Shown here piece after piece: positions 1 to 60,395 of a stretch of 60,395 nucleotides of DNA. The notes under the pieces are model-generated. The model worked only from the letters and a program-made list of their open reading frames with translations, was not told where the DNA came from and did not search any database. Position 1 is the first letter of the stretch. Each line of letters opens with the position of its first letter. This DNA comes from Methanosaeta sp. PtaB.Bin039 (GTDB taxonomy: Archaea; Halobacteriota; Methanosarcinia; Methanotrichales; Methanotrichaceae), in the NCBI GenBank assembly GCA_002067795.1, contig MVQI01000053.1:1-60395 (forward strand), read 5' to 3'. The position numbers were made by a program, and so were the translations under genes.

Positions 1-1
1 T

Positions 2-97
2 AGAGATCTCAACGCTGCTAAGAACATCCTTCGACTGGGATTACAGTCCTTGGTTGGGATACAACCTAGATGCCCACGACTTCAGTCGGGGGAGTAG
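2..97 (+). CDS. tnpB: TnpB (IS200/IS605 OrfB) C-terminus, partial
   Basis: Only the last 31 residues are present because the gene enters from the left edge. The tail contains DLNAAKNIL, LGLQSLVG and a terminal QSGE followed by TAG, which is the usual C-terminus of archaeal TnpB/OrfB proteins of IS200/IS605-type transposons (RNA-guided nucleases encoded by the element). The short length is due to the window edge, so whether the full gene is intact cannot be judged. The assignment rests on the recognisable tail and on the terminal hairpin that overlaps it. Confidence 0.75.
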   Translation, partial: RDLNAAKNILRLGLQSLVGIQPRCPRLQSGE

Positions 98-105
98 TCA
101 CTCTC
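73..105. mobile_element. Right end of an IS200/IS605-type element
   Basis: Bases 73-81 (CCCACGACT) and 84-92 (AGTCGGGGG) form an imperfect hairpin with a 2-base loop, overlapping the tnpB stop at 95-97. A subterminal hairpin just inside the right end is typical of IS200/IS605 elements, where it serves single-strand transposition and forms the 3' part of the omega RNA that guides TnpB. The exact junction with host DNA, placed here near 97-105, cannot be fixed without the left end. Confidence 0.6.
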
Positions 106-184
106 TTTCAATCAGCACGAATTTGAGGTCCGCGTCGCCGTTAATAGCAACTATTAAATAATAAGTGTTACAAAGCGGCGACTC

Positions 185-1066
185 ATGAGATCAATCCATT
201 CTTACGGCGTTCTCATACTGACGCTGACGATCTTCCTGATATCTCCTGCCTGCGCAGATGCGGCGCCAGGATCTTTCAAGATCGTCTGCACCACCAGCGT
301 ATTGATGGACCCGGCGACCAGCATCGGCGGGGATAGGGTGACGGCTATCTCCATTGCCGATCCGACCCTCTGTCCTCATCTTCAATCCGACATAATCCCC
401 ACCCGCATTCAGCTCAATATGGATTTCATAAAAGACGCAAACCTGTTCCTGGCATATAACGACAGCAACGACCGAAGATATAACATGCCTGCTGTTAATG
501 ACTTTATGAAAGCCAACAACTACGGCACGGCTTCTTGGACGACCGTATCAGATTCGTCCAGAGGGTGGAACACGCCTGCCAGTGCCAAGCTCCTGGCCGA
601 AGAGGTGAAGGGATGGTTGGTGGAGAGGGACCCTGCAAACGAGACATATTATCAACAGCGGTACGACGAGTACGTAACAAACCTGGATGCCTTATCGCCC
701 GGCGAAGATGAGTTGAAGAAGCTCAATCAGACTAAGGTCGTGGTGATGCTCTGGCAGAAGGAGCCTGTGGAGAACTGGCTGGGCATGAACGTGGTCAATT
801 TCTTCGCGCCTGAGTTTGCCATGAACGGGACCAAGACCCCTGCCAAGGTGGTCGATGACATCAACGCCCACCCTGACAAATACGCGAATGTGACCTATAT
901 CATCGAGAACATGCAGTCAGGAGAGCTTGCCAAAGGCATCGAAGAGGCGCTCAGGGACCGGGGCATCGAAGCAAAGAGGGTCGTCTTCACCAACTTCCCT
1001 GGCTCTCTTCCTGGCGTCGATACAATGGCCGATGTGCTGGAATATAACAGGCAGCTGGTGCTTTGA
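185..1066 (+). CDS. Secreted ZnuA/TroA-like metal-binding protein
   Basis: A 293-residue protein with an N-terminal signal peptide (about residues 1-26, hydrophobic 8-21). The mature start SFKIVCTTSVLMDPATSIGGDRV matches the N-lobe of TroA/ZnuA cluster A-I substrate-binding proteins, and H65 in DPTLCPHLQSD is at the place of the first metal ligand. The other ligand histidines of ZnuA are not evident (only three His in all), so the ligand or metal may differ. Several N-x-S/T sites suggest an exported glycoprotein. No permease or ATPase gene is next to it. The start ATG follows an AT-rich promoter-like stretch (about 150-170). Confidence 0.6.
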   Translation: MRSIHSYGVLILTLTIFLISPACADAAPGSFKIVCTTSVLMDPATSIGGDRVTAISIADPTLCPHLQSDIIPTRIQLNMDFIKDANLFLAYNDSNDRRYNMPAVNDFMKANNYGTASWTTVSDSSRGWNTPASAKLLAEEVKGWLVERDPANETYYQQRYDEYVTNLDALSPGEDELKKLNQTKVVVMLWQKEPVENWLGMNVVNFFAPEFAMNGTKTPAKVVDDINAHPDKYANVTYIIENMQSGELAKGIEEALRDRGIEAKRVVFTNFPGSLPGVDTMADVLEYNRQLVL

Positions 1067-1355
1067 TCCGCTGCCCATCCCAACGAATGGACTCAAATCT
1101 TGGACCGGCCGACCAGATATCGAGGCTCTCCAACTGGTGCAAGAGAGCCCGCCCGGGGGAGGAAACGACCCCGCGCTGATGCAAATCCGCTGCGGCCTCC
1201 ATTTCAGCCGGATAGGTGGCTTTTTTTCCGGCATCGAAGTATCAATCTCGAGTTGGGGCAGCCATATTGAAGGAGCTGGCGTTAAATAGACAGATGCAAG
1301 AATCAGTGACGGAGCCACGAGATTATTTAAGAAAGCCTTGACCACAGAGACGGCT

Positions 1356-1844
1356 ATGACCAATATATTCTTTTACGATACCGAGATCGGCAGACTGGGG
1401 ATAGCCGAAGGCGGTGGTGCAATCACAAACCTGTATCTTTCGGGAGACGCTGTGCCTGCTGATGCAGTGGTATGCGAGACCGAGCTGCTGAGAGAGGCTG
1501 GCGAACAGCTCTTGAGCTATTTCTCAGGAGGGCGCAGAAATTTCACAATCCCACTGTCTCCAGATGGCACGCAGTTCATGCAGAGCGTCTGGATGGAGCT
1601 GAGGAAGATCCCCTATGGACAGACCCGGAGCTATCAGGAGGTTGCCAGAAGGATGGGCAATAAAGATGCGTCAAGGGCTGTTGGCCAGGCCTGCAAGAGA
1701 AATCCGATCCCCATCTTCATCCACTGCCACCGGGTAATCGGCGCAGATGGAAGGACGACCGGCTATCGTGGCGGGATTCATATCAAGACGCGTCTGCTGG
1801 AATTGGAGAAAAGGGATGGAGATCTTCGAGTACGGCGAGCGTGA
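1356..1844 (+). CDS. ogt: Methylated-DNA--[protein]-cysteine S-methyltransferase (MGMT)
   Basis: This suicide repair protein moves the alkyl group from O6-alkylguanine to its own cysteine. The C-terminal half has the MGMT fold signature: FMQSVWMELRKIPYGQTRSYQEVARRMG, the ASRAVGQACKRNPIPI helix region, and the active-site stretch IFIHCHRVIG with acceptor Cys at residue 124 and GYRGG after it. The near-invariant Pro before the Cys (PCHR) is replaced by His (HCHR). I chose ATG 1356 over an upstream TTG at 1338 because the TATA-like ATTATTTA at about 1322-1329 would place transcription start near 1350. It overlaps the next gene by 29 bases, forming an alkylation-repair operon. Confidence 0.85.
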   Translation: MTNIFFYDTEIGRLGIAEGGGAITNLYLSGDAVPADAVVCETELLREAGEQLLSYFSGGRRNFTIPLSPDGTQFMQSVWMELRKIPYGQTRSYQEVARRMGNKDASRAVGQACKRNPIPIFIHCHRVIGADGRTTGYRGGIHIKTRLLELEKRDGDLRVRRA

Positions 1845-2421
1845 GCTCGATTACCTGAGGAGGAGGGATAAGAGGCTGGCAGAGGCCATCAACCGAATTG
1901 GGATGATCGAGAGGGAGGTAATCCCTGATCCGTTCGCCGCGCTGATAAACTGCGTGGTATGTCAGCAGATCTCGTCTCAGGCAGCCACCACCGTCTGGAG
2001 GAAGATGCAGGGCAGATTTGAGCCTATCATGCCTCAGACAATGGCACGCTCCTCAATAGAAGAGCTGCAGAAGTGCGGGCTTTCTTCCAGAAAGGCCGGA
2101 TATATCAAAGGCATAGGCACAGCTGCAGTGCAGGGCCAGCTGAACCTGGCCAAGCTGCGCCAGCTGCCAGACGAGGATATCGTCAGGCTGGTCTCATCTC
2201 TTGACGGCGTGGGCAGATGGACGGCAGAGATGCTCCTGATCTTCTCGATGCAGCGGCCTGATGTGGTCAGCTGGAGCGACCTTGGGATTCGGCGGGGCAT
2301 GATGACCCTGTACGGCCTTGATGAGCTGGGCAGAGATCGGTTCGAGAGGTACAGAAAGCAATATTCGCCATACGGCTCGGTCGCCTCACTTTACCTGTGG
2401 GCTGTGGCCAAAGAAAGGTAG
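1816..2421 (+). CDS. DNA-3-methyladenine glycosylase, AlkA-like HhH-GPD family
   Basis: A 201-residue base-excision enzyme expected to remove alkylated bases from DNA. The helix-hairpin-helix is visible at about residues 127-146 (SSLDGVGRWTAEMLLIF), followed by the GPD loop with the likely catalytic Asp155 in VSWSDLGIRRG. The N-terminal part (DPFAALINCVVCQQISSQAA) matches AlkA-type helices. ATG 1816 is preferred because it has GAGAAAAGGG just upstream and lies inside the end of the MGMT gene, so the two are translationally coupled. The 2OG domain of full AlkA is missing, as in short archaeal/AlkA2-type forms. Confidence 0.85.
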   Translation: MEIFEYGERELDYLRRRDKRLAEAINRIGMIEREVIPDPFAALINCVVCQQISSQAATTVWRKMQGRFEPIMPQTMARSSIEELQKCGLSSRKAGYIKGIGTAAVQGQLNLAKLRQLPDEDIVRLVSSLDGVGRWTAEMLLIFSMQRPDVVSWSDLGIRRGMMTLYGLDELGRDRFERYRKQYSPYGSVASLYLWAVAKER

Positions 2422-2810
2422 TTCAGCTTTTGTCTGCCCGAATGCTTGATGCTGCCATGGTTACATTCCCAAGGCTGGCCAGAGGATATAGCCGGTCTAT
2501 ATCTCGATAAAATTCTTTGGCACCCTTTGAGATTTCCGGCAGCGCAAAGCCCACTCTTGTCGAAGTCGGCTGGCAAAAAGGCCTCCTGCAACCCGCCAAT
2601 TCCAGCAGGAGACGAATACCGGAACCTGGACGGGCTGGCTTTTTCCGTTTCAAGGGAAGATTGCAGGTGAGATCTCCCCCAATCCACATCCCGCTCCTCG
2701 AATTTCAGCAGCTAATGTCAGCAGCTATATGCTGTTCATGCCCACTTTTTTCCGATGTCGCAAACGAAATGGATTTGTATCTTGAGCCCCAGATTAGAGC
2801 TAAAGGGGAA
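2422..2810. other. Intergenic region without a convincing gene
   Basis: Open frames here lack family features and a convincing ribosome-binding site. A 7-base inverted repeat, CTCCTGC near 2582 and GCAGGAG near 2605, could form a hairpin. I see no RNA gene. Confidence 0.4.
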
Positions 2811-2816
2811 ATGAGA

Positions 2817-2948
2817 ATGGGAAAGGCAAGTTACACCGACAAGAATGGAAAACAACAGGAGCAGACCTTCAAGACCGAAGCAGAAGGACAGGCCCTTAAG
2901 GCAAAGCTCAAGGCTGAAGGTGCCACCAATATCAAGTTTGAATGGTAA
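2817..2948 (+). CDS. Small charged protein of 43 residues, unknown function
   Basis: The peptide starts MGKASYTDKNGKQQEQTFKT and ends ATNIKFEW. It is rich in Lys, Glu and Gln, has no Cys and no membrane segment, and looks like a compact soluble beta/alpha mini-protein. GGGG at 2805-2808 lies 8 bases before ATG 2817, which favours this start over the in-frame ATG at 2811. A T-run at 2964-2970 follows the stop and probably ends transcription. I do not recognise a named family. Its reality is supported by the ribosome-binding site, protein-like composition and terminator. Confidence 0.55.
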   Translation: MGKASYTDKNGKQQEQTFKTEAEGQALKAKLKAEGATNIKFEW

Positions 2949-2973
2949 GAGACCCCATTCAGTTCTTTTTTAG

Positions 2974-3011
2974 CGATATTTATTCTGCTGTCTCAAAAGG
3001 CAGCAATATCG
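2974..3011. terminator. Stem-loop between the small gene and thiC
   Basis: CGATATT (2974-2980) pairs with AATATCG (3005-3011), and inside it GCTGTCT (2987-2993) pairs with AGGCAGC (2998-3004) around a CAAA loop. It lies just after the T-run 2964-2970 and before the thiC TATA box (about 3058-3066), so it more likely belongs to the 3' end of the upstream transcript than to a thiC leader. Confidence 0.45.
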
Positions 3012-3099
3012 AGGAGTGTCCTTTAGCTCATACTTGAGGATCTTATCTTAGATCAGTCTTAAATAAGAGCTGATCGAGATTCTCAGCGGTGAGTTAGTC

Positions 3100-4383
3100 T
3101 TGGGAATTCTTGAGGAGGCCAGGGCAGGAAGGATAACCGAAGAGATGGAGACGGTTTGCAGAGAAGAAGGGGTAAGCCCGGAGTTCGTCCGCAGGGGACT
3201 TGTCAGCGGCAGAATCGTGATACCCGTCAGCCCCTACCGAAAGACCATGCCTGTCGGAATAGGAAAAGGTCTTCGCACAAAGATCAACGCCTCCATTGGC
3301 ACGAGCAGCGATATAGTCGACGTGGAGATGGAGGTCGCCAAGGCCAGGGAAGCTGAGGCAGCCGGAGCAGATACCCTGATGGAGCTCTCGACCGGCGGGG
3401 ACTTTGCCGAGATCCGAAGACGGGTCATCGAGGCAACCAGCCTGAGCGTGGGTTCGGTCCCACTCTACCAGGCCTTCATCGAGGCAATCAGAAAGCACGG
3501 GGCCGGAGTGGAGATGACCGAAGACGACCTTTTCCGCGCAACCGAGCAGCAGGCCAGGCTTGGCACCAACTTCATGGCTATTCACACCGGAATCAACCGG
3601 CTCTGCCTCGACCGACTCCACGGCCAGGGCGGCCGGTTCGGCGGCATATGCAGCAGGGGAGGTGCCTTCATGATAGCCTGGATGATACACAACAACAAGG
3701 AAAATCCCCTCTTCAAAGACTTCGACTACCTGGTGGAGATTCTGAAGGAGCACGAGGTGACACTCAGCATGGGCAACGGGCTGCGGGCAGGGGCGATTTG
3801 CGACTCCACTGACCGTGCTCAGATACAGGAGCTGATCATCAACTCCGAGCTGGCAGACCGGGCCTCAAGAGCTGGGCTTCAGGTGATCGTGGAAGGCCCT
3901 GGCCACATTCCCGTAGACGAGATAGAGGCAAACGTCAGGATTATGAAGCGGATGAGCGAAGAGAGGCCTTTCTACATGCTGGGTCCTCTTGTTACTGACA
4001 TCGCCCCAGGCTACGATCACATCGTTGCCGCAGTGGGAGCCAGCCTCTCAAGCGCCTATGGAGCTGATTTCATCTGCTACGTCACCCCGGCCGAGCATCT
4101 GGCCCTTCCAAACGTTGAAGACGTTCGCCAGGGGGTGATCACAGCGAGAATCGCTGCTCATATCGGCGATATGATAAAGAACAATGACCGGGGTGCCGAC
4201 CTGGAGATGGGGAGGGCCAGGCGTGATATGAACTGGGACCGGCAGTTCGACCTGGCCCTGGATCCGGATGCGGCAAGGGTTATCCGCCAGAAGAGGGCTC
4301 CTGCCAACAGCCGTGTATGCACAATGTGCGGGGACTACTGCGCTCTGAAGATAATCGACGAGAACGTTGGCCTGAAGCGTTAG
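3100..4383 (+). CDS. thiC: Phosphomethylpyrimidine synthase ThiC
   Basis: ThiC is a radical SAM enzyme that rearranges aminoimidazole ribotide into hydroxymethylpyrimidine phosphate for thiamine synthesis. The 427 residues include the archaeal-type core (RIVIPVSPYRKTMPVGIG, TLMELSTGGDFAEIR, MSEERPFYMLGPLVTDIAPGYDHI) and the C-terminal cluster motif with C407, C410 and C414 (CTMCGDYC), spaced CX2CX3C rather than the bacterial CX2CX4C. The start is TTG 3100 with GGTGAG at 3088-3093; the nearby GTG at 3089 runs into a stop. TATA-like TCTTAAATAAG at about 3056-3066 gives its own promoter. I saw no TPP riboswitch. Confidence 0.95.
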   Translation: MGILEEARAGRITEEMETVCREEGVSPEFVRRGLVSGRIVIPVSPYRKTMPVGIGKGLRTKINASIGTSSDIVDVEMEVAKAREAEAAGADTLMELSTGGDFAEIRRRVIEATSLSVGSVPLYQAFIEAIRKHGAGVEMTEDDLFRATEQQARLGTNFMAIHTGINRLCLDRLHGQGGRFGGICSRGGAFMIAWMIHNNKENPLFKDFDYLVEILKEHEVTLSMGNGLRAGAICDSTDRAQIQELIINSELADRASRAGLQVIVEGPGHIPVDEIEANVRIMKRMSEERPFYMLGPLVTDIAPGYDHIVAAVGASLSSAYGADFICYVTPAEHLALPNVEDVRQGVITARIAAHIGDMIKNNDRGADLEMGRARRDMNWDRQFDLALDPDAARVIRQKRAPANSRVCTMCGDYCALKIIDENVGLKR

Positions 4384-4611
4384 CAATGTGATCATGCCAG
4401 AGTGGCAGAAACGTGAGAATTGTCATTGTATTTCAGCACCAGTGCCCTCATAATGCAAATTGCTCCTGCCACATGCATCTGCACAAAGCCTCGCCGAAAT
4501 ACATGACTGGACCGTACCGTTGACCTGCGCCCGCAAACGGATGATCGCATAATCTCCCAGGGTCCAGCAGGCTGATATGCCAGTGCCGACCCATATCTAT
4601 TGGGATCGACG

Positions 4612-5751
4612 ATGAAGAACCCTCGGATTGCCTTGTTCCTGACCGCCTGCTTACTGCTATGCGGCTGTCTGGAAGACAGGACAGGCCAGCAGGTCACCCT
4701 TAACGCTACAGGAACATGGAAGGCAGACGGGGTGATTGAGGATGGTGAATACTCCAGAGCCATGAATTTATCCAGGCCGCCCAGCCAGGGATACACTGGA
4801 GGGGAACTTGAGGTGCGCTGGAAAAACGACGAACAGAACCTGTATCTGGCCCTTGCAGGCCGCACATCAGGCTGGATCTCACTCGGCTTCGATCCTCAAG
4901 AATGGATGAAGGACTGCGATATCATCATGGGCAGCGTCCAGAACGGCCGGGTCGTGGTCCGTGACAGCTACTCAATCGGCAACTACGGACCCCACCCCAA
5001 CGACACTGAGCTTGGAGGAACCTATGACATCCTGGATTTCGGTGGCAGACAGGATGGAGAGTACACGGTGATCGAGATCTCGCGACGGCTTGACAGCGGA
5101 GACAAATACGACAGGCGGCTATCTCCTGGACAGGCTGTGCCGGTGATATGGGCACTGGCGGATTCGGACCTTTCCGATCAGAAGCACAATGTGGCCCGCG
5201 GAGAGTCTGTACTGGAGCTGATCGGCGGAGGAGCCGCTCTCATCTCCTCCGGCCTCTCTTTGTCCGAGGCAGCTGGTCTCAAGTACATACGGGAGGAGGA
5301 GAAGCTGTCCCGCGACCTCTATTCCAGTTCTGCCCTTCGATATGGTCTGCCCATATTCTCCAATATTGCCACGTCCGAGCAGAACCATATGGATGCAGTC
5401 AAGCCACTGATAGACCGCTATGGTCTGAGCGATCCAATACTGCCTGAGCCCGGACGGTTCGCCGATCGATTCTTGCAGGACCTCTGGGACAACGTCTCTG
5501 CTCAGAGCAACGTAAGTGAGGAGGACGCCCTGGCCGCAGCCGCGCTGGTGGAGGAGATGAGCATAACCGATCTGCAGAGAAAGATAGCTGAGAACACGTT
5601 AGAGGACATAAGAGTGGTATATATGGGGCTTTTGTCCGGCTCAGAGAAGCATCTGCGCTCGTATATCGGGGTGATGAAACAGAGAGGGTACTCCTACCGG
5701 CCGTCCCTGCTCAGCCCCGCCGAGTTCCAAAGAATAATGGATTTCGGATAG
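4612..5751 (+). CDS. Lipoprotein: DOMON domain fused to DUF2202 ferritin-like domain
   Basis: A lipobox ends the signal peptide (LLLCGC). Residues about 25-190 resemble a DOMON-type beta-sandwich (DGVIEDGEYSRA, LEVRWKNDEQNLYLALAGRTSGWISLGFDP), a fold that binds haem or sugar in redox proteins. Residues about 215-375 resemble the all-helical DUF2202 ferritin-like domain, with carboxylate/His pairs YIREEEKLSRDLY, TSEQNHMDAV, EEMSITDLQ and SEKHLRSYI as possible di-metal ligands. ATG 4612 is preferred over TTG 4600 because it gives a normal signal sequence. An outer-surface redox or metal-handling role is inference. Confidence 0.7.
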   Translation: MKNPRIALFLTACLLLCGCLEDRTGQQVTLNATGTWKADGVIEDGEYSRAMNLSRPPSQGYTGGELEVRWKNDEQNLYLALAGRTSGWISLGFDPQEWMKDCDIIMGSVQNGRVVVRDSYSIGNYGPHPNDTELGGTYDILDFGGRQDGEYTVIEISRRLDSGDKYDRRLSPGQAVPVIWALADSDLSDQKHNVARGESVLELIGGGAALISSGLSLSEAAGLKYIREEEKLSRDLYSSSALRYGLPIFSNIATSEQNHMDAVKPLIDRYGLSDPILPEPGRFADRFLQDLWDNVSAQSNVSEEDALAAAALVEEMSITDLQRKIAENTLEDIRVVYMGLLSGSEKHLRSYIGVMKQRGYSYRPSLLSPAEFQRIMDFG

Positions 5752-6053
5752 GCTATTTCCCAGAAGAGATGGCCAGGATTGGCGAAGAGATGGAAATTTG
5801 GCGAAGCGAGTCATAGGCGGCGCCCGCCCCTATAGATCTGCCTGGACAAGATGCATCGATCCCTGGACCTGGATTGCCCGGAGGCCGCCGCTGCCCGGCA
5901 GACTCAAGAAGAGCGCGGACGACAATGGCGACCGATCCCGTCCTGCCAGGATGCAGGGGTTCCTGCCGCCAGAACCAGGAGCGGTTGATGCAGGAGGCGT
6001 AGCCGCTTAAGCTGGCGAAGATGCGAAAAATATAGTTGGAGAAGGTCGGCGCT
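5752..6053. other. Convergent intergenic spacer, nothing identified
   Basis: This GC-rich spacer lies between the 3' ends of two convergent genes. Short open frames on both strands lack start signals and family features, and I see no clear poly-T terminator. Confidence 0.35.
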
Positions 6054-6515
6054 CTAGGTGGGGACCAGCACCGGCCGACCGGTTGTCTGGGAGACCATCC
6101 ATGGATCTCCAGCCTCTTCCGGGCTGAAAGCATCGGTGATGTTCCTGGACTGATTGAATCCCAATCGAATCACGCCGTTATCTTCAGGGAAGGCCGGGGA
6201 GATGAGCATGGCATTTCCGATCTGGACCAGCTTTCCATCCACCCATTCCTGCCCCTTCGGGATGCTGCCCCAGGACCATAACCCCTTATCAGTGGCAGCG
6301 GCAGGAGCTGAAGTTGTGCCGTTTGTTGCATTAGTGGAATTAGCTGTGACGCTATTGTTGATGATCACCACCGGTTCTTCTTCCGGGAGGCCAGCCAGCC
6401 AGGACCGCCCGAAGTCGCCACCGACAGAGACCGGAGTACCCAGTGCTGGAATTGATATGAATGCCAGGACCAGAGCTGTGATCAGGGCTGGCCCCAATAC
6501 CGTTCTTCCCTTCAT
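6054..6515 (-). CDS. Secreted protein of 153 residues, unknown function
   Basis: The protein begins MKGRTVLGPALITALVLAFISIPALG, a clear signal peptide. A low-complexity Asn/Thr/Ala stretch follows (NNSVTANSTNATNGTTSAPAAA) with N-glycosylation sequons, then a C-terminal part with GKLVQIGNAMLISPAFPEDNGVIRLGFNQSRN. I do not recognise a family. GGAGAAGAG lies just before the start; an upstream in-frame extension overlaps glgP and is unlikely. Its position right after glgP with a short overlap-free gap may mean co-transcription, but a functional link is not evident. Confidence 0.6.
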   Translation of the reverse strand: MKGRTVLGPALITALVLAFISIPALGTPVSVGGDFGRSWLAGLPEEEPVVIINNSVTANSTNATNGTTSAPAAATDKGLWSWGSIPKGQEWVDGKLVQIGNAMLISPAFPEDNGVIRLGFNQSRNITDAFSPEEAGDPWMVSQTTGRPVLVPT

Positions 6516-6559
6516 GAATAACTCTTCTCCCCCAGCAGATAAAGCTCTTTTGCTGCCTA

Positions 6560-8698
6560 TCAAGATCGGATAACCTCGTCCATGCATTTCCGGTAGAACC
6601 GGTTGGTGTACTCCTTGACCATCCTGCGGGCTGAGAACTGGGGTCCAGAAACGCGCATGGCCTCTCGCATGGTCCTGATCCAGCCGACCGGAATCCCACG
6701 GTCATCAGTCTCATAGTACAGCGGGACCACACGGTTCTCCAATATATCGTACAGGGCCTGGGAATCCCGCTGATCCCTATCCTGGCCATACGCACCTTCA
6801 TAAGCCCATCCGTTGGACCCGTTATAACCCTCCATCCACCAGCCGTCGAGTATGCTCAGCTGAGGCACGCCGTTTAGAGTGGCCTTCATTCCGCTGGTGC
6901 CGCAGGCCTCCATAGGCGGAATGGGGTTGTTCACCCATACATCAACGCCGTGAACGAGGTACTGGGCAAGCTGCTCATCGTAGTCCTCAACAAATGCTAT
7001 CCGCCCTCCGAACTGCGGATTTCTGGATGCATCGAATACCTGCTGCAGAAGGCCTTTGCTCTGGTCGTCATCCGGGTGGGCTTTTCCGGCATAGATTATC
7101 TGAACCGGCCTCCAGGTATCATTCAGGAGCCTCTTTAAGCGCTCAACATCTTGAAGCAGCAGAGTGGCCCTCTTGTAAGAGGCGAAGCGGCGGGCAAAAC
7201 CAAGCGTCAGGGTGGATTCGTCGAGCAGGACGCCGGAGGCCATTGGCAGGCGACAATCCGTGCTTCCCTGGGAGAACCACTTTATGCGGGCCCGATCCCT
7301 GATGAAGTTGATCAGCCTCCGCTTCATTCGGGTGTGATTGCGCCATAACACGTCGTCCGGTATGTCCTCCAAAAGCCCCCAGACTGCCTGGTTATCATGG
7401 TTCTCGAGCCAATCCCTGCCCAGGTATTTGTTAAGGATAACGTCGCCCAGGGTCCTATCGATCCACGATGGCACGTGAACACCGTTGGTCACGTAATCTA
7501 TCGGGATTGCCCGATCGGGCAGGTCAGGCCACAGGTGACGCCACATCTGACGGCTCACCTCCATATGGCGCTTGCTGACGGCATTATGGTAGGCAGAGGA
7601 GTGAAGAGCAAATACTGTCATATTGAATCCCCTGGGATCTTTCGGATCGGTGCCCATCTTCATGAACTGCTGCCACTCCAGCCCAAGCTCTCCGATGTAA
7701 GGGCGGAAGTACTTCTCCATAAGCTGGAAGGAGAAGACGTCATGACCGGCAGGGACCGGGGTATGGGTGGTGAAGAGGGTAGTTGCCCTGGCCTTTTCAA
7801 ACGCCCTCTCAAAGGTCATCCCTTTGGCGACCAGGTCTCTGACCCGCTCAAGGATTGCGAAGGCCGGATGGCCCTCATTTAGGTGCAGAACGGAGAAATC
7901 TATTCCCATTGCTTTTAAAATCCCGATTCCGCCAATGCCAAGCACGATCTCCTGTCTTAAGCGCTGCTCCTGGTCGCCTGTATACAACCTGTCGGAGATG
8001 CATCGGTTCGATGGATCGTTTCTGTCGCTGGAGGTGTCGAGCAGGTATAGCGAAGCCTTGCCTACCTCCACTTTCCAGACCTGCAGATATAGCGCCGGCT
8101 CTATCACGGGGACCTTGACGATGAGGGGCTGGCCGTCCCTGTCACGAACCCTTCGGATGGGGGCGTTCTCCCGGTCCATTATCTCGCAGGCGCCGGCCTG
8201 CCATCCGTCTGGGGTTATGTTCTGACGCAGGTAGCCGGCAGGGTACATGAAACCCACCCCGACCATCGGCAGGCCAAGATCGCTGCACTCTTTCAGGAAA
8301 TCGCCTGCAAGAAATCCAAGCCCTCCCGCATAGAACGGCAGCGCATGATGCAGTCCCCACTCCGCCGAGAAGTAGGCAAAGGTTCTCTGGGACGCATCGC
8401 CAACATTTGCGCAAAACCAGCTGGCAGAAGGATCTGTGGTAATGCTGAACCTGGCCATGACAGCATCGTAATGGCGCAGGAAATGAGGGTCTTCGGAGGC
8501 GGACTTCAGCACCGATGTCTCCAGCGAGTTGAGCATTCGGACGGGGTTTTGCCGGCTCAGGTACCAGCCGGTCCGGCTGAGCTGCTTGAACAGCTCCCGG
8601 CCTTCCGGGTGCCAGCTCCACCATAGGTTGAAGGCCAGGTCTCTCAATCCCTCTATCCTCTCAGGAAGGTTTGGAAATGCGTCCTTAATGCCGTACAT
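6560..8698 (-). CDS. glgP: Alpha-glucan (glycogen/maltodextrin) phosphorylase
   Basis: This PLP enzyme releases glucose 1-phosphate from the ends of alpha-1,4-glucans. The 712-residue length and start (PERIEGLRDLAFNLWWSWHPEGRELF) match the shorter archaeal/Thermotoga-type phosphorylases rather than the long glycogen phosphorylases. Visible landmarks are EWGLHHALPFYAGGLGFLAGDFLKE, the LHLNEGHPAFA loop, FTTHTPVPAGHD, and the PLP-binding stretch EACGTSGMKATLNG with Lys605. The C-terminus FYRKCMDEVIRS is complete. It implies storage or recycling of glucan in this methanogen; no glycogen synthase is nearby. Confidence 0.92.
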   Translation of the reverse strand: MYGIKDAFPNLPERIEGLRDLAFNLWWSWHPEGRELFKQLSRTGWYLSRQNPVRMLNSLETSVLKSASEDPHFLRHYDAVMARFSITTDPSASWFCANVGDASQRTFAYFSAEWGLHHALPFYAGGLGFLAGDFLKECSDLGLPMVGVGFMYPAGYLRQNITPDGWQAGACEIMDRENAPIRRVRDRDGQPLIVKVPVIEPALYLQVWKVEVGKASLYLLDTSSDRNDPSNRCISDRLYTGDQEQRLRQEIVLGIGGIGILKAMGIDFSVLHLNEGHPAFAILERVRDLVAKGMTFERAFEKARATTLFTTHTPVPAGHDVFSFQLMEKYFRPYIGELGLEWQQFMKMGTDPKDPRGFNMTVFALHSSAYHNAVSKRHMEVSRQMWRHLWPDLPDRAIPIDYVTNGVHVPSWIDRTLGDVILNKYLGRDWLENHDNQAVWGLLEDIPDDVLWRNHTRMKRRLINFIRDRARIKWFSQGSTDCRLPMASGVLLDESTLTLGFARRFASYKRATLLLQDVERLKRLLNDTWRPVQIIYAGKAHPDDDQSKGLLQQVFDASRNPQFGGRIAFVEDYDEQLAQYLVHGVDVWVNNPIPPMEACGTSGMKATLNGVPQLSILDGWWMEGYNGSNGWAYEGAYGQDRDQRDSQALYDILENRVVPLYYETDDRGIPVGWIRTMREAMRVSGPQFSARRMVKEYTNRFYRKCMDEVIRS

Positions 8699-9195
8699 CG
8701 GTACTCCTCGCTTTCTTGACTGGCGATGCCCAGACTGAAATGGTGCATTTGAATCCCAAAGACGTCAGCTCCTCAGAAACTCCTGGGCCCCATCCGAGGG
8801 ATTTGCGCCTCCAATGCCTGTTCGGTGACGGCTTTTTGATTTGAGGAGATCACATACAAGACGAAATCGAACCTCGATCAAGGGACCACAGCCCCATTGT
8901 ACCGGCCTTACAGAAATTCTTTTTGGAATGAATTGGCGGATGATCCCGGCCCTGGGCGCCCAAGGCCAGAATCAGACTGCAAGGGGTGCCACAAAGGCGA
9001 GAATCGGCCAAATGAATGGCGTTTTTGGATCGGTCTGAGATCCGAAGAGAGACCGGTAAAGCGCCCCCCCACAGAGATGCCAGCCAGACGTGGAACATGG
9101 AGCGGCCTCAAAAGCCAGGAAACGTCGATGACATCGGTTGCAGTATGGGATTTGAGATAGGGAGATCTTGCAGTTGTGGATCGAGTGGGGTGAGC
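8699..9195. other. Divergent intergenic region, no gene identified
   Basis: About 500 bases separate glgP (leftward) and the next rightward gene. Several short frames overlap on both strands but show no family features. No tRNA-like structure was found. Confidence 0.35.
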
Positions 9196-9219
9196 AATCC
9201 TATCGCTAGGATTGATATA
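9196..9219 (+). promoter_or_regulatory. Palindromic operator candidate beside a TATA box
   Basis: AATCCTA (9196-9202) and TAGGATT (9207-9213) are perfect inverted repeats separated by TCGC, and the TATA-like GATATA follows at 9214-9219. A protein bound here would sit over the TFB/TBP site of the gene starting at 9243, as archaeal repressors often do. Confidence 0.5.
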
Positions 9220-9242
9220 GCTTCCCCGACAATAGCGCAATC

Positions 9243-10115
9243 ATGATCCACAAGGGAAAGAGGACTGCGGGCGGAACCATGTCCGCTGACCAGCAGGCGA
9301 AGGTCGACATCCTCCTGGATGAGTTCGTGACCCTGCTAAACGAGATCTCCGATGCCCGCCAACTGCAGCGAGGCATTGCCCGCTCCAGCCTGCCCTGCAG
9401 CCTGGTGGTTGTCAGGGATAAGAAGAAGCTGCTGATCCTCGCGCAGCTACGCATGGAAAACCTTTCCACCATGTATCTTGAAGCACTCGATATGGATATA
9501 GCCATGGATCAGGCCTTATCCAAGGCTGCGTGGGAGTTTGGCTTTGAGGATCCCTTCGTGCTGGAATTCCCGGCCGGTCTCCTGGACATGCCTTCCGCCG
9601 ACCGGAAGGAAGAGCTGTCCAGGCTGGCTAGCCAGCATCTGGAGTCCGAGTTCCTGCGCTTCTTAAACCTGCTCACCCAACTGCGCACCAGGCCTCTCTT
9701 TGGAGCTGTGCCTTTGAGGCTGGGAGAACAGTCTATCACAGCATTGGTTCCCGACTCGCCGCAAGGCGACCGGATTTATGATATCATCAACAAGGCGGCA
9801 GAGAAGAACCGGATGCAGACAAGGAGGATCAGCCGCATCCGAGCAAATAAGACATCTCTGCGCCAGGCCTGGATATCCCTGTGCGAGGCAAAGATGGTCG
9901 TGGCCGATCTGAGCACGGACCATCCCGAGGTGCTGTACGGCCTGGGCATTGCACACACCCTGGGACGCGATTGCATCCACATATGTCCCGCCGGCCAGGA
10001 GGCGCTTGAGCTCGATCGCACCCGATCTCTCGCCTATCATCCATCTGATCCCAACAGGCTGGAGGATGAGCTGGACCAGGCCTTGAAGGAGTGGCTGTCA
10101 CCGCTGGCAGAATAG
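9243..10115 (+). CDS. Protein with C-terminal TIR/deoxyribosyltransferase-like domain
   Basis: The C-terminal part (about residues 165-290) has the pattern of the nucleoside 2-deoxyribosyltransferase/TIR-like fold: RIYDIINKAAEKNRMQTRRI, then LCEAKMVVADLSTDHPEVLYGLGIAHTLGRDCIHI, with the conserved acidic and PEV.YGLGIAH motif. The N-terminal 160 residues, predicted mostly helical, match nothing I recognise. The fold is used by nucleotide-processing and signalling NADases, but the role here is unknown. ATG 9279 (MSADQQAK) is an alternative start; transcription from the TATA at 9214 would begin near 9243. An operator-like palindrome precedes it. Confidence 0.6.
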   Translation: MIHKGKRTAGGTMSADQQAKVDILLDEFVTLLNEISDARQLQRGIARSSLPCSLVVVRDKKKLLILAQLRMENLSTMYLEALDMDIAMDQALSKAAWEFGFEDPFVLEFPAGLLDMPSADRKEELSRLASQHLESEFLRFLNLLTQLRTRPLFGAVPLRLGEQSITALVPDSPQGDRIYDIINKAAEKNRMQTRRISRIRANKTSLRQAWISLCEAKMVVADLSTDHPEVLYGLGIAHTLGRDCIHICPAGQEALELDRTRSLAYHPSDPNRLEDELDQALKEWLSPLAE

Positions 10116-10344
10116 AGGTGGCCTGCCATCAAGTCAATGTACGTCCCCTCCCAGAGATTTTTTTGAAAAATGCGGAAGGCGACGCACTTCCAGCACCGGC
10201 TGGTCTATCAGGGCAAGCATCTCGCCCCGGACCATTGCCTATAGAGTTATATACGACTTCCCGTAATAGCGAAACCCGGCTTCAGAACTAGGTTTCCGAT
10301 CTGGCATGGCTGATTCACGGATAAGTCCAGGAGGGTAAGCGCAA

Positions 10345-11466
10345 TTGAAGAGGATAAGGTTGGCAGTTGCTGGGCTGGGCAACTGCGCAAGCTCACTGAT
10401 CCAGGGTATTGATTATTACCGAACCCGAGGTGCAGAGGATTGCATAGGGCTCATGCATTACGATATCGGAGGATACAGGCCTGGGGATATCGATGTTGTG
10501 GCCGCCTTTGATGTCGATTCCAGGAAGGTAGGAAGGGACATCTCCGAGGCGGTATTTGCCAGCCCCAACTGCACCCAGGTATTCAATCCCCACGTATCCT
10601 TCAAGGATGTGACCGTTAAGATGGGGCCAGTCATGGACGGAGTAGCCCCACACATGAAGGATTACCCTCTGCAAGACACATTCTCCGTTGCAAGACAGGA
10701 CCCGTGTGATGTGGTCAGGGAACTGGAGAAGAGCGAGGCCGAGGTCCTGATAAACTATATGCCGGTGGGCTCGGAGCAGGCTACACGCTTTTACGCCCAG
10801 TCCGCCCTGGATGCCGGAGTTGCGTTCATCAACTGCATGCCGGTTTTCATCGCATCGGATCCGGTTTGGGCGAACCGTTTCGAGCAGAAGAGGGTGCCAA
10901 TCGTTGGCGATGACATCAAGTCTCAGATCGGAGCCACCATCGTGCATCGAACACTGACCAAGCTCTTCATGGACAGAGGCTGCCACCTCGATCGCACCTA
11001 TCAGCTCAATGTGGGAGGGAACACCGATTTTCTCAATATGCTCTCACGGGAGAGGCTGAAGTCGAAGAAGATATCAAAGACCGAGGCGGTTCAGTCAGTC
11101 CTGGACGAAAACCCCCTGGCTCAGGAGAACATCCATATCGGACCCTGCGACTACATACCATGGCAGAAGGACAACAAGATCTGCTTCCTGCGCATGGAAG
11201 GCCGGATCTTCGGTGATGTGCCGATAAACCTGGAGCTCAGGCTCTCTGTGGAGGATTCGCCCAACAGCGGAGGATGCACCATCGATGCCATCCGCGTATG
11301 CAAGCTGGCGCTTGAGAGGGGGATTGGAGGGCCCCTTCTTGAGATCTCCGCCTACACGATGAAGCATCCGCCGGTCCAGTTCCCGGACGAGATGGCCAGG
11401 GAGATGGTGGAGCGGTTCATATCCGGAGAGCCTGGAAGCAGCCAAACCCAGCCCTTGTCGACCTGA
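10345..11466 (+). CDS. ino1: Inositol-3-phosphate synthase
   Basis: This NAD-dependent enzyme converts glucose 6-phosphate to inositol 3-phosphate, feeding archaeal inositol phospholipids or di-inositol phosphate. The N-terminus IRLAVAGLGNCASSLIQGIDYY is the Rossmann NAD-binding signature of the short archaeal/mycobacterial form. Further landmarks are VLINYMPVGSEQATRFYA, FINCMPVFIASDP, VPIVGDDIKSQIGATIVHR and LNVGGNTDFLNM. The start is TTG 10345 with GGAGGGT at 10330-10336. A TATA box GTTATATAC at about 10243-10251 lies upstream, giving a leader of about 70 bases. Confidence 0.92.
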   Translation: MKRIRLAVAGLGNCASSLIQGIDYYRTRGAEDCIGLMHYDIGGYRPGDIDVVAAFDVDSRKVGRDISEAVFASPNCTQVFNPHVSFKDVTVKMGPVMDGVAPHMKDYPLQDTFSVARQDPCDVVRELEKSEAEVLINYMPVGSEQATRFYAQSALDAGVAFINCMPVFIASDPVWANRFEQKRVPIVGDDIKSQIGATIVHRTLTKLFMDRGCHLDRTYQLNVGGNTDFLNMLSRERLKSKKISKTEAVQSVLDENPLAQENIHIGPCDYIPWQKDNKICFLRMEGRIFGDVPINLELRLSVEDSPNSGGCTIDAIRVCKLALERGIGGPLLEISAYTMKHPPVQFPDEMAREMVERFISGEPGSSQTQPLST

Positions 11467-11684
11467 CCCTCCCTGTCGCATCAATGAAAAGAAGCCGGCA
11501 GCGGGCATCACCCAGGGATCTCAAGAGTGCCCGCTCCAGGACAACTCCATATCTGATTGAAAGCCTGGCATATCGAAAGTCCCCTGGCAAGGAGAGGCCT
11601 TCTTGGGCATGTGGGCGATCTTTATCGACGATTGTCTTAGCATGAGGGTAAGATTTAAGGCATAGAGAGATAATCCCAAAGAGC

Positions 11685-12350
11685 ATGCGAGCAACCAGCA
11701 ACGTAGCGTTCGGGATTTCCCTGCTGATCATAGTCTTCGCATTGATTTTGCCGGCGCAGGCCAAGATCACCTCTGGATGCGGAAGCAACTGGCTGGGCGG
11801 CGATGTTATAGGTTCTGCCACAGTCACCCCTGTTGGAGTTGAGCGGCCTAACATGAACGTCCCTGAGCCCAAGGTGACCAAGCCGGATATGTCCATGCCC
11901 AAGCCGAACCCGCAGCCCCTGAAGAAGGATAGCAACGCCAGCAATGCCAGCAATGAGACAGGACCGGCGGCAGAAGAGGCGTTGGGGCAACCGGAAGATG
12001 TATCCTTCAACCTATCCGGCAAATGGGCGTTTTCGTTCTTGGATGGTAGCGGACCCTCTGCCGAACTCACTATTTACCCTGCCGGCAAGATGTTCTTCGG
12101 GCGTGGAACGCTCGTCAAGGACAACTCGACTATCCCTGTAACAGCGGTCGGTTCTCAGGACAGCCAGGCCATCAAGCTCGACATAGTTCAGACCGTGGAT
12201 GGCGAGAAGTTCAGACAGGACACCCTTTACAAGATGAAGCTATCTGCCAACAATCAGACGCTTCAAGGGACCTATGACCAGATGGGGACCGAGGGCTCGG
12301 CAGGAAAGGTAGTAGCCAGCGGCAATGTCACAGGTCAGCGAATCGCCTAG
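11685..12350 (+). CDS. Secreted protein with Asn-rich linker and beta domain
   Basis: The 221-residue protein has a signal peptide (residues about 6-26, FGISLLIIVFALILPAQA), a Pro/Lys/Asn-rich linker (NPQPLKKDSNASNASNETG), and a C-terminal beta-rich domain (DVSFNLSGKWAFSFLDGSGPSAELTIYPAGKMFFGRGTL, ending SGNVTGQRIA). The domain resembles a small lipocalin-like or avidin-like barrel in pattern only. The start is ATG 11685 after TATA-like GATTTAAGG at about 11652. Function unknown; surface location likely. Confidence 0.6.
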   Translation: MRATSNVAFGISLLIIVFALILPAQAKITSGCGSNWLGGDVIGSATVTPVGVERPNMNVPEPKVTKPDMSMPKPNPQPLKKDSNASNASNETGPAAEEALGQPEDVSFNLSGKWAFSFLDGSGPSAELTIYPAGKMFFGRGTLVKDNSTIPVTAVGSQDSQAIKLDIVQTVDGEKFRQDTLYKMKLSANNQTLQGTYDQMGTEGSAGKVVASGNVTGQRIA

Positions 12351-12627
12351 GCACTGTCGCCTCCCGGGATTTTCGCCCCCGATGAGAAAACCAGGAATCT
12401 CACCGTCATCGTTTCACAAAAAGGAAATTGGCGACCGTTCCAAGGGATTAGGGCTCGGGCCGGCGTCTGTCATGCAGCCGGGCCGGCCCGATTCTTCAAT
12501 CTTTCAGCCCAGCTTTTGCGATACTGAAAAGACGCCCGGACCTGAATCACCGGCTCTTTTTTTCGAACTCGCCTTCCTGCAAGAAAGATACTGGGACGTG
12601 AGACGAAAAAAAGGGAGGATTTGGCCC

Positions 12628-13098
12628 TCAGCGGTGGTAAGGCTCGTTTCGCAGAATCCGAAAAGCCCTGTAGAGCTGTTCTATAAGGATCAGGCGCATC
12701 AGCTGGTGAGGAAAGGTCATCTTGGAGAAGGACAGCCGGAGGCTGGAGCGCTCCAGAACCAAAGGGTGGAGGCCTAAAGGGCCACCGATTATAAACTCCA
12801 CGGCGCTTATTCCGCCCAGCATCTGATCCCGGAGCCATTCGGCAAGCTGAATGGAATCCAGGCTTCGGCCCTCGCGGTCGAGAGACACAACCGCGCAGCC
12901 GGGCCTCATCTGCGAGAGGATGGATCTGGCCTCCTTCTCCATGGCCAGGGCCTCCTGCCGCGAGCTGCCCAGGGCAGATTCCGGCACCTCCACAACCTCG
13001 AGGCGAGCATAGGGGGAGATGCGACGGGCGTAATCGGAGAATCCATCCGAGAGATAGCGCTCTCGAAGTCTTCCAACCGCGATCAGCCTGATGATCAT
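12628..13098 (-). CDS. rlmH: 23S rRNA pseudouridine-1915 N3-methyltransferase RlmH
   Basis: RlmH is a small SPOUT (knotted) SAM-dependent methyltransferase that methylates a pseudouridine in helix 69 of 23S rRNA. At 156 residues it has the usual length. The N-terminus MIIRLIAVGRLRERYLSDGFSDYARRISPY, the SAM-knot loop AVEFIIGGPLGL, and the highly conserved C-terminus LIEQLYRAFRILRNEPYHR are all present. It stands apart from its neighbours. Confidence 0.93.
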   Translation of the reverse strand: MIIRLIAVGRLRERYLSDGFSDYARRISPYARLEVVEVPESALGSSRQEALAMEKEARSILSQMRPGCAVVSLDREGRSLDSIQLAEWLRDQMLGGISAVEFIIGGPLGLHPLVLERSSLRLSFSKMTFPHQLMRLILIEQLYRAFRILRNEPYHR

Positions 13099-13190
13099 TC
13101 CTGTGAGATGCCAAATCCCAAAAAGCCGCTTGATATCCAGGGCATCGAGATCCGGAAAACCCGAAGCGTGGGATGGCTCGGCTGTGGCCC

Positions 13191-13496
13191 TCAGCCCTTC
13201 ACGTTCTCAATTATCTCCTCGACCTCATCATAGCCTTCCTTGTAGAGCTCCTCTTCGCTTGGTGCAAGCTCCTTGAGAAGGCGCAGGAACTCGCCAGCGT
13301 GGACTACCTCTTCTTCTGCAATGTCCAGCAGGACTGACCTGGCTAGCTGGTCGTCGGTGGACTCGGCCAGCTGGGTATAGAGTTGCACTGCTTCGTACTC
13401 GGCTGCCACCATGTACCGGATGGCCCGGACCAGCTCGCTGCTGGTAAGCTTCCTCTCGGCGGCCAAGCCGGAAAAGGGAGACGCAAATTCTGGCAT
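13191..13496 (-). CDS. Encapsulated-ferritin-like (EncFtn-type) protein
   Basis: A 101-residue helical protein starting MPEFASPFSGL and containing RAIRYMVAAEYEAVQLYTQLAEST and LLDIAEEEVVHAGEFLRLL. The Glu in AAEYEA and the EEEVVHAGEF pair are the expected iron ligands of the half-ferritin that dimerises to form a ferroxidase centre. In Pyrococcus-type proteins this domain is fused to an encapsulin shell; here it stands alone and no encapsulin is in the window. ATG 13496 gives the family-typical N-terminus; TTG 13502 is two codons upstream. Role in iron storage or oxidative stress is inferred from the family. Confidence 0.8.
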   Translation of the reverse strand: MPEFASPFSGLAAERKLTSSELVRAIRYMVAAEYEAVQLYTQLAESTDDQLARSVLLDIAEEEVVHAGEFLRLLKELAPSEEELYKEGYDEVEEIIENVKG

Positions 13497-13658
13497 AGGC
13501 AACCATGTTGGAGAGGAGAGGGCTTATAGGTTTCGGCTTCTTGGAAATAGCCTCATCTCCCCATCCTTATGTGGGGGCTCATCGGTAAGCCTTATTGCCC
13601 ACAGACACCTGTGCCGCAGCCATTTGGCCGCTATCTCAGGGCTGCTCGGATCGGCCTT

Positions 13659-14066
13659 TTAGCGAACTTTCTTAACTTGGGTTCGGTTTAGCTTATCCAT
13701 CATCTTCTTGATGGAACCTGGGACCTTGCTGTTCCCCTTCGTGAGGTCTTCCCCGGTCTTGACCGAGTCGCGGACGGTTGTGCCCATCCCCCTCATCATC
13801 TTCAGGGCCTTTTCTGGATCGACGCCGTAGCGGGCCATGTATTCATACTGGCTCAACTGAAGACCGGTGGCGGTTATGTATATCGGGTCCCCGTAGATCG
13901 GAGTGATCTTGCCTGCAGGAAGCTTCCACTCAAAGCCCTCTGGCGGGAGACAATCGAGCCAGTCCCTCCTCTTTCCGTCATGACCAGGACTCTCATCCTT
14001 CTCCAGATCAAGGGTGTCAATTACGTTGACAGCTCCACACTTGTGACAGATCAGCTTCTTGATCAA
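13659..14066 (-). CDS. Zinc-ribbon protein of 135 residues, paralogue A
   Basis: The N-terminus ICHKCGAVNVIDT is one half of a zinc ribbon. The middle (DWLDCLPPEGFEWKLPAGK..YGDPIYIT) and YMARYGVDPEKALKMMRGM are also seen, in the same order, in the gene at 14409-14699, so the two are paralogues. The Lys-rich C-terminal extension is specific to this copy. The start is TTG 14066 with GGGGTG at good spacing. An AT-rich promoter (AATATATATA around 14108-14120) lies upstream. A nucleic-acid-binding role is only a guess. Confidence 0.6.
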   Translation of the reverse strand: MIKKLICHKCGAVNVIDTLDLEKDESPGHDGKRRDWLDCLPPEGFEWKLPAGKITPIYGDPIYITATGLQLSQYEYMARYGVDPEKALKMMRGMGTTVRDSVKTGEDLTKGNSKVPGSIKKMMDKLNRTQVKKVR

Positions 14067-14408
14067 TTCAACACCCCATTAAGTTTATTATTATGATATC
14101 TAAAAAGTAATATATATAACTTTTGTCTGAGAATTTTATCTTTCGCCGAAAGCCAGGCGACGCCTCCAAGAAAGACAGATGGGACTGAAAAGAAGATGAA
14201 CTGGAGGGAGGCGATATGGATCTGCCGCGTATGCGAAGCTCCCCCTCGCGCCAAGCATAGGCCGCCTCCTGCCACCATTGTGAAACCGGCAACCATGTAC
14301 CTCACCAATACGAATCCCAGCGTCCGGAGCTGAAGCTGCCCCTAAATCCACAGACAAGGCCTTCGTCATGCTGCAGACGATCCCATTGGAATGGACAATG
14401 CGCGCCGG
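14067..14408. other. Spacer between zinc-ribbon paralogues
   Basis: Contains the AT-rich promoter of the 13659 gene near 14085-14125. A leftward frame of 81 codons (14063-14308) has a hydrophobic middle but no good start signal and is not called. Confidence 0.4.
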
Positions 14409-14699
14409 TTACTGGCCGCTCTTCCGCTTGATCCGGATGTGGCGCCTCATGAATTGAAATGCGCGCTCCGGATCCACGGCAAACAACTCTATGAACTCCG
14501 TTCGACGGTGAATATTGTTGTAGGTATCCAGATAGTATATCGTGCCGTCAGCAAGCTCTTTTTTCCCTGCCGGCACCTTCCAGTCGCGCCCCTCAGGAGC
14601 CTGACACTCCATCCACCCATCGGCGAAGTCCGCCTTCTTAGTCTTCTTGACGTCTATCTCCGCGCCGCAGCATCCGCAGACGTACCTCTTGCCGAACAT
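14409..14699 (-). CDS. Zinc-ribbon protein of 96 residues, paralogue B
   Basis: The protein begins MFGKRYVCGCCGAEIDVKKTKKADF, a CxCC zinc-knuckle-like start, followed by GWMECQAPEGRDWKVPAGKKELADGTIYYLDTYNNIHRRTEFIELFAVDPERAFQFMRR. The PEG-W-K-PAGK and VDPE-A-FMR segments match the paralogue at 13659-14066. AAGGTG precedes the ATG. I do not recognise a named family; the pair looks like a lineage-specific duplication. Confidence 0.6.
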   Translation of the reverse strand: MFGKRYVCGCCGAEIDVKKTKKADFADGWMECQAPEGRDWKVPAGKKELADGTIYYLDTYNNIHRRTEFIELFAVDPERAFQFMRRHIRIKRKSGQ

Positions 14700-15336
14700 T
14701 TATTTAAACACCTTGGTTTTATATTGTTACTTGTAGTTTATAGATTTTTTGGACGCAAATATTTATTCTCATTAAGTAATGAATATAATAAGAGCAGGAA
14801 CAGATAAAACCCATACCCGTCCTCAGGCAAGAACCCCATACAGGAGAGTATGTGCGGGATTCTGCCATAAGTGCAGCAGCAGGTTTGCGGTTCGAGGCCA
14901 TCCTGAGACCCTTGAGATGTGGCGAGCAGCTGATGACAAAGGGCGACCTTGGGGATCTTGCGGTGCAGAAATCTATAAGAGGATGCAAATGATGGATCCG
15001 AAGAAAATCCACCATGCCCCCAGACCAGGCAGTACGGCCACGCACGCCGCCGTGGCAGGATCTCTTTTCTGAGGACCACGCTAAAGAGACGTCTTTGGGA
15101 TCGGGGAGGCTCGGTGGCTCACGACCGGATTCATCGCCGCCGATGTCGGGCGCAGCTATCGTCTCTGAGACGACAGCGCGATATCCGCCCAAAAATCGCC
15201 TGATGATCTGCCCCACTGCATAGAGAAATGATGGAGCACTCGAACCTCATTCGGAACTCATTGGGCAGATGCCGGGAAATATCAATATCAGGATAAGGTT
15301 TTATACGCCTTTTTTAAAGATGTATCTCGAAGAGAT
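14700..15336. other. Long gap before the tetraether-synthase operon
   Basis: About 640 bases with no convincing gene. It holds an AT-rich segment (14700-14800), a strong stem-loop at 15151-15180, and the TATA-like TTTTATA near 15299-15305 that likely drives the gene at 15337. A rightward frame of 97 codons at 14779-15072 has two CxxC-like pairs but no family match. Confidence 0.4.
15155..15177. ncRNA. Strong stem-loop in a gene-free gap
   Basis: TCGTCTC (15159-15165) pairs perfectly with GAGACGA (15167-15173) around a single T, which in RNA would open to a small loop. The stem extends with GCT/AGC beyond an A-C mismatch and with CGC/GCG beyond a bulge. It is about 160 bases before the downstream start. 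It could be part of a small RNA, a terminator or a leader; I cannot tell which. Confidence 0.3.
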
Positions 15337-16851
15337 ATGGAATATCGGCTACGTCCGGCGATCGAGAGGGAAGTGCCATCCGTCTGCCCGGTCTGCCTCA
15401 CCGCCCTGACCGCACGCCTCCGACTGGAGGGGGAGGGAGTCGTGATCCTGAAGACCTGCCCAAAGCACGGGCAGTTCGAGGATGTCTACTGGTCCGACGC
15501 CGCCCTGCTTCAGCGGTTCCTGCGTTTCGGCCTGGACGGAGAGTCGCAGGCAGAGCCCAATGACAGACTTGAGGGCTGCCCCTCGAACTGCGGCCTGTGC
15601 ACCCAGCATCGCACCCCAACCTTGCTGGCCAATATCGATCTGACCGACCGATGCGACCTGAGGTGCCCGATCTGCTTCGCTCGATCTGCTGAAGGTGGGG
15701 CGGCCGAACCCTCTATTCAGCAGCTTGAGGAGATGATGAGGGCTCTGCGCAGCCAGCGTCCTGTGGGCTGCCAGGCGGTCCAGTTCTCAGGAGGAGAGCC
15801 CACGCTGCGCGAGGACCTGCCAACGATCATCAGGATGGCTCGCAGGATGGGCTTTTCCCAGATACAGATTGCCACCAACGGCCTGCGCCTGGCACAGATG
15901 CCCGGCCTCGCCAGCCAGTTGCGAAAGAGCGGGCTTGACACGGTATACCTGCAGTTCGATGGGGTGACATCCGAGGCCTACAGGCTGACCCGCGGCCGGG
16001 ACCTGCTGGACGCAAAAGAGAGGTCGGTGAAGGTTTGCCGCGAGTCAGGAATGGAGAGCCTGGTTCTGGTGCCCACCGTTGCCAGAGGATTGAACGACGA
16101 CCAGCTCTACGCAATTGTGAAATACGCCAGGCAGAACACGGACATAGTCAGAGGGGTGAACTTTCAGCCTGTATCGTTTTCTGGCCGGATCGACCTGGCG
16201 GAGAGGACGGCGCGCCGCATAACGGTCTCCGACGTTCTCAGGCTGCTGGAGGAGCAGAGCGATGGACGAATCGCAAGAGACGACTTCTACCCGGTTCCCT
16301 TCGTCGATCCCATAGCCAGGCTGATCGAGACGGAGTCAGGGCAGCCCCAGGCCAGGTTCTCCATCCACCCATGCTGCGGGGCGGCAACCTACCTCTACAT
16401 AAGCAGAGAGGGGCCAGTTCCCATCACACGCTTTCTGGATGTGGAAAGGCTGATGGAGAGGATCAAGGACTCGGTCGAGAAGTCCGATGGCTCTGCCCTT
16501 GGCCGTCTGAGAGCCAGGGGGACTATACTGAAGCAGCTTCACAGCTTCATAGATGAGACCAGGGCCCCTGCAGACCTCCACATATCCGGACTTCTTCGAG
16601 GAGTGCTCAAGTCCGGAACCAAGGACGCCCTGCGTGAGTTTCACAGAAAGACACTGTTCATAGGGGTGATGCATTTCCAGGATTTGTATAATATGGACCT
16701 GAACAGGCTGCGAAGATGCGGCATACACTATGCTACGCCGGACGGAAGGATTATACCCTTCTGCGCCTACAACAATATACATCGCCGCTTTGCGGATGGG
16801 CAGGGGAAATGCCGGGTTTGCGAAGAGAAGAGATCGTCGGAGGACCTGTGA
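15337..16851 (+). CDS. tes: Radical SAM tetraether lipid synthase (Tes/GDGT-MAS-like)
   Basis: Tes joins the phytanyl ends of two archaeol phospholipids through C-C bonds to make macrocyclic or tetraether membrane lipids. The 504 residues show the family layout: an N-terminal metal site (C17, C20, C41, H44), CPSNCGLCTQH (C81, C85, C88, H91), then the SAM cluster C106xxxC110xxC113 in DRCDLRCPICF, AVQFSGGEPTLREDLP, IATNGLRLAQ, VYLQFDGV, LVPTVARGLND and RGVNFQPVSFSGR. A further Cys group near the end (CRVCEE) is present. The downstream gene starts within its stop codon, so the enzyme is coupled to a UbiA prenyltransferase and a glycosyltransferase. Family membership is confident; the exact lipid product is inferred. 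Confidence 0.85.
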   Translation: MEYRLRPAIEREVPSVCPVCLTALTARLRLEGEGVVILKTCPKHGQFEDVYWSDAALLQRFLRFGLDGESQAEPNDRLEGCPSNCGLCTQHRTPTLLANIDLTDRCDLRCPICFARSAEGGAAEPSIQQLEEMMRALRSQRPVGCQAVQFSGGEPTLREDLPTIIRMARRMGFSQIQIATNGLRLAQMPGLASQLRKSGLDTVYLQFDGVTSEAYRLTRGRDLLDAKERSVKVCRESGMESLVLVPTVARGLNDDQLYAIVKYARQNTDIVRGVNFQPVSFSGRIDLAERTARRITVSDVLRLLEEQSDGRIARDDFYPVPFVDPIARLIETESGQPQARFSIHPCCGAATYLYISREGPVPITRFLDVERLMERIKDSVEKSDGSALGRLRARGTILKQLHSFIDETRAPADLHISGLLRGVLKSGTKDALREFHRKTLFIGVMHFQDLYNMDLNRLRRCGIHYATPDGRIIPFCAYNNIHRRFADGQGKCRVCEEKRSSEDL

Positions 16852-17669
16852 CCTTGAAGATGGCAGTCCAGATGATGAGGATCGGAGACTGGATCCGCTT
16901 CTATCCAGCCTTCCCGCTGGCAGGCGCCTGCCTCTCCGGATGCCACTTTACCCGGACAGCGCTGGTGCTTGCACTTTACATCATTATGATAGGATACGCC
17001 TTCGCTGTAAACAACTATTTCGATGCTGAGATAGACCAGAACCACAAGGGAAAGCATAATTCTGGGAAAAATCCCCTGGCCATGGGATGGATCAGCCTGA
17101 GAGATGCCAGAAGGGTACTCGAGGGATTGATCATCGTTTCGCTGATCATGATGATGGCCATTGGATGGATGGCTGGTGGGTGGCAGGGTCCAGCGCTGGC
17201 CTTGCTCAACCTTCTTCTCCTCACCGCCTATTCAGGCGGACCCCGCCTCAAGGAGATCCCCGGTGCCGACCTCACTGCCCACGGGCTGATGTTCGGAGCG
17301 CTTCCTGTGGCTTGCGGATTCTATCTTGGGGGAGGATCTGCATCCTGGTTGCTGGTCCTGGCATCCTCTGTCGCCTTCCTGCTTGGTGCAGAGGCTCTGG
17401 TAGCTCATCAGATGGTGGATTTCCGGGAGGATTTCTGCAGCACAAAGACCACGGTTGTGTCGATTGGGCAGGCGCGGGGCGGAGTCTTGCTGGCCTTTCT
17501 GGCCCTCTCCTCAGCTGCCCTTGTTGCCGCAGCTGCATGGTCGGCCCTCATACCCCTGCATTATGCCTGGCCTCTGATCGCCTATCTGCTGTCATATCCA
17601 GTCTTCTCGGTCAGGAAAGTGAGAGATGAACTGCGTCAAGATATCCGTGATCCTGCCATCCCTCAATGA
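16848..17669 (+). CDS. UbiA-family prenyltransferase
   Basis: An integral membrane enzyme that joins isoprenoid diphosphates to an acceptor. The first Asp-rich motif is N55xxxD59xxxD63 (NNYFDAEID) and the second is in HQMVDFREDFCSTKTT; about eight hydrophobic segments are visible. GTG 16848 overlaps the tes stop and is preceded by GGAGG at 16839-16843, showing translational coupling. By context the acceptor is likely a lipid precursor, for example glycerol phosphate derivatives as in archaeal digeranylgeranylglyceryl phosphate synthase, but other UbiA substrates (quinones, haem) cannot be excluded. Confidence 0.8.
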   Translation: MTLKMAVQMMRIGDWIRFYPAFPLAGACLSGCHFTRTALVLALYIIMIGYAFAVNNYFDAEIDQNHKGKHNSGKNPLAMGWISLRDARRVLEGLIIVSLIMMMAIGWMAGGWQGPALALLNLLLLTAYSGGPRLKEIPGADLTAHGLMFGALPVACGFYLGGGSASWLLVLASSVAFLLGAEALVAHQMVDFREDFCSTKTTVVSIGQARGGVLLAFLALSSAALVAAAAWSALIPLHYAWPLIAYLLSYPVFSVRKVRDELRQDIRDPAIPQ

Positions 17670-18438
17670 GGTCGAATGCATTGAAGGGACGCTGCAGTCT
17701 ATCGCAAGACAGTCGATGGACCGAAGGGATTACGAGATAATAGTCGTGGACGGCGGATCGACCGACGGGACGGTGGAGAAGGCCGGGCAGTGGGCAGACC
17801 TGGTGGTGAGCCAGAGACATCAGGGGATAGGCGGGGCCCGGCGAGACGGGGCTGATGTGGCATCCGGGGAGATGTTAGCGTTTACCGATGCCGATACCAG
17901 TGTCTGCCCCCGCTGGCTGGAGGCAATCGAGAAGAACCTCGGCAAATACGACGCCTCCACCGGGCCGGTCGTATACGCCGATCCATCCATCAGGTCTGAG
18001 CTATTGAGCCGCTGGAGAGACCTGTACCGCCTGCTATCTGCGCTGAACTTCTACTATATGCTGGGCTCCAATATGGCGGTGCGCTCAGATGTATACCGGT
18101 CCATCGGTGGCCACTCGGAGATCTCGCTGCTCGACGACTACGACCTATCGGTAAAGCTACGCCAGGCCAGGGCGAGTTGCTGCTATGACGAGAAGCAAGC
18201 TGTTATGACCTCTTCCCGGAGAGCCGGAAGGATGCTGGCCTACACGCTGACAGTGGCTTACGGCCACTACCATTACCGAATAACCAGCGACCACCAGAAG
18301 CTGCTGGAATACCCAAGGCCAGAGGAGATGACCGTTGGCCGGCTGATCGATCAGAAGGGGAAGAGCAAGGAGCTGATCGAAGGGCTCGAGTCGCTGCGTG
18401 ATTCGGTGTCAAGCACTCTGCGAAAGATGGTCCATTAG
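17626..18438 (+). CDS. Family 2 glycosyltransferase
   Basis: The GT-A fold is visible in ISVILPSLNEVECIEGTLQSIARQS, IIVVDGGSTDGT, and the DxD-type FTDADTSVCPRWL. GSNMAVRSDVYRSIGGHSE and LLDDYDLSVKLRQ complete the catalytic region. A C-terminal hydrophobic segment (RRAGRMLAYTLTVAYGHYHY) may bind the membrane. The gene overlaps the UbiA gene by 44 bases. In this operon the enzyme most likely adds a sugar to a lipid head group or polyprenyl carrier. Confidence 0.85.
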   Translation: MNCVKISVILPSLNEVECIEGTLQSIARQSMDRRDYEIIVVDGGSTDGTVEKAGQWADLVVSQRHQGIGGARRDGADVASGEMLAFTDADTSVCPRWLEAIEKNLGKYDASTGPVVYADPSIRSELLSRWRDLYRLLSALNFYYMLGSNMAVRSDVYRSIGGHSEISLLDDYDLSVKLRQARASCCYDEKQAVMTSSRRAGRMLAYTLTVAYGHYHYRITSDHQKLLEYPRPEEMTVGRLIDQKGKSKELIEGLESLRDSVSSTLRKMVH

Positions 18439-18669
18439 AGATGGAAGCGGTCTTGTGCCAGCCGTGGATTTTTGGAAAAAGAATCGGAGGTTTATCTGGA
18501 GGCGAGGCAGTATCCATGACACGACGCCCGCCAGCGACGGAAAAATGGAGGGGCCCAGGACATCAGATCGCCGGCGGTCGGCGGCCATGTCTTCCATGTC
18601 CATGACTGGAGCGAATATCAGCCATCCTACCGACATGTTTATCAACCATTTCGCTGTGGTAGGTGCCGA

Positions 18670-18742
18670 GGGCAGGTAGATCAGCCGGAAGATCGCTACC
18701 TTGGCATGGTAGAGGCCTCGGGTTCGAATCCCGACCTGTCCA
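18670..18742 (+). tRNA. tRNA-Ala (anticodon GGC)
   Basis: The cloverleaf folds fully: acceptor GGGCAGG (18670-18676) with CCTGTCC (18735-18741), D arm GATC/GATC, anticodon stem CTACC/GGTAG with loop TTGGCAT (anticodon GGC at 18703-18705), variable AGGCC, T arm TCGGG-TTCGAAT-CCCGA and discriminator A18742. The G3:U70 pair that marks alanine tRNAs is present. CCA is not encoded. No intron. Confidence 0.95.
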
Positions 18743-18818
18743 TCTTCCCGGGAACTTCAAAGAGAGAGGGTCCCGTCGCCAAAACGACCCAAAGGTATTA
18801 GGCGTCCGGAGGACTTTT

Positions 18819-19439
18819 TTGGATCATATGTCCGCGCTTGAGGTATTGGCCATGGCTTTTGTCGTCGGGCTGACCGGGGCATTGGCTCCAGGGCCCACCC
18901 TGGTAGCCACTGTAAACTCCTCACTCACCGGCGGATGGAGCGTTGGACCAAAGGTCACTTTAGGCCACGCGATCGTGGAGGCCCCCATATTCCTGCTTGT
19001 TACGCTCGGGCTCAATGTGGCAGCGGAGACCTACCGCACACCGCTCTCCCTCATCGGCGGCTTATCACTGATGGCCTTTGGGCTGCTCACCCTTCGAGGA
19101 GCTAAAGAGGCAAGCCTTTATCAAAGCTCAGGCCTGGCCTCCAATCCCTACCTGGCAGGCGCCCTCACCAGCGCCGCTAATCCATACTTCTGGATCTGGT
19201 GGCTATCGGTTGGTTCAGCCATGCTGATGGAAGGGACACGCGAAAGCCTCGCCCTGGCCGCAGTGTTCATGATAGGACATTGGGGGGCTGACTTCAGCTG
19301 GTACACCCTGATCTCAACAAGCATCGATAGGGGCAGAAGCCTGCTCTCTGAGACGTCTTACCGCTGGGTGCTATTTGGCTGCGGCGCCTTCCTGGTCCTT
19401 TTCGGCGCTTACTACATGAGCCGGATCTGGACCGGCTGA
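18819..19439 (+). CDS. LysE/RhtB-family exporter
   Basis: A membrane protein of about 206 residues with six hydrophobic segments. The N-terminal ALAPGPTLVATVNSSL corresponds to the conserved PGP motif of LysE-type amino-acid and metabolite exporters, and SAANPYFWIWWLSVG is the second conserved region. TTG 18819 lies 6 bases after GGAGG (18808-18812); ATG 18828 is the alternative but would be 15 bases away. The substrate is unknown. Confidence 0.75.
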   Translation: MDHMSALEVLAMAFVVGLTGALAPGPTLVATVNSSLTGGWSVGPKVTLGHAIVEAPIFLLVTLGLNVAAETYRTPLSLIGGLSLMAFGLLTLRGAKEASLYQSSGLASNPYLAGALTSAANPYFWIWWLSVGSAMLMEGTRESLALAAVFMIGHWGADFSWYTLISTSIDRGRSLLSETSYRWVLFGCGAFLVLFGAYYMSRIWTG

Positions 19440-19516
19440 GATGGAGATCTGAGAAAGACGGCAAAGCACACTCTTTCTTGGGAAAGCCCCAGAAAGATGG
19501 ATCGGAAAGAGCCACC

Positions 19517-20422
19517 ATGAGAGCACTGTCACTCCAAAAGTCTCCTGCATTCCCCTTATCTGCAGCAGTGGCGCTTGGACTGGCGTATCCGGCTGCCGGC
19601 TGGGAATGGCTGATCATCCCGTCATTGCTGCTGGCGATGACATTTTCCCTGCAGGATGTGAGGCTGGAGCGGGCGTCCGGCCTGAAGAAAGCGGCAGCCG
19701 GCCTGATGCTCAACTATCTGCTCCTCTCAGGAGTCATAATTGCGCTATCTCAAGGACTGAACGATCCGGCTTTGCGCCAGGGGTACCTGGTCATGGCAGC
19801 GGTCCCCCCAGCCATAGCGGTCGTGCCGCTGTCCCGTCTTCTTGGAGGCGACGTCTCTTTAGCAGTGCTGACAGAATCGATCTGTTACCTGGCAGGCCTG
19901 GTGCTAACACCCATGATCATATTCGCATTCGCCCATGTTAGCGGTGCCGGGATGTTGCAGGTTGGTCAGGCTGTCCTGCTGCTGATAGTGCTGCCGTTCT
20001 TCATCTCCCGCAAAGTTCACCTGCTGGGACTAAATCCCGACCTGCCCGTAACCCTCGGCCTATTTCTGGTCACCTACCTCGTGGTCGGAGCCAACCAAGA
20101 CGCCCTGTGGGAAGTGCAGATGCTGGACGCAGGCCTCATCGCTGTGGCCCGCACATTCCTGACGGGTGCAGTTGCGTTCCTGATTCTGGGAGCCCTCGGT
20201 TCAGACAGGGAGACCCGCATAACCCTTACGCTCTTCGGCTCCTACAAGAACCTGGGGCTGACCGCAGCGATGGCTTTGCTTATATTCGGGCAGCGTGCAG
20301 CGATTCCTGCCGCAGTATGTGCTCTGGCCGAGACCGCCTTTTACATCACGCTTGCGCTGCTGAGCAGATGGCGATGCGAGCCAGAGCGAACAGCCGAACG
20401 AGCGGCTGCTCGGCAGCCTTAA
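19517..20422 (+). CDS. Bile acid:sodium symporter (BASS)-like membrane protein
   Basis: About ten hydrophobic segments across 301 residues, with paired repeats as in BASS/ArsB3-like transporters (LVMAAVPPAIAVVPLSRLLGGD, VLTESICYLAGLVLTPMII, LGLTAAMALLIFGQRAAIPAAVCALAETAFYITLALL). The PPAIAVVPLS loop matches the crossover region of these carriers. ATG 19517 is chosen because the in-frame upstream ATG at 19478 lacks a start signal. Substrate unknown; an organic-anion carrier is a family-based guess. Confidence 0.65.
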   Translation: MRALSLQKSPAFPLSAAVALGLAYPAAGWEWLIIPSLLLAMTFSLQDVRLERASGLKKAAAGLMLNYLLLSGVIIALSQGLNDPALRQGYLVMAAVPPAIAVVPLSRLLGGDVSLAVLTESICYLAGLVLTPMIIFAFAHVSGAGMLQVGQAVLLLIVLPFFISRKVHLLGLNPDLPVTLGLFLVTYLVVGANQDALWEVQMLDAGLIAVARTFLTGAVAFLILGALGSDRETRITLTLFGSYKNLGLTAAMALLIFGQRAAIPAAVCALAETAFYITLALLSRWRCEPERTAERAAARQP

Positions 20423-20457
20423 ATAAACCCTGGGATTGGATCAGATGTGGAAGACGC

Positions 20458-21045
20458 ATGTCGCTTAAGGATGACCTGATATATCTGCGCCAGCTGGGCG
20501 GCTACATCGCCCTCTCTGTGGTCCTGTTCTTCGGCACAGCATTGATGGGCTATCTGGCTGCCAGCCAGGATCAGGAGTTCATCGATCTGTGGCTGAAGGA
20601 GCTGGAGATGCTGAAATGGATAGCTGCGCTTCCTCCCTGGAAGATCCTGATCGTGATATTTGCAAAGAACCTGCTGGCATGTGCCATGGCCATCCTCCTC
20701 GGGCTGGGGCTTGGCCTCATACCAATGCTTGTGGTCACATCCAACGGGATAGTGCTGGGAGTCGTCTCCTACCAGGTGATCCACAACCAGGGGGTGGCCT
20801 ATCTGGCTGCCGGCATACTGCCCCACGGCATCATCGAGCTTCCGGTCGTCCTGGTGAGCATAGCCATGGGGCTTCGCCTGGGCCATCTGCTGCTCCTCTC
20901 CCTGATCGGGGAGAAGACCGATCTGCGAAAAGAGGCATTCTTATGCGTGCGATTCCTTCTGCTCTGGGCAGCTCCGCTTCTGCTCCTTGCGGCTGCAATT
21001 GAAAGCTTTATCACACCCATTGCCATATCCCTGGCATCCCGGTGA
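20458..21045 (+). CDS. SpoIIM-like (stage II sporulation protein M domain) membrane protein
   Basis: A 195-residue membrane protein with an N-terminal segment [23 protein letters not shown], then [40 protein letters not shown], and [26 protein letters not shown]. The N-L-(hydrophobic)-G-G-P and PHGIIELP motifs mark the SpoIIM/DUF95 family, common in archaea and of unclear role. TATA-like CTTAAATAA at about 20418-20427 is about 35 bases before the ATG, so the mRNA probably has almost no leader. Confidence 0.8.
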
Positions 21046-21055
21046 GGTCGTGATT

Positions 21056-22552
21056 ATGGACCCGAATTCACAAGATGTTTCATCCGATGTCAAGAAAGGT
21101 CAGGGAAGGGGACAGGATAGCAGGCCTGAGTCAAAAGAAGCAAAGCTGCCACCCAAATCCAGCTTCAGCGAGTGGTACCATGAGCTGCTCAAGGCCGCCG
21201 AGATCATAGACGTGAGGTACCCGGTCAAGGGCATGTGCGTCTGGTTCCCATTCGGATTCGCCCTGCGCCGCAGCGTCTATGGCATCATCCGGGAGCTGCT
21301 CGACCCCGATCACTATGAGACCCAGTTCCCGCTCCTGATACCCGAGCAGGAGTTCATGAAGGAGGCGGATCACATCAAGGGATTCGAGGACGAGGTCTAC
21401 TGGGTGACACATGGTGGGACGTCCCCCCTGGATGTCAAGCTAGCCCTGCGGCCAACCAGCGAGACTGCCATATATCCCATGTTCAAGCTCTGGATCCGGT
21501 CCCATGCCGACCTGCCGCTTAAGGTATATCAGATCATCAATACGTTCCGCTATGAGACGAAGCATACCAGGCCGCTCATCCGCCTGAGGGAGATCACGTC
21601 GTTCAAGGAGGCCCATACCGCCCATGCCACATGGGATGAGGCTGCCGAACAGGTTGAGGTGGCAGTCAAGAGGTACGCCGAGTTTTACCGCCGCCTGGCC
21701 GTGCCATTCCTGGAGAGCAAGCGCCCCTCGTGGGACAAGTTCCCCGGAGCCGACTACTCCATCGCCCTGGACGTTGTGATGCCAGACGGACGGACGCTTC
21801 AGGTGGGGACTGCTCACCTGCTGGGCACGAACTTCGCCCGCACTTACGAGATAACCTACGAGGACCAGAAGGGTGAGCAGCAGTACGTCAACCAGTCATG
21901 CTACGGCATATCGGAGAGGTGCATAGCTGCCCTGATATCCGTTCATGGAGACGATCGCGGCCTTATCCTGCCGTGGCTGGTGGCGCCCACACAGGTCGTG
22001 ATAGTGCCGATAATCTTCGGGGAGAAGGAGCCGATACTCGAGGCCTGCCGCCAGCTGGAGGGGGCCCTTAAGCAGGACAGGATAAGGGTGGTCCTGGACG
22101 GCAGCGACGAGCGGCCTGGCGCCAAGTTCTACAAGTGGGAGCTACGGGGAGTGCCAATCCGTCTGGAGCTTGGGCCCCGCGATATAAAGAACGGCGTGGT
22201 GACCATGGTCAGACGGGACGGGGTCAAGAAGACCGTGCCCATATCAGATGTTCGATCGGCAGTGGTAAAGGAAGCAGAGGATCTCTCAGCGGTTCTGTAC
22301 AGCAGGGCATTGGAGCTGATGAAGTCCAAGATCAAGGATGTCCACAACGTAGAGGAGGCAAGAGAGCAGACCCTCATCGGAGTGGCAAGGGCTGCCTGGT
22401 GCGGATCAGTGGACTGTGGTCACGAGATGGAGGACAGGGTGGGTGCCAACCTGCTTGGAGAGGCGCGTGACGGGCAGCAGCAGCCCGACCGGCCGTGTCT
22501 CATCTGCGGGAAGCAAACTTTCGCCACCACCTATCTGGCCAGGCAGTATTGA
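21056..22552 (+). CDS. proS: Prolyl-tRNA synthetase
   Basis: A class II synthetase of 498 residues, eukaryote/archaea-type length. Motif 2 is in [32 protein letters not shown], proline-site residues in [19 protein letters not shown], and motif 3 in [32 protein letters not shown], followed by the anticodon-binding domain and a zinc-like C-terminal domain ([16 protein letters not shown]). The family C-terminal Tyr is retained (ARQY). GGTGAGG at 21041-21047 favours ATG 21056. Confidence 0.95.
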
Positions 22553-22596
22553 GATCGTGGGCCATAGTTTCAGCTGTCTGCCAGACGTCGAGATAT

Positions 22597-23562
22597 ATGT
22601 CAGATGATAGGGGCGCTTCGTCGAGATTGAGGATCATCCTGGCCGAGTACGCCATGGCCTGCGGCATGGGCGGGACCTGCCAGGTGGAGGGCACAGCCAT
22701 GCTGGCCGCCCTCGCTGGCAGCTTTGAGAGAATGGGGCACCATGTGGACTACCCAACCAGCGGCCCGCAAATTTTGGCAGGCAGGCCGCATAAGGTGGCG
22801 GGGCAGGAGGGCTTTGCCAGGTTCCTGAGGTCTGCCCCATGCGATGCCGGCCTCGTCATCGCTCCTGACGAGCTGGCCCCCGAATATCTCGAGATTCTTG
22901 AGGCACGCGGGGCGAATCTGGGAGCCGATCCAGAGGCAGCCAGGCTGTGTGCGGATAAGCTTGAGTGCACCAGGGCCCTCGCCAGGGCCCGCGTCCCGGT
23001 GGCCGATCTGGTGGAGGAGGGCGAGTCGCCCCCAAAAGGCTGCCAGATTTACGTGATCAAGCCACGCTTTGGCTGCGGATCGGAGGATGTCCGCATCTCC
23101 TCATTCTGCCAAAGGCCTGAGGGCTTCATCGCCACCCGCTACGTCCAGGGTATATCCCTCAGCGCTTCTTTCATCTGCGGCGACGGTTTTCTGCCGCTTA
23201 CCATCAACCGCCAGCTGATCGAGATGGATAAAGACGGCTTCACCTACCAGGGAAGCCAGGTCCCTTACCCGTCACCCCGGGCTGACGAGATCTGGGATGT
23301 GGCCAGAAGAGCTGCTTCGGCCCTGGGCTTGCGCGGCTATGCCGGAATAGATATGGTCGTTGGAGACCTGCCCCGGGTCGTTGATGTCAACGCCAGGCCG
23401 ACGACATCAATCATAGGCATCTGCAGGGTTATGAAGGAGGAGCTGGCCGATCTGATAATCAAGGCCCGACTCGGAGGGCTGCCGGAGAGCGTGACGATAG
23501 AAGGCCAGGCAACCTTTCAGAAAAGAGAACTCGCATGCATTAGATCCCCGGATGGCTTGTGA
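22597..23562 (+). CDS. ATP-grasp ligase, MfnD-like (tyramine-glutamate ligase)
   Basis: A 321-residue ATP-grasp protein of the COG1821 type. Visible parts are the N-terminal LRIILAEYAMACGMGGTCQVEGTAMLAAL, VIKPRFGCGSEDVRI (nucleotide-binding strands), GISLSASFICGDG, and the metal-binding VVDVNARPTTSIIG. In methanogens this group includes MfnD, which attaches glutamate to tyramine in methanofuran synthesis. The assignment is by overall pattern, so another amino-acid ligase is possible. It starts 44 bases after proS; GATATATG overlaps the start, so its start and promoter are not certain. Confidence 0.6.
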   Translation: MSDDRGASSRLRIILAEYAMACGMGGTCQVEGTAMLAALAGSFERMGHHVDYPTSGPQILAGRPHKVAGQEGFARFLRSAPCDAGLVIAPDELAPEYLEILEARGANLGADPEAARLCADKLECTRALARARVPVADLVEEGESPPKGCQIYVIKPRFGCGSEDVRISSFCQRPEGFIATRYVQGISLSASFICGDGFLPLTINRQLIEMDKDGFTYQGSQVPYPSPRADEIWDVARRAASALGLRGYAGIDMVVGDLPRVVDVNARPTTSIIGICRVMKEELADLIIKARLGGLPESVTIEGQATFQKRELACIRSPDGL

Positions 23563-23908
23563 GATTCATCACGTCGCCATCCTTGCCGGTTTGGCGGGGA
23601 AAAAAATGCCAGGTGCCGTGAGAGGCGGCCTGAATACAAGGCTGCTGCGGAGATTTTCCGCGATCAACCCAGCCAGCATCTACCTGCCGGCCCGGAGCCC
23701 GATCGATCTTTCTGGAAAACGAACATTTGAGAAAAGGAGCCGGCCCACATGAGGCCGGACCAACAGCATCGGGAGCTGCTGGCAAACGGCCTTGGGGCCT
23801 GGCGCAGCCAGGGCGCCTGTACGGCCCAATTCACGAATGCCATTCGATCTGGATCACTGACCGATCCTGCCCAGACCTGATAATCCCGATAACTGCTGGC
23901 TGCCAGGT
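23563..23908. other. Convergent spacer, no gene identified
   Basis: Lies between two convergent genes. It has several GC-rich partial hairpins (for example CAGCA/TGCTG near 23764-23781) that may act in termination, and no family-like frame. Confidence 0.35.
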
Positions 23909-24652
23909 TTACCAGTGACCGGATGTGACCTGGTTGTAGCTCTCCTGGTGGATGGGGGCCCGCGGGCCGGTCCTGGCGTTGAACTTGATGCCCTGCTGGA
24001 AGTTGGGATTTGAGACCTCGTTGTAGGTCTGGATGTAGTTCAGGCCGTACTGATTGATCGGCATGTTTCTGTTGCCCATGTTAACGCTGCCGTATATGCC
24101 CTGCACCACACTGTTCTGATAGCCGTTGAGGTATGCCTTGTTCTGGAAGTCCTGGGATGGGTCAACCGGACGATAGGGATTCAAGGCAGTCACATAGCCT
24201 GATATGCCCTGGACCAGTGAATTTCCGTCGCCGGTCATATAGGCCTGGTTGAGGCCGCTCTGGGATACCTCGTTGCCCCGGGCATTGAAGATTATAGCCT
24301 GCCCCAGCTGATTTCCATCCCCTCTGAATATGGCCATGTTGGCTGAAGACTGGGAGACGGTAGACCCCACAGCATTTTGTCTGATGCCCTGGGTGACGGA
24401 GTTGTAGTTGCCATCGACCATGGCCAGATTGACTGCAGACTGCGAGACACTGGATCCGGAAGCGCTCTGGGATATCCTCTGATTGAGGGTCTGATAGTTT
24501 CCGCTCAGGTATGCGGTGTTTATGGCGCTCTGGCTGACCTGTCCTCCAGATGCCGACATGCTTATGCTCTGCGTTATTGCTCCATAAGCCGATGAGGTGA
24601 AGACCATCATCAGCGCAACCAAGGCTATTGCAGCCCTAAATCTCATTTCCAC
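23909..24652 (-). CDS. Secreted protein of 30-residue curlin-like repeats
   Basis: A signal peptide (about 1-24, ending SSAYG) is followed by four consecutive repeats of exactly 30 residues at 31-60, 61-90, 91-120 and 121-150. Shared positions are A and G early, VSQS, N, A, G, N, Q and a final I. Degenerate fifth and sixth units follow (about 165-245). The Ser/Gln/Asn/Gly pattern with regular N and Q resembles the strand-turn-strand units of curlins (CsgA/CsgB), so a beta-solenoid or functional amyloid is likely. Methanothrix has an amyloid-like tubular sheath, which makes a sheath or adhesin role plausible; it is not shown by the sequence. Conserved family not recognised. Confidence 0.65.
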   Translation of the reverse strand: MEMRFRAAIALVALMMVFTSSAYGAITQSISMSASGGQVSQSAINTAYLSGNYQTLNQRISQSASGSSVSQSAVNLAMVDGNYNSVTQGIRQNAVGSTVSQSSANMAIFRGDGNQLGQAIIFNARGNEVSQSGLNQAYMTGDGNSLVQGISGYVTALNPYRPVDPSQDFQNKAYLNGYQNSVVQGIYGSVNMGNRNMPINQYGLNYIQTYNEVSNPNFQQGIKFNARTGPRAPIHQESYNQVTSGHW

Positions 24653-25032
24653 TCACCCCAATTCCACAGGGAGGGCAAAGCCGCTTTTCCAGGCGACTTT
24701 CCCGATCCCGCGGTATAGTCCAATGAATATCTTCCATTATTGTGACGGGATTGCCCCGAAGTCTGGCACAAACCGCACAGGAGACGTCCCCAAGAGATCA
24801 GGGCATGTCTCCACAGTTCAGGCAGGCCTCTTTTCCGGGGCATTCACGGCGAATCTTTCCCCACGCCCCAAACCCCGCCAGACACCCCTACGGCTTGACG
24901 ATTTAAATGGGTTTTTTTCATGTAGAGGTTATATTGGATTGATCTAGGCCGAACCATTGATCAAGGGCTTATAGAGGGTCGAAAATAGTCCGAAATAAAT
25001 TAATAAATTCAATCGAATTATTTTAGTAAGAG
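24653..25032. promoter_or_regulatory. Divergent promoter region of two secreted-protein genes
   Basis: About 380 bases between divergent genes. The right part (24990-25030) is AT-rich with ATAAATTAATAAATTC, a likely TATA region for the gene at 25033. No gene-like frame with support was found. Confidence 0.4.
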
Positions 25033-26529
25033 ATGGTAATAGTAGTGAGCATGATAGTAGCAATATTTGTGATCATTCTGGCCCTATCACCCGGGCAGGG
25101 CATGACAGATTACGATTACCGGTACTCCAAAGCCCCTAGCGGTGTCGTGGAGCCGACGACAGTCGATAGCCTGCACGGCTCATCCTCGGCATACTTCTGC
25201 GTGCGCAACGATGGCAGATCCAAAAGCATCTCGCTGATCCCGTTCGAGCCGTTCGCCCTGCACGAGATCGGGCGGTTTGATCTGGGGGTCATGCCGCTTT
25301 CAGGGGCCGCAGAGCTGGAGATCGAGATCCACCTGGATGGCAACAATGACGGCAAATACAGCAGCTCAAGGCCAGAGGATGCCAGATTGATCTTCTCGGC
25401 TGCAAGATGGGACATGACACGCAAACCAGCACTTCGGGAATGGACCGAACTGAACCTGATGGAGATGACCGGACGAACCCTCAGCAAGGACCCGGCCCTG
25501 GTTGGAAAAGGGCTCTCATGGTCTGGCCTCCTGGACAGGGTTGGCCAGCTGGAAGTGGTCAAGATATATCTGCGACTGAGAGGCGCCAACAGCTCCTGCC
25601 TGGTTGATCGGGTCCGGATGGGAGAGGAAGTGGTGAGCTTCGAGGCCATGGAGAGGGAAGCGATCAAGAGGTCGAAGCAGCGCACATATGGGGCAGGTTC
25701 CACGATGACCTACTACATAGTCTATGCAAATAACCGGGAAGATCCTGGCGACGTCACCGTCACCGAACACTATCCGGCAGGAGCTGGCCTGGTGGAGGCA
25801 GACCCGTCTCCTGATCCTGGCACCAATAACCGCTGGACTTTTCGCGACCTGCCGCCCGGACAGCACGGACGTATAACGGTGAAGCTCCGGATGTCCAAGG
25901 GTTATGCAGAGGTTGACGGAGATGGCCAAGTTTCGGGGACCGGCATGGTCTCGGTGCGCCGCAGCCTGACCACGCGAAAAGATAGCCATCTGGTGAAGAA
26001 CCAGGTAACGGTGAGCGGAGGCGGTATCAACCGAACTGCATCAGCTCCTGCCAGGATCAGGTCGATCCCAGGGCACACCCTGCTCATGAAGGAGAGCGGG
26101 ACGGGGGACTACCGGTCGGAAGAAGAACTGCATTACCTGGGGACAAGCATAAGGGCCAGCCGATCGTTTGTGGCCAGATCGTCGCCGATAGTCCTTAACC
26201 TGACCCGCAGAAGAATCGACTTGAGCAGCCCCTGGAGCTCGGAGACGTATGCCGGGAACGATAGAATGAGTGACGAGTTCCTGCAGCGCCATCATTACTG
26301 CCCCCGCCTGAACCTGAGCTCCCGGGCAGAGCTGCGCAGCAGCAAGAGCATGCTGGAGATTCAGTCCAACATGTCAGGACTGGCCTTCAGCAGGACTTCG
26401 GCAGAAGGCCGGATGCTGGGATTTTTCGGCATTGGGGATCTCAATATATCCACACGGGCAGAGGCCCGCAAGAGCAGCAAGAAAGGGAGAAAGCCGCCCC
26501 TGGATCTGGGATGCCTGTGCCAGAGGTGA
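25033..26529 (+). CDS. Secreted protein with DUF11-like domain, unknown function
   Basis: A 498-residue protein with an N-terminal hydrophobic segment (residues 2-19). Residues about 45-200 form a beta-rich domain with acidic loops (LEIEIHLDGNNDGKYSSSRPEDARL, calcium-binding-like). Residues about 220-320 resemble a DUF11-type repeat (TMTYYIVYANNREDPGDVTVTEHYPAGAGLVEADPSPDP). The basic, Ser-rich C-terminus (ARKSSKKGRKPP...CLCQR) is unusual. Likely an envelope protein; specific function unknown. The cluster of nearby secreted genes supports a surface role. Confidence 0.6.
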   Translation: MVIVVSMIVAIFVIILALSPGQGMTDYDYRYSKAPSGVVEPTTVDSLHGSSSAYFCVRNDGRSKSISLIPFEPFALHEIGRFDLGVMPLSGAAELEIEIHLDGNNDGKYSSSRPEDARLIFSAARWDMTRKPALREWTELNLMEMTGRTLSKDPALVGKGLSWSGLLDRVGQLEVVKIYLRLRGANSSCLVDRVRMGEEVVSFEAMEREAIKRSKQRTYGAGSTMTYYIVYANNREDPGDVTVTEHYPAGAGLVEADPSPDPGTNNRWTFRDLPPGQHGRITVKLRMSKGYAEVDGDGQVSGTGMVSVRRSLTTRKDSHLVKNQVTVSGGGINRTASAPARIRSIPGHTLLMKESGTGDYRSEEELHYLGTSIRASRSFVARSSPIVLNLTRRRIDLSSPWSSETYAGNDRMSDEFLQRHHYCPRLNLSSRAELRSSKSMLEIQSNMSGLAFSRTSAEGRMLGFFGIGDLNISTRAEARKSSKKGRKPPLDLGCLCQR

Positions 26530-27070
26530 GAGATCATTGGCAAGAAAGCCGGAAGGCTCTTTGAAAGGTGTTCAGGATCGCAGGCAGTGGCAGGGTCCCA
26601 TGCTCGAAATCGATGCTCGTTTGCCAGAAGGCAAGAGATCGACTTGAGAAGAGGCAAAAGAAAGACCCCTGTAAGGATCTCGTCGGCAAAGGTCAGGAGG
26701 AGGAGCCTTTCTGAGCGAATTTGAGAAGAAGGTCAAACGGCAGATGCCCGAAAGGCTCCTGACATGGCATCTGAGAAGAGGAGGGTGGGCTTCCCAGTGC
26801 CATGCACTTGCAGTATTCTCGGGCGGCAATTGGCCGCCGCCCGAGCCACTCCCCTACGCGCCAACTTTTCCCTGTCCAATCACCCACTCATCAACCATTC
26901 TGTATGCAGCCTGGCTTAAAACCCTATTTTTCATCTACGGCTCATATAGGCCTTATCTAGATCTCAGAAAAGAGTATGGTCCTGCCAGGGTTGTTGCAGT
27001 GTATCGATGATTTTCGCAATCCATGCCTCACCGCAAGCCTATTATGCTGGATGTGGGCCTTTTTGTCAGC
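26530..27070. other. Gap before guaAb with one strong hairpin
   Basis: No gene-like frame is supported here apart from a start-site ambiguity of guaAb (ATG 27023 and 27044). It holds the perfect stem at 26818-26845 and a TATA-like TCATATAGG at about 26942. Confidence 0.4.
26818..26845. ncRNA. Perfect 10-bp GC-rich stem-loop
   Basis: CTCGGGCGGC (26818-26827) pairs fully with GCCGCCCGAG (26836-26845) around AATTGGCC. It lies nearly 300 bases after the previous stop and about 225 before guaAb, with no adjacent T-run, so it is not an obvious terminator; a small structured RNA or a leftover mobile-element end is possible. Confidence 0.35.
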
Positions 27071-27979
27071 ATGGACGTGCAGCGTTTTATCGATGAGGCC
27101 GTGGAGGAGATACGCCGGGAGGTGCAGGGCAAGGCCATCATCGGCCTTTCCGGCGGGGTGGACAGCTCCGCGGCAGCGGTGCTGGCCCACCGGGCGCTGG
27201 GAGATCGGCTGGTCCCGGTCTACGTGGATAGCGGCCTGATGCGCCAGTTCGAGTCTGAGCGGATCGAGCAGCTATTCCGGCACTTCGGCCTTGTCCGCGT
27301 CAATGCGGGAGACCGATTTCTGAGCGCTCTGTCTGGGGTCACAGATCCGGAGGCCAAACGCAAGATCGTGGGAGAGACGTTCATCCGGGTATTCGAGGAG
27401 GAGGCTGCCAGGGTCGGAGCGGATTTTCTGATCCAGGGCACCATCTACCCAGACCGCATAGAGTCCGAAGGCGGGATAAAGGCCCACCACAACGTGGGAG
27501 GGCTGCCTCTGCGCATGGAGTTCAAGGGGATAGTCGAGCCCATGCGGGACCTGTACAAGGACGAGGTCAGGCAGGTCGCCAGGGCGCTTGATCTGCCTGT
27601 TGAGATATCCGAGAGGATGCCCTATCCGGGCCCTGGACTGGCGGTGAGAATCGTTGGGGAGATCACCAAGGAGAAGCTGGACGTCGTGCGGACCGCCAAT
27701 GCCATCGTCGAGGAGGAGGTCGGATCTTACCAGCCATGGCAGGCCTTCGCTGCCGTTGTTGGAAAGGGCACTGGCGTTAAAGGGGACAATCGGATTTACG
27801 GCTGGATAGTTGCAGTGCGGTCGGTCACATCACGCGATGCGATGACGGCAGACGTGATGGAGCTGCCATGGCCGGTCCTGCGCAAGATATCGTCCCGCAT
27901 CAGCGGGGAGATTCCCGGCGTTGCCCGTGTCGTCTACGATATTACCCCAAAGCCGCCCGGGACCATAGAGTTCGAGTAG
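27071..27979 (+). CDS. guaAb: GMP synthase ATP-pyrophosphatase subunit
   Basis: Converts XMP to GMP using ammonia from a separate glutaminase subunit (guaAa), the two-subunit arrangement of many archaea. The 302 residues carry the P-loop-like [39 protein letters not shown] and the C-terminal dimerisation part [13 protein letters not shown], ending [12 protein letters not shown] 27071 ([14 protein letters not shown]) fits the family start best; in-frame ATGs at 27023 and 27044 add residues not typical. The glutaminase gene is not in the window. Confidence 0.9.
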
Positions 27980-27997
27980 CCAAAAAGGGAATTTTTC

Positions 27998-28038
27998 AGC
28001 TCGGGCCCACTTCTCTGCCAGGCTATGTGGCCCGAGCT
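27998..28038. terminator. Bidirectional stem between guaAb and hisB
   Basis: AGCTCGGGCC (27998-28007) pairs perfectly with GGCCCGAGCT (28029-28038). On the lower strand it is followed by a T-run (complement of the A-run near 27981-27985), so it fits termination of the hisB transcript; it also lies just past the guaAb stop. Confidence 0.55.
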
Positions 28039-28047
28039 TGCGGGCCC

Positions 28048-28611
28048 TTAGAGCACCCCTTTTGTGCTAAGGACACCGCCTTTGCCGGGGCCGGCAGCCT
28101 GCCAAAGCGCCAGTCCCAGTGCTTTGAAGGCGCTCTCCACGATGTGATGGTCGTTTTCGCCCGTTAGCTGCAGGTTCATGGTCAGGCGGCCGCCCACCGT
28201 CAGCGCCTCCAGAAATTGACGAAGCCCGCCCGCCTCCATATCCGCCACCATATCGCCTGAGAGTCCGCCCCTAATCACCAGGTAAGGCCGACCGCTAAGG
28301 TCCAGGGCAACCTGGGCTAAGGCCTCGTCCATTGGCACCGCAGCCCATCCGTATCGCCGGATGCCTGACCTGGACCCAAGTGCCTGGTCCAGTGCCTGGC
28401 CAAGTCCCAGACCAAGCACCTGGCACCTCCAGGCTGATGAGCCGCGGGCCGAAGCTTGCAGGTCCAGAGAACCGACCCTGGCAAGCGAATGCATCATATG
28501 ATCCAAGAAGCCGGATCCGCTCTCCAGACTCACCTGGCCTGATCCGTCAAGATCCAGCGCCACCTCTGCCACCGAACCGCCTCTCTCCACCTCTGCCCGG
28601 CCAGACCTCAT
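28048..28611 (-). CDS. hisB: HisB-like imidazoleglycerol-phosphate dehydratase with lost metal ligands
   Basis: The family dehydrates imidazole-glycerol phosphate in histidine synthesis using a two-manganese site. The 187 residues keep GSGFLDHMMHSL, IRRYGWAAVPMDEALAQVALDLSGRPYLVI and the second ligand group ENDHHIVESAFKAL. The first ligand group is absent: where HHTVED should stand, in register with the following LGQAL, the sequence reads AWRCQV, and the conserved HG after DHM is VG. No frameshift is needed to align the flanks. It lies after hisA. The protein is therefore either inactive, altered in function, or backed up by another hisB elsewhere. Confidence 0.8.
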   Translation of the reverse strand: MRSGRAEVERGGSVAEVALDLDGSGQVSLESGSGFLDHMMHSLARVGSLDLQASARGSSAWRCQVLGLGLGQALDQALGSRSGIRRYGWAAVPMDEALAQVALDLSGRPYLVIRGGLSGDMVADMEAGGLRQFLEALTVGGRLTMNLQLTGENDHHIVESAFKALGLALWQAAGPGKGGVLSTKGVL

Positions 28612-28676
28612 GATCGCACCATTCCCAGCGGCATTTTATGGCCCTTTGTATTAATGCTTGTGTCCGGCTGGCCTCA

Positions 28677-29402
28677 TCAGGATCTCAGGGCTTCCAACGC
28701 CAGGGAAAAGTCCAGTGTCCCGGTATAGATGGCAGTTCCAACAACAGCTCCTGCAGCTCCCAGATCCCGCAGCATGAGCACATCCTCAACCGTGGTAACA
28801 CCGCCGGCAGCCACGACCGGGATACGCAAAGCCCGCACCAGGTCTCTGGTTGGGGCAGGGTCGATCCCGCGCTGCTGACCTTCGGTATCTATGTTGGTGA
28901 ACAGTATGGAGCCGGCGCCAAGCTCCTGGAACAGGCGACCAAGCTCGACCGCCCTGTCGGATAGCGACCTCTGCCAGCCCTCGGTTGTCACAAAGCCTCC
29001 CTTGACATCCAGGGCTACCATTATGTGCTCGGACCCGAACTCTGATGAAAGGGATGAGACCATATCAGGCTGGCGAAGGGCAGCCGTGCCCATGATGACC
29101 CGGTCCACACCGAGGTCCAGAAGAGATCTCACATCCTCGTAGCTGCGGATGCCCCCACCCACCTGGATGTAGAGGTCAAGCTCGCCGACGATGCGTTTTA
29201 GAATCGGCGCGTTTATCCGCACCCCCTGAAGGGCGCCGTCCAGGTCGATTATGTGCAGGACCCGCGAGCCAAGATCTGCCCAGCGGCGGGCCTGGGCCAG
29301 GGGGTTGTCCAGGGAGATCACCTCGGAGCCTGGAACCCCCTGCACAAGCTGAACGCACTTGCCGCCCCGAAGATCGACGGCCGGAAAGAGGGAGAAGGTC
29401 AT
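28677..29402 (-). CDS. hisA: Phosphoribosyl-formimino-AICAR ribotide isomerase HisA
   Basis: A 241-residue (beta/alpha)8-barrel isomerase of histidine synthesis (ProFAR to PRFAR). The first-half catalytic Asp lies in FPAVDLRGGKCVQLVQG, with IQVGGGIRSYEDV and VIMGTAAL; the second half has LDVKGG, FTNIDTEGQQRGID, VVAAGGVTTVEDV and VVGTAIYTG. Both phosphate-binding motifs and the paired catalytic Asp residues are present. hisB starts 66 bases downstream on the same strand. Confidence 0.95.
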   Translation of the reverse strand: MTFSLFPAVDLRGGKCVQLVQGVPGSEVISLDNPLAQARRWADLGSRVLHIIDLDGALQGVRINAPILKRIVGELDLYIQVGGGIRSYEDVRSLLDLGVDRVIMGTAALRQPDMVSSLSSEFGSEHIMVALDVKGGFVTTEGWQRSLSDRAVELGRLFQELGAGSILFTNIDTEGQQRGIDPAPTRDLVRALRIPVVAAGGVTTVEDVLMLRDLGAAGAVVGTAIYTGTLDFSLALEALRS

Positions 29403-29657
29403 GCACTGCGGGGATGTGCCCGGCGATCTTAACCGTTTCGATTACGCCGATTGTCCAAACTGAAAGACCCTGTCAGGCCCAGAGGATATCGGAAAAATTG
29501 GGAGGGATTCCTAGCTCCCCGTCACCATGCGGAGGGGACCGCCAGCCCTCGAGCTCGCAAAAAAAGGGAGCTTCCTGGCCAATCTTGCCGGAATCGCTGC
29601 GACATTTGCTGGCTTTGCACCACCTTTGCCCCCCGCACAATTTTTTCGGATCTCTTG

Positions 29658-30590
29658 TCAATAGGCGTACATCTTGCCGTAAGGCCTCTTTGAGACGGGC
29701 GTCAGCTTGACGAACTGGCTTTTTTGCAGCTCTTCCTGGCGCGCGGCAAGCTCGGGGAAGCGGATGAGGAACTCGTGAATCAGGTTTTCCAGCAATGCGT
29801 GGTCCTCTTCGCCGGGGGCGGATATCTCAACCTCCTTGCCGAGCTGGGTGAGATTTACCGAGCCTCTGAGAAATATCGCCCCGCCATGCATGCCGGTGCC
29901 TATGAAGTTTGACTGGTGGCCCCGATTGCCCAGGTCCAGGACGAGGACGATTCCGCCAGCCATATACTCCCCCAGGAAGTCCTGAGCAGTCCCGCCTATG
30001 ACGACCACCGGCTTTTGGTCCAGGTACTCCTTCATATGCAGGGCGGTCCTGTAACCCACGCCGTCACGCACGAATATCCGGCCGCCTCGCATTGACATGC
30101 CCAATACGTCACCGGCCCTGCCCTCCACCACGATCTCGCCTCGATCCATGGTGTTTCCCACACCGTCCTGGACGTTTCCGTGAACCAGTATGCGATGGCC
30201 GCTGAGGAAAGCGCCGAGGTCGTTGCCGGGGGTTCCGAATATCTCGATCTGCAGGCTGGCCTGGCCAGGCCGGTAAAGCCTGGTGCCGATATATCTCTGG
30301 CCGCAGGCGTTTTTCACTATCATGCGGCCTGTGCCGGCAAGCATCAGATCGCGCAGCCTGTCGCTCAGCTCCTTGGTCTTGAGCCCGGTTGCATCGACCA
30401 CCGCCCCTCCACATACCTGGTTTGAGGTTTCTGCCGTTGGGCTCGCAGCCTCATCACCTGGGTCAGATCTCTCCAAGGAGCCCTCATCAGGGATGCCCTG
30501 GCCAGCGGTCCTGGCTGATAAATGGGACGGCAGCTTCTGATCGGCGCTGCTGGGGTGATCGATATCAGAAGGGTTTCTGGGTCCGGTCAT
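29658..30590 (-). CDS. gltB3: Glutamate synthase, GXGXG (alpha-subunit-like) domain protein
   Basis: This 310-residue protein is the C-terminal structural domain of glutamate synthase as a separate archaeal gene. A disordered, charged N-terminus (about 1-65) precedes the right-handed beta-helix with the repeated G-X-X-G-X-X-X-G pattern: GRMIVKNACGQRYIGT, LGAFLSGHRILVHGNVQDGVGNTMDRGEIVVEGRAGDVLGMSMRGGRIFVRDG, IGTGMHGGAIFLRG. It follows gltB2 by 8 bases. ATG 30590 is chosen because the upstream in-frame frame overlaps gltB2. Confidence 0.88.
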   Translation of the reverse strand: MTGPRNPSDIDHPSSADQKLPSHLSARTAGQGIPDEGSLERSDPGDEAASPTAETSNQVCGGAVVDATGLKTKELSDRLRDLMLAGTGRMIVKNACGQRYIGTRLYRPGQASLQIEIFGTPGNDLGAFLSGHRILVHGNVQDGVGNTMDRGEIVVEGRAGDVLGMSMRGGRIFVRDGVGYRTALHMKEYLDQKPVVVIGGTAQDFLGEYMAGGIVLVLDLGNRGHQSNFIGTGMHGGAIFLRGSVNLTQLGKEVEISAPGEEDHALLENLIHEFLIRFPELAARQEELQKSQFVKLTPVSKRPYGKMYAY

Positions 30591-30598
30591 GGACGATT

Positions 30599-32113
30599 TC
30601 ACTCTCCTGCGCCCTTGATTCCAAGGACGTCCAGCTCCCATTCATACAGGCCGACACCCCTCAGGTGGTCCCGGTTTCCTCGCAGGCTCTCGATGGCGTT
30701 TATTCCCATGCCGCCCAGCATCTCCTTTATCTCGGCCGACCAGGCACGCAGGAGATTGGTCAGGCGGCGAGAGGCGATATGCGGATTTATGCGCCCGGCC
30801 AGGCGGGGGTCCTGGGTGCATATACCCCAGTTGCAGCGGCCGGTATAGCATTTCTGGCAAAGGGTGCACCCCATGGCTATCAGGGCGGCGGTGCCGATAT
30901 AGACGCCATCCGCACCCAGGGCGATTGCCTTGATCACGTCGCCGCTACAGCGTATGCCTCCGGCTGCCAGGAGGGAGCAGCTGTTTCGTATGCCCTCGTC
31001 ACGCAGGCGTCGGTCAACCGAGGATATGGCCAGCTCGATTGGTATCCCCACATTGTCACGAATAGTCTTCGGAGCGGCTCCAGTTCCGCCCCGCAAGCCG
31101 TCGATGGCGATTATATCCGCCCCTGCACGCACAATCCCCGAAGCGATGGCAGCGAAATTATGGACCGCGGCGATCTTCACCGAGATGGGCTTCTCGTAGT
31201 TGGTGGCCTCTTTCAGAGCGTATATGAGCATGGAGAGGTCCTCAATCGAGTATATGTCGTGATGTGGTGCCGGTGAGATCGCGTCGGTGCCTTCCGGGAT
31301 CATCCTGGTCTCCGCAACGAGAGAGGATACCTTTTCGGCCGGCAGATGGCCGCCGATTCCAGGCTTTGCCCCCTGGCCGACCTTGATCTCCACAGCTGCG
31401 GCGCAATTCAGGTACTCGGCGTCTATGCCGTATCGTCCTGACGCGACCTGGACAACGGCACATCTCCCGTAGTCTGACCTGAGCTCTTTGGGCAATCCGC
31501 CCTCGCCTGTGTTGAAGAACGTGCCGAAGTCACAGGCTGCCATGGCCAGGGACTTGAACGCCTGGTAGCTGATTGCCCCGTAAGACATCGCTGAAAAGAG
31601 TATTGGTGCCTCCACAACGACGTTTGGGCCTATCTCGGTCTCTATCGCCACGTCCTTTCCCTCGCCTGAGATCTTCAGGAAGTCGGGCTTGGGTCCCAGA
31701 AACGTCCTCAGCTCCATGGGCTCACGCAGGGGATCTATCGACGGGTTGGTAACCTGGGAGGCGTTTAGCACCATGTGGTCCCAGTAGATGCGGAAAGGCT
31801 TGTCGCTTCCGCATCCGGTTAGGATGACGCCACCGGTCTCAGCCTGCTTTTTCAGGTCGTCCATCTTCTCCCTGGTCCAGCTGGAGTTTGGACGGTAAGA
31901 CGATGGGCTTGGACGGATGGTCAAGGCATCCATTGGGCAGAAGATAACACAGCGCTGGCAGCCGGCGCACTTGGACTCATCTGAGATTATGCTGTCGCGG
32001 TCCTGATCGTAGCTGTGGACCCCAAAGGAGCACTGTCGCTCACAGCCTCTGCACTGATCGCACCTATCCTCGTCCCTGTAGACCTGGAACTCGGGAGGTA
32101 TGAATGATTTCAT
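30599..32113 (-). CDS. gltB2: Glutamate synthase, FMN/ferredoxin domain subunit
   Basis: The central synthase domain converts 2-oxoglutarate and ammonia to glutamate on FMN. The 504 residues start with two 4Fe-4S motifs (CDQCRGCERQC and CAGCQRCVIFCP), then the barrel with SAMSYGAISYQAFKSLAMAA, GEGGLPKE, QVASGRYGID, IKVGQGAKPGIGGHLP, IDGLRGGTGAAP and LLAAGGIRCSGDVIKAIALGAD, and a cluster motif CTLCQKCYTGRCNWGIC. The fused ferredoxin domain probably takes electrons from ferredoxin in place of an NADPH-linked small subunit, none being nearby. Confidence 0.92.
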   Translation of the reverse strand: MKSFIPPEFQVYRDEDRCDQCRGCERQCSFGVHSYDQDRDSIISDESKCAGCQRCVIFCPMDALTIRPSPSSYRPNSSWTREKMDDLKKQAETGGVILTGCGSDKPFRIYWDHMVLNASQVTNPSIDPLREPMELRTFLGPKPDFLKISGEGKDVAIETEIGPNVVVEAPILFSAMSYGAISYQAFKSLAMAACDFGTFFNTGEGGLPKELRSDYGRCAVVQVASGRYGIDAEYLNCAAAVEIKVGQGAKPGIGGHLPAEKVSSLVAETRMIPEGTDAISPAPHHDIYSIEDLSMLIYALKEATNYEKPISVKIAAVHNFAAIASGIVRAGADIIAIDGLRGGTGAAPKTIRDNVGIPIELAISSVDRRLRDEGIRNSCSLLAAGGIRCSGDVIKAIALGADGVYIGTAALIAMGCTLCQKCYTGRCNWGICTQDPRLAGRINPHIASRRLTNLLRAWSAEIKEMLGGMGINAIESLRGNRDHLRGVGLYEWELDVLGIKGAGE

Positions 32114-32126
32114 CTTTGACCATCCT

Positions 32127-33239
32127 TTAGCATCTTATTTGACCTACTACCGGTTCTCCCCCGTTGGGGGTCCACACCTCGTCCAGCTGAGGGGAGATCA
32201 GCCGGATGGGCGCCTCCTCCGAGGAGAGGTACATCATATCGCCCCTTGCGGCAGCCGTTAGCGGCCGCAGCCTCACGCGGTCGGTGAGGCCGATCATCTC
32301 TCCGTGATGGGCTATTATTATGGTGAACGGGCCGTTCATGAGCAGCGGGCCGTAGACCATCCGCAGGGTGCGGGCTATGGACCGCTCCTTCTCACCCATG
32401 CGATCGATGGCATTCCAGATAGGAGGGGAGAGTATCCTGGCCACAAGCTCGATTGGCAGCCTCTGCCGTCGCATCAGAAGGTCCACTGCGTAGGTTATCA
32501 CCTCGGTATCCGTCTGCAGAGTACACTTATAACCGTACATCTCGAGATACCTGCGGTTGGTCCCATAAGAGGAGATCTCGCCGTTGTGGACAACGGTCCA
32601 GTCCAGCAGCCCGAACGGATGAGCCCCGCCCCACCAGGCCTGGGTGTTTGTCGGGAACCGCCCGTGAGCCGTCCAGATATTTCCCCGGTACTCCCTGTCA
32701 AGCATGAAGTACCTGCCGATCTCCTCTGGAAATCCCACGCCCTTGAAGACTCCCATATCCTTTCCGGAGGAGAAGATGTAGGCGTTGTCGATCCTGGTGT
32801 TCACCCACATCACCTTGTCCACGATGTAGTCCTCTTCGGAGAGCTTGGCATCCTCCCCCTTGGGATCGGGAAGGACGAAGTAACGCCAGGCCAGGGGCGG
32901 GTCCCTCACCCAGACCGAGTCGTCGCAGGGTATCTCCTCATCATGGACCACCTGGAAGCCCTGGTGCAGGAATGCGTCGAACTCCGCTTTGGAGGATCTC
33001 TTGACGGACTCGCTGGTCCCGGTGAACATAAGGTGAAAGGCGTAGTAGTCCCGGTAATGCGGGTAAATGCCATAGGCTGCAAAGCCACCGCCAAGACCGT
33101 TGCCTCGCACATGCATGTTGGCTATGGCCTCGATGACCCCGCCGCCTCCAAACCTTTCGCCGGACCTGTTCATTGCCCCGAATATGGAACAGGAACAGAT
33201 CTCCTTCTCGATCAGTCGCCTTCTGGTTCGCCTAGTCAT
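32127..33239 (-). CDS. gltB1: Glutamate synthase, class II amidotransferase subunit
   Basis: Releases ammonia from glutamine for the synthase domain. The catalytic Cys is expected at residue 17 (EICSCSIFGAMN), after a short basic propeptide that would be removed. Typical Ntn-hydrolase landmarks include AHGRFPTNTQAWWGGAHPFGLLDWTVVHNGEISSYGTNRRYLEMYGYKCTLQTDTEVI. Length 370 residues. It is the first of three tandem glt genes, 13 bases before gltB2, and its 5' region has a hairpin (33264-33285), an inverted repeat and a promoter shared with glnA. Confidence 0.92.
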   Translation of the reverse strand: MTRRTRRRLIEKEICSCSIFGAMNRSGERFGGGGVIEAIANMHVRGNGLGGGFAAYGIYPHYRDYYAFHLMFTGTSESVKRSSKAEFDAFLHQGFQVVHDEEIPCDDSVWVRDPPLAWRYFVLPDPKGEDAKLSEEDYIVDKVMWVNTRIDNAYIFSSGKDMGVFKGVGFPEEIGRYFMLDREYRGNIWTAHGRFPTNTQAWWGGAHPFGLLDWTVVHNGEISSYGTNRRYLEMYGYKCTLQTDTEVITYAVDLLMRRQRLPIELVARILSPPIWNAIDRMGEKERSIARTLRMVYGPLLMNGPFTIIIAHHGEMIGLTDRVRLRPLTAAARGDMMYLSSEEAPIRLISPQLDEVWTPNGGEPVVGQIRC

Positions 33240-33263
33240 GTGATCATCAAACTCCGGAACTGC

Positions 33264-33285
33264 CAGGCCCCCTCAAGAGGCCCTG
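33264..33285 (-). promoter_or_regulatory. Hairpin in the gltB1 leader
   Basis: CAGG at 33264-33267 and CCTG at 33282-33285 close a 9-pair stem with one mismatch and a four-base loop (TTGA on the lower strand), in the predicted leader 25 bases before the gltB1 start. It may weaken or regulate translation or transcription. Confidence 0.4.
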
Positions 33286-33310
33286 AGACGCCCTAGAGCC
33301 GCTCCACGCA

Positions 33311-33329
33311 TACCGCATCGATAACGGTA
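33311..33329 (-). promoter_or_regulatory. TACCG-N9-CGGTA inverted repeat near the gltB1 transcription start
   Basis: Perfect 5-base arms at 33311-33315 and 33325-33329, downstream of the TATA box at 33364-33376 and just past the expected start site, a normal place for an archaeal repressor. It does not match the spacing of the known NrpR operator of Methanosarcina (GGTA-N6-TACC). Confidence 0.35.
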
Positions 33330-33363
33330 AGCGTCGGTGCCCAATGGGGATAGCACGAAGATC

Positions 33364-33401
33364 TTTATAGATATTTGTGAAGTTTTCAGATAAATTATGA
33401 A
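33364..33401 (-). promoter_or_regulatory. gltB1 promoter with conserved upstream element
   Basis: Reading the lower strand, TTCATAA (33401-33395) is followed after 18 bases by the 13-base AAATATCTATAAA (33376-33364). The same two blocks with the same 18-base spacing occur before glnA. The second block contains the TATA box; the first may bind an activator or be an extended promoter element. Confidence 0.65.
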
Positions 33402-33561
33402 CGGTGTGGGCAGGGGTGAAACGATGGATCATCTGAAGACCTCGGATATTTACGCCCAATCAAACGCCAAAATGAGGCTTTCATCGGCGGGAGAGCGAAT
33501 AGAATTATGGGGGGAGGCCGGAAAACTCCCCCAGTGTCCCGCTTGTCTGTCAGCCAGGGGA

Positions 33562-34896
33562 TCAGAGTATGGGCAGATACCTCTCCTGTTCCCACTGGGT
33601 GACGTTCATGCGATACGCGTCCCATTCCGCGGTCTTGTTGGCCAAGAACGCCTCGAAGACGTGATTGCCCAGGGCTTCCCTGACCAGCTTGCTGCGGGCG
33701 GTGAGTCCCACTGCCTCGTTAAGGCTTCCGGGAAGCGAACCGATATTTGCGGAAGCGCGCTGCTCATCCGACATGTGGTACACGTCCTGCTCCTGGGGCG
33801 CAGGCAGATCGTACTTGTTGGCGATTCCGGCCAGGCCTGCCGCCAGCATGACCGAGAAGGCCAGGTAGGGATTGGCTGCCGGGTCGGGGCTGCGGAACTC
33901 AAGTCTGGTGGCGTTCTCCTTGCCGGGCTTGTACATGGGAACCCGGACGAGGGCTGACCTGTTGCGCCTGGCCCAGCAGATGTAGACCGGGGCCTCGTAT
34001 CCTGGGACCAGCCTCTTGTATGAGTTCACCCACTGGTTGGTGACCGCGGTGATCTCAGGCGCGTGCTTCAGCAGACCTGCTATGTAGTACTTGGCCTCAT
34101 CTGAGAGGTGATATCTGTCTGCAGGATCAAACATGACGTTCTTGCTGCCCTTGAAAAGGGACTGGTGGACGTGCATCCCTGAGCCGTTCTGGCCGAATAT
34201 GGGTTTCGGCATGAATGTTGCATGATAACCGTACTTCCGGGCGATCTCCTTGACCACGATCTTGTAGGTCATGACGGTGTCGGCCATGGCCAGTGCATCT
34301 TTATATCGCAGGTCGATCTCGTGCTGGGACGGGGCCACCTCGTGGTGGCTGTACTCGACATCGACCCCCATGGAGTCCAGCGTGAGCACGGTGTCGCGGC
34401 GCAGATCGCTGGCTGCGTCAAGGGTGGTCAGATCGAAGTACCCGCCGGTGTCCAGTACCTCGGTGCCCTTCTCGTTCTTGAAGTAGAAGAACTCAAGCTC
34501 CGGGCCGACGTAGAAGGAGTAGCCCTTGTCCTTGAGCCGGCTTAAGTTCCTCTTGAGCACGTAACGGGGATCGCCCTCATAGGGAGTTCCGTCCGGGTTT
34601 AGGATGTCGCAGAACATCCTGGCCACTGAGTTCTCCTGCTGCCTCCAGGGAAGTATCTGAAACGTTGTCGGATCTGGCTTGGCAACCATGTCGCTCTCGT
34701 GGATTCGGGCAAATCCCTCGATGGAAGAGCCGTCGAAACCCATCCCTTCCTCAAAGGCTCCTTCAAGCTCGGTGGTGTTGATGGCAAAGCTCTTCGGCAT
34801 GCCCAGGACATCCGTGAACCAGATCCTGATAAACCTGACATTATGCTTCTCGATAGCCTCGAATACTTCGTCTTTGGTCTTGATATGTTCGCTCAT
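33562..34896 (-). CDS. glnA: Glutamine synthetase, type I
   Basis: Makes glutamine from glutamate, ammonia and ATP; with the three glt genes it forms the GS-GOGAT route. The 444 residues include MGFDGSSIEGFARIHESDM, VGPELEFFYF, HEVAPSQHEIDLRY, FMPKPIFGQNGSGMHVHQSL (metal and ATP sites), NRSALVRVP and LEFRSPDPAANPYLAFSVMLAAGL. The length and Bacillus-like C-terminus suggest the GSI-alpha type. AGGGG precedes the ATG and the promoter shared with gltB1 lies 39-76 bases upstream. Confidence 0.96.
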   Translation of the reverse strand: MSEHIKTKDEVFEAIEKHNVRFIRIWFTDVLGMPKSFAINTTELEGAFEEGMGFDGSSIEGFARIHESDMVAKPDPTTFQILPWRQQENSVARMFCDILNPDGTPYEGDPRYVLKRNLSRLKDKGYSFYVGPELEFFYFKNEKGTEVLDTGGYFDLTTLDAASDLRRDTVLTLDSMGVDVEYSHHEVAPSQHEIDLRYKDALAMADTVMTYKIVVKEIARKYGYHATFMPKPIFGQNGSGMHVHQSLFKGSKNVMFDPADRYHLSDEAKYYIAGLLKHAPEITAVTNQWVNSYKRLVPGYEAPVYICWARRNRSALVRVPMYKPGKENATRLEFRSPDPAANPYLAFSVMLAAGLAGIANKYDLPAPQEQDVYHMSDEQRASANIGSLPGSLNEAVGLTARSKLVREALGNHVFEAFLANKTAEWDAYRMNVTQWEQERYLPIL

Positions 34897-34934
34897 TTCT
34901 ATGCCCCTTTATCACCTACCCCGGATGGAGCGGA

Positions 34935-34972
34935 TTTATAGATATTTGAGATCTGCCCCTAAAAATTATGAA
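34935..34972 (-). promoter_or_regulatory. glnA promoter with conserved upstream element
   Basis: On the lower strand TTCATAA (34972-34966), then 18 bases, then AAATATCTATAAA (34947-34935). Both blocks and the spacing match the gltB1 promoter. Transcription would start near 34912, giving a leader of about 16 bases. Confidence 0.65.
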
Positions 34973-34989
34973 GACTTATGATGTTGAGG

Positions 34990-35342
34990 TCTGAATGCCC
35001 TGTTATGACACCACAAAGACCTGTGTCCAGCAATTTCTTTGTTTAGCTGTTGAGAGCGAGGTCTTTTTCGGCTGGCAGATTAATCCAGCCCCGGCGGCGT
35101 GGGGCCCTGGCCAGCTGAAGAAAAGCCACATAGCTGGCTCAAATTATGCCCAGGATTATCTGAGAATTCGAATATCCCATCGCGTCACCGCCGATCGATC
35201 AGAGCTGTATCAGGGACGCGGAGACTGTCCAAGCGGCCACTCCCACCGCGTATCGATCCCGGCCAGAGTCTCAGAAGAGCCTGCCCCTTCAAACCAAAAT
35301 CTTTATCAGGAAAAGAAAAGGAGACAGAGATAAGGTGGTTTC
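34990..35342. other. Spacer before a small membrane protein gene
   Basis: No supported gene. The right end holds a TATA-like ATCTTTATCAG near 35298-35308 and AAGGTGG near 35331-35337 that serve the small gene at 35343. Confidence 0.4.
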
Positions 35343-35465
35343 ATGGACTTGATCACAGTCGTCGAGTATCTCCAGGCCTTGCTGGTACTGTTTGTATTCC
35401 TGATGATGCTGGCCATAGGATTCAAGCTTACCGCTAAGAAGCCGCCGGTGCCCAGGCGGAACTAG
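35343..35465 (+). CDS. Small single-pass membrane protein of 40 residues
   Basis: The peptide reads as an acidic start (MDLITVVEYL), one hydrophobic helix (about 9-29, QALLVLFVFLMMLAIGFKL) and a basic Pro-rich tail (TAKKPPVPRRN). AAGGTGG lies 5 bases before ATG and a TATA box about 40 bases upstream, so expression is well supported despite its size. Topology would be N-outside, C-inside. No family recognised. Confidence 0.6.
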   Translation: MDLITVVEYLQALLVLFVFLMMLAIGFKLTAKKPPVPRRN

Positions 35466-35668
35466 AGGGCAGGGCTTCAATATGGGCAGGGAGGATCGCA
35501 AACGATTCTTCCTCACCCCGGCCCGGGGCAGATGCTTCCATTTATGAACCTCTGATATCCTGCCAGCCCGGCGGCCATCTGGGCGATTGTGTACCCGCCG
35601 GGATCAGGCACCTGAAGGTTTTTTTTCGATCTCGATAGTAGTTGTCACGGCGCGAGCTTTAAAGAATC

Positions 35669-35716
35669 GCCGGCGAAGATAATTTCCGCCGGCCGCGGCC
35701 GAGAGCAGCGGCCGCG
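35669..35716 (-). terminator. Double hairpin after the 35727 gene
   Basis: CGCGGCCG (35694-35701) pairs with CGGCCGCG (35709-35716), and GCCGGCG (35669-35675) with CGCCGGC (35687-35693). Both lie directly past the 3' end of the leftward gene and are perfect, so they likely terminate or protect its mRNA. Confidence 0.55.
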
Positions 35717-35726
35717 AGACTGCGGA

Positions 35727-36707
35727 TCAGACGGGCGGTGCGCCATCCATGGCAGGCCCAGCCGAAGAGGAGAAGTCTTCCGGCACTCCAACGATAGTCG
35801 TCGCCGCCGAGACCGTTCCCAGCCACACCCGCCCGTATCCGAGGCCAAAGGCGAAACCGGGGTACTGGGCCTGGATCACGTAGTATCCAGAGGGTAGGTC
35901 CATCCCGTAGTAACCGAACATATCCGTCGTCCGGCTGAACCTGCCGCCCTCATTGTTCGTTATTAGCACCGAAACCCCGGGTATGCCCCGACCAAGGGGA
36001 TCGACTACACGGCCAACAAGGCTGTTAGCGGTGTTGTAGCCGCCAGGATCGACCCTGATAGATACGTTGTTGCTCGCCCGCCCTGAGGCTATGGCCGCGA
36101 AGATATGAGGCGACAGGATCTCGGCATGGCCTCCGCTAAGCCTGTACCATCCGGCAGCGGCAAATCCGCTGGAGTACACCTGCTGGCCGGAGTCGTACAG
36201 GATCAGAGGCCCTGGTCGAAGAACCCGTAACCACAGAACTATGGGGTCTCCCAGAACGACCGTTCCCTGAGTGGTTAGGATCGGGCCCTGCTGGAGGAAC
36301 AGCTGGTTTGCCGTCCTGGGATCATCGTTTATGGTCAAGCCGACAGCTGCCGGATCGGCCAGCTCCAATATCCAGCTCTGGGTGGCAGAAGGACTGTATG
36401 GATCCCATGCAGCCCTTGGAAATGCATCGCCGTAGCCTCCAGGACCGTAGGGGTCCCAGTCGGGCCGGCCGACAGAGTAGGGATTCAGATAATCGGGCTG
36501 CAGAATCGTCTGGATCTGGCCGCTTTGAGAGCCTGGCGTCATCCAGTCCACCGGCCTGTTGCTGCCTGTTGCTCCGAAAGCAAGACAGCTTGCCGGCAGT
36601 AGAAGCAACGATATCATCAGCGCTGCCAACCAGGCGCGAGGATTGGCGGCTGGCCGGCCAGACGTGCCGACCTCTGGACCAGGCATGACCTTTACGTCTA
36701 GATTCAA
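35727..36707 (-). CDS. Secreted protein with carboxypeptidase regulatory-like domain
   Basis: A 326-residue protein with a signal/anchor segment at about 25-44 (WLAALMISLLLLPASCLAFG), a Pro/Tyr/Gly-rich region, a beta domain (about 108-215) and a C-terminal CarboxypepD_reg-like fold at about 228-290 (NSLVGRVVDPLGRGIPGVSVLITNNEGGRFSRTTDMFGYYGMDLPSGYYVIQAQYPG). Such domains are common in archaeal surface proteins. The start is TTG 36707 with GGGGGT upstream. Function unknown. Confidence 0.65.
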   Translation of the reverse strand: MNLDVKVMPGPEVGTSGRPAANPRAWLAALMISLLLLPASCLAFGATGSNRPVDWMTPGSQSGQIQTILQPDYLNPYSVGRPDWDPYGPGGYGDAFPRAAWDPYSPSATQSWILELADPAAVGLTINDDPRTANQLFLQQGPILTTQGTVVLGDPIVLWLRVLRPGPLILYDSGQQVYSSGFAAAGWYRLSGGHAEILSPHIFAAIASGRASNNVSIRVDPGGYNTANSLVGRVVDPLGRGIPGVSVLITNNEGGRFSRTTDMFGYYGMDLPSGYYVIQAQYPGFAFGLGYGRVWLGTVSAATTIVGVPEDFSSSAGPAMDGAPPV

Positions 36708-36784
36708 TCAGATAACCCCCGAGATCTCCTCTCTGCTCGCTCTCAGGCCTTATAATTTTCGGACTTTTCTCGGGTTTTCTGTCA

Positions 36785-37999
36785 TCATTCGGATCTGAGG
36801 GCTTCTATCGGGTCCAGCTTGGCTGCCTTGTTTGCAGGGTACGCCCCAGCCAGGGTGGTTGCAAGAGTGCCGAAGAGCAGGCCAACTGCCACCGATGACG
36901 CTGTCACGAGGGATGGAAGGTTCGCCAGGCTGCCGATGGCCACTGAGATTGCCGCGCCCAGCACGACACCGATCAGGCTGCTGGCCAGGCCAAGCATAGC
37001 AGCCTCGAGGAAGTACTGCCTGCGGATATCCCGGGTAGTGGCTCCGATGGCCTTCATGGTGCCGATCTCCCGGATCCTTTCCCTGACTGTCAGCATCATC
37101 ACATTTGAGATTCCGATTCCGCCCACAACCAGCGATATGGCTGCGATCCCTCCCAGGACCAGCCTGATCATAGTAAGTATGCTCTCCAAAGAGGCAAGCA
37201 TGGCCCGAGGCGTGACCGCTGAGAAGGCCTCATCCTTGTGGTACCTCTTGAGCTCCTGCAGGATGCGATCCACAACCGTATCGACTGTGGTCGGATCGTG
37301 GACCGTCACCTCGATGGACTGATAAAAATAGCTGTCCTGCCCCTGCAGCTCTTCATATGCCCGGTGAGTTATGTATATTCGCTGATTGGGATCCGATCCG
37401 AAATTTCCGGACTCTTTCTCCTCCTCGAGCACTCCAACCACCTTTACGTCGATCCAGCGATCGTCCCGGTACAGGCGGATGCGGCTGCCAGGCGAGATCT
37501 TCATGCGGAATAGATTCTCAGAGACACCCTGGCCGATCACCGCTGCCTTGTAGTCGGACTCCATGAGGAAGCGGCCAGTGCCCACCTTCTCCCTCAGGGC
37601 GTCTTCGGTCTCCGGAGACACCGCTATTATGCCGCTTGAAGCGTTCTTTCCCCTGAATGATACAACCGCGCTGGACTGGCTGCGAGGCGAGGCAGACCTG
37701 ACACCAACGACGTTGTCTAGAGCCTTCACGTCTTTATCTGTGAACTTGGCAGGTTCCTGGGAGGTGCGGAAGCTCTGGGGGCCGCCGCCACCGCTCCAGG
37801 TCCCGGGAACTACGTTTATCACATCGAGGTCCAGGCCCTTGAACTCGCTGAACACACCGCTGTAGAGTCCTTCCCCCATGGATAGCATGACCACTATCGA
37901 GAGCACGCCGATGATTATGCCGAGGCTGGACATGAAGGTCTTGAACCGATCCGCCTTGAAGCTGATCAGTATATACTCCAGGATGTCGGCAAGCCTCAT
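36785..37999 (-). CDS. ABC transporter permease, MacB/FtsX type
   Basis: A 404-residue permease with one N-terminal helix (SLGIIIGVLSIVVMLSMGEGLYSG), a large extracellular MacB-like domain (about 60-280) and three C-terminal helices in the FtsX domain (GGIAAISLVVGGIGISNVMMLTVRERIREIGTMKAIGATTRDI). AGGTGG precedes ATG 37999. It is the third gene of an operon with an ATPase and a COG1361-like protein. Such systems move lipids, peptides or transmit force to the envelope rather than import. Confidence 0.88.
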   Translation of the reverse strand: MRLADILEYILISFKADRFKTFMSSLGIIIGVLSIVVMLSMGEGLYSGVFSEFKGLDLDVINVVPGTWSGGGGPQSFRTSQEPAKFTDKDVKALDNVVGVRSASPRSQSSAVVSFRGKNASSGIIAVSPETEDALREKVGTGRFLMESDYKAAVIGQGVSENLFRMKISPGSRIRLYRDDRWIDVKVVGVLEEEKESGNFGSDPNQRIYITHRAYEELQGQDSYFYQSIEVTVHDPTTVDTVVDRILQELKRYHKDEAFSAVTPRAMLASLESILTMIRLVLGGIAAISLVVGGIGISNVMMLTVRERIREIGTMKAIGATTRDIRRQYFLEAAMLGLASSLIGVVLGAAISVAIGSLANLPSLVTASSVAVGLLFGTLATTLAGAYPANKAAKLDPIEALRSE

Positions 38000-38034
38000 G
38001 TAGCCACCTGGCCAATGCAGCGCACCTTCAGGCT

Positions 38035-38904
38035 TTAGGCCTCCTTCCCCGCCGAGTAGGCCTTTGAAAGACGCCTCCTCCAAATAAATATCGCCGCACC
38101 GACAAGCAAGAGAGCTGCTACCCCCGCAGCCGGCAAAAGCGGGCTTCCCGAAGAGGCAGCGGGAGCTGGCGAGTACGTGGTGTTGTACTTTTCAGAACGA
38201 TGCCACGTATCCCCGTTCTTGAACCTGGAATAGAATGAGAGGTTGCGGGCGTTCTGAATTGGCTGGTTGGGCTGGCTTGGCTCCAGGCGGAAGCTTATCG
38301 TGAAGACCTCGTCCGGGTCCATTGTGCCAACATAGTATTCCTCTGGTGAGAATGTAACTCCACTGGCCTCGGGGACTATAGTGACGGCGTTGAGGGTGTT
38401 TGCCCTTGGATTTGCCACGTTCAGGCTTATGGTGGATATGCCAGCCGAATCTGCCCTGGCCAGCCCCAAGCCTGACGAGTCGATTCTTACCGGGATCCTG
38501 CGGCCGATGGTCTCTTTGTCGTATCCGGCATGGACAGTGAAGTTCAGGAAGTAGGTTCCATCCGGGATGTCTTCTTCAGCCCTGATCTTGTAGTAGAGGA
38601 CCACTCGATCCGTCGGGCCTATCAGTCCCACATCCTCAAAGTCCCCGCTCAGAACCTCTATCTCAGCCGAGCCTTCCAGATCAGTCCTCTGGACAGGAGT
38701 TGAGACGGTGGCACCGCGGGCGTTTTCGCCACCCACCCCGTACTCCGCCGCGCCGTTCTCCATATGGATGGCCAGAACGGCAGTATCCCCAGGCATCAGC
38801 ACCTCTGGAGTCGTAGTGGAATCTATCTCCACAGGCATGTGAAATGTGTAAGCCGATGCCGCCAAAGTCATCAGCATGATCGTCAATGCGAATAAAGCCT
38901 TCAA
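38035..38904 (-). CDS. Membrane-anchored COG1361-like protein, partner of the ABC transporter
   Basis: A signal peptide (1-18) is followed by two Ig-like beta domains (VLMPGDTAVLAIHMENG...; STISLNVANPRANTLNAVTIVPEASGVTFSPEEYYVGTMDPDEVFTISFRL), a Ser/Ala/Pro linker and a C-terminal helix with basic tail (LLPAAGVAALLLVGAAIFIWRRRLSKAY). This is the COG1361 S-layer-domain layout. It overlaps the ATPase gene by 4 bases and lies 35 bases before the permease, so it is probably an extracytoplasmic component of that transporter. Confidence 0.75.
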   Translation of the reverse strand: MKALFALTIMLMTLAASAYTFHMPVEIDSTTTPEVLMPGDTAVLAIHMENGAAEYGVGGENARGATVSTPVQRTDLEGSAEIEVLSGDFEDVGLIGPTDRVVLYYKIRAEEDIPDGTYFLNFTVHAGYDKETIGRRIPVRIDSSGLGLARADSAGISTISLNVANPRANTLNAVTIVPEASGVTFSPEEYYVGTMDPDEVFTISFRLEPSQPNQPIQNARNLSFYSRFKNGDTWHRSEKYNTTYSPAPAASSGSPLLPAAGVAALLLVGAAIFIWRRRLSKAYSAGKEA

Positions 38905-39626
38905 GGCCCTTCCCCCAAAACTCGACCGTCCCGCAGACGGATGATCCGGCTACAGGTGGCGGTTATCTCCGGGTTGTGGGTGACCATGATTATGGTGCGC
39001 CCCTCCCGGTTAAGCCTGTTCATGATGCTCATTACCTCATCGCTGCTCTTAAGATCCAGGTTTCCGGTGGGCTCGTCGGCTATTATTATGCCTGGATCGT
39101 TGGCGAGTGCCCGGGCTATGGCCACCCTTTGACGCTCTCCGCCGGAGAGCCTGAGAGGGCTGTAATCAATGCGGTGCTCAAGGCCCACCTGCTGCAGTAG
39201 CTCTGCTGCTCTCTTCTCCCTCTGATCCCTGGGTACTTCAGCCAGGACCATGGGCATCTCCACATTCTTTCTCACCGAGATGCGGCTGATCAGGTTGAAG
39301 GTCTGGAATATAAATCCCAGGTCGTGGCGTCTGATACGGGCCAACTCGTCCTCAGACCTGCCGCTTACATCCTGACCGTGCAGCAGATAGCGCCCGCTGC
39401 TGGGCCAGTCCAGGCAGCCCACCAGGTTCATAAGCGTGGATTTTCCGCTTCCAGAAGGGCCCATAAGGGCCACGAACTCGCCCTGCTCTATGGACAGGTC
39501 CACGCCTTTCAGCACCTGGACAACGCTGTCGCCAATGCGAAACGACTTCTCTATTCCAGAGAGCTCAATCACCTTTGTTATCGCCTTCACCTCTCGATCA
39601 TGCGGCAGGCCATCTTGGTCGCTCAT
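38901..39626 (-). CDS. ABC transporter ATP-binding protein, LolD/MacB type
   Basis: A 241-residue ATPase. Walker A is GPSGSGKSTLMN, the Q-loop FIFQTFNLISRISV, the signature LSGGERQRVAIARALAN, Walker B IIIADEPTGNLD, and the switch His MVTHN. It fits the MacB-type exporter ATPases in length and motif wording. ATG 39626 is preferred over a longer frame that lacks conserved residues. It is the first gene of a three-gene operon. Confidence 0.92.
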   Translation of the reverse strand: MSDQDGLPHDREVKAITKVIELSGIEKSFRIGDSVVQVLKGVDLSIEQGEFVALMGPSGSGKSTLMNLVGCLDWPSSGRYLLHGQDVSGRSEDELARIRRHDLGFIFQTFNLISRISVRKNVEMPMVLAEVPRDQREKRAAELLQQVGLEHRIDYSPLRLSGGERQRVAIARALANDPGIIIADEPTGNLDLKSSDEVMSIMNRLNREGRTIIMVTHNPEITATCSRIIRLRDGRVLGEGP

Positions 39627-40451
39627 TACGGCTTTCTTTTCGCAGGTTTCTGCCCGTATCTGCCACCCATCTGGCTGCGGCAATAGGAGGTCCGGCAGCC
39701 AGGGGACTGCCAAATATGCGGGCACCTGCCCGTATCCCTACACGAACAGGTACATCATATCCTTAATCCTGCCAGAGGCAAGCCCTCATTTTCGGGACTT
39801 GACCGGGAGAAGCTCGTCCGGCCTTCGGATTTGTGCTGTACCACCATCTCCAGGGGAAAATGGCGGAATTCCGCCCCGGCACCATCTCCCACTGCAAGGT
39901 CCCCATTTCAAGAACGATAGATAAAGCTGGTATCGAACGAACGTCACCTCGGCTCAGTGCCGATCTGAAAGCGACCGTTCGGATGGCGGGAAGACCGGCT
40001 TCATGAACGTTCCATCGGAGCCAGAATGGCACCGAATGGTTCGGATTGGCGAGTTATTGCGGAATTGAGGGACTCTGCAGTCTGAGAGGGCCACCGGGCA
40101 GCCGTGCCGGTCTTCATGAAATGCAATACGGATTTCGCCGAAAGATCCGAACATTCCATATAAACGAAAATTACTTAACTGATCCTGCCAAACTGGGTCT
40201 GTCAGCACGAGAGGGCAAAGAAGCCAGAGAGATAACGAGTGATTTGTCAAGATGGAAAAGCAGAAAAATACAATAGAAGTCTGTGACGACTGATTTTCCG
40301 CGCCCAAGCCTGGCCCAAAGACACTTGAGAGCGAGAGACAGAAATATATAGGGAGGGGAGAAGGAGTCTGCCATCCCGGAAGGGCAGCGCCGCCAAATTT
40401 ACAGCAGAACGGTTGGCTGCAGGCCTGTCGGTGCCCGCAAGAAAGACATAA
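39627..40451. other. Long divergent gap before the S-layer gene
   Basis: More than 800 bases with no supported gene. It includes an AT-rich stretch (40140-40180) and a second TATA-like AAATATATAGGGAGG near 40343-40355. It may hold regulatory elements for the highly expressed S-layer gene or the ABC operon; nothing more specific was seen. Confidence 0.4.
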
Positions 40452-40488
40452 ATTATATATAGGATTGACATTTAAGCGATATATAAAA
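40452..40488 (+). promoter_or_regulatory. S-layer gene promoter with two TATA-like boxes
   Basis: ATTATATATA (40452-40461) would place transcription start near 40483 and leave a 25-base leader that includes AGGTGGAG. A second box ATATATAAAA (40479-40488) is too close to the ATG at 40509 for a leader with that site. The first is the likelier promoter. Confidence 0.55.
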
Positions 40489-40508
40489 TTAACGCAGGTG
40501 GAGAGTTC

Positions 40509-43500
40509 ATGAATATCCGCAGGGCCTGGGTAGTCGGCCTTTTCCTCATTACGATCTCAGCATTGCTGATGGGGGGGATGGCTGCCAACAATACGAGCGA
40601 TGAGACGGTGGCGGCCGCATCGGCAAAGTTGCCGGGCTCAAATTTGAGCCCAGAGAGTACGCCTGAAGATTTTTTCACGACCAATGAGCAGAGGCCGAGC
40701 AATATCACAGTGAAGTTCAAGAGACTTGGCAACACATCGGCCAGGTCTCCGGTGACTCTTGGGGCATCAGGAGCTGTCTCAAAGACAGCAGAGTCGCCTG
40801 CCAACAACTCATCCGCAGGATCGGCTGCTGCCGCACCGATCCAGACGGCCGCCGCAGTGGCTGCAGCCCCGGCCGGCTCGACTGGCACAACCGTCGCTGC
40901 CCCCAATGCCAGCAACGGAACTGCGGTGACCCCTGAGAACCTGCCCACCGACAACCAGGTGGCTGTGGCAAGTCCGGGCCCTGCCAATGGCACCGCCTCG
41001 AACGTGAGCGAGATTGAACCAGCCGGCTTTTCGGATAATGCCTCCACCACAAACCAGAGCGTTCAGGATGCAGGGGCTGTGCTGATAACCCCGGACATGC
41101 TGGCGGACAACCAGACTCCTCCGGATAACCAGGCGCCTGAGGAACCTGTGGCCGAAGAGGAGGTGGCAGCATCCCTGGACGAGGAGAGTGACCAGGACCT
41201 CCCAACCGATCGCATATGGAGAGAGGGGTCGGCCAATCCATACATCTGGACCCCACTCTCGTTTTCCGGATTCTTCTACGACCTGGATGACGATGTGGGG
41301 ACGGAGCGTCTCAAGATAACCCTGAGCTCATCGGCCGGACGGCCCAGCCGCTCCCTTGAATCCGGAGCCATCCTCTACAGCAGCCGCGTCAAGCCGCTGG
41401 ACTTCCAGTTCGATGACTGGGGCCAGTACAACGTGATCGGCTTCATGGCTCAGAAGTACTTCGCCGGTTACATAACAGGCGACCTCTTCAGCAAGGATTA
41501 CAGCATGATCAACGACAACCAGCTCCGAAGAGTGCTTATCGATAGCGATGATGAGAGCTCGATCACCAGCGGTTCGGTCATGCCTCTTGAGGAGGGCTTC
41601 GAGCTGCGAATCAAGGAGATCGACCTAAACGGCAACAAGGTCTACCTGGCCCTGGCAAAGGACGGGGACGAGGTGGACAGCAAGGTCATCACGCCAAGCG
41701 ATACCAAGAGCGCCACATACATGTACGAGGTCGATGTCTCAGGCGAGGATGTCCCCCTGATAATGGCCCACGTCTCCAACGTATTTGCAGGAGCCGAGTC
41801 AAGCCTCGTCACGATAGACGGGCTCTTCCAGATCTCCGACACATACGCCTCGGTTGAGGAGGACGATAAGTACGACGAGATGCAGGTGGTGATGGTATCC
41901 GACCAGGGCATCGAGATGGAGAACGAGGATTCGGTGACCCTCAAGAGGGGCAAGACCGTGAAGCTCATGGGCGATGTCGGCCTGCTGGTGGCAGACGCCG
42001 ATGAGGTCAGGTTTGCCCCGATCGTCGAGAAGACCGGGACCTATGAGATCCGGGGAACCATAATCAATCCGGATCGGCAGGAGTTCACCTGGACGCCGTA
42101 CAACTTCGAGGGGTTCTACTACGATATTGACGATGACGTGGGGACAGAGCGCCTTTTGGTCAAGCTCAGCGGGGAGAAGATCGCTGAGGGAGACATGCAG
42201 TATGAGACCCAGCCACAGGCAGTGAAGTTCGAGTTCAACGACTGGGGCAGGTACGACGTCATCGGATTCATGGCGGACAAGTATTTCGCCGGATTCAATA
42301 ACGAGAGCACTTTCACCGACGAGTTCAGCACAATTAACGAGGGAGAGCTGCGCCGGGTGCTGACGGATACCGACGACGAGAGCACAATAAGCACTGGCAC
42401 AGTCCTGCCGCTTGAGGAGGGCTACGAGCTGCAGATCAAGCAGGTGGACGTCAACGGAAACAAGGTCTGGCTCTCGCTTACCAAGGACGGGGACGAGGTG
42501 GACAACAAGGTGATAAGCCCGTCCACTGGCGACCTGAAGGCCTCCACCTATGCTTACAAGATAAAGGTCGGCTCGGAGGATGTGCCGATCATCGCTGCCC
42601 ACATAAGCAACGTCTTCCGGGGCAGGGAAGCAGACCTGGCAACCGTGGACGGCCTCTTCCAGGTGTCCGACTCCCCGGAGTCGGTGGAGGAGGGCGAGAC
42701 TCATGGGAAGATGAAGGTGGACGTCCTCTCCGATGAGGGCATCACCATGATCAACGACGGGTCCATATCCCTGGGCAGGGGCAAGAAGGTGGAGATCATG
42801 GGCAACCTGAAACTTCAGGTGGCAGACAGCACGAGGAAGGATTTCTCGCCGGTGGCACTGAGGGTGGCCAAGACCCAGCCCATGAAGATCAACACAACCG
42901 AGGCCCAGGTAAACAAGACGACCACCATAGAGGTCTACTCCGGCACATCCTCTGTAGCAGGGGCAAGAGTGCTTGTCGAGGGACAGGAGATCGGAACCAC
43001 TGACAAGGACGGACTGGTGAGGTATCTGCCTCAAAAGACCGGCAGCCTGCAGGTCCAGGCAAAGTCCAGCGGGTATGACGACGCCAATGCAACCCTGATG
43101 GTCAGGAGCGAGGCCGAGGCCCGCAAGATGTCGATTACTGTTCCGCCAGAGGTCTACAGGGGCGAGGACTTCCTGATCTCGGTGAAGTCCGCCGACGGAT
43201 CTGCAGTGAGTGGTGCAGGCATAGCCATAGACGGCCAGAAGATCGGAACTACGGATTCGCAGGGCACGATCTCCCATGCCATAAATGCTACCGGCCAGCA
43301 CACGGTGACTGCGGAGATGAGCGGCCTGGACAGGGCATCCAGAACCGTTCAGGTGGTATCTCCGCTCAAGGTGGTCAGCCTCAACGTGTCTGCCAAGCCG
43401 ACCGCAGGACAGCCGGTCAAGGTGACTGCCGAGGTGCAGAACCAGGGCAAGCAGCCGGAGACAAAGGAGCTGGTCCTAAAAGTCAACGGCAATGCCTCGG

Positions 43501-43745
43501 TGAACAAGACCGCATCGGTTGATGCTGGACAGACCAAGAAGGTCGAGTTCGAGTACAGGCCCAAAGAGGCAGGCCAGTACAACTTCGAGGTGGAAGGTGT
43601 CCGGCAGACAGCCACGGTTGAGGAGACGCAGAGCAACTGGATGATCTGGGCGGTCGCCCTGATCGTCCTGATAGCTCTGGGCGGCGGGTTTTACCTGTAC
43701 CGGAGCGGAGAGCTGGAGACCCTGAGGCGGCGCTTTGGCCGCTGA
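40509..43745 (+). CDS. S-layer protein with two duplication domains
   Basis: A 1078-residue surface protein. Residues 1-25 are a signal peptide; 26-235 are low complexity (Ala, Asn, Pro, Thr, Ser) with many N-glycosylation sequons. Two homologous S-layer family duplication domains follow (about 238-510 and 515-795), each with WTP-F-GF-YD-DDDVGTERL, DWG-Y-VIGFMA-KYFAGF, DDES-I--G-V-PLEEG, KDGDEVD-KVI-PS and a second half V-DGLFQ-SD. After these come two Ig-like repeats (about 795-950), a CARDB-like domain (to about 1040) and a C-terminal helix (MIWAVALIVLIALGGGFYLY) with basic tail. The layout matches the Methanosarcina S-layer family, anchored to the membrane by the C-terminus. Confidence 0.88.
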   Translation: MNIRRAWVVGLFLITISALLMGGMAANNTSDETVAAASAKLPGSNLSPESTPEDFFTTNEQRPSNITVKFKRLGNTSARSPVTLGASGAVSKTAESPANNSSAGSAAAAPIQTAAAVAAAPAGSTGTTVAAPNASNGTAVTPENLPTDNQVAVASPGPANGTASNVSEIEPAGFSDNASTTNQSVQDAGAVLITPDMLADNQTPPDNQAPEEPVAEEEVAASLDEESDQDLPTDRIWREGSANPYIWTPLSFSGFFYDLDDDVGTERLKITLSSSAGRPSRSLESGAILYSSRVKPLDFQFDDWGQYNVIGFMAQKYFAGYITGDLFSKDYSMINDNQLRRVLIDSDDESSITSGSVMPLEEGFELRIKEIDLNGNKVYLALAKDGDEVDSKVITPSDTKSATYMYEVDVSGEDVPLIMAHVSNVFAGAESSLVTIDGLFQISDTYASVEEDDKYDEMQVVMVSDQGIEMENEDSVTLKRGKTVKLMGDVGLLVADADEVRFAPIVEKTGTYEIRGTIINPDRQEFTWTPYNFEGFYYDIDDDVGTERLLVKLSGEKIAEGDMQYETQPQAVKFEFNDWGRYDVIGFMADKYFAGFNNESTFTDEFSTINEGELRRVLTDTDDESTISTGTVLPLEEGYELQIKQVDVNGNKVWLSLTKDGDEVDNKVISPSTGDLKASTYAYKIKVGSEDVPIIAAHISNVFRGREADLATVDGLFQVSDSPESVEEGETHGKMKVDVLSDEGITMINDGSISLGRGKKVEIMGNLKLQVADSTRKDFSPVALRVAKTQPMKINTTEAQVNKTTTIEVYSGTSSVAGARVLVEGQEIGTTDKDGLVRYLPQKTGSLQVQAKSSGYDDANATLMVRSEAEARKMSITVPPEVYRGEDFLISVKSADGSAVSGAGIAIDGQKIGTTDSQGTISHAINATGQHTVTAEMSGLDRASRTVQVVSPLKVVSLNVSAKPTAGQPVKVTAEVQNQGKQPETKELVLKVNGNASVNKTASVDAGQTKKVEFEYRPKEAGQYNFEVEGVRQTATVEETQSNWMIWAVALIVLIALGGGFYLYRSGELETLRRRFGR

Positions 43746-44349
43746 GGGTCTCTTCTGCCCTCATCTTTTCTTTTTTGCTTCTCCGTTAATCTGTCAATCA
43801 CCTTTTCCGGCCTCTTGCGGGTAGGATTGGCATATCAGGTTGAACATTTCCATGTTCTCGAATATGTGCGTGAGGATCCGGCGGCCTGCTGACTTATATA
43901 ATATTTATCTCTTTGGTCCAGCGAATATTGAACAGATAATTGAATCGTCGGGATGAGGCTTCTGGAGGCCTGGGCGCCTGTGGCGCTTTATCCGGCAGAA
44001 TCCAGGTTAGCGGCGGTGGGTTAATGGAGTGCTGGCCAGAAAGATCATACGCCTAATTAGGTGGCCCTTCTCCATTAGCCAGATAGCTCTGCCCATATTC
44101 TTGGCCTGACGGAAAGGTGAGTTAGAGGGTCCTCATAATCCGAATTTATACTGATGATGTTGCTCCCCGGCAACCATCTATTGGTGGCGCAAAAGGCGAG
44201 CCTGCGGATGGGCCACGACCGAAGCTATGGAATTGTTCCTCAGCCTATCTTTGCGGGTATCTGGTTGTCTCTTATATGCCGGCAATAGCTTCAAATCTGC
44301 GGGAGATTTTCGATTTTGGATAAAAATTGAGAAGAAGGGGCTGCGGCCC
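43746..44349. other. Convergent gap: terminator and a possible small RNA
   Basis: A T-run (43771-43776) after the S-layer stop is a likely terminator. A TATA-like CTTATATAATATT near 43892-43904 points rightward to a stretch with paired segments (43969-44006) but no good coding frame. Nothing else was identified. Confidence 0.4.
43892..44030 (+). ncRNA. Candidate small structured RNA
   Basis: Downstream of the TATA-like box at about 43892-43904, CCTGG (43969-43973) pairs with CCAGG (44002-44006), and inside it GCGCC (43974-43978) pairs with GGCGC (43982-43986). The only frame, 23 codons from ATG 43953, has no ribosome-binding site of note. Ends are estimates. Confidence 0.3.
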
Positions 44350-45648
44350 TCAGATCTGCCGCCGGTCCACAACCTTCTTGGACTTGCCGGCAGTCCTTGG
44401 AATGCTGCCCTTCTCGAGAAGCTCGATCTTGCTGCGTACGTTGAGGACTGATTTAAGCCGGTCCTCCACCCTCTTCTGAAGCTTGGATAAGTCGGCCAGC
44501 TCTCCGGTGAACGCTTCGTCCTTCAGCTCCACCTGGATGCTGAGCTCGTCCAGTCCGTGCCGCTTTCTATCGACTATTACCTGGAAGTAATCGCCTATCT
44601 CAGGAATTGAGAGGAGAACGTCCTCGATCTGGCTTGGGAAGACGTTGATTCCACGCACAACAAGCATGTCGTCGGCCCTGCCGAGGAAGCGGTGCAGACG
44701 CCGGCTGACCCGTCCGCAGTTGCAGCCGTCCTCCAGGACATAGGTGACATCTCCTGTGCGGTATCGGATGAGCGGCATGGCCTCCTTGGTCAGAGATGTC
44801 AGGACGAGTTCGCCTGCCTCGCCGGGAGCGCAGGGCTGGCCTTCAGAGTCAAGTATCTCGACTAAGAAGTGGTCCTCCCATATGTGCAGTCCGTCCTGCT
44901 CGGTACACTCGAAAGCAACGCCAGGGCCGAACATCTCCGACAGCCCGTAAGAGTCGTAGGCCTTTATGCCGAAGGATGTCTCAAGCTCTGACCGCGCCTC
45001 GTCTGACCAGGGCTCTGCACCGAAGCAGCCGATACGCAGCTTGAGCTTGTCGATGATGCCCTTGGCCTGTGCTGTCTCCGCCAGGTATAGAGCGTAGGAT
45101 GGGGTGCAGTGCAGAACTGTGACGCCGAAGTCCATCATGATCTCAAGCTGGCGCTCTGTGTTGCCGACTCCGGAGGGGACAGCCATTGCCCCCATCCTCT
45201 CTATGCCGTAGTGGACTCCGAGGCCTCCGGTGAAAAATCCGTAGTTGACTGCGTTTTGGAATATGTCCTGCTTGGTTACGCCGACCATGACGAAGTCCCT
45301 GGCCATAAGGTCCGACCAGGTCTCGATGTCCTTCCTTGTATAGCCCACGACGGTGGGTTTTCCTGTGGTCCCTGAGGATGCATGGACCCTGACTACCTCA
45401 TCTGGTGGGGTGGCAAATAAGCCGAACGGGTAGTTCTCACGCAGGTCGGCCTTCCTGGTGGTGGGCAGACGCTGCAGGTCTTGCAGGCTATTTATCTGGG
45501 ACGGATCGATCCCCAGCGCCTTCATCTGCTGGTGATAGAAGGGTACGCTATTGTAGGCCCTGCCGACCGTATCCTTCAGACGCCTCAACTGGAGCTCTTC
45601 GAGCTCCGACCTCTCCATAAGCTCCATCTTAGGTTGCCAAAACGACAT
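44350..45648 (-). CDS. paaK: Phenylacetate-CoA ligase-like AMP-forming enzyme
   Basis: An adenylate-forming ligase that activates phenylacetate or related aryl acids with CoA. The 432 residues match PaaK length. Landmarks are SVPFYHQQMKALGI, VRVHASSGTTGKPTVVGYT (ATP loop), SYGLSEMFGPGVAFEC, MPLIRYRTGDVTYV and the C-terminal domain ending PRTAGKSKKVVDRR (catalytic Lys region). ATG 45648 has GGAAAG 7 bases upstream. In methanogens such enzymes are thought to salvage aryl acids for aromatic amino acids; a shared divergent promoter with the next gene gives no clear link. Confidence 0.88.
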   Translation of the reverse strand: MSFWQPKMELMERSELEELQLRRLKDTVGRAYNSVPFYHQQMKALGIDPSQINSLQDLQRLPTTRKADLRENYPFGLFATPPDEVVRVHASSGTTGKPTVVGYTRKDIETWSDLMARDFVMVGVTKQDIFQNAVNYGFFTGGLGVHYGIERMGAMAVPSGVGNTERQLEIMMDFGVTVLHCTPSYALYLAETAQAKGIIDKLKLRIGCFGAEPWSDEARSELETSFGIKAYDSYGLSEMFGPGVAFECTEQDGLHIWEDHFLVEILDSEGQPCAPGEAGELVLTSLTKEAMPLIRYRTGDVTYVLEDGCNCGRVSRRLHRFLGRADDMLVVRGINVFPSQIEDVLLSIPEIGDYFQVIVDRKRHGLDELSIQVELKDEAFTGELADLSKLQKRVEDRLKSVLNVRSKIELLEKGSIPRTAGKSKKVVDRRQI

Positions 45649-45974
45649 GTCCATACTTTCCTTGATTTTGTGAACAGGATGCGGCGAGCGTGTCACGCCA
45701 TATCGTGTGAAGGAGGCTTGCAGTATATCAAGCATTCCCTGGCCGGATGCGATATGCCGAACTCGAAAGGCAGGCACTCCCCCAAAGGCCGCGCTAAGAT
45801 CGAGCCACCCAGATACAGCCTGATTTGCCTTCCGATAAAATTATATTGATTTGAATTAAATATCGAATATTTATTATAGTAGGAACCCCCTGGGAGCTCT
45901 GAAATGACCGCCCCAGACCAGAGAACGGTGATCAGCCGGCGTTGTCAAGCCCGCCGTCCCGATGGAGGCCTCCT
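45649..45974. promoter_or_regulatory. Divergent promoter region of paaK and the dehydrogenase
   Basis: The AT-rich core (45838-45885) includes TTATATTGATTTGAATTAAA, the palindrome at 45857-45873 and a TATA-like TTTATTATAG at 45871-45879 facing right. A single regulator could act on both genes. Confidence 0.5.
45857..45873. promoter_or_regulatory. TAAATAT-CGA-ATATTTA palindrome
   Basis: A perfect inverted repeat of 7-base arms with a CGA centre, directly in the divergent promoter. Its position suits an operator for paaK and the dehydrogenase gene. Confidence 0.5.
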
Positions 45975-47021
45975 GTGAAGGCCGCAGTCTTGCACGGTCC
46001 AGGACGGCTCGTGCTGGAGGAGGTGGACGATCCGCCATGTCCCCCCGACGGTATTTTGATGAAAGTCCTGGCCTGCTCGATTTGCGGCACCGATCTGAAG
46101 ATGCTGAAAAATGGCCACAGGGACCTCTCTTATCCCCGAATCATGGGCCATGAGCTGGTTGGCGAGGTGGCAGAGATCGGAGCAGAGGCGAGGCCTTTGG
46201 CAGAGGTTGGAGAGGCCGTCCAAGTATGGCCTGGGATCGCCTGTGGCAGGTGCCAGCCATGCCTGAAGGGGTGGGACAACCATTGCGAGAGAATCGGCAT
46301 TTTGGGATTCAACAGGGATGGCGGCTGGTGCGAGAAGCTGGCCCTGCCTCAGGAGAGCCTTCAAACCGGCCTGATCTTGGTCGAGAGGAGCAGATCGGAG
46401 GCGTTTAGCCTGACCGAGCCCCTTGCATGCTGCTGCAACGCCCAGGAGTCGGCTGAAGTGGGCGAAGACGACCTGGTGCTGATACTTGGAGGCGGACCTC
46501 TGGGCTGCCTAAACGGCCTGCTGGCGGAGAGGAAGGGGGCAAGAGTGGTTCTCGCCGAACCTCTGGCGAGCCGGAGAAGGATCATCGGTCAGGCCAGAGC
46601 CGGCTGGCGGGTGGTTGATCCAGCAGAGGAGGACCTGGGGCAGGCCCTGGCAGAGGAGAGCGGAGCGGCTCTGGCAGACGTGATCGTTCCGGCAGCACCG
46701 CAGGTGAGCGTTGAGGCGCTGCTTCCGCTGGCCGGGCCTAAATGCCGCATATCGGTCTTTTGCGGACCGCTTCCGGGAGAAGAGACCGTCCGGATGGACA
46801 TGAGAGCCGTTCACTACGGTGAGATTGTCCTGGCAGGGGCATACGGGTGCTCAAGCCGGCACAACCGGGAGGCTGCAAGGCTCATCGCTTCAGGCGAGAT
46901 CGATCTGGACTGGCTTATAACGTACCGGGCCGGGCTGGATGGCATCGGCAGCGCAATAGATCATGCTGCCAGGCGAGAGGGGATGAGGGCCACAATCTTG
47001 CCGCAGATAAATCGACGATGA
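45975..47021 (+). CDS. Zinc-dependent medium-chain dehydrogenase
   Basis: A 348-residue MDR-family protein like sorbitol or threonine dehydrogenase. The catalytic zinc site is seen in CSICGTDLKM and MGHELVGEV, and the structural zinc in GIACGRCQPCLKGWDNHC. The dinucleotide fold is at LVLILGGGPLGCLNGLLAERKGARVVLAE. The start is GTG 45975 with GGAGG upstream. The substrate is not clear. It lies 12 bases before the TrpD-like gene, which suggests an operon. Confidence 0.85.
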   Translation: MKAAVLHGPGRLVLEEVDDPPCPPDGILMKVLACSICGTDLKMLKNGHRDLSYPRIMGHELVGEVAEIGAEARPLAEVGEAVQVWPGIACGRCQPCLKGWDNHCERIGILGFNRDGGWCEKLALPQESLQTGLILVERSRSEAFSLTEPLACCCNAQESAEVGEDDLVLILGGGPLGCLNGLLAERKGARVVLAEPLASRRRIIGQARAGWRVVDPAEEDLGQALAEESGAALADVIVPAAPQVSVEALLPLAGPKCRISVFCGPLPGEETVRMDMRAVHYGEIVLAGAYGCSSRHNREAARLIASGEIDLDWLITYRAGLDGIGSAIDHAARREGMRATILPQINRR

Positions 47022-47033
47022 GACCTGGGTGAT

Positions 47034-48158
47034 ATGATGACGAGCACGACACAGGAGAGCTGGAAGGAGTTCGGAAGAATGATTGACCGCCTGATCAGGC
47101 AAGAGAACCTGACCCGTGATGAGGCGAGGAAGATGTTTGATGCGGTTCTCAGGGACGAGCAGCCTGAGCTTCAGCAGGGAGCGTTTCTTGCGGCGCTGAC
47201 GGCAAAGCCTCCGACGCCTCAGGAGATGGCTGGGGCCTGGGAGGCGATATACGAGCTTGACACCGTCAGGGTTAGCCCGGAGGTCTGCGGCCCGCTGGTC
47301 GAGAACTGCGGGACAGGCATGGACAGCATCAAGACGTTCAACATAAGCACTGCATCCTCGATTGTTGCCGCATCGGCCGGCGTCTGCATGGCCAAGCACG
47401 GTGCGCGGGCTATAACCTCCAGATGCGGAACTGTCGATATGCTGGAGAGGCTTGGAATCGACGTCGAATGCCAGCCGGCTCTGGTCAAGAGAAGCATAGA
47501 GGAGGCTGGGATAGGCATATTCAACGGCATGAGCGAGAAGGTCCACCCGGCAGGTCTGTTTCGGATCCTGTCGAGGATTCGGTTCGGAACTGTCCTGAAC
47601 ATCGCCGGATCGCTTGCAAATCCCGCCGCACCATCGAGAGCTGTCAGGGGTGTCTATTCTGAGGAGATGGTGGTGCCCATAGCCCAGACCATGCGTGAGA
47701 TCGGATATGAGAGAGCCCTGGTTGTGCACGGAAAGCTAAAGGGTGGTCCTGGAGGGATGGACGAGCTGTCCACGCTTGGGCCCACCGTAACCGCTGAGCT
47801 GGACCAGGGCCAGATACGCCAGCACGTCATCTGGCCAAAGGACGTCGGCCTGTCACAGGCCAGGATGCAGGACCTGCTGCTGGGAGCTGACCTGGATGAG
47901 GAGGTATTCCGCATGATACGTGTTTTGGCAGGAGACGAGATGGGGGCTCGCCGGGATGCTGTGCTGCTCAATGCATCTGCGGTACTCTATGTGGCAGAGA
48001 AGGCTGAGGATCTGAAGGAGGGCGTCAGGATGGCTGCAGAGCTCATAGATACCGGAAGGGCTGTTGAGAAGCTGTGGCAGTGGACAGGATCTCAGTCGTC
48101 GGGTCCGTCTGGCAGCAGGCGGTTCGAGGAGCTGGCGGAGTCGGCCGGGATTACGTGA
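47034..48158 (+). CDS. TrpD-like phosphoribosyltransferase (nucleoside phosphorylase II fold)
   Basis: Resembles anthranilate phosphoribosyltransferase throughout: an N-terminal helical domain (LIRQENLTRDEARKMFDAVLRDEQPELQQGAFLAAL), then LVENCGTGMDSIKTFNISTASSIVAASAGVCMAKHGARAITSRCGTVDMLERLGI, and PIAQTMREIGYERALVVHGK...DELSTLGPT. The phosphate/PRPP loop is GTGMDS instead of GTGGDG, and the second loop is RCGTVD instead of KSGSAD. No tryptophan genes are near, so I infer a TrpD paralogue with another substrate. ATG 47037 is an equal alternative start. Confidence 0.75.
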   Translation: MMTSTTQESWKEFGRMIDRLIRQENLTRDEARKMFDAVLRDEQPELQQGAFLAALTAKPPTPQEMAGAWEAIYELDTVRVSPEVCGPLVENCGTGMDSIKTFNISTASSIVAASAGVCMAKHGARAITSRCGTVDMLERLGIDVECQPALVKRSIEEAGIGIFNGMSEKVHPAGLFRILSRIRFGTVLNIAGSLANPAAPSRAVRGVYSEEMVVPIAQTMREIGYERALVVHGKLKGGPGGMDELSTLGPTVTAELDQGQIRQHVIWPKDVGLSQARMQDLLLGADLDEEVFRMIRVLAGDEMGARRDAVLLNASAVLYVAEKAEDLKEGVRMAAELIDTGRAVEKLWQWTGSQSSGPSGSRRFEELAESAGIT

Positions 48159-48372
48159 AGGTCGTCGAAATCCGACTTTTTTTCACACGTGGTAGCCAAG
48201 AAAAGCCGCCCTGGCCGCTGCCTCTTTGGTTTCCTGCACCCCACATCGGCCTGTAGAGAGAGAGCCCTTTTCAAGCCGGCCGAATTTACATTTCACGTAA
48301 AAACTTGGAGATAAATAGGAGGCCGACCACACCTTCCGGGCGAGAGGAGGCGGATACCAGAAGGGAGATCGG

Positions 48373-48936
48373 GTGGTAAAGGACATGATTCGACGTCATA
48401 TAAGGTATGCAGGGCAGACAAAGACGGCGGCGGCAGCTCTCGCCCTGGCGTCTGCAGCGCTGGCACTGGCAGCCATAGCCCTGGCGGTGATATGCACCCC
48501 TGTCACATCTCAGGACGAGTTTTCCGAGATGGCACCGTCCATACTGATGACCGGGGTTGTGGCCAGCGGGGAAGATGAGCATATAGAGATCGTCAGCAAC
48601 CAGAAGGATACAGAGAACCTGAGAGGCTGGGTCCTGGAGGTCGATGGAGCAGAGGCGGCACTGCCGCTGCACCTTCTGGAGCCCGGCGGATTTGTGAGGG
48701 TCCACCCGGGCGCTGGAAGATCCAACCAGACCGACCTGTACCTCGAAAGCACGATTCGGCTGAACGACACGGCAGGAAGAGTCGTCCTGAAGGACGAGAT
48801 GGGAGCGGAGGTGGCCTCTTTGAAGTACGAGATGCAGCCAGACGGCTCCACCGTCTACGAGACATCTGCCAGGGCGGATTTCTGGTATCCATCATCAAGA
48901 CAACAGAGCACCAAGATCCCGCGCACGATATCGTGA
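48373..48936 (+). CDS. Membrane-anchored lamin-tail domain protein
   Basis: A 187-residue protein with one hydrophobic, Ala/Leu-rich segment at about 17-42 and an extracellular lamin-tail (LTD) domain: ILMTGVVASGEDEHIEIVSNQKDTENLRGWVLEVDG, LPLHLLEPGGFVRVHPGAG, DLYLESTIRLNDTAGRVVLKDEMGAEVASLKY. LTD domains in archaea occur on secreted nucleases and surface proteins. The start is GTG 48373 with GGGAG 5 bases upstream; ATG 48385 is the alternative. Role unknown. Confidence 0.7.
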   Translation: MVKDMIRRHIRYAGQTKTAAAALALASAALALAAIALAVICTPVTSQDEFSEMAPSILMTGVVASGEDEHIEIVSNQKDTENLRGWVLEVDGAEAALPLHLLEPGGFVRVHPGAGRSNQTDLYLESTIRLNDTAGRVVLKDEMGAEVASLKYEMQPDGSTVYETSARADFWYPSSRQQSTKIPRTIS

Positions 48937-49116
48937 TGAACTGGGTCCGGGCAGTGCGGGGGGGGCGACTGGAAGAGCGCTGACAGAGCCCCACCGGCAG
49001 GGCCATCCTCCCCAGGCCTTCTTTCGCCGGCTGACTCTTCCTCAGCCGCGCCACGGTTCTTTGCAGAGAAAGTGACGATTGGAATTTCCGGACGAAATAG
49101 CGCTGAGATCGATTCT

Positions 49117-49151
49117 GTATATACTATACCGATTTCGTATATACTATATAG
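49117..49151 (+). promoter_or_regulatory. Twin GTATATACTATA elements before the PHP gene
   Basis: The 12-base GTATATACTATA occurs at 49117-49128 and again at 49137-49148, a repeat distance of exactly 20 bases (two helical turns). The first eight bases, GTATATAC, are a palindrome. The second copy runs into the probable TATA box CTATATAG (49144-49151). Fits a two-dimer operator overlapping the promoter. Confidence 0.6.
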
Positions 49152-49197
49152 TTTAATTGCAAAAGACTTAAAGGATACACGAGAATAATAACACCTG

Positions 49198-50181
49198 ATG
49201 AATGATTCTTGCGCCCAAGCAAAGATGCTCAATTTCAGCGATGCAGAAGACCTGCGAAGATCCGGCTGGAAGGCTGCAGACCTTCACGTGCACACGGCAT
49301 TCTCTTCGGACGTCGTCGATGCCCTATCCTTGCAGCCGATGATGCTATACCGGAAGGCAAAGCAGATCGGGATGGATTTTGTGACATTCACCGATCACGA
49401 CACCATGGATGCATACGACACAATGGAGCCGGAGGCCACCGGGCTTGTCAGGGGCGTTGAGATCAAGATCAAGGACATAGAGACGGTCGGGCATACAATC
49501 CACGTAAATGTCTATGAGCTTGACTGCCGGCAGCTTTTAAAGCTTCAAAAGATCGCCGCCCGCGGAGATCTTCACGGCTTTTTGGACATTCTGAACGGAG
49601 AGGGGCTTCCTTTCGTCTACAACCACCCGCTATGGTTCGAGCCTGGTGAAAAGCCTAACCTGGCAGCCATACCGGATCTGGTCGGGCTGTTTCCGGTGAT
49701 CGAATACAATATGCATCGAATCAGGAGACAAAATGAGATAGTAATGGAGCTGGCAAAAAGATACAAAAAAGGGCTGATAGCTTCAACAGATACCCATTCC
49801 GGAATGATCGGCCAGGCTTATACCCTCTCAAGAGGAAGGAGCTTTCGGGAGTTCTACGACAACATCTGCCGTGGGGACTCGTACATTGTTGTCAGAGATC
49901 AGACGAAGCAGTATCTGACAGGTGAGATGAACACCTGGCTGGACATGATATCCAGACACGATATGACCCAGGACAAGAAGATCAGCACTGGAATTGCCAA
50001 TCTTGACAGGATCATATCAATCCTGGGCAGCGAGACGCTGAAGGACTTTCCGGTGATATACAGAGCTGCCCTTGCTGCAACGTACAGGACAGCCAACTCC
50101 GGGCTTCCTGCTGCGCTTTACATAAGACGGGAGAGCTCGAGGATGTGCGAGATAGAGAGGACCCTTGGCATCCGGGACTAG
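49198..50181 (+). CDS. PHP-domain phosphoesterase-like protein
   Basis: The PHP metal site is visible: ADLHVHTAFSSD (HxH), VTFTDHDTMDAYD, a Glu in RGVEIKI, YNHPLWF and ASTDTHSGMIGQ. The C-terminal 100 residues (MSRH...RMCEIERTLGIRD) are not part of the PHP barrel and are helical. PHP enzymes hydrolyse phosphoesters of nucleotides, DNA ends or histidinol phosphate; the substrate here is unknown. It starts at ATG 49198 after the twin promoter elements; I see no strong ribosome-binding site. Confidence 0.8.
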   Translation: MNDSCAQAKMLNFSDAEDLRRSGWKAADLHVHTAFSSDVVDALSLQPMMLYRKAKQIGMDFVTFTDHDTMDAYDTMEPEATGLVRGVEIKIKDIETVGHTIHVNVYELDCRQLLKLQKIAARGDLHGFLDILNGEGLPFVYNHPLWFEPGEKPNLAAIPDLVGLFPVIEYNMHRIRRQNEIVMELAKRYKKGLIASTDTHSGMIGQAYTLSRGRSFREFYDNICRGDSYIVVRDQTKQYLTGEMNTWLDMISRHDMTQDKKISTGIANLDRIISILGSETLKDFPVIYRAALAATYRTANSGLPAALYIRRESSRMCEIERTLGIRD

Positions 50182-50747
50182 AATTGCAGAGATAGACACC
50201 ACCTGGCGCCTTCTGGCGCGGGCTCTTCTCTGGCCTGGGGGCACACAGAAAACCTGACCGTACAGGTGATGGCTGGAAAGGCAAATATCGACCGTCCATT
50301 GACTTTTAGCAGTGATCCCACTGCCGGCCAGCCTGATATGAAGTCGCCAAGAGGGGCCTGATCGGATCCTGGCAGGGTGGAGAGACGGACCGAACCGTTC
50401 CCAGGCAGCATCCTATCGCATTCGAATTCGACCGAATCCGACAGCCTGCTGGCTTCGGTGCGGCCGAGCCATGCAGATGTCTGACAATATTGCCGGTCAT
50501 TATGAAAAACGCAGATTCAGCAGGCAAAAACTTCATATAAAGTAAGAACTATCAGAATTCCTCGGGGTTTCTTTCAGAAACAGGTGTGGATTTGAGATGT
50601 GGACCGAATGCGAAATGTTGGCGTGCGGCTGCAATGAGCAGCCTCCATTGAGGATTTTCAGACGTTTGGGCCTTTCGGATGACGGAGCCTGCCGGGTCGC
50701 AAGACGGCTTTGGGGGGCTTTTCTCCAGCGGTGGTGAGCAGACGGCC
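50182..50747. other. Gap before the first DNA-binding paralogue
   Basis: A TATA-like CATATAAAGT near 50534-50543 could start a leader of about 190 bases for the gene at 50748. No other coding frame is supported. Confidence 0.4.
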
Positions 50748-51275
50748 ATGACAATCCGGCTGCCTCTGGCAATCACGAACCCGCCCGCTTCCGCATCAAA
50801 TAGGGCCAAATACAGAAAGGCACTCAACGAGCTCTACCGCCTCACAGATGAGACGGAACATCTGCTGTTCAGGATCGGGTCTCTTGAAGAGCAAAGGACC
50901 TCAGAGGCAATAACGTCGGAAGATGGGGTCCTGGGGCGCGGCAGGCTGGACGAGCATCTGCAGTGGGCCATGGGAGACCTCTCGGAGATCATCCATCAGC
51001 TCTGCCTGGAGGTCAGCCTGATCTCAGAGAGGATGAGCGCCTTTGAGGAGAAGAGGAGGGCGGCGCATGGCAGGATGATGATCTGCAGGAGACAGGAGCT
51101 TGAGCAGATACTGAGAAGATGCGGCGGATCTCTGTCCTTTCGGGAGCTGCAAAGCGAGATGAAGCTAAGCCCCTCGCAGTTCACGAGAGTGGTAAATAGC
51201 CTGGATAAGGGGACTTTCGAGGTCAGGAGGTGCCCCGGCGCGAAGAGAGGAGAGAAGATGGTGGTGCTGAAGTGA
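50748..51275 (+). CDS. Coiled-coil protein with C-terminal winged-helix-like domain, copy 1
   Basis: A 175-residue protein. Residues about 15-115 are predicted long helices (KALNELYRLTDETEHLLFRIGSLEEQ, LQWAMGDLSEIIHQLCLEVSLISERMSAFEEKRRAAHGRMM) and 115-175 resemble a winged helix: ELEQILRRCGGSLSFRELQSEMKLSPSQFTRVVNSLDKGTFEVRRCPGAKRGEKMVVLK. GGTGAG at 50733-50738 selects ATG 50748 over ATG 50679. It is GC-rich like most of the window and is a paralogue of the AT-rich gene at 51525. A DNA-binding regulator role is inferred. Confidence 0.65.
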   Translation: MTIRLPLAITNPPASASNRAKYRKALNELYRLTDETEHLLFRIGSLEEQRTSEAITSEDGVLGRGRLDEHLQWAMGDLSEIIHQLCLEVSLISERMSAFEEKRRAAHGRMMICRRQELEQILRRCGGSLSFRELQSEMKLSPSQFTRVVNSLDKGTFEVRRCPGAKRGEKMVVLK

Positions 51276-51524
51276 GGAATTGACAAGGACTGCTGCAAGA
51301 TGTGTGATTGATGGCGAAAAATAAGTTGAAAGAAAGGATGCTTGATAGGATTATGGCATTTTTTCGAGAAATAAGCTGATCAACTATATCATTTCAAAAG
51401 GGTTCTAAATGATTACAAATTGCCAAATCCGTAATGTATTGCACGAAGTGCTGTAGAAAAATTCATATCTGTTAAGAATAAATCTGCATATAGTAATATT
51501 AATTCGAGTTAGGGGTGTTTAGGA

Positions 51525-52172
51525 TTGCCTGAAAAACGGAAACGCACATTTGGTTTAAATGTAGGGCACCGATTAAAAAAAGCACGCGGAACAAAGAGGC
51601 CGGTTTCATCTCGCCCAATCAGAGAATGCGAACGTCGCGAAAAGCTTTCTCAAGCATCAGCTAGACTGCAAATCGAGGAGGCAATTGAGCATGTGAACTC
51701 AATAAAGAGCCAACTCCATCAAGAAATCCATAACTTAAAATTAAAGAATCGGCTGCTGATGGACAGAATTGATGGATTGGAGAGGCGTATTGAACGCCGC
51801 TTGGAAGAAGCATCTGCTAAGAATGAGCATGAAGATACTATCGCCTTTAATGGAGAAATGAATTCTTCATTTGCACTCTCAGCCAAGTTATCCGAACTGG
51901 ATGAAAAGATCAATCAACTCACGCAAAAGATCGTTGAGATTGAGGATAAGAACGCAAAAATTCAGGGAAAGAAGACAAGTCTTAGGATCTCAAAGATTGA
52001 GGATATCTTGAAGGAGAGTGGGGGCTCCCAATCGTTCAAGCAGCTTCAGAGCGACTTGGGACTCAGTCCATCTCAGTTCACATATCTTCTGAGGCGCCTT
52101 GATACTCGTTACATTGAAGTCAAGAGATGCCCGGGCTCTCAAAGAGGTGAGAAGATGCTGATTCTGAAGTAA
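51525..52172 (+). CDS. Coiled-coil protein with C-terminal winged-helix-like domain, copy 2
   Basis: A 215-residue protein with a basic N-terminus (KRKRTFGLNVGHRLKKARGTKR), a long heptad-rich coiled coil (about 40-150) and a C-terminal domain, RISKIEDILKESGGSQSFKQLQSDLGLSPSQFTYLLRRLDTRYIEVKRCPGSQRGEKMLILK. The last 60 residues match copy 1 (50748-51275) almost position for position. TTG 51525 has AGGGGTG at 51511-51517. It is AT-rich like the peptide operon that begins 300 bases downstream, so it may be that operon's regulator. Partial sequence identity with copy 1 is clear; function is inference. Confidence 0.65.
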   Translation: MPEKRKRTFGLNVGHRLKKARGTKRPVSSRPIRECERREKLSQASARLQIEEAIEHVNSIKSQLHQEIHNLKLKNRLLMDRIDGLERRIERRLEEASAKNEHEDTIAFNGEMNSSFALSAKLSELDEKINQLTQKIVEIEDKNAKIQGKKTSLRISKIEDILKESGGSQSFKQLQSDLGLSPSQFTYLLRRLDTRYIEVKRCPGSQRGEKMLILK

Positions 52173-52329
52173 ATGATCGCAATTCAGCCATAAATATGCA
52201 GTCTTCTAAGCTTAATCGTTACAGATAGCACTCATACTAGATTTCAGATAGAAAAACATGTTTTAATTTAAGAAGAGCAAAATTCATTTTTTTAAAAGTA
52301 TTATAAATCACAAAGAAGGCTTATTCGTT

Positions 52330-52357
52330 TTAAATACTTAACAAATACAGTATTTAA
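52330..52357 (+). promoter_or_regulatory. Distal inverted repeat upstream of the peptide gene
   Basis: TTAAATAC (52330-52337) and GTATTTAA (52350-52357) are perfect 8-base inverted arms with 12 bases between; the half-site centres are 20 bases apart. It lies 40 bases before the TATA box, a usual place for an activator. Confidence 0.5.
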
Positions 52358-52367
52358 CTAAAAAATC

Positions 52368-52404
52368 AAGTTTTCACTTTTTATTGAAAACTTAAATTTA
52401 TATA
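52368..52404 (+). promoter_or_regulatory. Proximal inverted repeat and TATA box of the peptide gene
   Basis: AAGTTTTC (52368-52375) and GAAAACTT (52386-52393) are perfect 8-base arms separated by 10 bases. They are followed three bases later by TTTATATA (52397-52404), the probable TATA box, giving transcription start near 52428. A protein here would touch the TFB site directly. Confidence 0.6.
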
Positions 52405-52429
52405 GGTTAATGATAATAGGTCATTTTGG

Positions 52430-52444
52430 CGAGGCTGAACCTCG
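52430..52444 (+). promoter_or_regulatory. Small 5'-leader hairpin
   Basis: CGAGG (52430-52434) and CCTCG (52440-52444) pair around CTGAA at the very start of the predicted leader, 14 bases before the ribosome-binding site GGAGAT (52458-52463). May stabilise the mRNA. Confidence 0.35.
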
Positions 52445-52471
52445 ACTAGCTAAAACAGGAGATGAAGGAAG

Positions 52472-52600
52472 ATGGAAGTATTCTATGGAGAAGGAGCAGA
52501 GGAGTCGGGACAGGAGGAAGAGATGGCTTGCTGCTTTACTGCATGTAAAGGTGGTGTATGGGTGGAAATACTAAGTTCAAGACCTGACTACACAGCGTGA
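52472..52600 (+). CDS. Cys-rich peptide, candidate RiPP precursor (42 residues)
   Basis: The gene is too short for ordinary gene finding. It has GGAGAT at good spacing before the ATG and its own TATA box. The peptide begins MEVFYGEGAEESGQEEEM, an acidic leader-like part with eight Asp/Glu, and continues ACCFTACKGGVWVEIL then SSRPDYTA. Cys at 20, 21 and 25 sit in a CCxxxC core, with GG at 27-28 as a possible cleavage site. It is followed by a hairpin and then two radical SAM/SPASM genes and an exporter. By family precedent (sactipeptides, ranthipeptides, Cys-rich CcpM-type peptides) the Cys would form thioether bonds. The role is inferred from context; no homologue was checked. Confidence 0.6.
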   Translation: MEVFYGEGAEESGQEEEMACCFTACKGGVWVEILSSRPDYTA

Positions 52601-52619
52601 TAAGGCGTTGGCAGATGGG

Positions 52620-52657
52620 ACAATAGCACACCTAACCTAAGTTAGGCATGCTATTGT
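52620..52657 (+). terminator. Stem-loop between the peptide gene and the maturases
   Basis: ACAATAGCA (52620-52628) pairs perfectly with TGCTATTGT (52649-52657), and within it CCTAAC (52631-52636) pairs with GTTAGG (52641-52646) around CTAA. The position, just after a high-demand small gene and before enzymes needed in less amount, is typical of partial terminators or mRNA-stability elements in RiPP operons. Confidence 0.6.
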
Positions 52658-52823
52658 TCCTATTTATATTTCGAACTATGAATCCGACAAACGATAGTTC
52701 AAGTGCAGTCACTGTTGATATTCGGTTTGGAAGGAACTATTAGCAGGAATAATATTGAACCAGAGACTGCGAATTCTGCAGCAACGATGAGAAGTAATAA
52801 TATAAAATGTGGTGGTATATCAG

Positions 52824-54299
52824 ATGATTGAATTTAGAACAAAAAACGGAAACATGTATGCATGGGACAATGAAGTAGGACTCTTCATTCCATTCTCGCA
52901 TGCAATGAGGGGAGTTCTGAACAAAATCTCTAACCATAATCCCCCATCAAGAGAAGAGGTTATCTGGCAATTGAAGAATGAATTTCCAGAAGAAGACGTT
53001 GAATTCTGCTATGATTGGCTAAATAAATGGAATAGAATAAAATTAAAAAAGCCAAACTACCCAGAGATTCACGATCCAGATAAAGGGGATATTGAGAAAT
53101 ATTTGTTGAAACGTGGCTTCACACAACTCCTATTGGGTGTGACTGAAGACTGCAATCTTCGATGTAAATATTGCATATATTCAGACTTCTACAAACATTC
53201 CCGCGGGTATTCAGAAAAATATATGAATTTCTTTACCGCAAAAAAGGCGATAGATAATTACTTTTCGTTGCTAGAGATGGGAAAAAGATTCAATCCACTT
53301 AGGAGGCCAACAATTGGCTTTTATGGAGGCGAACCGTTATTAAATTTCAAGTTAATTGAAAAATGTGTTAATTATATTGAACAAAATTACTATAAAACTA
53401 TGTTCGTAATGACCACGAATGGATGTTTATTGGACGAGGAGAAAGCAAAATGGCTTATGAAGCACGATTTCATGATAATCGTCAGCTTGGATGGACCTGA
53501 ACAAGAGCATAATAGAAATAGGATTTATGCAAATGGGAGAGGAACGTTCAAGGACATCATGAAGAATATCAGGCCAATTATGAAGGCCGATTACAAGAAG
53601 ATATACTCGTTGCCGGTTTATGATTGGAGAACCGATATTTTAAAGCAAGAAGAATTCTTCAATTTAAAAGACATACCTCAAACAATGGCCGTTTCTCAAG
53701 TTAGCGATTATGCGGGATCTGAGTATTATGATCAGTTCACTGAAGAGGATCGTGTAGCTCATTTTAGCAAGATAGAGGAGGGAAAAATTCAATACTACCA
53801 GAATTTGGATCACCATAGATTTAAGGAAAAGAATACGCCATTTGATGCATTATTTGGAACCGCGCCTGGAAACGAGCTTTTTGGGAGCATATCTATTTTC
53901 CATTCTGATCCGATAAGGCCGTTCACCAGCGCATGCATTCCCGGGACAAAGATATTCGTAGATGTTGACGGGATATATCATTTATGCGAAAGAGTTCCAT
54001 ATTCATTCCCAATTGGGAATGTCGATGAAGGATTAAATTTGGATAAAATAATTAAATTAATAATCAACTATAATAAAGCTATGAATAAATGCGAAGAATG
54101 CAAAGTTAGCAGAAAATGCAATTTTTGCTACCAAATGTTTATGACTGATTGTACAATATCCAATTCGTCAGAAGTTTGTAATGAGATCGAAACTCTGAGG
54201 AAGAACTCGTTCTCCAGTGCGTTTTCAATAGCTGAAAAATTCCCGGATTTTATCGAAAATAGCAATCCGAGGCATATGAATATAAAAAAATATAGGTGA
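52824..54299 (+). CDS. Radical SAM/SPASM peptide maturase 1
   Basis: A 491-residue enzyme. The N-terminal 95 residues form a domain like that of QhpD/CcpM-type maturases (a possible peptide-recognition part, including FRTKNGNMYAWDNEVGLFIPFS). The SAM cluster is C110xxxC114xxC117 (DCNLRCKYC), followed by FYGGEPLLNF and TTNGCLL. The C-terminal SPASM region holds ACIPGTKIFVDVDGIYHLCERV, CEECKVSRKCNFCYQMFMTDC and EVCNE for two auxiliary clusters. GGTGGT at 52811-52816 selects ATG 52824; a GTG at 52809 is less likely. Low GC, as in the whole operon. Such enzymes form Cys-derived thioether links in peptides; the substrate is inferred to be the 52472 peptide. Confidence 0.85.
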   Translation: MIEFRTKNGNMYAWDNEVGLFIPFSHAMRGVLNKISNHNPPSREEVIWQLKNEFPEEDVEFCYDWLNKWNRIKLKKPNYPEIHDPDKGDIEKYLLKRGFTQLLLGVTEDCNLRCKYCIYSDFYKHSRGYSEKYMNFFTAKKAIDNYFSLLEMGKRFNPLRRPTIGFYGGEPLLNFKLIEKCVNYIEQNYYKTMFVMTTNGCLLDEEKAKWLMKHDFMIIVSLDGPEQEHNRNRIYANGRGTFKDIMKNIRPIMKADYKKIYSLPVYDWRTDILKQEEFFNLKDIPQTMAVSQVSDYAGSEYYDQFTEEDRVAHFSKIEEGKIQYYQNLDHHRFKEKNTPFDALFGTAPGNELFGSISIFHSDPIRPFTSACIPGTKIFVDVDGIYHLCERVPYSFPIGNVDEGLNLDKIIKLIINYNKAMNKCEECKVSRKCNFCYQMFMTDCTISNSSEVCNEIETLRKNSFSSAFSIAEKFPDFIENSNPRHMNIKKYR

Positions 54300-54304
54300 T
54301 TCTA

Positions 54305-55450
54305 ATGTATTTTAGATTGAATCCAGAATGTTATTTAATAAAAGGGAGAAAATTAGGCGCAATCTTCGACTTAATAGATGGAACGACATATGCTTTGGAT
54401 CATGGAGAGACCGAATTAATAAATAATTGTGAGAATAATATTCAGATAGACAAAGATAACGATACGCTAAAAGAGCTTAAATGTATTCGATTGGGGAATT
54501 TTTATGACAATAAAATATATGTACCAAAGCTGAAAGTCGGCTCTCCTTTTGTCAAAGATGACCCGCTTGTTCCACTCTATCCACCAGAGATTCATAGAGC
54601 TTTTCTGGAAATAAACAATTCATGTGATAGAGAATGCTGGTATTGCGGATATCACGGAGTTAAGAGGAGCCTAGGATGCATGGGATGCAATAAATGGGAG
54701 AATAACGACGAGCCTTTAGGTATTGAGCGTTGGAGAGAAGCCATCAACGAGTTGGAAGACTTGGATTGTCGTGAAATCATTATTACAGGCGGAGATCTGG
54801 CGCTGGCTTGGGATAAGACCGTAGAGATTTTGAACCATGCTGTTGGGAGATTTAGACAGATATATCTGATAATGCATCAAGAGAGCCTATCCTCTGAAAA
54901 AATGGATCACCTGGAAGATAAGGCAACATTGATAGTTCAAACAGAGAGACCGGATTCCACCAAATCAAATCACCTGAGATACTTGGTAGTGGTTAAATCA
55001 AATGAACATAAATCAAAAATAAAAGAGGACAATACAATTTACGATTATATTATTGCAGAAGAGAATTCAATCTCAAAAGAACATCCGCTTACGTCTAAGA
55101 AGAAGCTATCTGGTGTTAATATGTTTAAATTTTTAAGTCATGTTGAATATCATCCCTGCTTAGGCCATTCTTTGACGATCTGCAACAATGGAGATGTCAC
55201 TCCATGTCCCATGATGAGGAATCATTGCTTCGGCAATATAAGAGATAAGCCGCTGTATTCCATATTTGAAGATAGCTGGGAGAGGATAAACCAGTTTTGG
55301 AAATTGAATTTGGATAGGATTGAGAAGTGCACAGGCTGCGAGTTCAGATACTCTTGCTCAGATTGCAGGGCTTTGGAAGAGAGACTGACCGGTAAGATAG
55401 ACGGCAAGGCTCTCTGCAACTACAACCCAAGAGAAGGAATATGGACATGA
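54305..55450 (+). CDS. Radical SAM/SPASM peptide maturase 2
   Basis: A 381-residue radical SAM protein distinct from maturase 1. The SAM cluster is C107xxxC111xxC114 (SCDRECWYC), followed by CMGC at 125-128. The usual GGEP is GGDL (ITGGDLALAW). The C-terminal SPASM has CLGHSLTICNNGDVTPCPMMRNHCFGN, CTGCEFRYSCSDCRALEE and CNYNPREGIW, wording seen in peptide-maturase SPASM domains. The first 90 residues, hydrophobic beta type with MYFRLNPECYLIKGRKLGAIFDLIDGTTYAL, resemble a substrate-binding domain. AGGTGA overlaps the upstream stop, so the two are coupled. It may make a second modification or act in series. Confidence 0.85.
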   Translation: MYFRLNPECYLIKGRKLGAIFDLIDGTTYALDHGETELINNCENNIQIDKDNDTLKELKCIRLGNFYDNKIYVPKLKVGSPFVKDDPLVPLYPPEIHRAFLEINNSCDRECWYCGYHGVKRSLGCMGCNKWENNDEPLGIERWREAINELEDLDCREIIITGGDLALAWDKTVEILNHAVGRFRQIYLIMHQESLSSEKMDHLEDKATLIVQTERPDSTKSNHLRYLVVVKSNEHKSKIKEDNTIYDYIIAEENSISKEHPLTSKKKLSGVNMFKFLSHVEYHPCLGHSLTICNNGDVTPCPMMRNHCFGNIRDKPLYSIFEDSWERINQFWKLNLDRIEKCTGCEFRYSCSDCRALEERLTGKIDGKALCNYNPREGIWT

Positions 55451-57075
55451 TCGACTATGGCGCCAAGATTTTCTTTAAGAGATTTATTAGACCTCGTGCA
55501 GTCACCATAGGAATTTTGGCTGCCCTGAGCTTTGTGGGTGCCTCCTTCTCATTCATAATACCGCTATTTACAAAATCCCTGGTAGATGACGTCTTTCTAG
55601 GCGGAAGAAGTGAGTTGTTTTACCGCATCTTGGTAGGAACCGCATGTTTATACATTGTATCGGCACTTTCATCATATTTCTCCAGCTTAAAGAAGAGGGA
55701 ACTGGATCTCTTGTTATTCAATGATGTTGCAAGAGAGGCTTTTAATTCAATTCAACTCGCAGAAATAAAGAAGACTCAGGAAATAAAAATAGGGGATATG
55801 ATAAGCCGCATCATGACCAATACTAGATCGGCCATATCGATGTTCACGTTTATACTTCCTGAATTTGCGGTCATCATTGTACGCATAATAGTCCCCCTCG
55901 TTATAATGTTCCTGCTGCACTTTTGGCTCACCTGGGCCATAGTTATACCTTCCATGCTCTTCATAATTCCAACCCTCTTCTTTGGGAGAAGGCTTGAGAT
56001 AACACAAAAAGCATCTTTGGTCAAGAATGCGTCCGTGCATTCATTTTTAAAGGAGGCCCTCTCTATGATGCCGCTGATAAAGGCCTTTGGACTTGAAAGG
56101 TGGTCAGACAACAAATTTAATGAAAGAATGAGGGATTACTATGATGCATCCATCGACCACTCAAGGAATTCATCTCTGAATGGCTCGATAAACTCCCTGA
56201 TGTACGGGGTGCCCGTGATTCTCCTAATCCTTTTTGGCGGTCCGATGGTTATTCAGGATTCTTTGAGCATAGGGACATTTGCGGCATTCATGAGCTATGT
56301 AGCCCTGGTCTTCGGCCCGATGGCGCAATTGGCCTATCTATGGTCATATTACAAGATCTCATCCCCAGCACTGGATAGGGTCAACGAGCTATTTCAGCTA
56401 GAGCAAGAGAAGGTGGGCGAAGAGCATCTGGTCTTAAGTAATGGAGTGATCACCTTTAATGATATATGGTTCTCCTATGATAATAGACCAATTCTTAAAG
56501 GATTTAATGCTACATTTACAAAAGGATTGAACTACGTGATTGGAGATAATGGTGCTGGGAAATCTACCATATTGAAACTGCTCTGCTCTCTTTACTCGTC
56601 GGACAAAGGAAGAATTATCATTGATGGCCATGACTTATCAAATGTGAAGACGGAAGATATAAGGAGAAATGTATCAATGATATTCTCGAACCCCTACATT
56701 TTTGACGGTTCAATCTATGAGAATATCCATATCGGAGACCTCTCCGCATCTAGAGAGGAGGTAATTCGAGCTGCTGAGAAAGTGAAAGCGCATGAGTTTA
56801 TTATGAAATTGCCAAATGGGTATGAGACCCAGGTCGGAGAGAGTGGGCTCAAGCTATCAAGTGGCGAAAGGCAAAAAATTGCCCTAGCCAGAGGCATATT
56901 GAAGGACTCTGCCATAATTCTTCTGGATGAGGTTACGAAGTCAGTTGATATTGACTCGAGAAAGGCTATCCATGAAGCTATAGGGCATATGAAGGATGAT
57001 AAGACAATTTTGATCATTACTCATGACCCAAAAGAAATCGCCTATGGCAGCAATATAATCCATTTAAGACAATGA
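55441..57075 (+). CDS. ABC exporter (fused membrane and ATPase domains), peptide type
   Basis: A 544-residue half-transporter. The N-terminal part has six hydrophobic segments (about 18-300) with no cysteine peptidase domain. The ATPase (about 330-544) carries GDNGAGKST (Walker A), FSNPYIFDGSIYENI, the signature LSSGERQKIALARG, IILLDEVTKSVD (Walker B) and ITHD. The D-loop SVD replaces the usual SALD. It overlaps maturase 2 by 10 bases. As a homodimer it most likely exports the modified peptide; since the peptidase domain is absent, another protease must cut the leader. Confidence 0.9.
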   Translation: MDMIDYGAKIFFKRFIRPRAVTIGILAALSFVGASFSFIIPLFTKSLVDDVFLGGRSELFYRILVGTACLYIVSALSSYFSSLKKRELDLLLFNDVAREAFNSIQLAEIKKTQEIKIGDMISRIMTNTRSAISMFTFILPEFAVIIVRIIVPLVIMFLLHFWLTWAIVIPSMLFIIPTLFFGRRLEITQKASLVKNASVHSFLKEALSMMPLIKAFGLERWSDNKFNERMRDYYDASIDHSRNSSLNGSINSLMYGVPVILLILFGGPMVIQDSLSIGTFAAFMSYVALVFGPMAQLAYLWSYYKISSPALDRVNELFQLEQEKVGEEHLVLSNGVITFNDIWFSYDNRPILKGFNATFTKGLNYVIGDNGAGKSTILKLLCSLYSSDKGRIIIDGHDLSNVKTEDIRRNVSMIFSNPYIFDGSIYENIHIGDLSASREEVIRAAEKVKAHEFIMKLPNGYETQVGESGLKLSSGERQKIALARGILKDSAIILLDEVTKSVDIDSRKAIHEAIGHMKDDKTILIITHDPKEIAYGSNIIHLRQ

Positions 57076-57152
57076 GGTGCACAATAGCATTAAGTATTAA
57101 TAATATTAGTATGAAGCTTATTTTGTTTGATTTGTTGTGAGTGTGGATTGAA

Positions 57153-60100
57153 ATGATAGAGACAAAAATGATGACAAGTAACGTAACAAGAGAGCATATC
57201 GCCATCCTAGCATTACTCCTATTGTTCGCCATCCCGTTGGGTTCAGCATATAATGGCAATCAATATATATACAAATCATATAGGGGGCTTGAGTACCTGG
57301 GAGTGTACGATGCCTGGGACATAGGCTACACCGGCAAGGGTGTCAATGTAGCTGTGATAGACGAAAGCATAGATTTTGCCACCCCGGATTTGATTGGGAC
57401 CCAAGCTCGTGTCTCGAATAAGAGCTCTCCTTACTACGGCTGGCCTATAGTGATAGATACGTATTCTCTCAAACTCTATCAACAAAATAGAGACCATCCA
57501 CAGAATTCAATTGGCAATTGGTATCAATACGCAGACACCAAATCCACCGACGTTGGGTGGTGCATTGTAACAGGGTCAAGCAAGAGCGGCGTATATCATA
57601 TCGGAGATCACCCGGATAGCCGTCTATCTGATTTCTATGGTCAACCGGTAAAGGTCCTTGTAGCAGACGAGGAACGCCCCGGAGATTACGATACAGTCTA
57701 TGTGGATCTCAATTGCAATCACGACTTCAGAGACGATAAGCCATGTCGAAGAGGAGACGAGATCTCCTACTGGGACAGGGATGAAGACGGCTATCCAGAC
57801 GAGTCTGGGGGAATGGTATACTTCATTGCAGACGGCAAGACGCCTCTGCCGCTATCAAGACTTCTATATGACAAAGAAGCAAAGTTGCCAGGAAATGGAG
57901 AGCTTGTGGCATTCCATTATGCTACTGACTGTCATGGAACCGCGTGCGCCTCGATAATCGCGGCTCAAGGAAGGAACGTGCTGGGGATAGCCAAAGATGC
58001 GAGAGTTGTATCTGTAAAAAATATTCCCGGAGAGAACCAACATATTTTGGGTTTGCTTGCCTCGCTAGGCTATGATGGGATTGCAGATACCGGAGATGAG
58101 GCAAGCGTCTTGAGCGTTAGCAGCATGAATTCACAGATCCCTAACAAAGGGTCTGATGAGGTATCAGCCTTCTTCGAATATATAACCACCGTCATCTCTC
58201 CCAACACAACTATCGTCTATGCAAATGGAAACGACGGATCAGGGTATAGCACCTGTACCTCCCCGTCCGGCAAACATGTGATCAATGTAGGAGCAAGCTA
58301 CAACCTGTGGGTGAGCGGATCGACGTATCGAGATGATATAATCGCGTTCTCCTCACGCGGCCCCAACGCATTGGGGCAGCTCAAGCCTAATGTAATTGCT
58401 CCAGCAGAATCTATTCCAAAATCGTTGTCCTTGCTTAGAACTCTTGACGGCAGATCTGCCTGGAATGGATTTGGTGGCGGCACCAGTAGTGCTACTCCTC
58501 ATGTTGCTGCCGTCGTTGCTCTGATATACCAAGCTTATAAAGAGAAGAACGGCGTATTTCCCACATCTGAGAAAGCTAGAGATATTCTGATGTCCTCATC
58601 CACCGATATAGGCGAGGAGGTATTCGCTCAAGGATCTGGCATAATTAACGCCAAGCGAGCAGTGGAGATGGCTTCCGGCAATTATGGAGTTTTGGCCGAG
58701 CCTGCTTTGCTGGTCACAGATCCAGTCAAGGCAGGATCGGTCCTACAGTTCAATCTGACACTCACGGATTACTCCCATAAGCAAATCGAGATCGAGCCGC
58801 AGATATTGATCAATGAAAAGATCAACAAGGTTACACTTGAAACCTCAAATGAAAACCTGACATTCCAATTGCCCAACGATATTCTGGACTGCGATCTGCT
58901 CACCCTCTGCTCATACTACCCCAGACAAATAAGAAGCACCAGGTTATTAGATTTCGAGGGATATGATCTATGTCTGTACAACTGGAAAGACGAAAATCAT
59001 GATCTAGTTTTACAGGAAGACGAGCTTGAGATCATTGCCGGGACATTTGAGAAATGGGGTCTTGGGATCACTTCAGAGGCCAGGATGTCGCATCCAAAAG
59101 AGAGAACTGACGATGGAATTGTAGCCAGGCTGATGAAAAGAGGCGAAATACAAAGCGACATAGTAACTGTTGTAATTGAGACTTATAACTGGAAGCCATG
59201 GGATATAGTGGTATTCAATGATGGTGGCCGTGTGAATATCTCAATACCAACACCTAACGCCACCGGGATATATCAGGGAAAGCTGCAAGTGAAATCTGAT
59301 GGCCAAAAGCAAAGCATTCCGATCTCCTTTATGACCTACGGAGACGACCAGATCCGAATTAATGATACCCAAGACAGATACAAAAACGGTAAAATGTATG
59401 GAAGGTTTGAGGGCGACTGCGTTTCTGGATGGGATACCAGGTCTTATGCCGTGCACCATGATGGTGATGATCTGGCAACAATTGAGGTGGCCTGGGACGA
59501 CCCCAATTCGGATATCGATGTATTCATGTATGGAGAAGGAGAGTTCAACTCGTCTGATTTCTGGAAGTATCCGGCAAGACCGCCGGTAGGTCTTCCCGCA
59601 TTGAAGATCTGGAAAGAGAACGGGCATAGCAGAAGGATGGTTGGATTTGCGGCAGTTGTTCGTGGCGATAAACAGATCGGCGGAAGCTACAGGACGTTTT
59701 ATACCTCCACCGGACAAAACAAGGAGATTATCACCTCTGAGATGACCGATGGACTTAATCTGATCGTCCTCGAAAAAGTGATAGATGGTGGAAACAAGTA
59801 CGGAGAGAATGTAACAATAAATCTAAGCTATACACAATCCCAAAATCTGACCCTCCAGGCAAGATCTGGCGAGATCATGGATATGCCTGAAGGAATCGAT
59901 GGCATAACGGGCTTTTCTCAAGGAGTGGAAGTCCAGGGTGAGGATTACCCTAAGGAGTTCCAGGCTGATAAGGATGACGTGATACTGATACAATCCGAAG
60001 AGAATCCTTACTGGCCCATGATAGTATTTGATTCCGATAACAATGGTAGCATGGAGTGGGATGGGCTTGGATTGAAAGATCTCGAGTCTGATGAAGACAG

Positions 60101-60395
60101 AATTGCAAATCCGGATGCCGACGAGCTGATATTCTCCGAGTACAGGCCAGTGATGAGGGCATATCCCAGCATGGATATGGTGAAGATCGCTGAACGCGGG
60201 ACCTATTTCCTCTTGAACTTCGGCAAATGCTACAGGTTCTATCATCTCAAAGCGACCGACCAGAGAGCGACAGGAGAGTCGATGAAGATCAAAGCACCAG
60301 AGCAGTCCGGGTCCTATCTGGGCATTGCTGAGAAGGACGGAATCCTGATCCCGGTTACAGTAAAGCTGCTGGTTGAGCCTGGAGATCCTGTATCC
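57153..60395 (+). CDS. Secreted subtilisin-like (S8) protease, 3' end beyond window
   Basis: The frame is open for 1081 codons to the window edge, so the C-terminus is missing. A signal peptide (IAILALLLLFAIPLGSA, about 16-32) leads to the S8 catalytic domain: D70 in GVNVAVIDESID, H261 in CHGTACASIIAA, S445 in GTSSATPHVAA and the oxyanion Asn in YANGNDG. About 190 residues separate D70 and H261, with an acidic Ca-binding-like insert (DLNCNHDFRDD, DRDEDGYPDESGG). Residues after about 500 form beta-rich domains. It lies 77 bases after the exporter. A leader-cleaving role is suggested by the operon and the export-only transporter, but a general surface protease is possible. Alternative starts are ATG 57168 and 57171. 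Confidence 0.85.
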   Translation, partial: MIETKMMTSNVTREHIAILALLLLFAIPLGSAYNGNQYIYKSYRGLEYLGVYDAWDIGYTGKGVNVAVIDESIDFATPDLIGTQARVSNKSSPYYGWPIVIDTYSLKLYQQNRDHPQNSIGNWYQYADTKSTDVGWCIVTGSSKSGVYHIGDHPDSRLSDFYGQPVKVLVADEERPGDYDTVYVDLNCNHDFRDDKPCRRGDEISYWDRDEDGYPDESGGMVYFIADGKTPLPLSRLLYDKEAKLPGNGELVAFHYATDCHGTACASIIAAQGRNVLGIAKDARVVSVKNIPGENQHILGLLASLGYDGIADTGDEASVLSVSSMNSQIPNKGSDEVSAFFEYITTVISPNTTIVYANGNDGSGYSTCTSPSGKHVINVGASYNLWVSGSTYRDDIIAFSSRGPNALGQLKPNVIAPAESIPKSLSLLRTLDGRSAWNGFGGGTSSATPHVAAVVALIYQAYKEKNGVFPTSEKARDILMSSSTDIGEEVFAQGSGIINAKRAVEMASGNYGVLAEPALLVTDPVKAGSVLQFNLTLTDYSHKQIEIEPQILINEKINKVTLETSNENLTFQLPNDILDCDLLTLCSYYPRQIRSTRLLDFEGYDLCLYNWKDENHDLVLQEDELEIIAGTFEKWGLGITSEARMSHPKERTDDGIVARLMKRGEIQSDIVTVVIETYNWKPWDIVVFNDGGRVNISIPTPNATGIYQGKLQVKSDGQKQSIPISFMTYGDDQIRINDTQDRYKNGKMYGRFEGDCVSGWDTRSYAVHHDGDDLATIEVAWDDPNSDIDVFMYGEGEFNSSDFWKYPARPPVGLPALKIWKENGHSRRMVGFAAVVRGDKQIGGSYRTFYTSTGQNKEIITSEMTDGLNLIVLEKVIDGGNKYGENVTINLSYTQSQNLTLQARSGEIMDMPEGIDGITGFSQGVEVQGEDYPKEFQADKDDVILIQSEENPYWPMIVFDSDNNGSMEWDGLGLKDLESDEDRIANPDADELIFSEYRPVMRAYPSMDMVKIAERGTYFLLNFGKCYRFYHLKATDQRATGESMKIKAPEQSGSYLGIAEKDGILIPVTVKLLVEPGDPVS

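Follow-up and report, generated by a model that had tools for sequence, protein, structure and literature searches.

Several described systems pair a radical SAM/SPASM enzyme with a small Cys-containing substrate. In CcpM systems (TIGR04068), a small precursor with a Cys cluster adjoins the maturase, CteB is the maturase of SCIFF ranthipeptides, and RumMC belongs to the sactipeptides (ruminococcin C). Sactipeptide hairpins have a core whose first half bears the Cys and whose second half is Cys-poor. QhpD, which takes part in quinohemoprotein amine dehydrogenase maturation, is a radical SAM/SPASM enzyme that acts on a Cys-containing small protein. Radical SAM RiPPs of archaea, and of Euryarchaeota, have already been predicted in surveys, among them one from 2025 that stresses the scarcity of known archaeal RiPP products and names only two lanthipeptides in its introduction (PMC12144867). 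Within a limited collection of papers, no description of an archaeal Cys-cluster family with two maturases was found, an absence that constitutes weak evidence, and nothing relevant was found on RiPPs of Methanothrix or Methanosaeta.

The stretch of DNA analysed here, referred to as the window, is an entire contig (C53; 60,395 nucleotides) of a 2.45-Mb genome from a Methanotrichaceae (Methanothrix-family) archaeon. It carries a short ORF, 52472-52600, that is very probably a RiPP precursor peptide gene, followed by genes for two radical SAM/SPASM proteins (rSAM1 and rSAM2), an exporter and a protease (Table 1). Judging from the kinship of its enzymes, the cassette would be a new archaeal variant of the thioether-type radical SAM RiPPs.

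Table 1. Features of the cassette in the window and of hairpin-associated genes in related loci.
Feature	Position	Strand	Remarks
Candidate regulator, second copy	50679..51275	+	
Candidate regulator	51525..52172	+	coiled-coil protein; conserved C-terminal helix-turn-helix-like domain
TATA-box-like element TTTATATA	52397..52404	+	~30 nt 5' of the hairpin; same AAATTTATATAGG in L032 and L033
5'-UTR hairpin (predicted)	52425..52450	+	5 bp, bulged A, 5 bp, small loop; compensatory changes
Precursor peptide gene (putative), 42 aa	52472..52600	+	ATG ORF; equivalent ORFs in L032-L037, L040, L041, L052, L055
Putative leader, residues ~1-19	52472-52528	+	
Putative Cys-cluster core, Cys20 onward	52529-52597	+	
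Intercistronic stem-loop (predicted)	52613..52665	+	precursor/maturase gap; partial terminator or stabiliser; z = -5.2
rSAM1, radical SAM/SPASM maturase 1	52824..54299	+	CcpM/CteB-like; RRE-like N-terminal b3a3 domain; CxxxCxxC at residues 110-117
rSAM2, radical SAM/SPASM protein 2	54305..55450	+	CxxxCxxC at 107-114; SPASM Cys; remote likeness to TIGR04193
ABC exporter, permease and ATPase fused	55441..57075	+	domains ABC_membrane, ABC_tran
Secreted subtilase (Peptidase_S8)	57153..60395	+	signal-peptide-like N-terminus; runs off contig end
PatG_D/PatG_C gene	L033:5322-6233	-	
PatG_D/PatG_C gene	L033:1708-2619	-	
PatG_D/PatG_C gene	L034 reverse complement 874-1785		

Related cassettes and their maturases

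Besides the window, nine archaeal maturase cassettes (L032-L037, L040, L041 and L052) were found together with a partial one (L055) that is cut by a contig end; L037, L040, L041, L052 and L055 were added by a scan of genome contigs. L032 is a second cassette of the same genome, L033 and L034 belong to G015, L035 to G012 and L036 to G027. Close to rSAM1, each cassette encodes a different small peptide with a Cys cluster, which has its first Cys between residues 16 and 27, and the order precursor, rSAM1, rSAM2, ABC, subtilase is common to the window, L032, L033 and L035. L037 and L040 have the ABC gene with no subtilase seen, and because the subtilase is absent from several cassettes (L034, L036 and L037), leader removal may differ in these. 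A precursor ORF together with a SPASM maturase that has an RRE-like region, as expected of radical SAM RiPPs in general, is borne out by gene order in 10 cassettes, a Radical_SAM domain match, the modelled b3a3 N-terminus and the full-length alignment to CteB. The proposal of a radical SAM-matured precursor in the first-pass annotation of this DNA thus agrees with the Cys-cluster ORF being kept beside the maturase across the archaeal cassettes. The distribution is patchy, with rSAM2 found at E below 1e-40 in only four of 238 genomes of the class. The L041 and L040 records are titled Candidatus Nanosynbacter and 'bacterium', and their rSAM1 proteins fall inside the archaeal clade, with L041 also having the archaeal hairpin; both are probably mis-binned contigs.

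The two cassettes of the window's own genome do not stem from a recent duplication, because the L032 maturase is sister to that of L035 in the tree. At its 3' end (window 51131-51275), the first regulator gene shares 99.3% identity with the opening 145 bases of contig C60 (L032:1-145), and beyond these C60 leads into the second cassette. The two cassettes may adjoin each other in the genome, a repeat having separated them during assembly. The subtilase genes of the window and L032 share ~66% identity overall and 85% over the contig's last 120 bases (60276-60395 vs L032:8047-8166), a stretch that may have undergone local conversion or may be a repeat at which assembly of the contig stopped.

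Archaeal rSAM1 proteins form a single clade (SH-aLRT 99) that lies beside CcpM-like enzymes from the bacterial groups Lachnospiraceae, TA06 and Acidobacteriota. CcpM-related bacterial loci also encode an rSAM2 homologue as a second SPASM-type protein (L049, E 4e-36; L058, 2e-38; L043, 7e-18; L044, 3e-16), and most have Cys-cluster ORFs upstream, so the pairing of rSAM1 with rSAM2 is old. Both enzymes of the window keep the CxxxCxxC motif, which is invariant across six homologues.

No NCBIfam model reaches its cut-off on rSAM1. CcpM gives the best match at 225 bits, under half of the cut-off of 500, and the archaeal enzymes differ from CcpM systems in forming a clade apart, in their precursors and in having a fused ABC exporter and, in many cassettes, a subtilase as well. 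RumMC comes second (180 bits; cut-off 720), and the archaeal cores resemble those of its sactipeptides in having Cys in the first half and few in the second, although the archaeal cassette encodes two radical SAM proteins. PapB (136 bits) and QhpD (TIGR03906, 124.5 bits) follow, and the SCIFF maturase model (TIGR03974) reaches 92.5 bits against a cut-off of 425; whereas SCIFF is recognised by six Cys in forty-five residues, archaeal precursors have 3-8 Cys at variable spacing, the window peptide three. In structure, however, the SCIFF maturase CteB is the closest solved relative of rSAM1. It was found by profile (5wgg, E 4e-28), as was TigE, and by fold (E 3e-16) in a full-length alignment that includes the RRE region, and the RRE-like N-terminal domain was modelled at pLDDT 60-89. 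The AlphaFold models as a whole were of middling (pLDDT 64) or low (47) confidence, the latter value belonging to rSAM2, for which a fold claim was dropped as too poorly based. The C-terminal two thirds of rSAM2 match the grasp-with-spasm SPASM protein (TIGR04193) at 96.8 bits, below the cut-off of 175, but rSAM2 keeps CxxxCxxC and the cassette lacks an ATP-grasp gene.

Peptide maturation and the likely chemistry of the Cys cluster

The window ORF translates to MEVFYGEGAEESGQEEEMACCFTACKGGVWVEILSSRPDYTA, with Cys at positions 20, 21 and 25, a GG motif (27-28) and one Trp (Trp30), as first annotated. The peptides of L032, L033 and L034 are MEEFSKANQDGGTPEACYCNWCSCSGGNAQSVFYGQDYQTNPSKYW, MEVFEGETVAGTGENAPAPCCLSCGCSGSLGYNQMNAQWNAGNW and MEVFKGEGYGISIETPAACDCRCYIRCKGSTYPNATAWQDWQAHLTQ, respectively. 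A leader beginning with MEVF or MEEF is found in L032-L035 and L052, while the window peptide and those of L032-L035 have C-x-G-[GS] after the last clustered Cys, so that four peptides (L032-L035) have both; the window peptide has three Cys vs four in its near relatives. Searches of the precursor peptides against Pfam and NCBIfam gave no match. Because the nearest members have C-x-G-[GS] past the last clustered Cys, the window GG, which also sits after the last Cys, is placed inside the core and not at the leader/core border. GG was considered as a leader cleavage site and rejected, since it lies past the Cys cluster and a domain search of the exporter found no C39 peptidase, only ABC_membrane and ABC_tran. 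On the same two grounds, the locus falls outside the double-glycine/C39-ABC systems.

We consider it highly probable that the ORF encodes a RiPP precursor with an RRE-held leader, a thioether core, ABC export, leader removal by the subtilase and control at the RNA level. The leader, comprising the N-terminal ~19 residues, would be held by the RRE-like domain of rSAM1, and the core CCFTACKGGVWVEILSSRPDYTA would be cross-linked at the clustered Cys, with rSAM2 serving as a partner or a second modifying enzyme. The product would exit via the ABC exporter, and the secreted subtilase would cut off the leader. The product is probably secreted and could serve as a peptide signal or a bacteriocin-like agent.

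Thioether cross-linking of the Cys cluster is likely by analogy, and carbon-linked thioethers (sactipeptide- or ranthipeptide-like) are the likeliest chemistry because the best solved relative of rSAM1 is CteB. The CxC-rich cores of L037, L040 and L055 resemble metal-binding sites, Trp and Tyr are frequent past the Cys, and radical SAM/SPASM enzymes have several chemistries. The Cys cluster could then bind metal or form disulfides while the radical SAM pair acts elsewhere, for example on a Trp/Tyr-rich C-terminus through cyclophane formation or epimerisation. We regard this as unlikely, given that the nearest enzymes by sequence and fold are thioether-forming ones (CteB; the RumMC and PapB models) and not cyclophane enzymes. 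The first-pass annotation had proposed, next to thioethers, links from Cys to acidic side chains of the QhpD type, and its two suggestions fared differently. The window core does offer two acceptors (Glu32 and Asp39), and the QhpD model matches rSAM1 remotely. Its score is nevertheless far under the cut-off of 453 and also under those of CcpM, RumMC and PapB, and the peptides of L033 and L052, with 4-5 Cys, contain no Asp or Glu from the first Cys on, which speaks against Asp/Glu acceptors. Joining of Cys to Asp or Glu as the general chemistry of the family is thus quite improbable, and thioethers continue to be the preferred reading.

Coding evidence for the short gene

Several observations indicate that 52472-52600 is a genuine short coding gene, as the first-pass annotation had proposed. 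When the 651-nt intergenic region was dinucleotide-shuffled 2000 times, an ATG ORF of 30-90 aa with three Cys within six residues arose in 0.2% of shuffles, and one that also had a motif resembling a ribosome-binding site arose in 0%; among tiles of the same size on both strands of the window, 1/184 held such an ORF. An AGGAG/GAAGGA stretch directly 5' of the ORF accounts for the strong ribosome-binding site noted earlier, and the frame is open in 9/9 of the other archaeal cassettes that keep the maturases, contrary to the interruption that the first-pass annotation had named as its refutation. One earlier statement needs correction. The leader was described as almost half Glu/Asp, and the actual figure is 7/19 positions (37%), all Glu. 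An acidic leader was also rejected as a family trait, as the leaders of the other cassettes are 6-27% acidic.

Selection was measured on the L032/L035 pair of precursors (46-47 aa), the window peptide having no close orthologue. Over 46 codons the two differ by 5/7/23 at codon positions 1/2/3, with dN at 0.14 and dS saturated, which indicates that this pair is under protein-level selection. The kinship of the two peptides agrees with that of their sister maturases. These data also bear on whether the ORF might be a regulatory leader peptide (attenuator) of the maturase operon, as a strong stem-loop between a short ORF and the enzyme genes could suggest. That reading is very improbable: leader and core amino acids are conserved while third positions are saturated, the Cys cluster persists as the remainder diverges, and attenuation cannot work in L036, where the ORF and rSAM1 are divergently oriented. 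A chance ORF, which the length of merely 42 aa and the missing family model match might invite, has a negligible probability in view of the shuffles and of the equivalents in all other archaeal cassettes.

RNA elements and candidate regulators

The precursor mRNA leaders share a hairpin with the consensus UUUGG-CGRGG-loop-CCYCG-A-CUAAA. In its alignment, 91% of cells are paired and four pairs have changed on both sides, and the covariation score was matched by 1/500 shuffles, a control of eight distinct rows in which relatedness is left. The hairpin matches no known family over 51800-52900, because Rfam at a permissive threshold gave sub-threshold chance matches only. The exact hairpin pattern was rejected as evidence since its out-of-cassette matches in 61 genomes were no rarer than those of a reversed-pattern control, and thus the covariance model alone was used. 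In the window's own genome this model matches only the two precursor leaders, and in G015 it matches two precursors and three PatG_D/PatG_C genes. Most of its matches are rows of the model or their copies, the independent find being in G020; weak matches in G023, G030 and G028 look like chance.

PatG_D and PatG_C are cyanobactin protease-associated domains. The three G015 genes are near-identical, encode 303-aa proteins with a Cys-rich N-terminus and each lie 3' of the same hairpin within one 30-kb region. At L134:1470-1760 (G020, contig C29), a joint located by the gene-blind covariance model, the TATA box and hairpin are fused directly to the C-terminal end of a window-like ABC ATPase, which is probably the scar of a deleted cassette. 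The precursor leaders of the other archaeal branch (L040:419-470 and L055:2032-2083) carry a different conserved element, CGCGGUG..CUCCCCAUCGCG..GGGAG, that could form a hairpin plus pseudoknot.

A strong stem-loop lies between precursor and rSAM1 in 7/7 loci, with unrelated sequences and z between -3.7 and -6.6 in the six besides the window. It fits an element that would keep precursor mRNA above enzyme mRNA, and together with the 5'-UTR hairpin it would control the precursor mRNA such that precursor is made in excess over the enzymes. Homologues of the 51525-52172 regulator adjoin the L032, L033 and L034 cassettes, and few other genomes have one. We tentatively suggest, as a possible reading, that in these archaeal RiPPs with paired SPASM maturases the precursor genes and, in one genome, the PatG_D/PatG_C genes form a small regulon marked by an undescribed bulged-A 5'-UTR hairpin that the adjacent coiled-coil/HTH-like protein probably recognises.

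Searches based on the common 5' hairpin could bring up more members of the family, whose 42-aa peptide gene in the window is short enough for common length cut-offs to miss. Ultimately, this Methanothrix-family cassette, with its precursor, two maturases, exporter and protease, is ready for heterologous expression.
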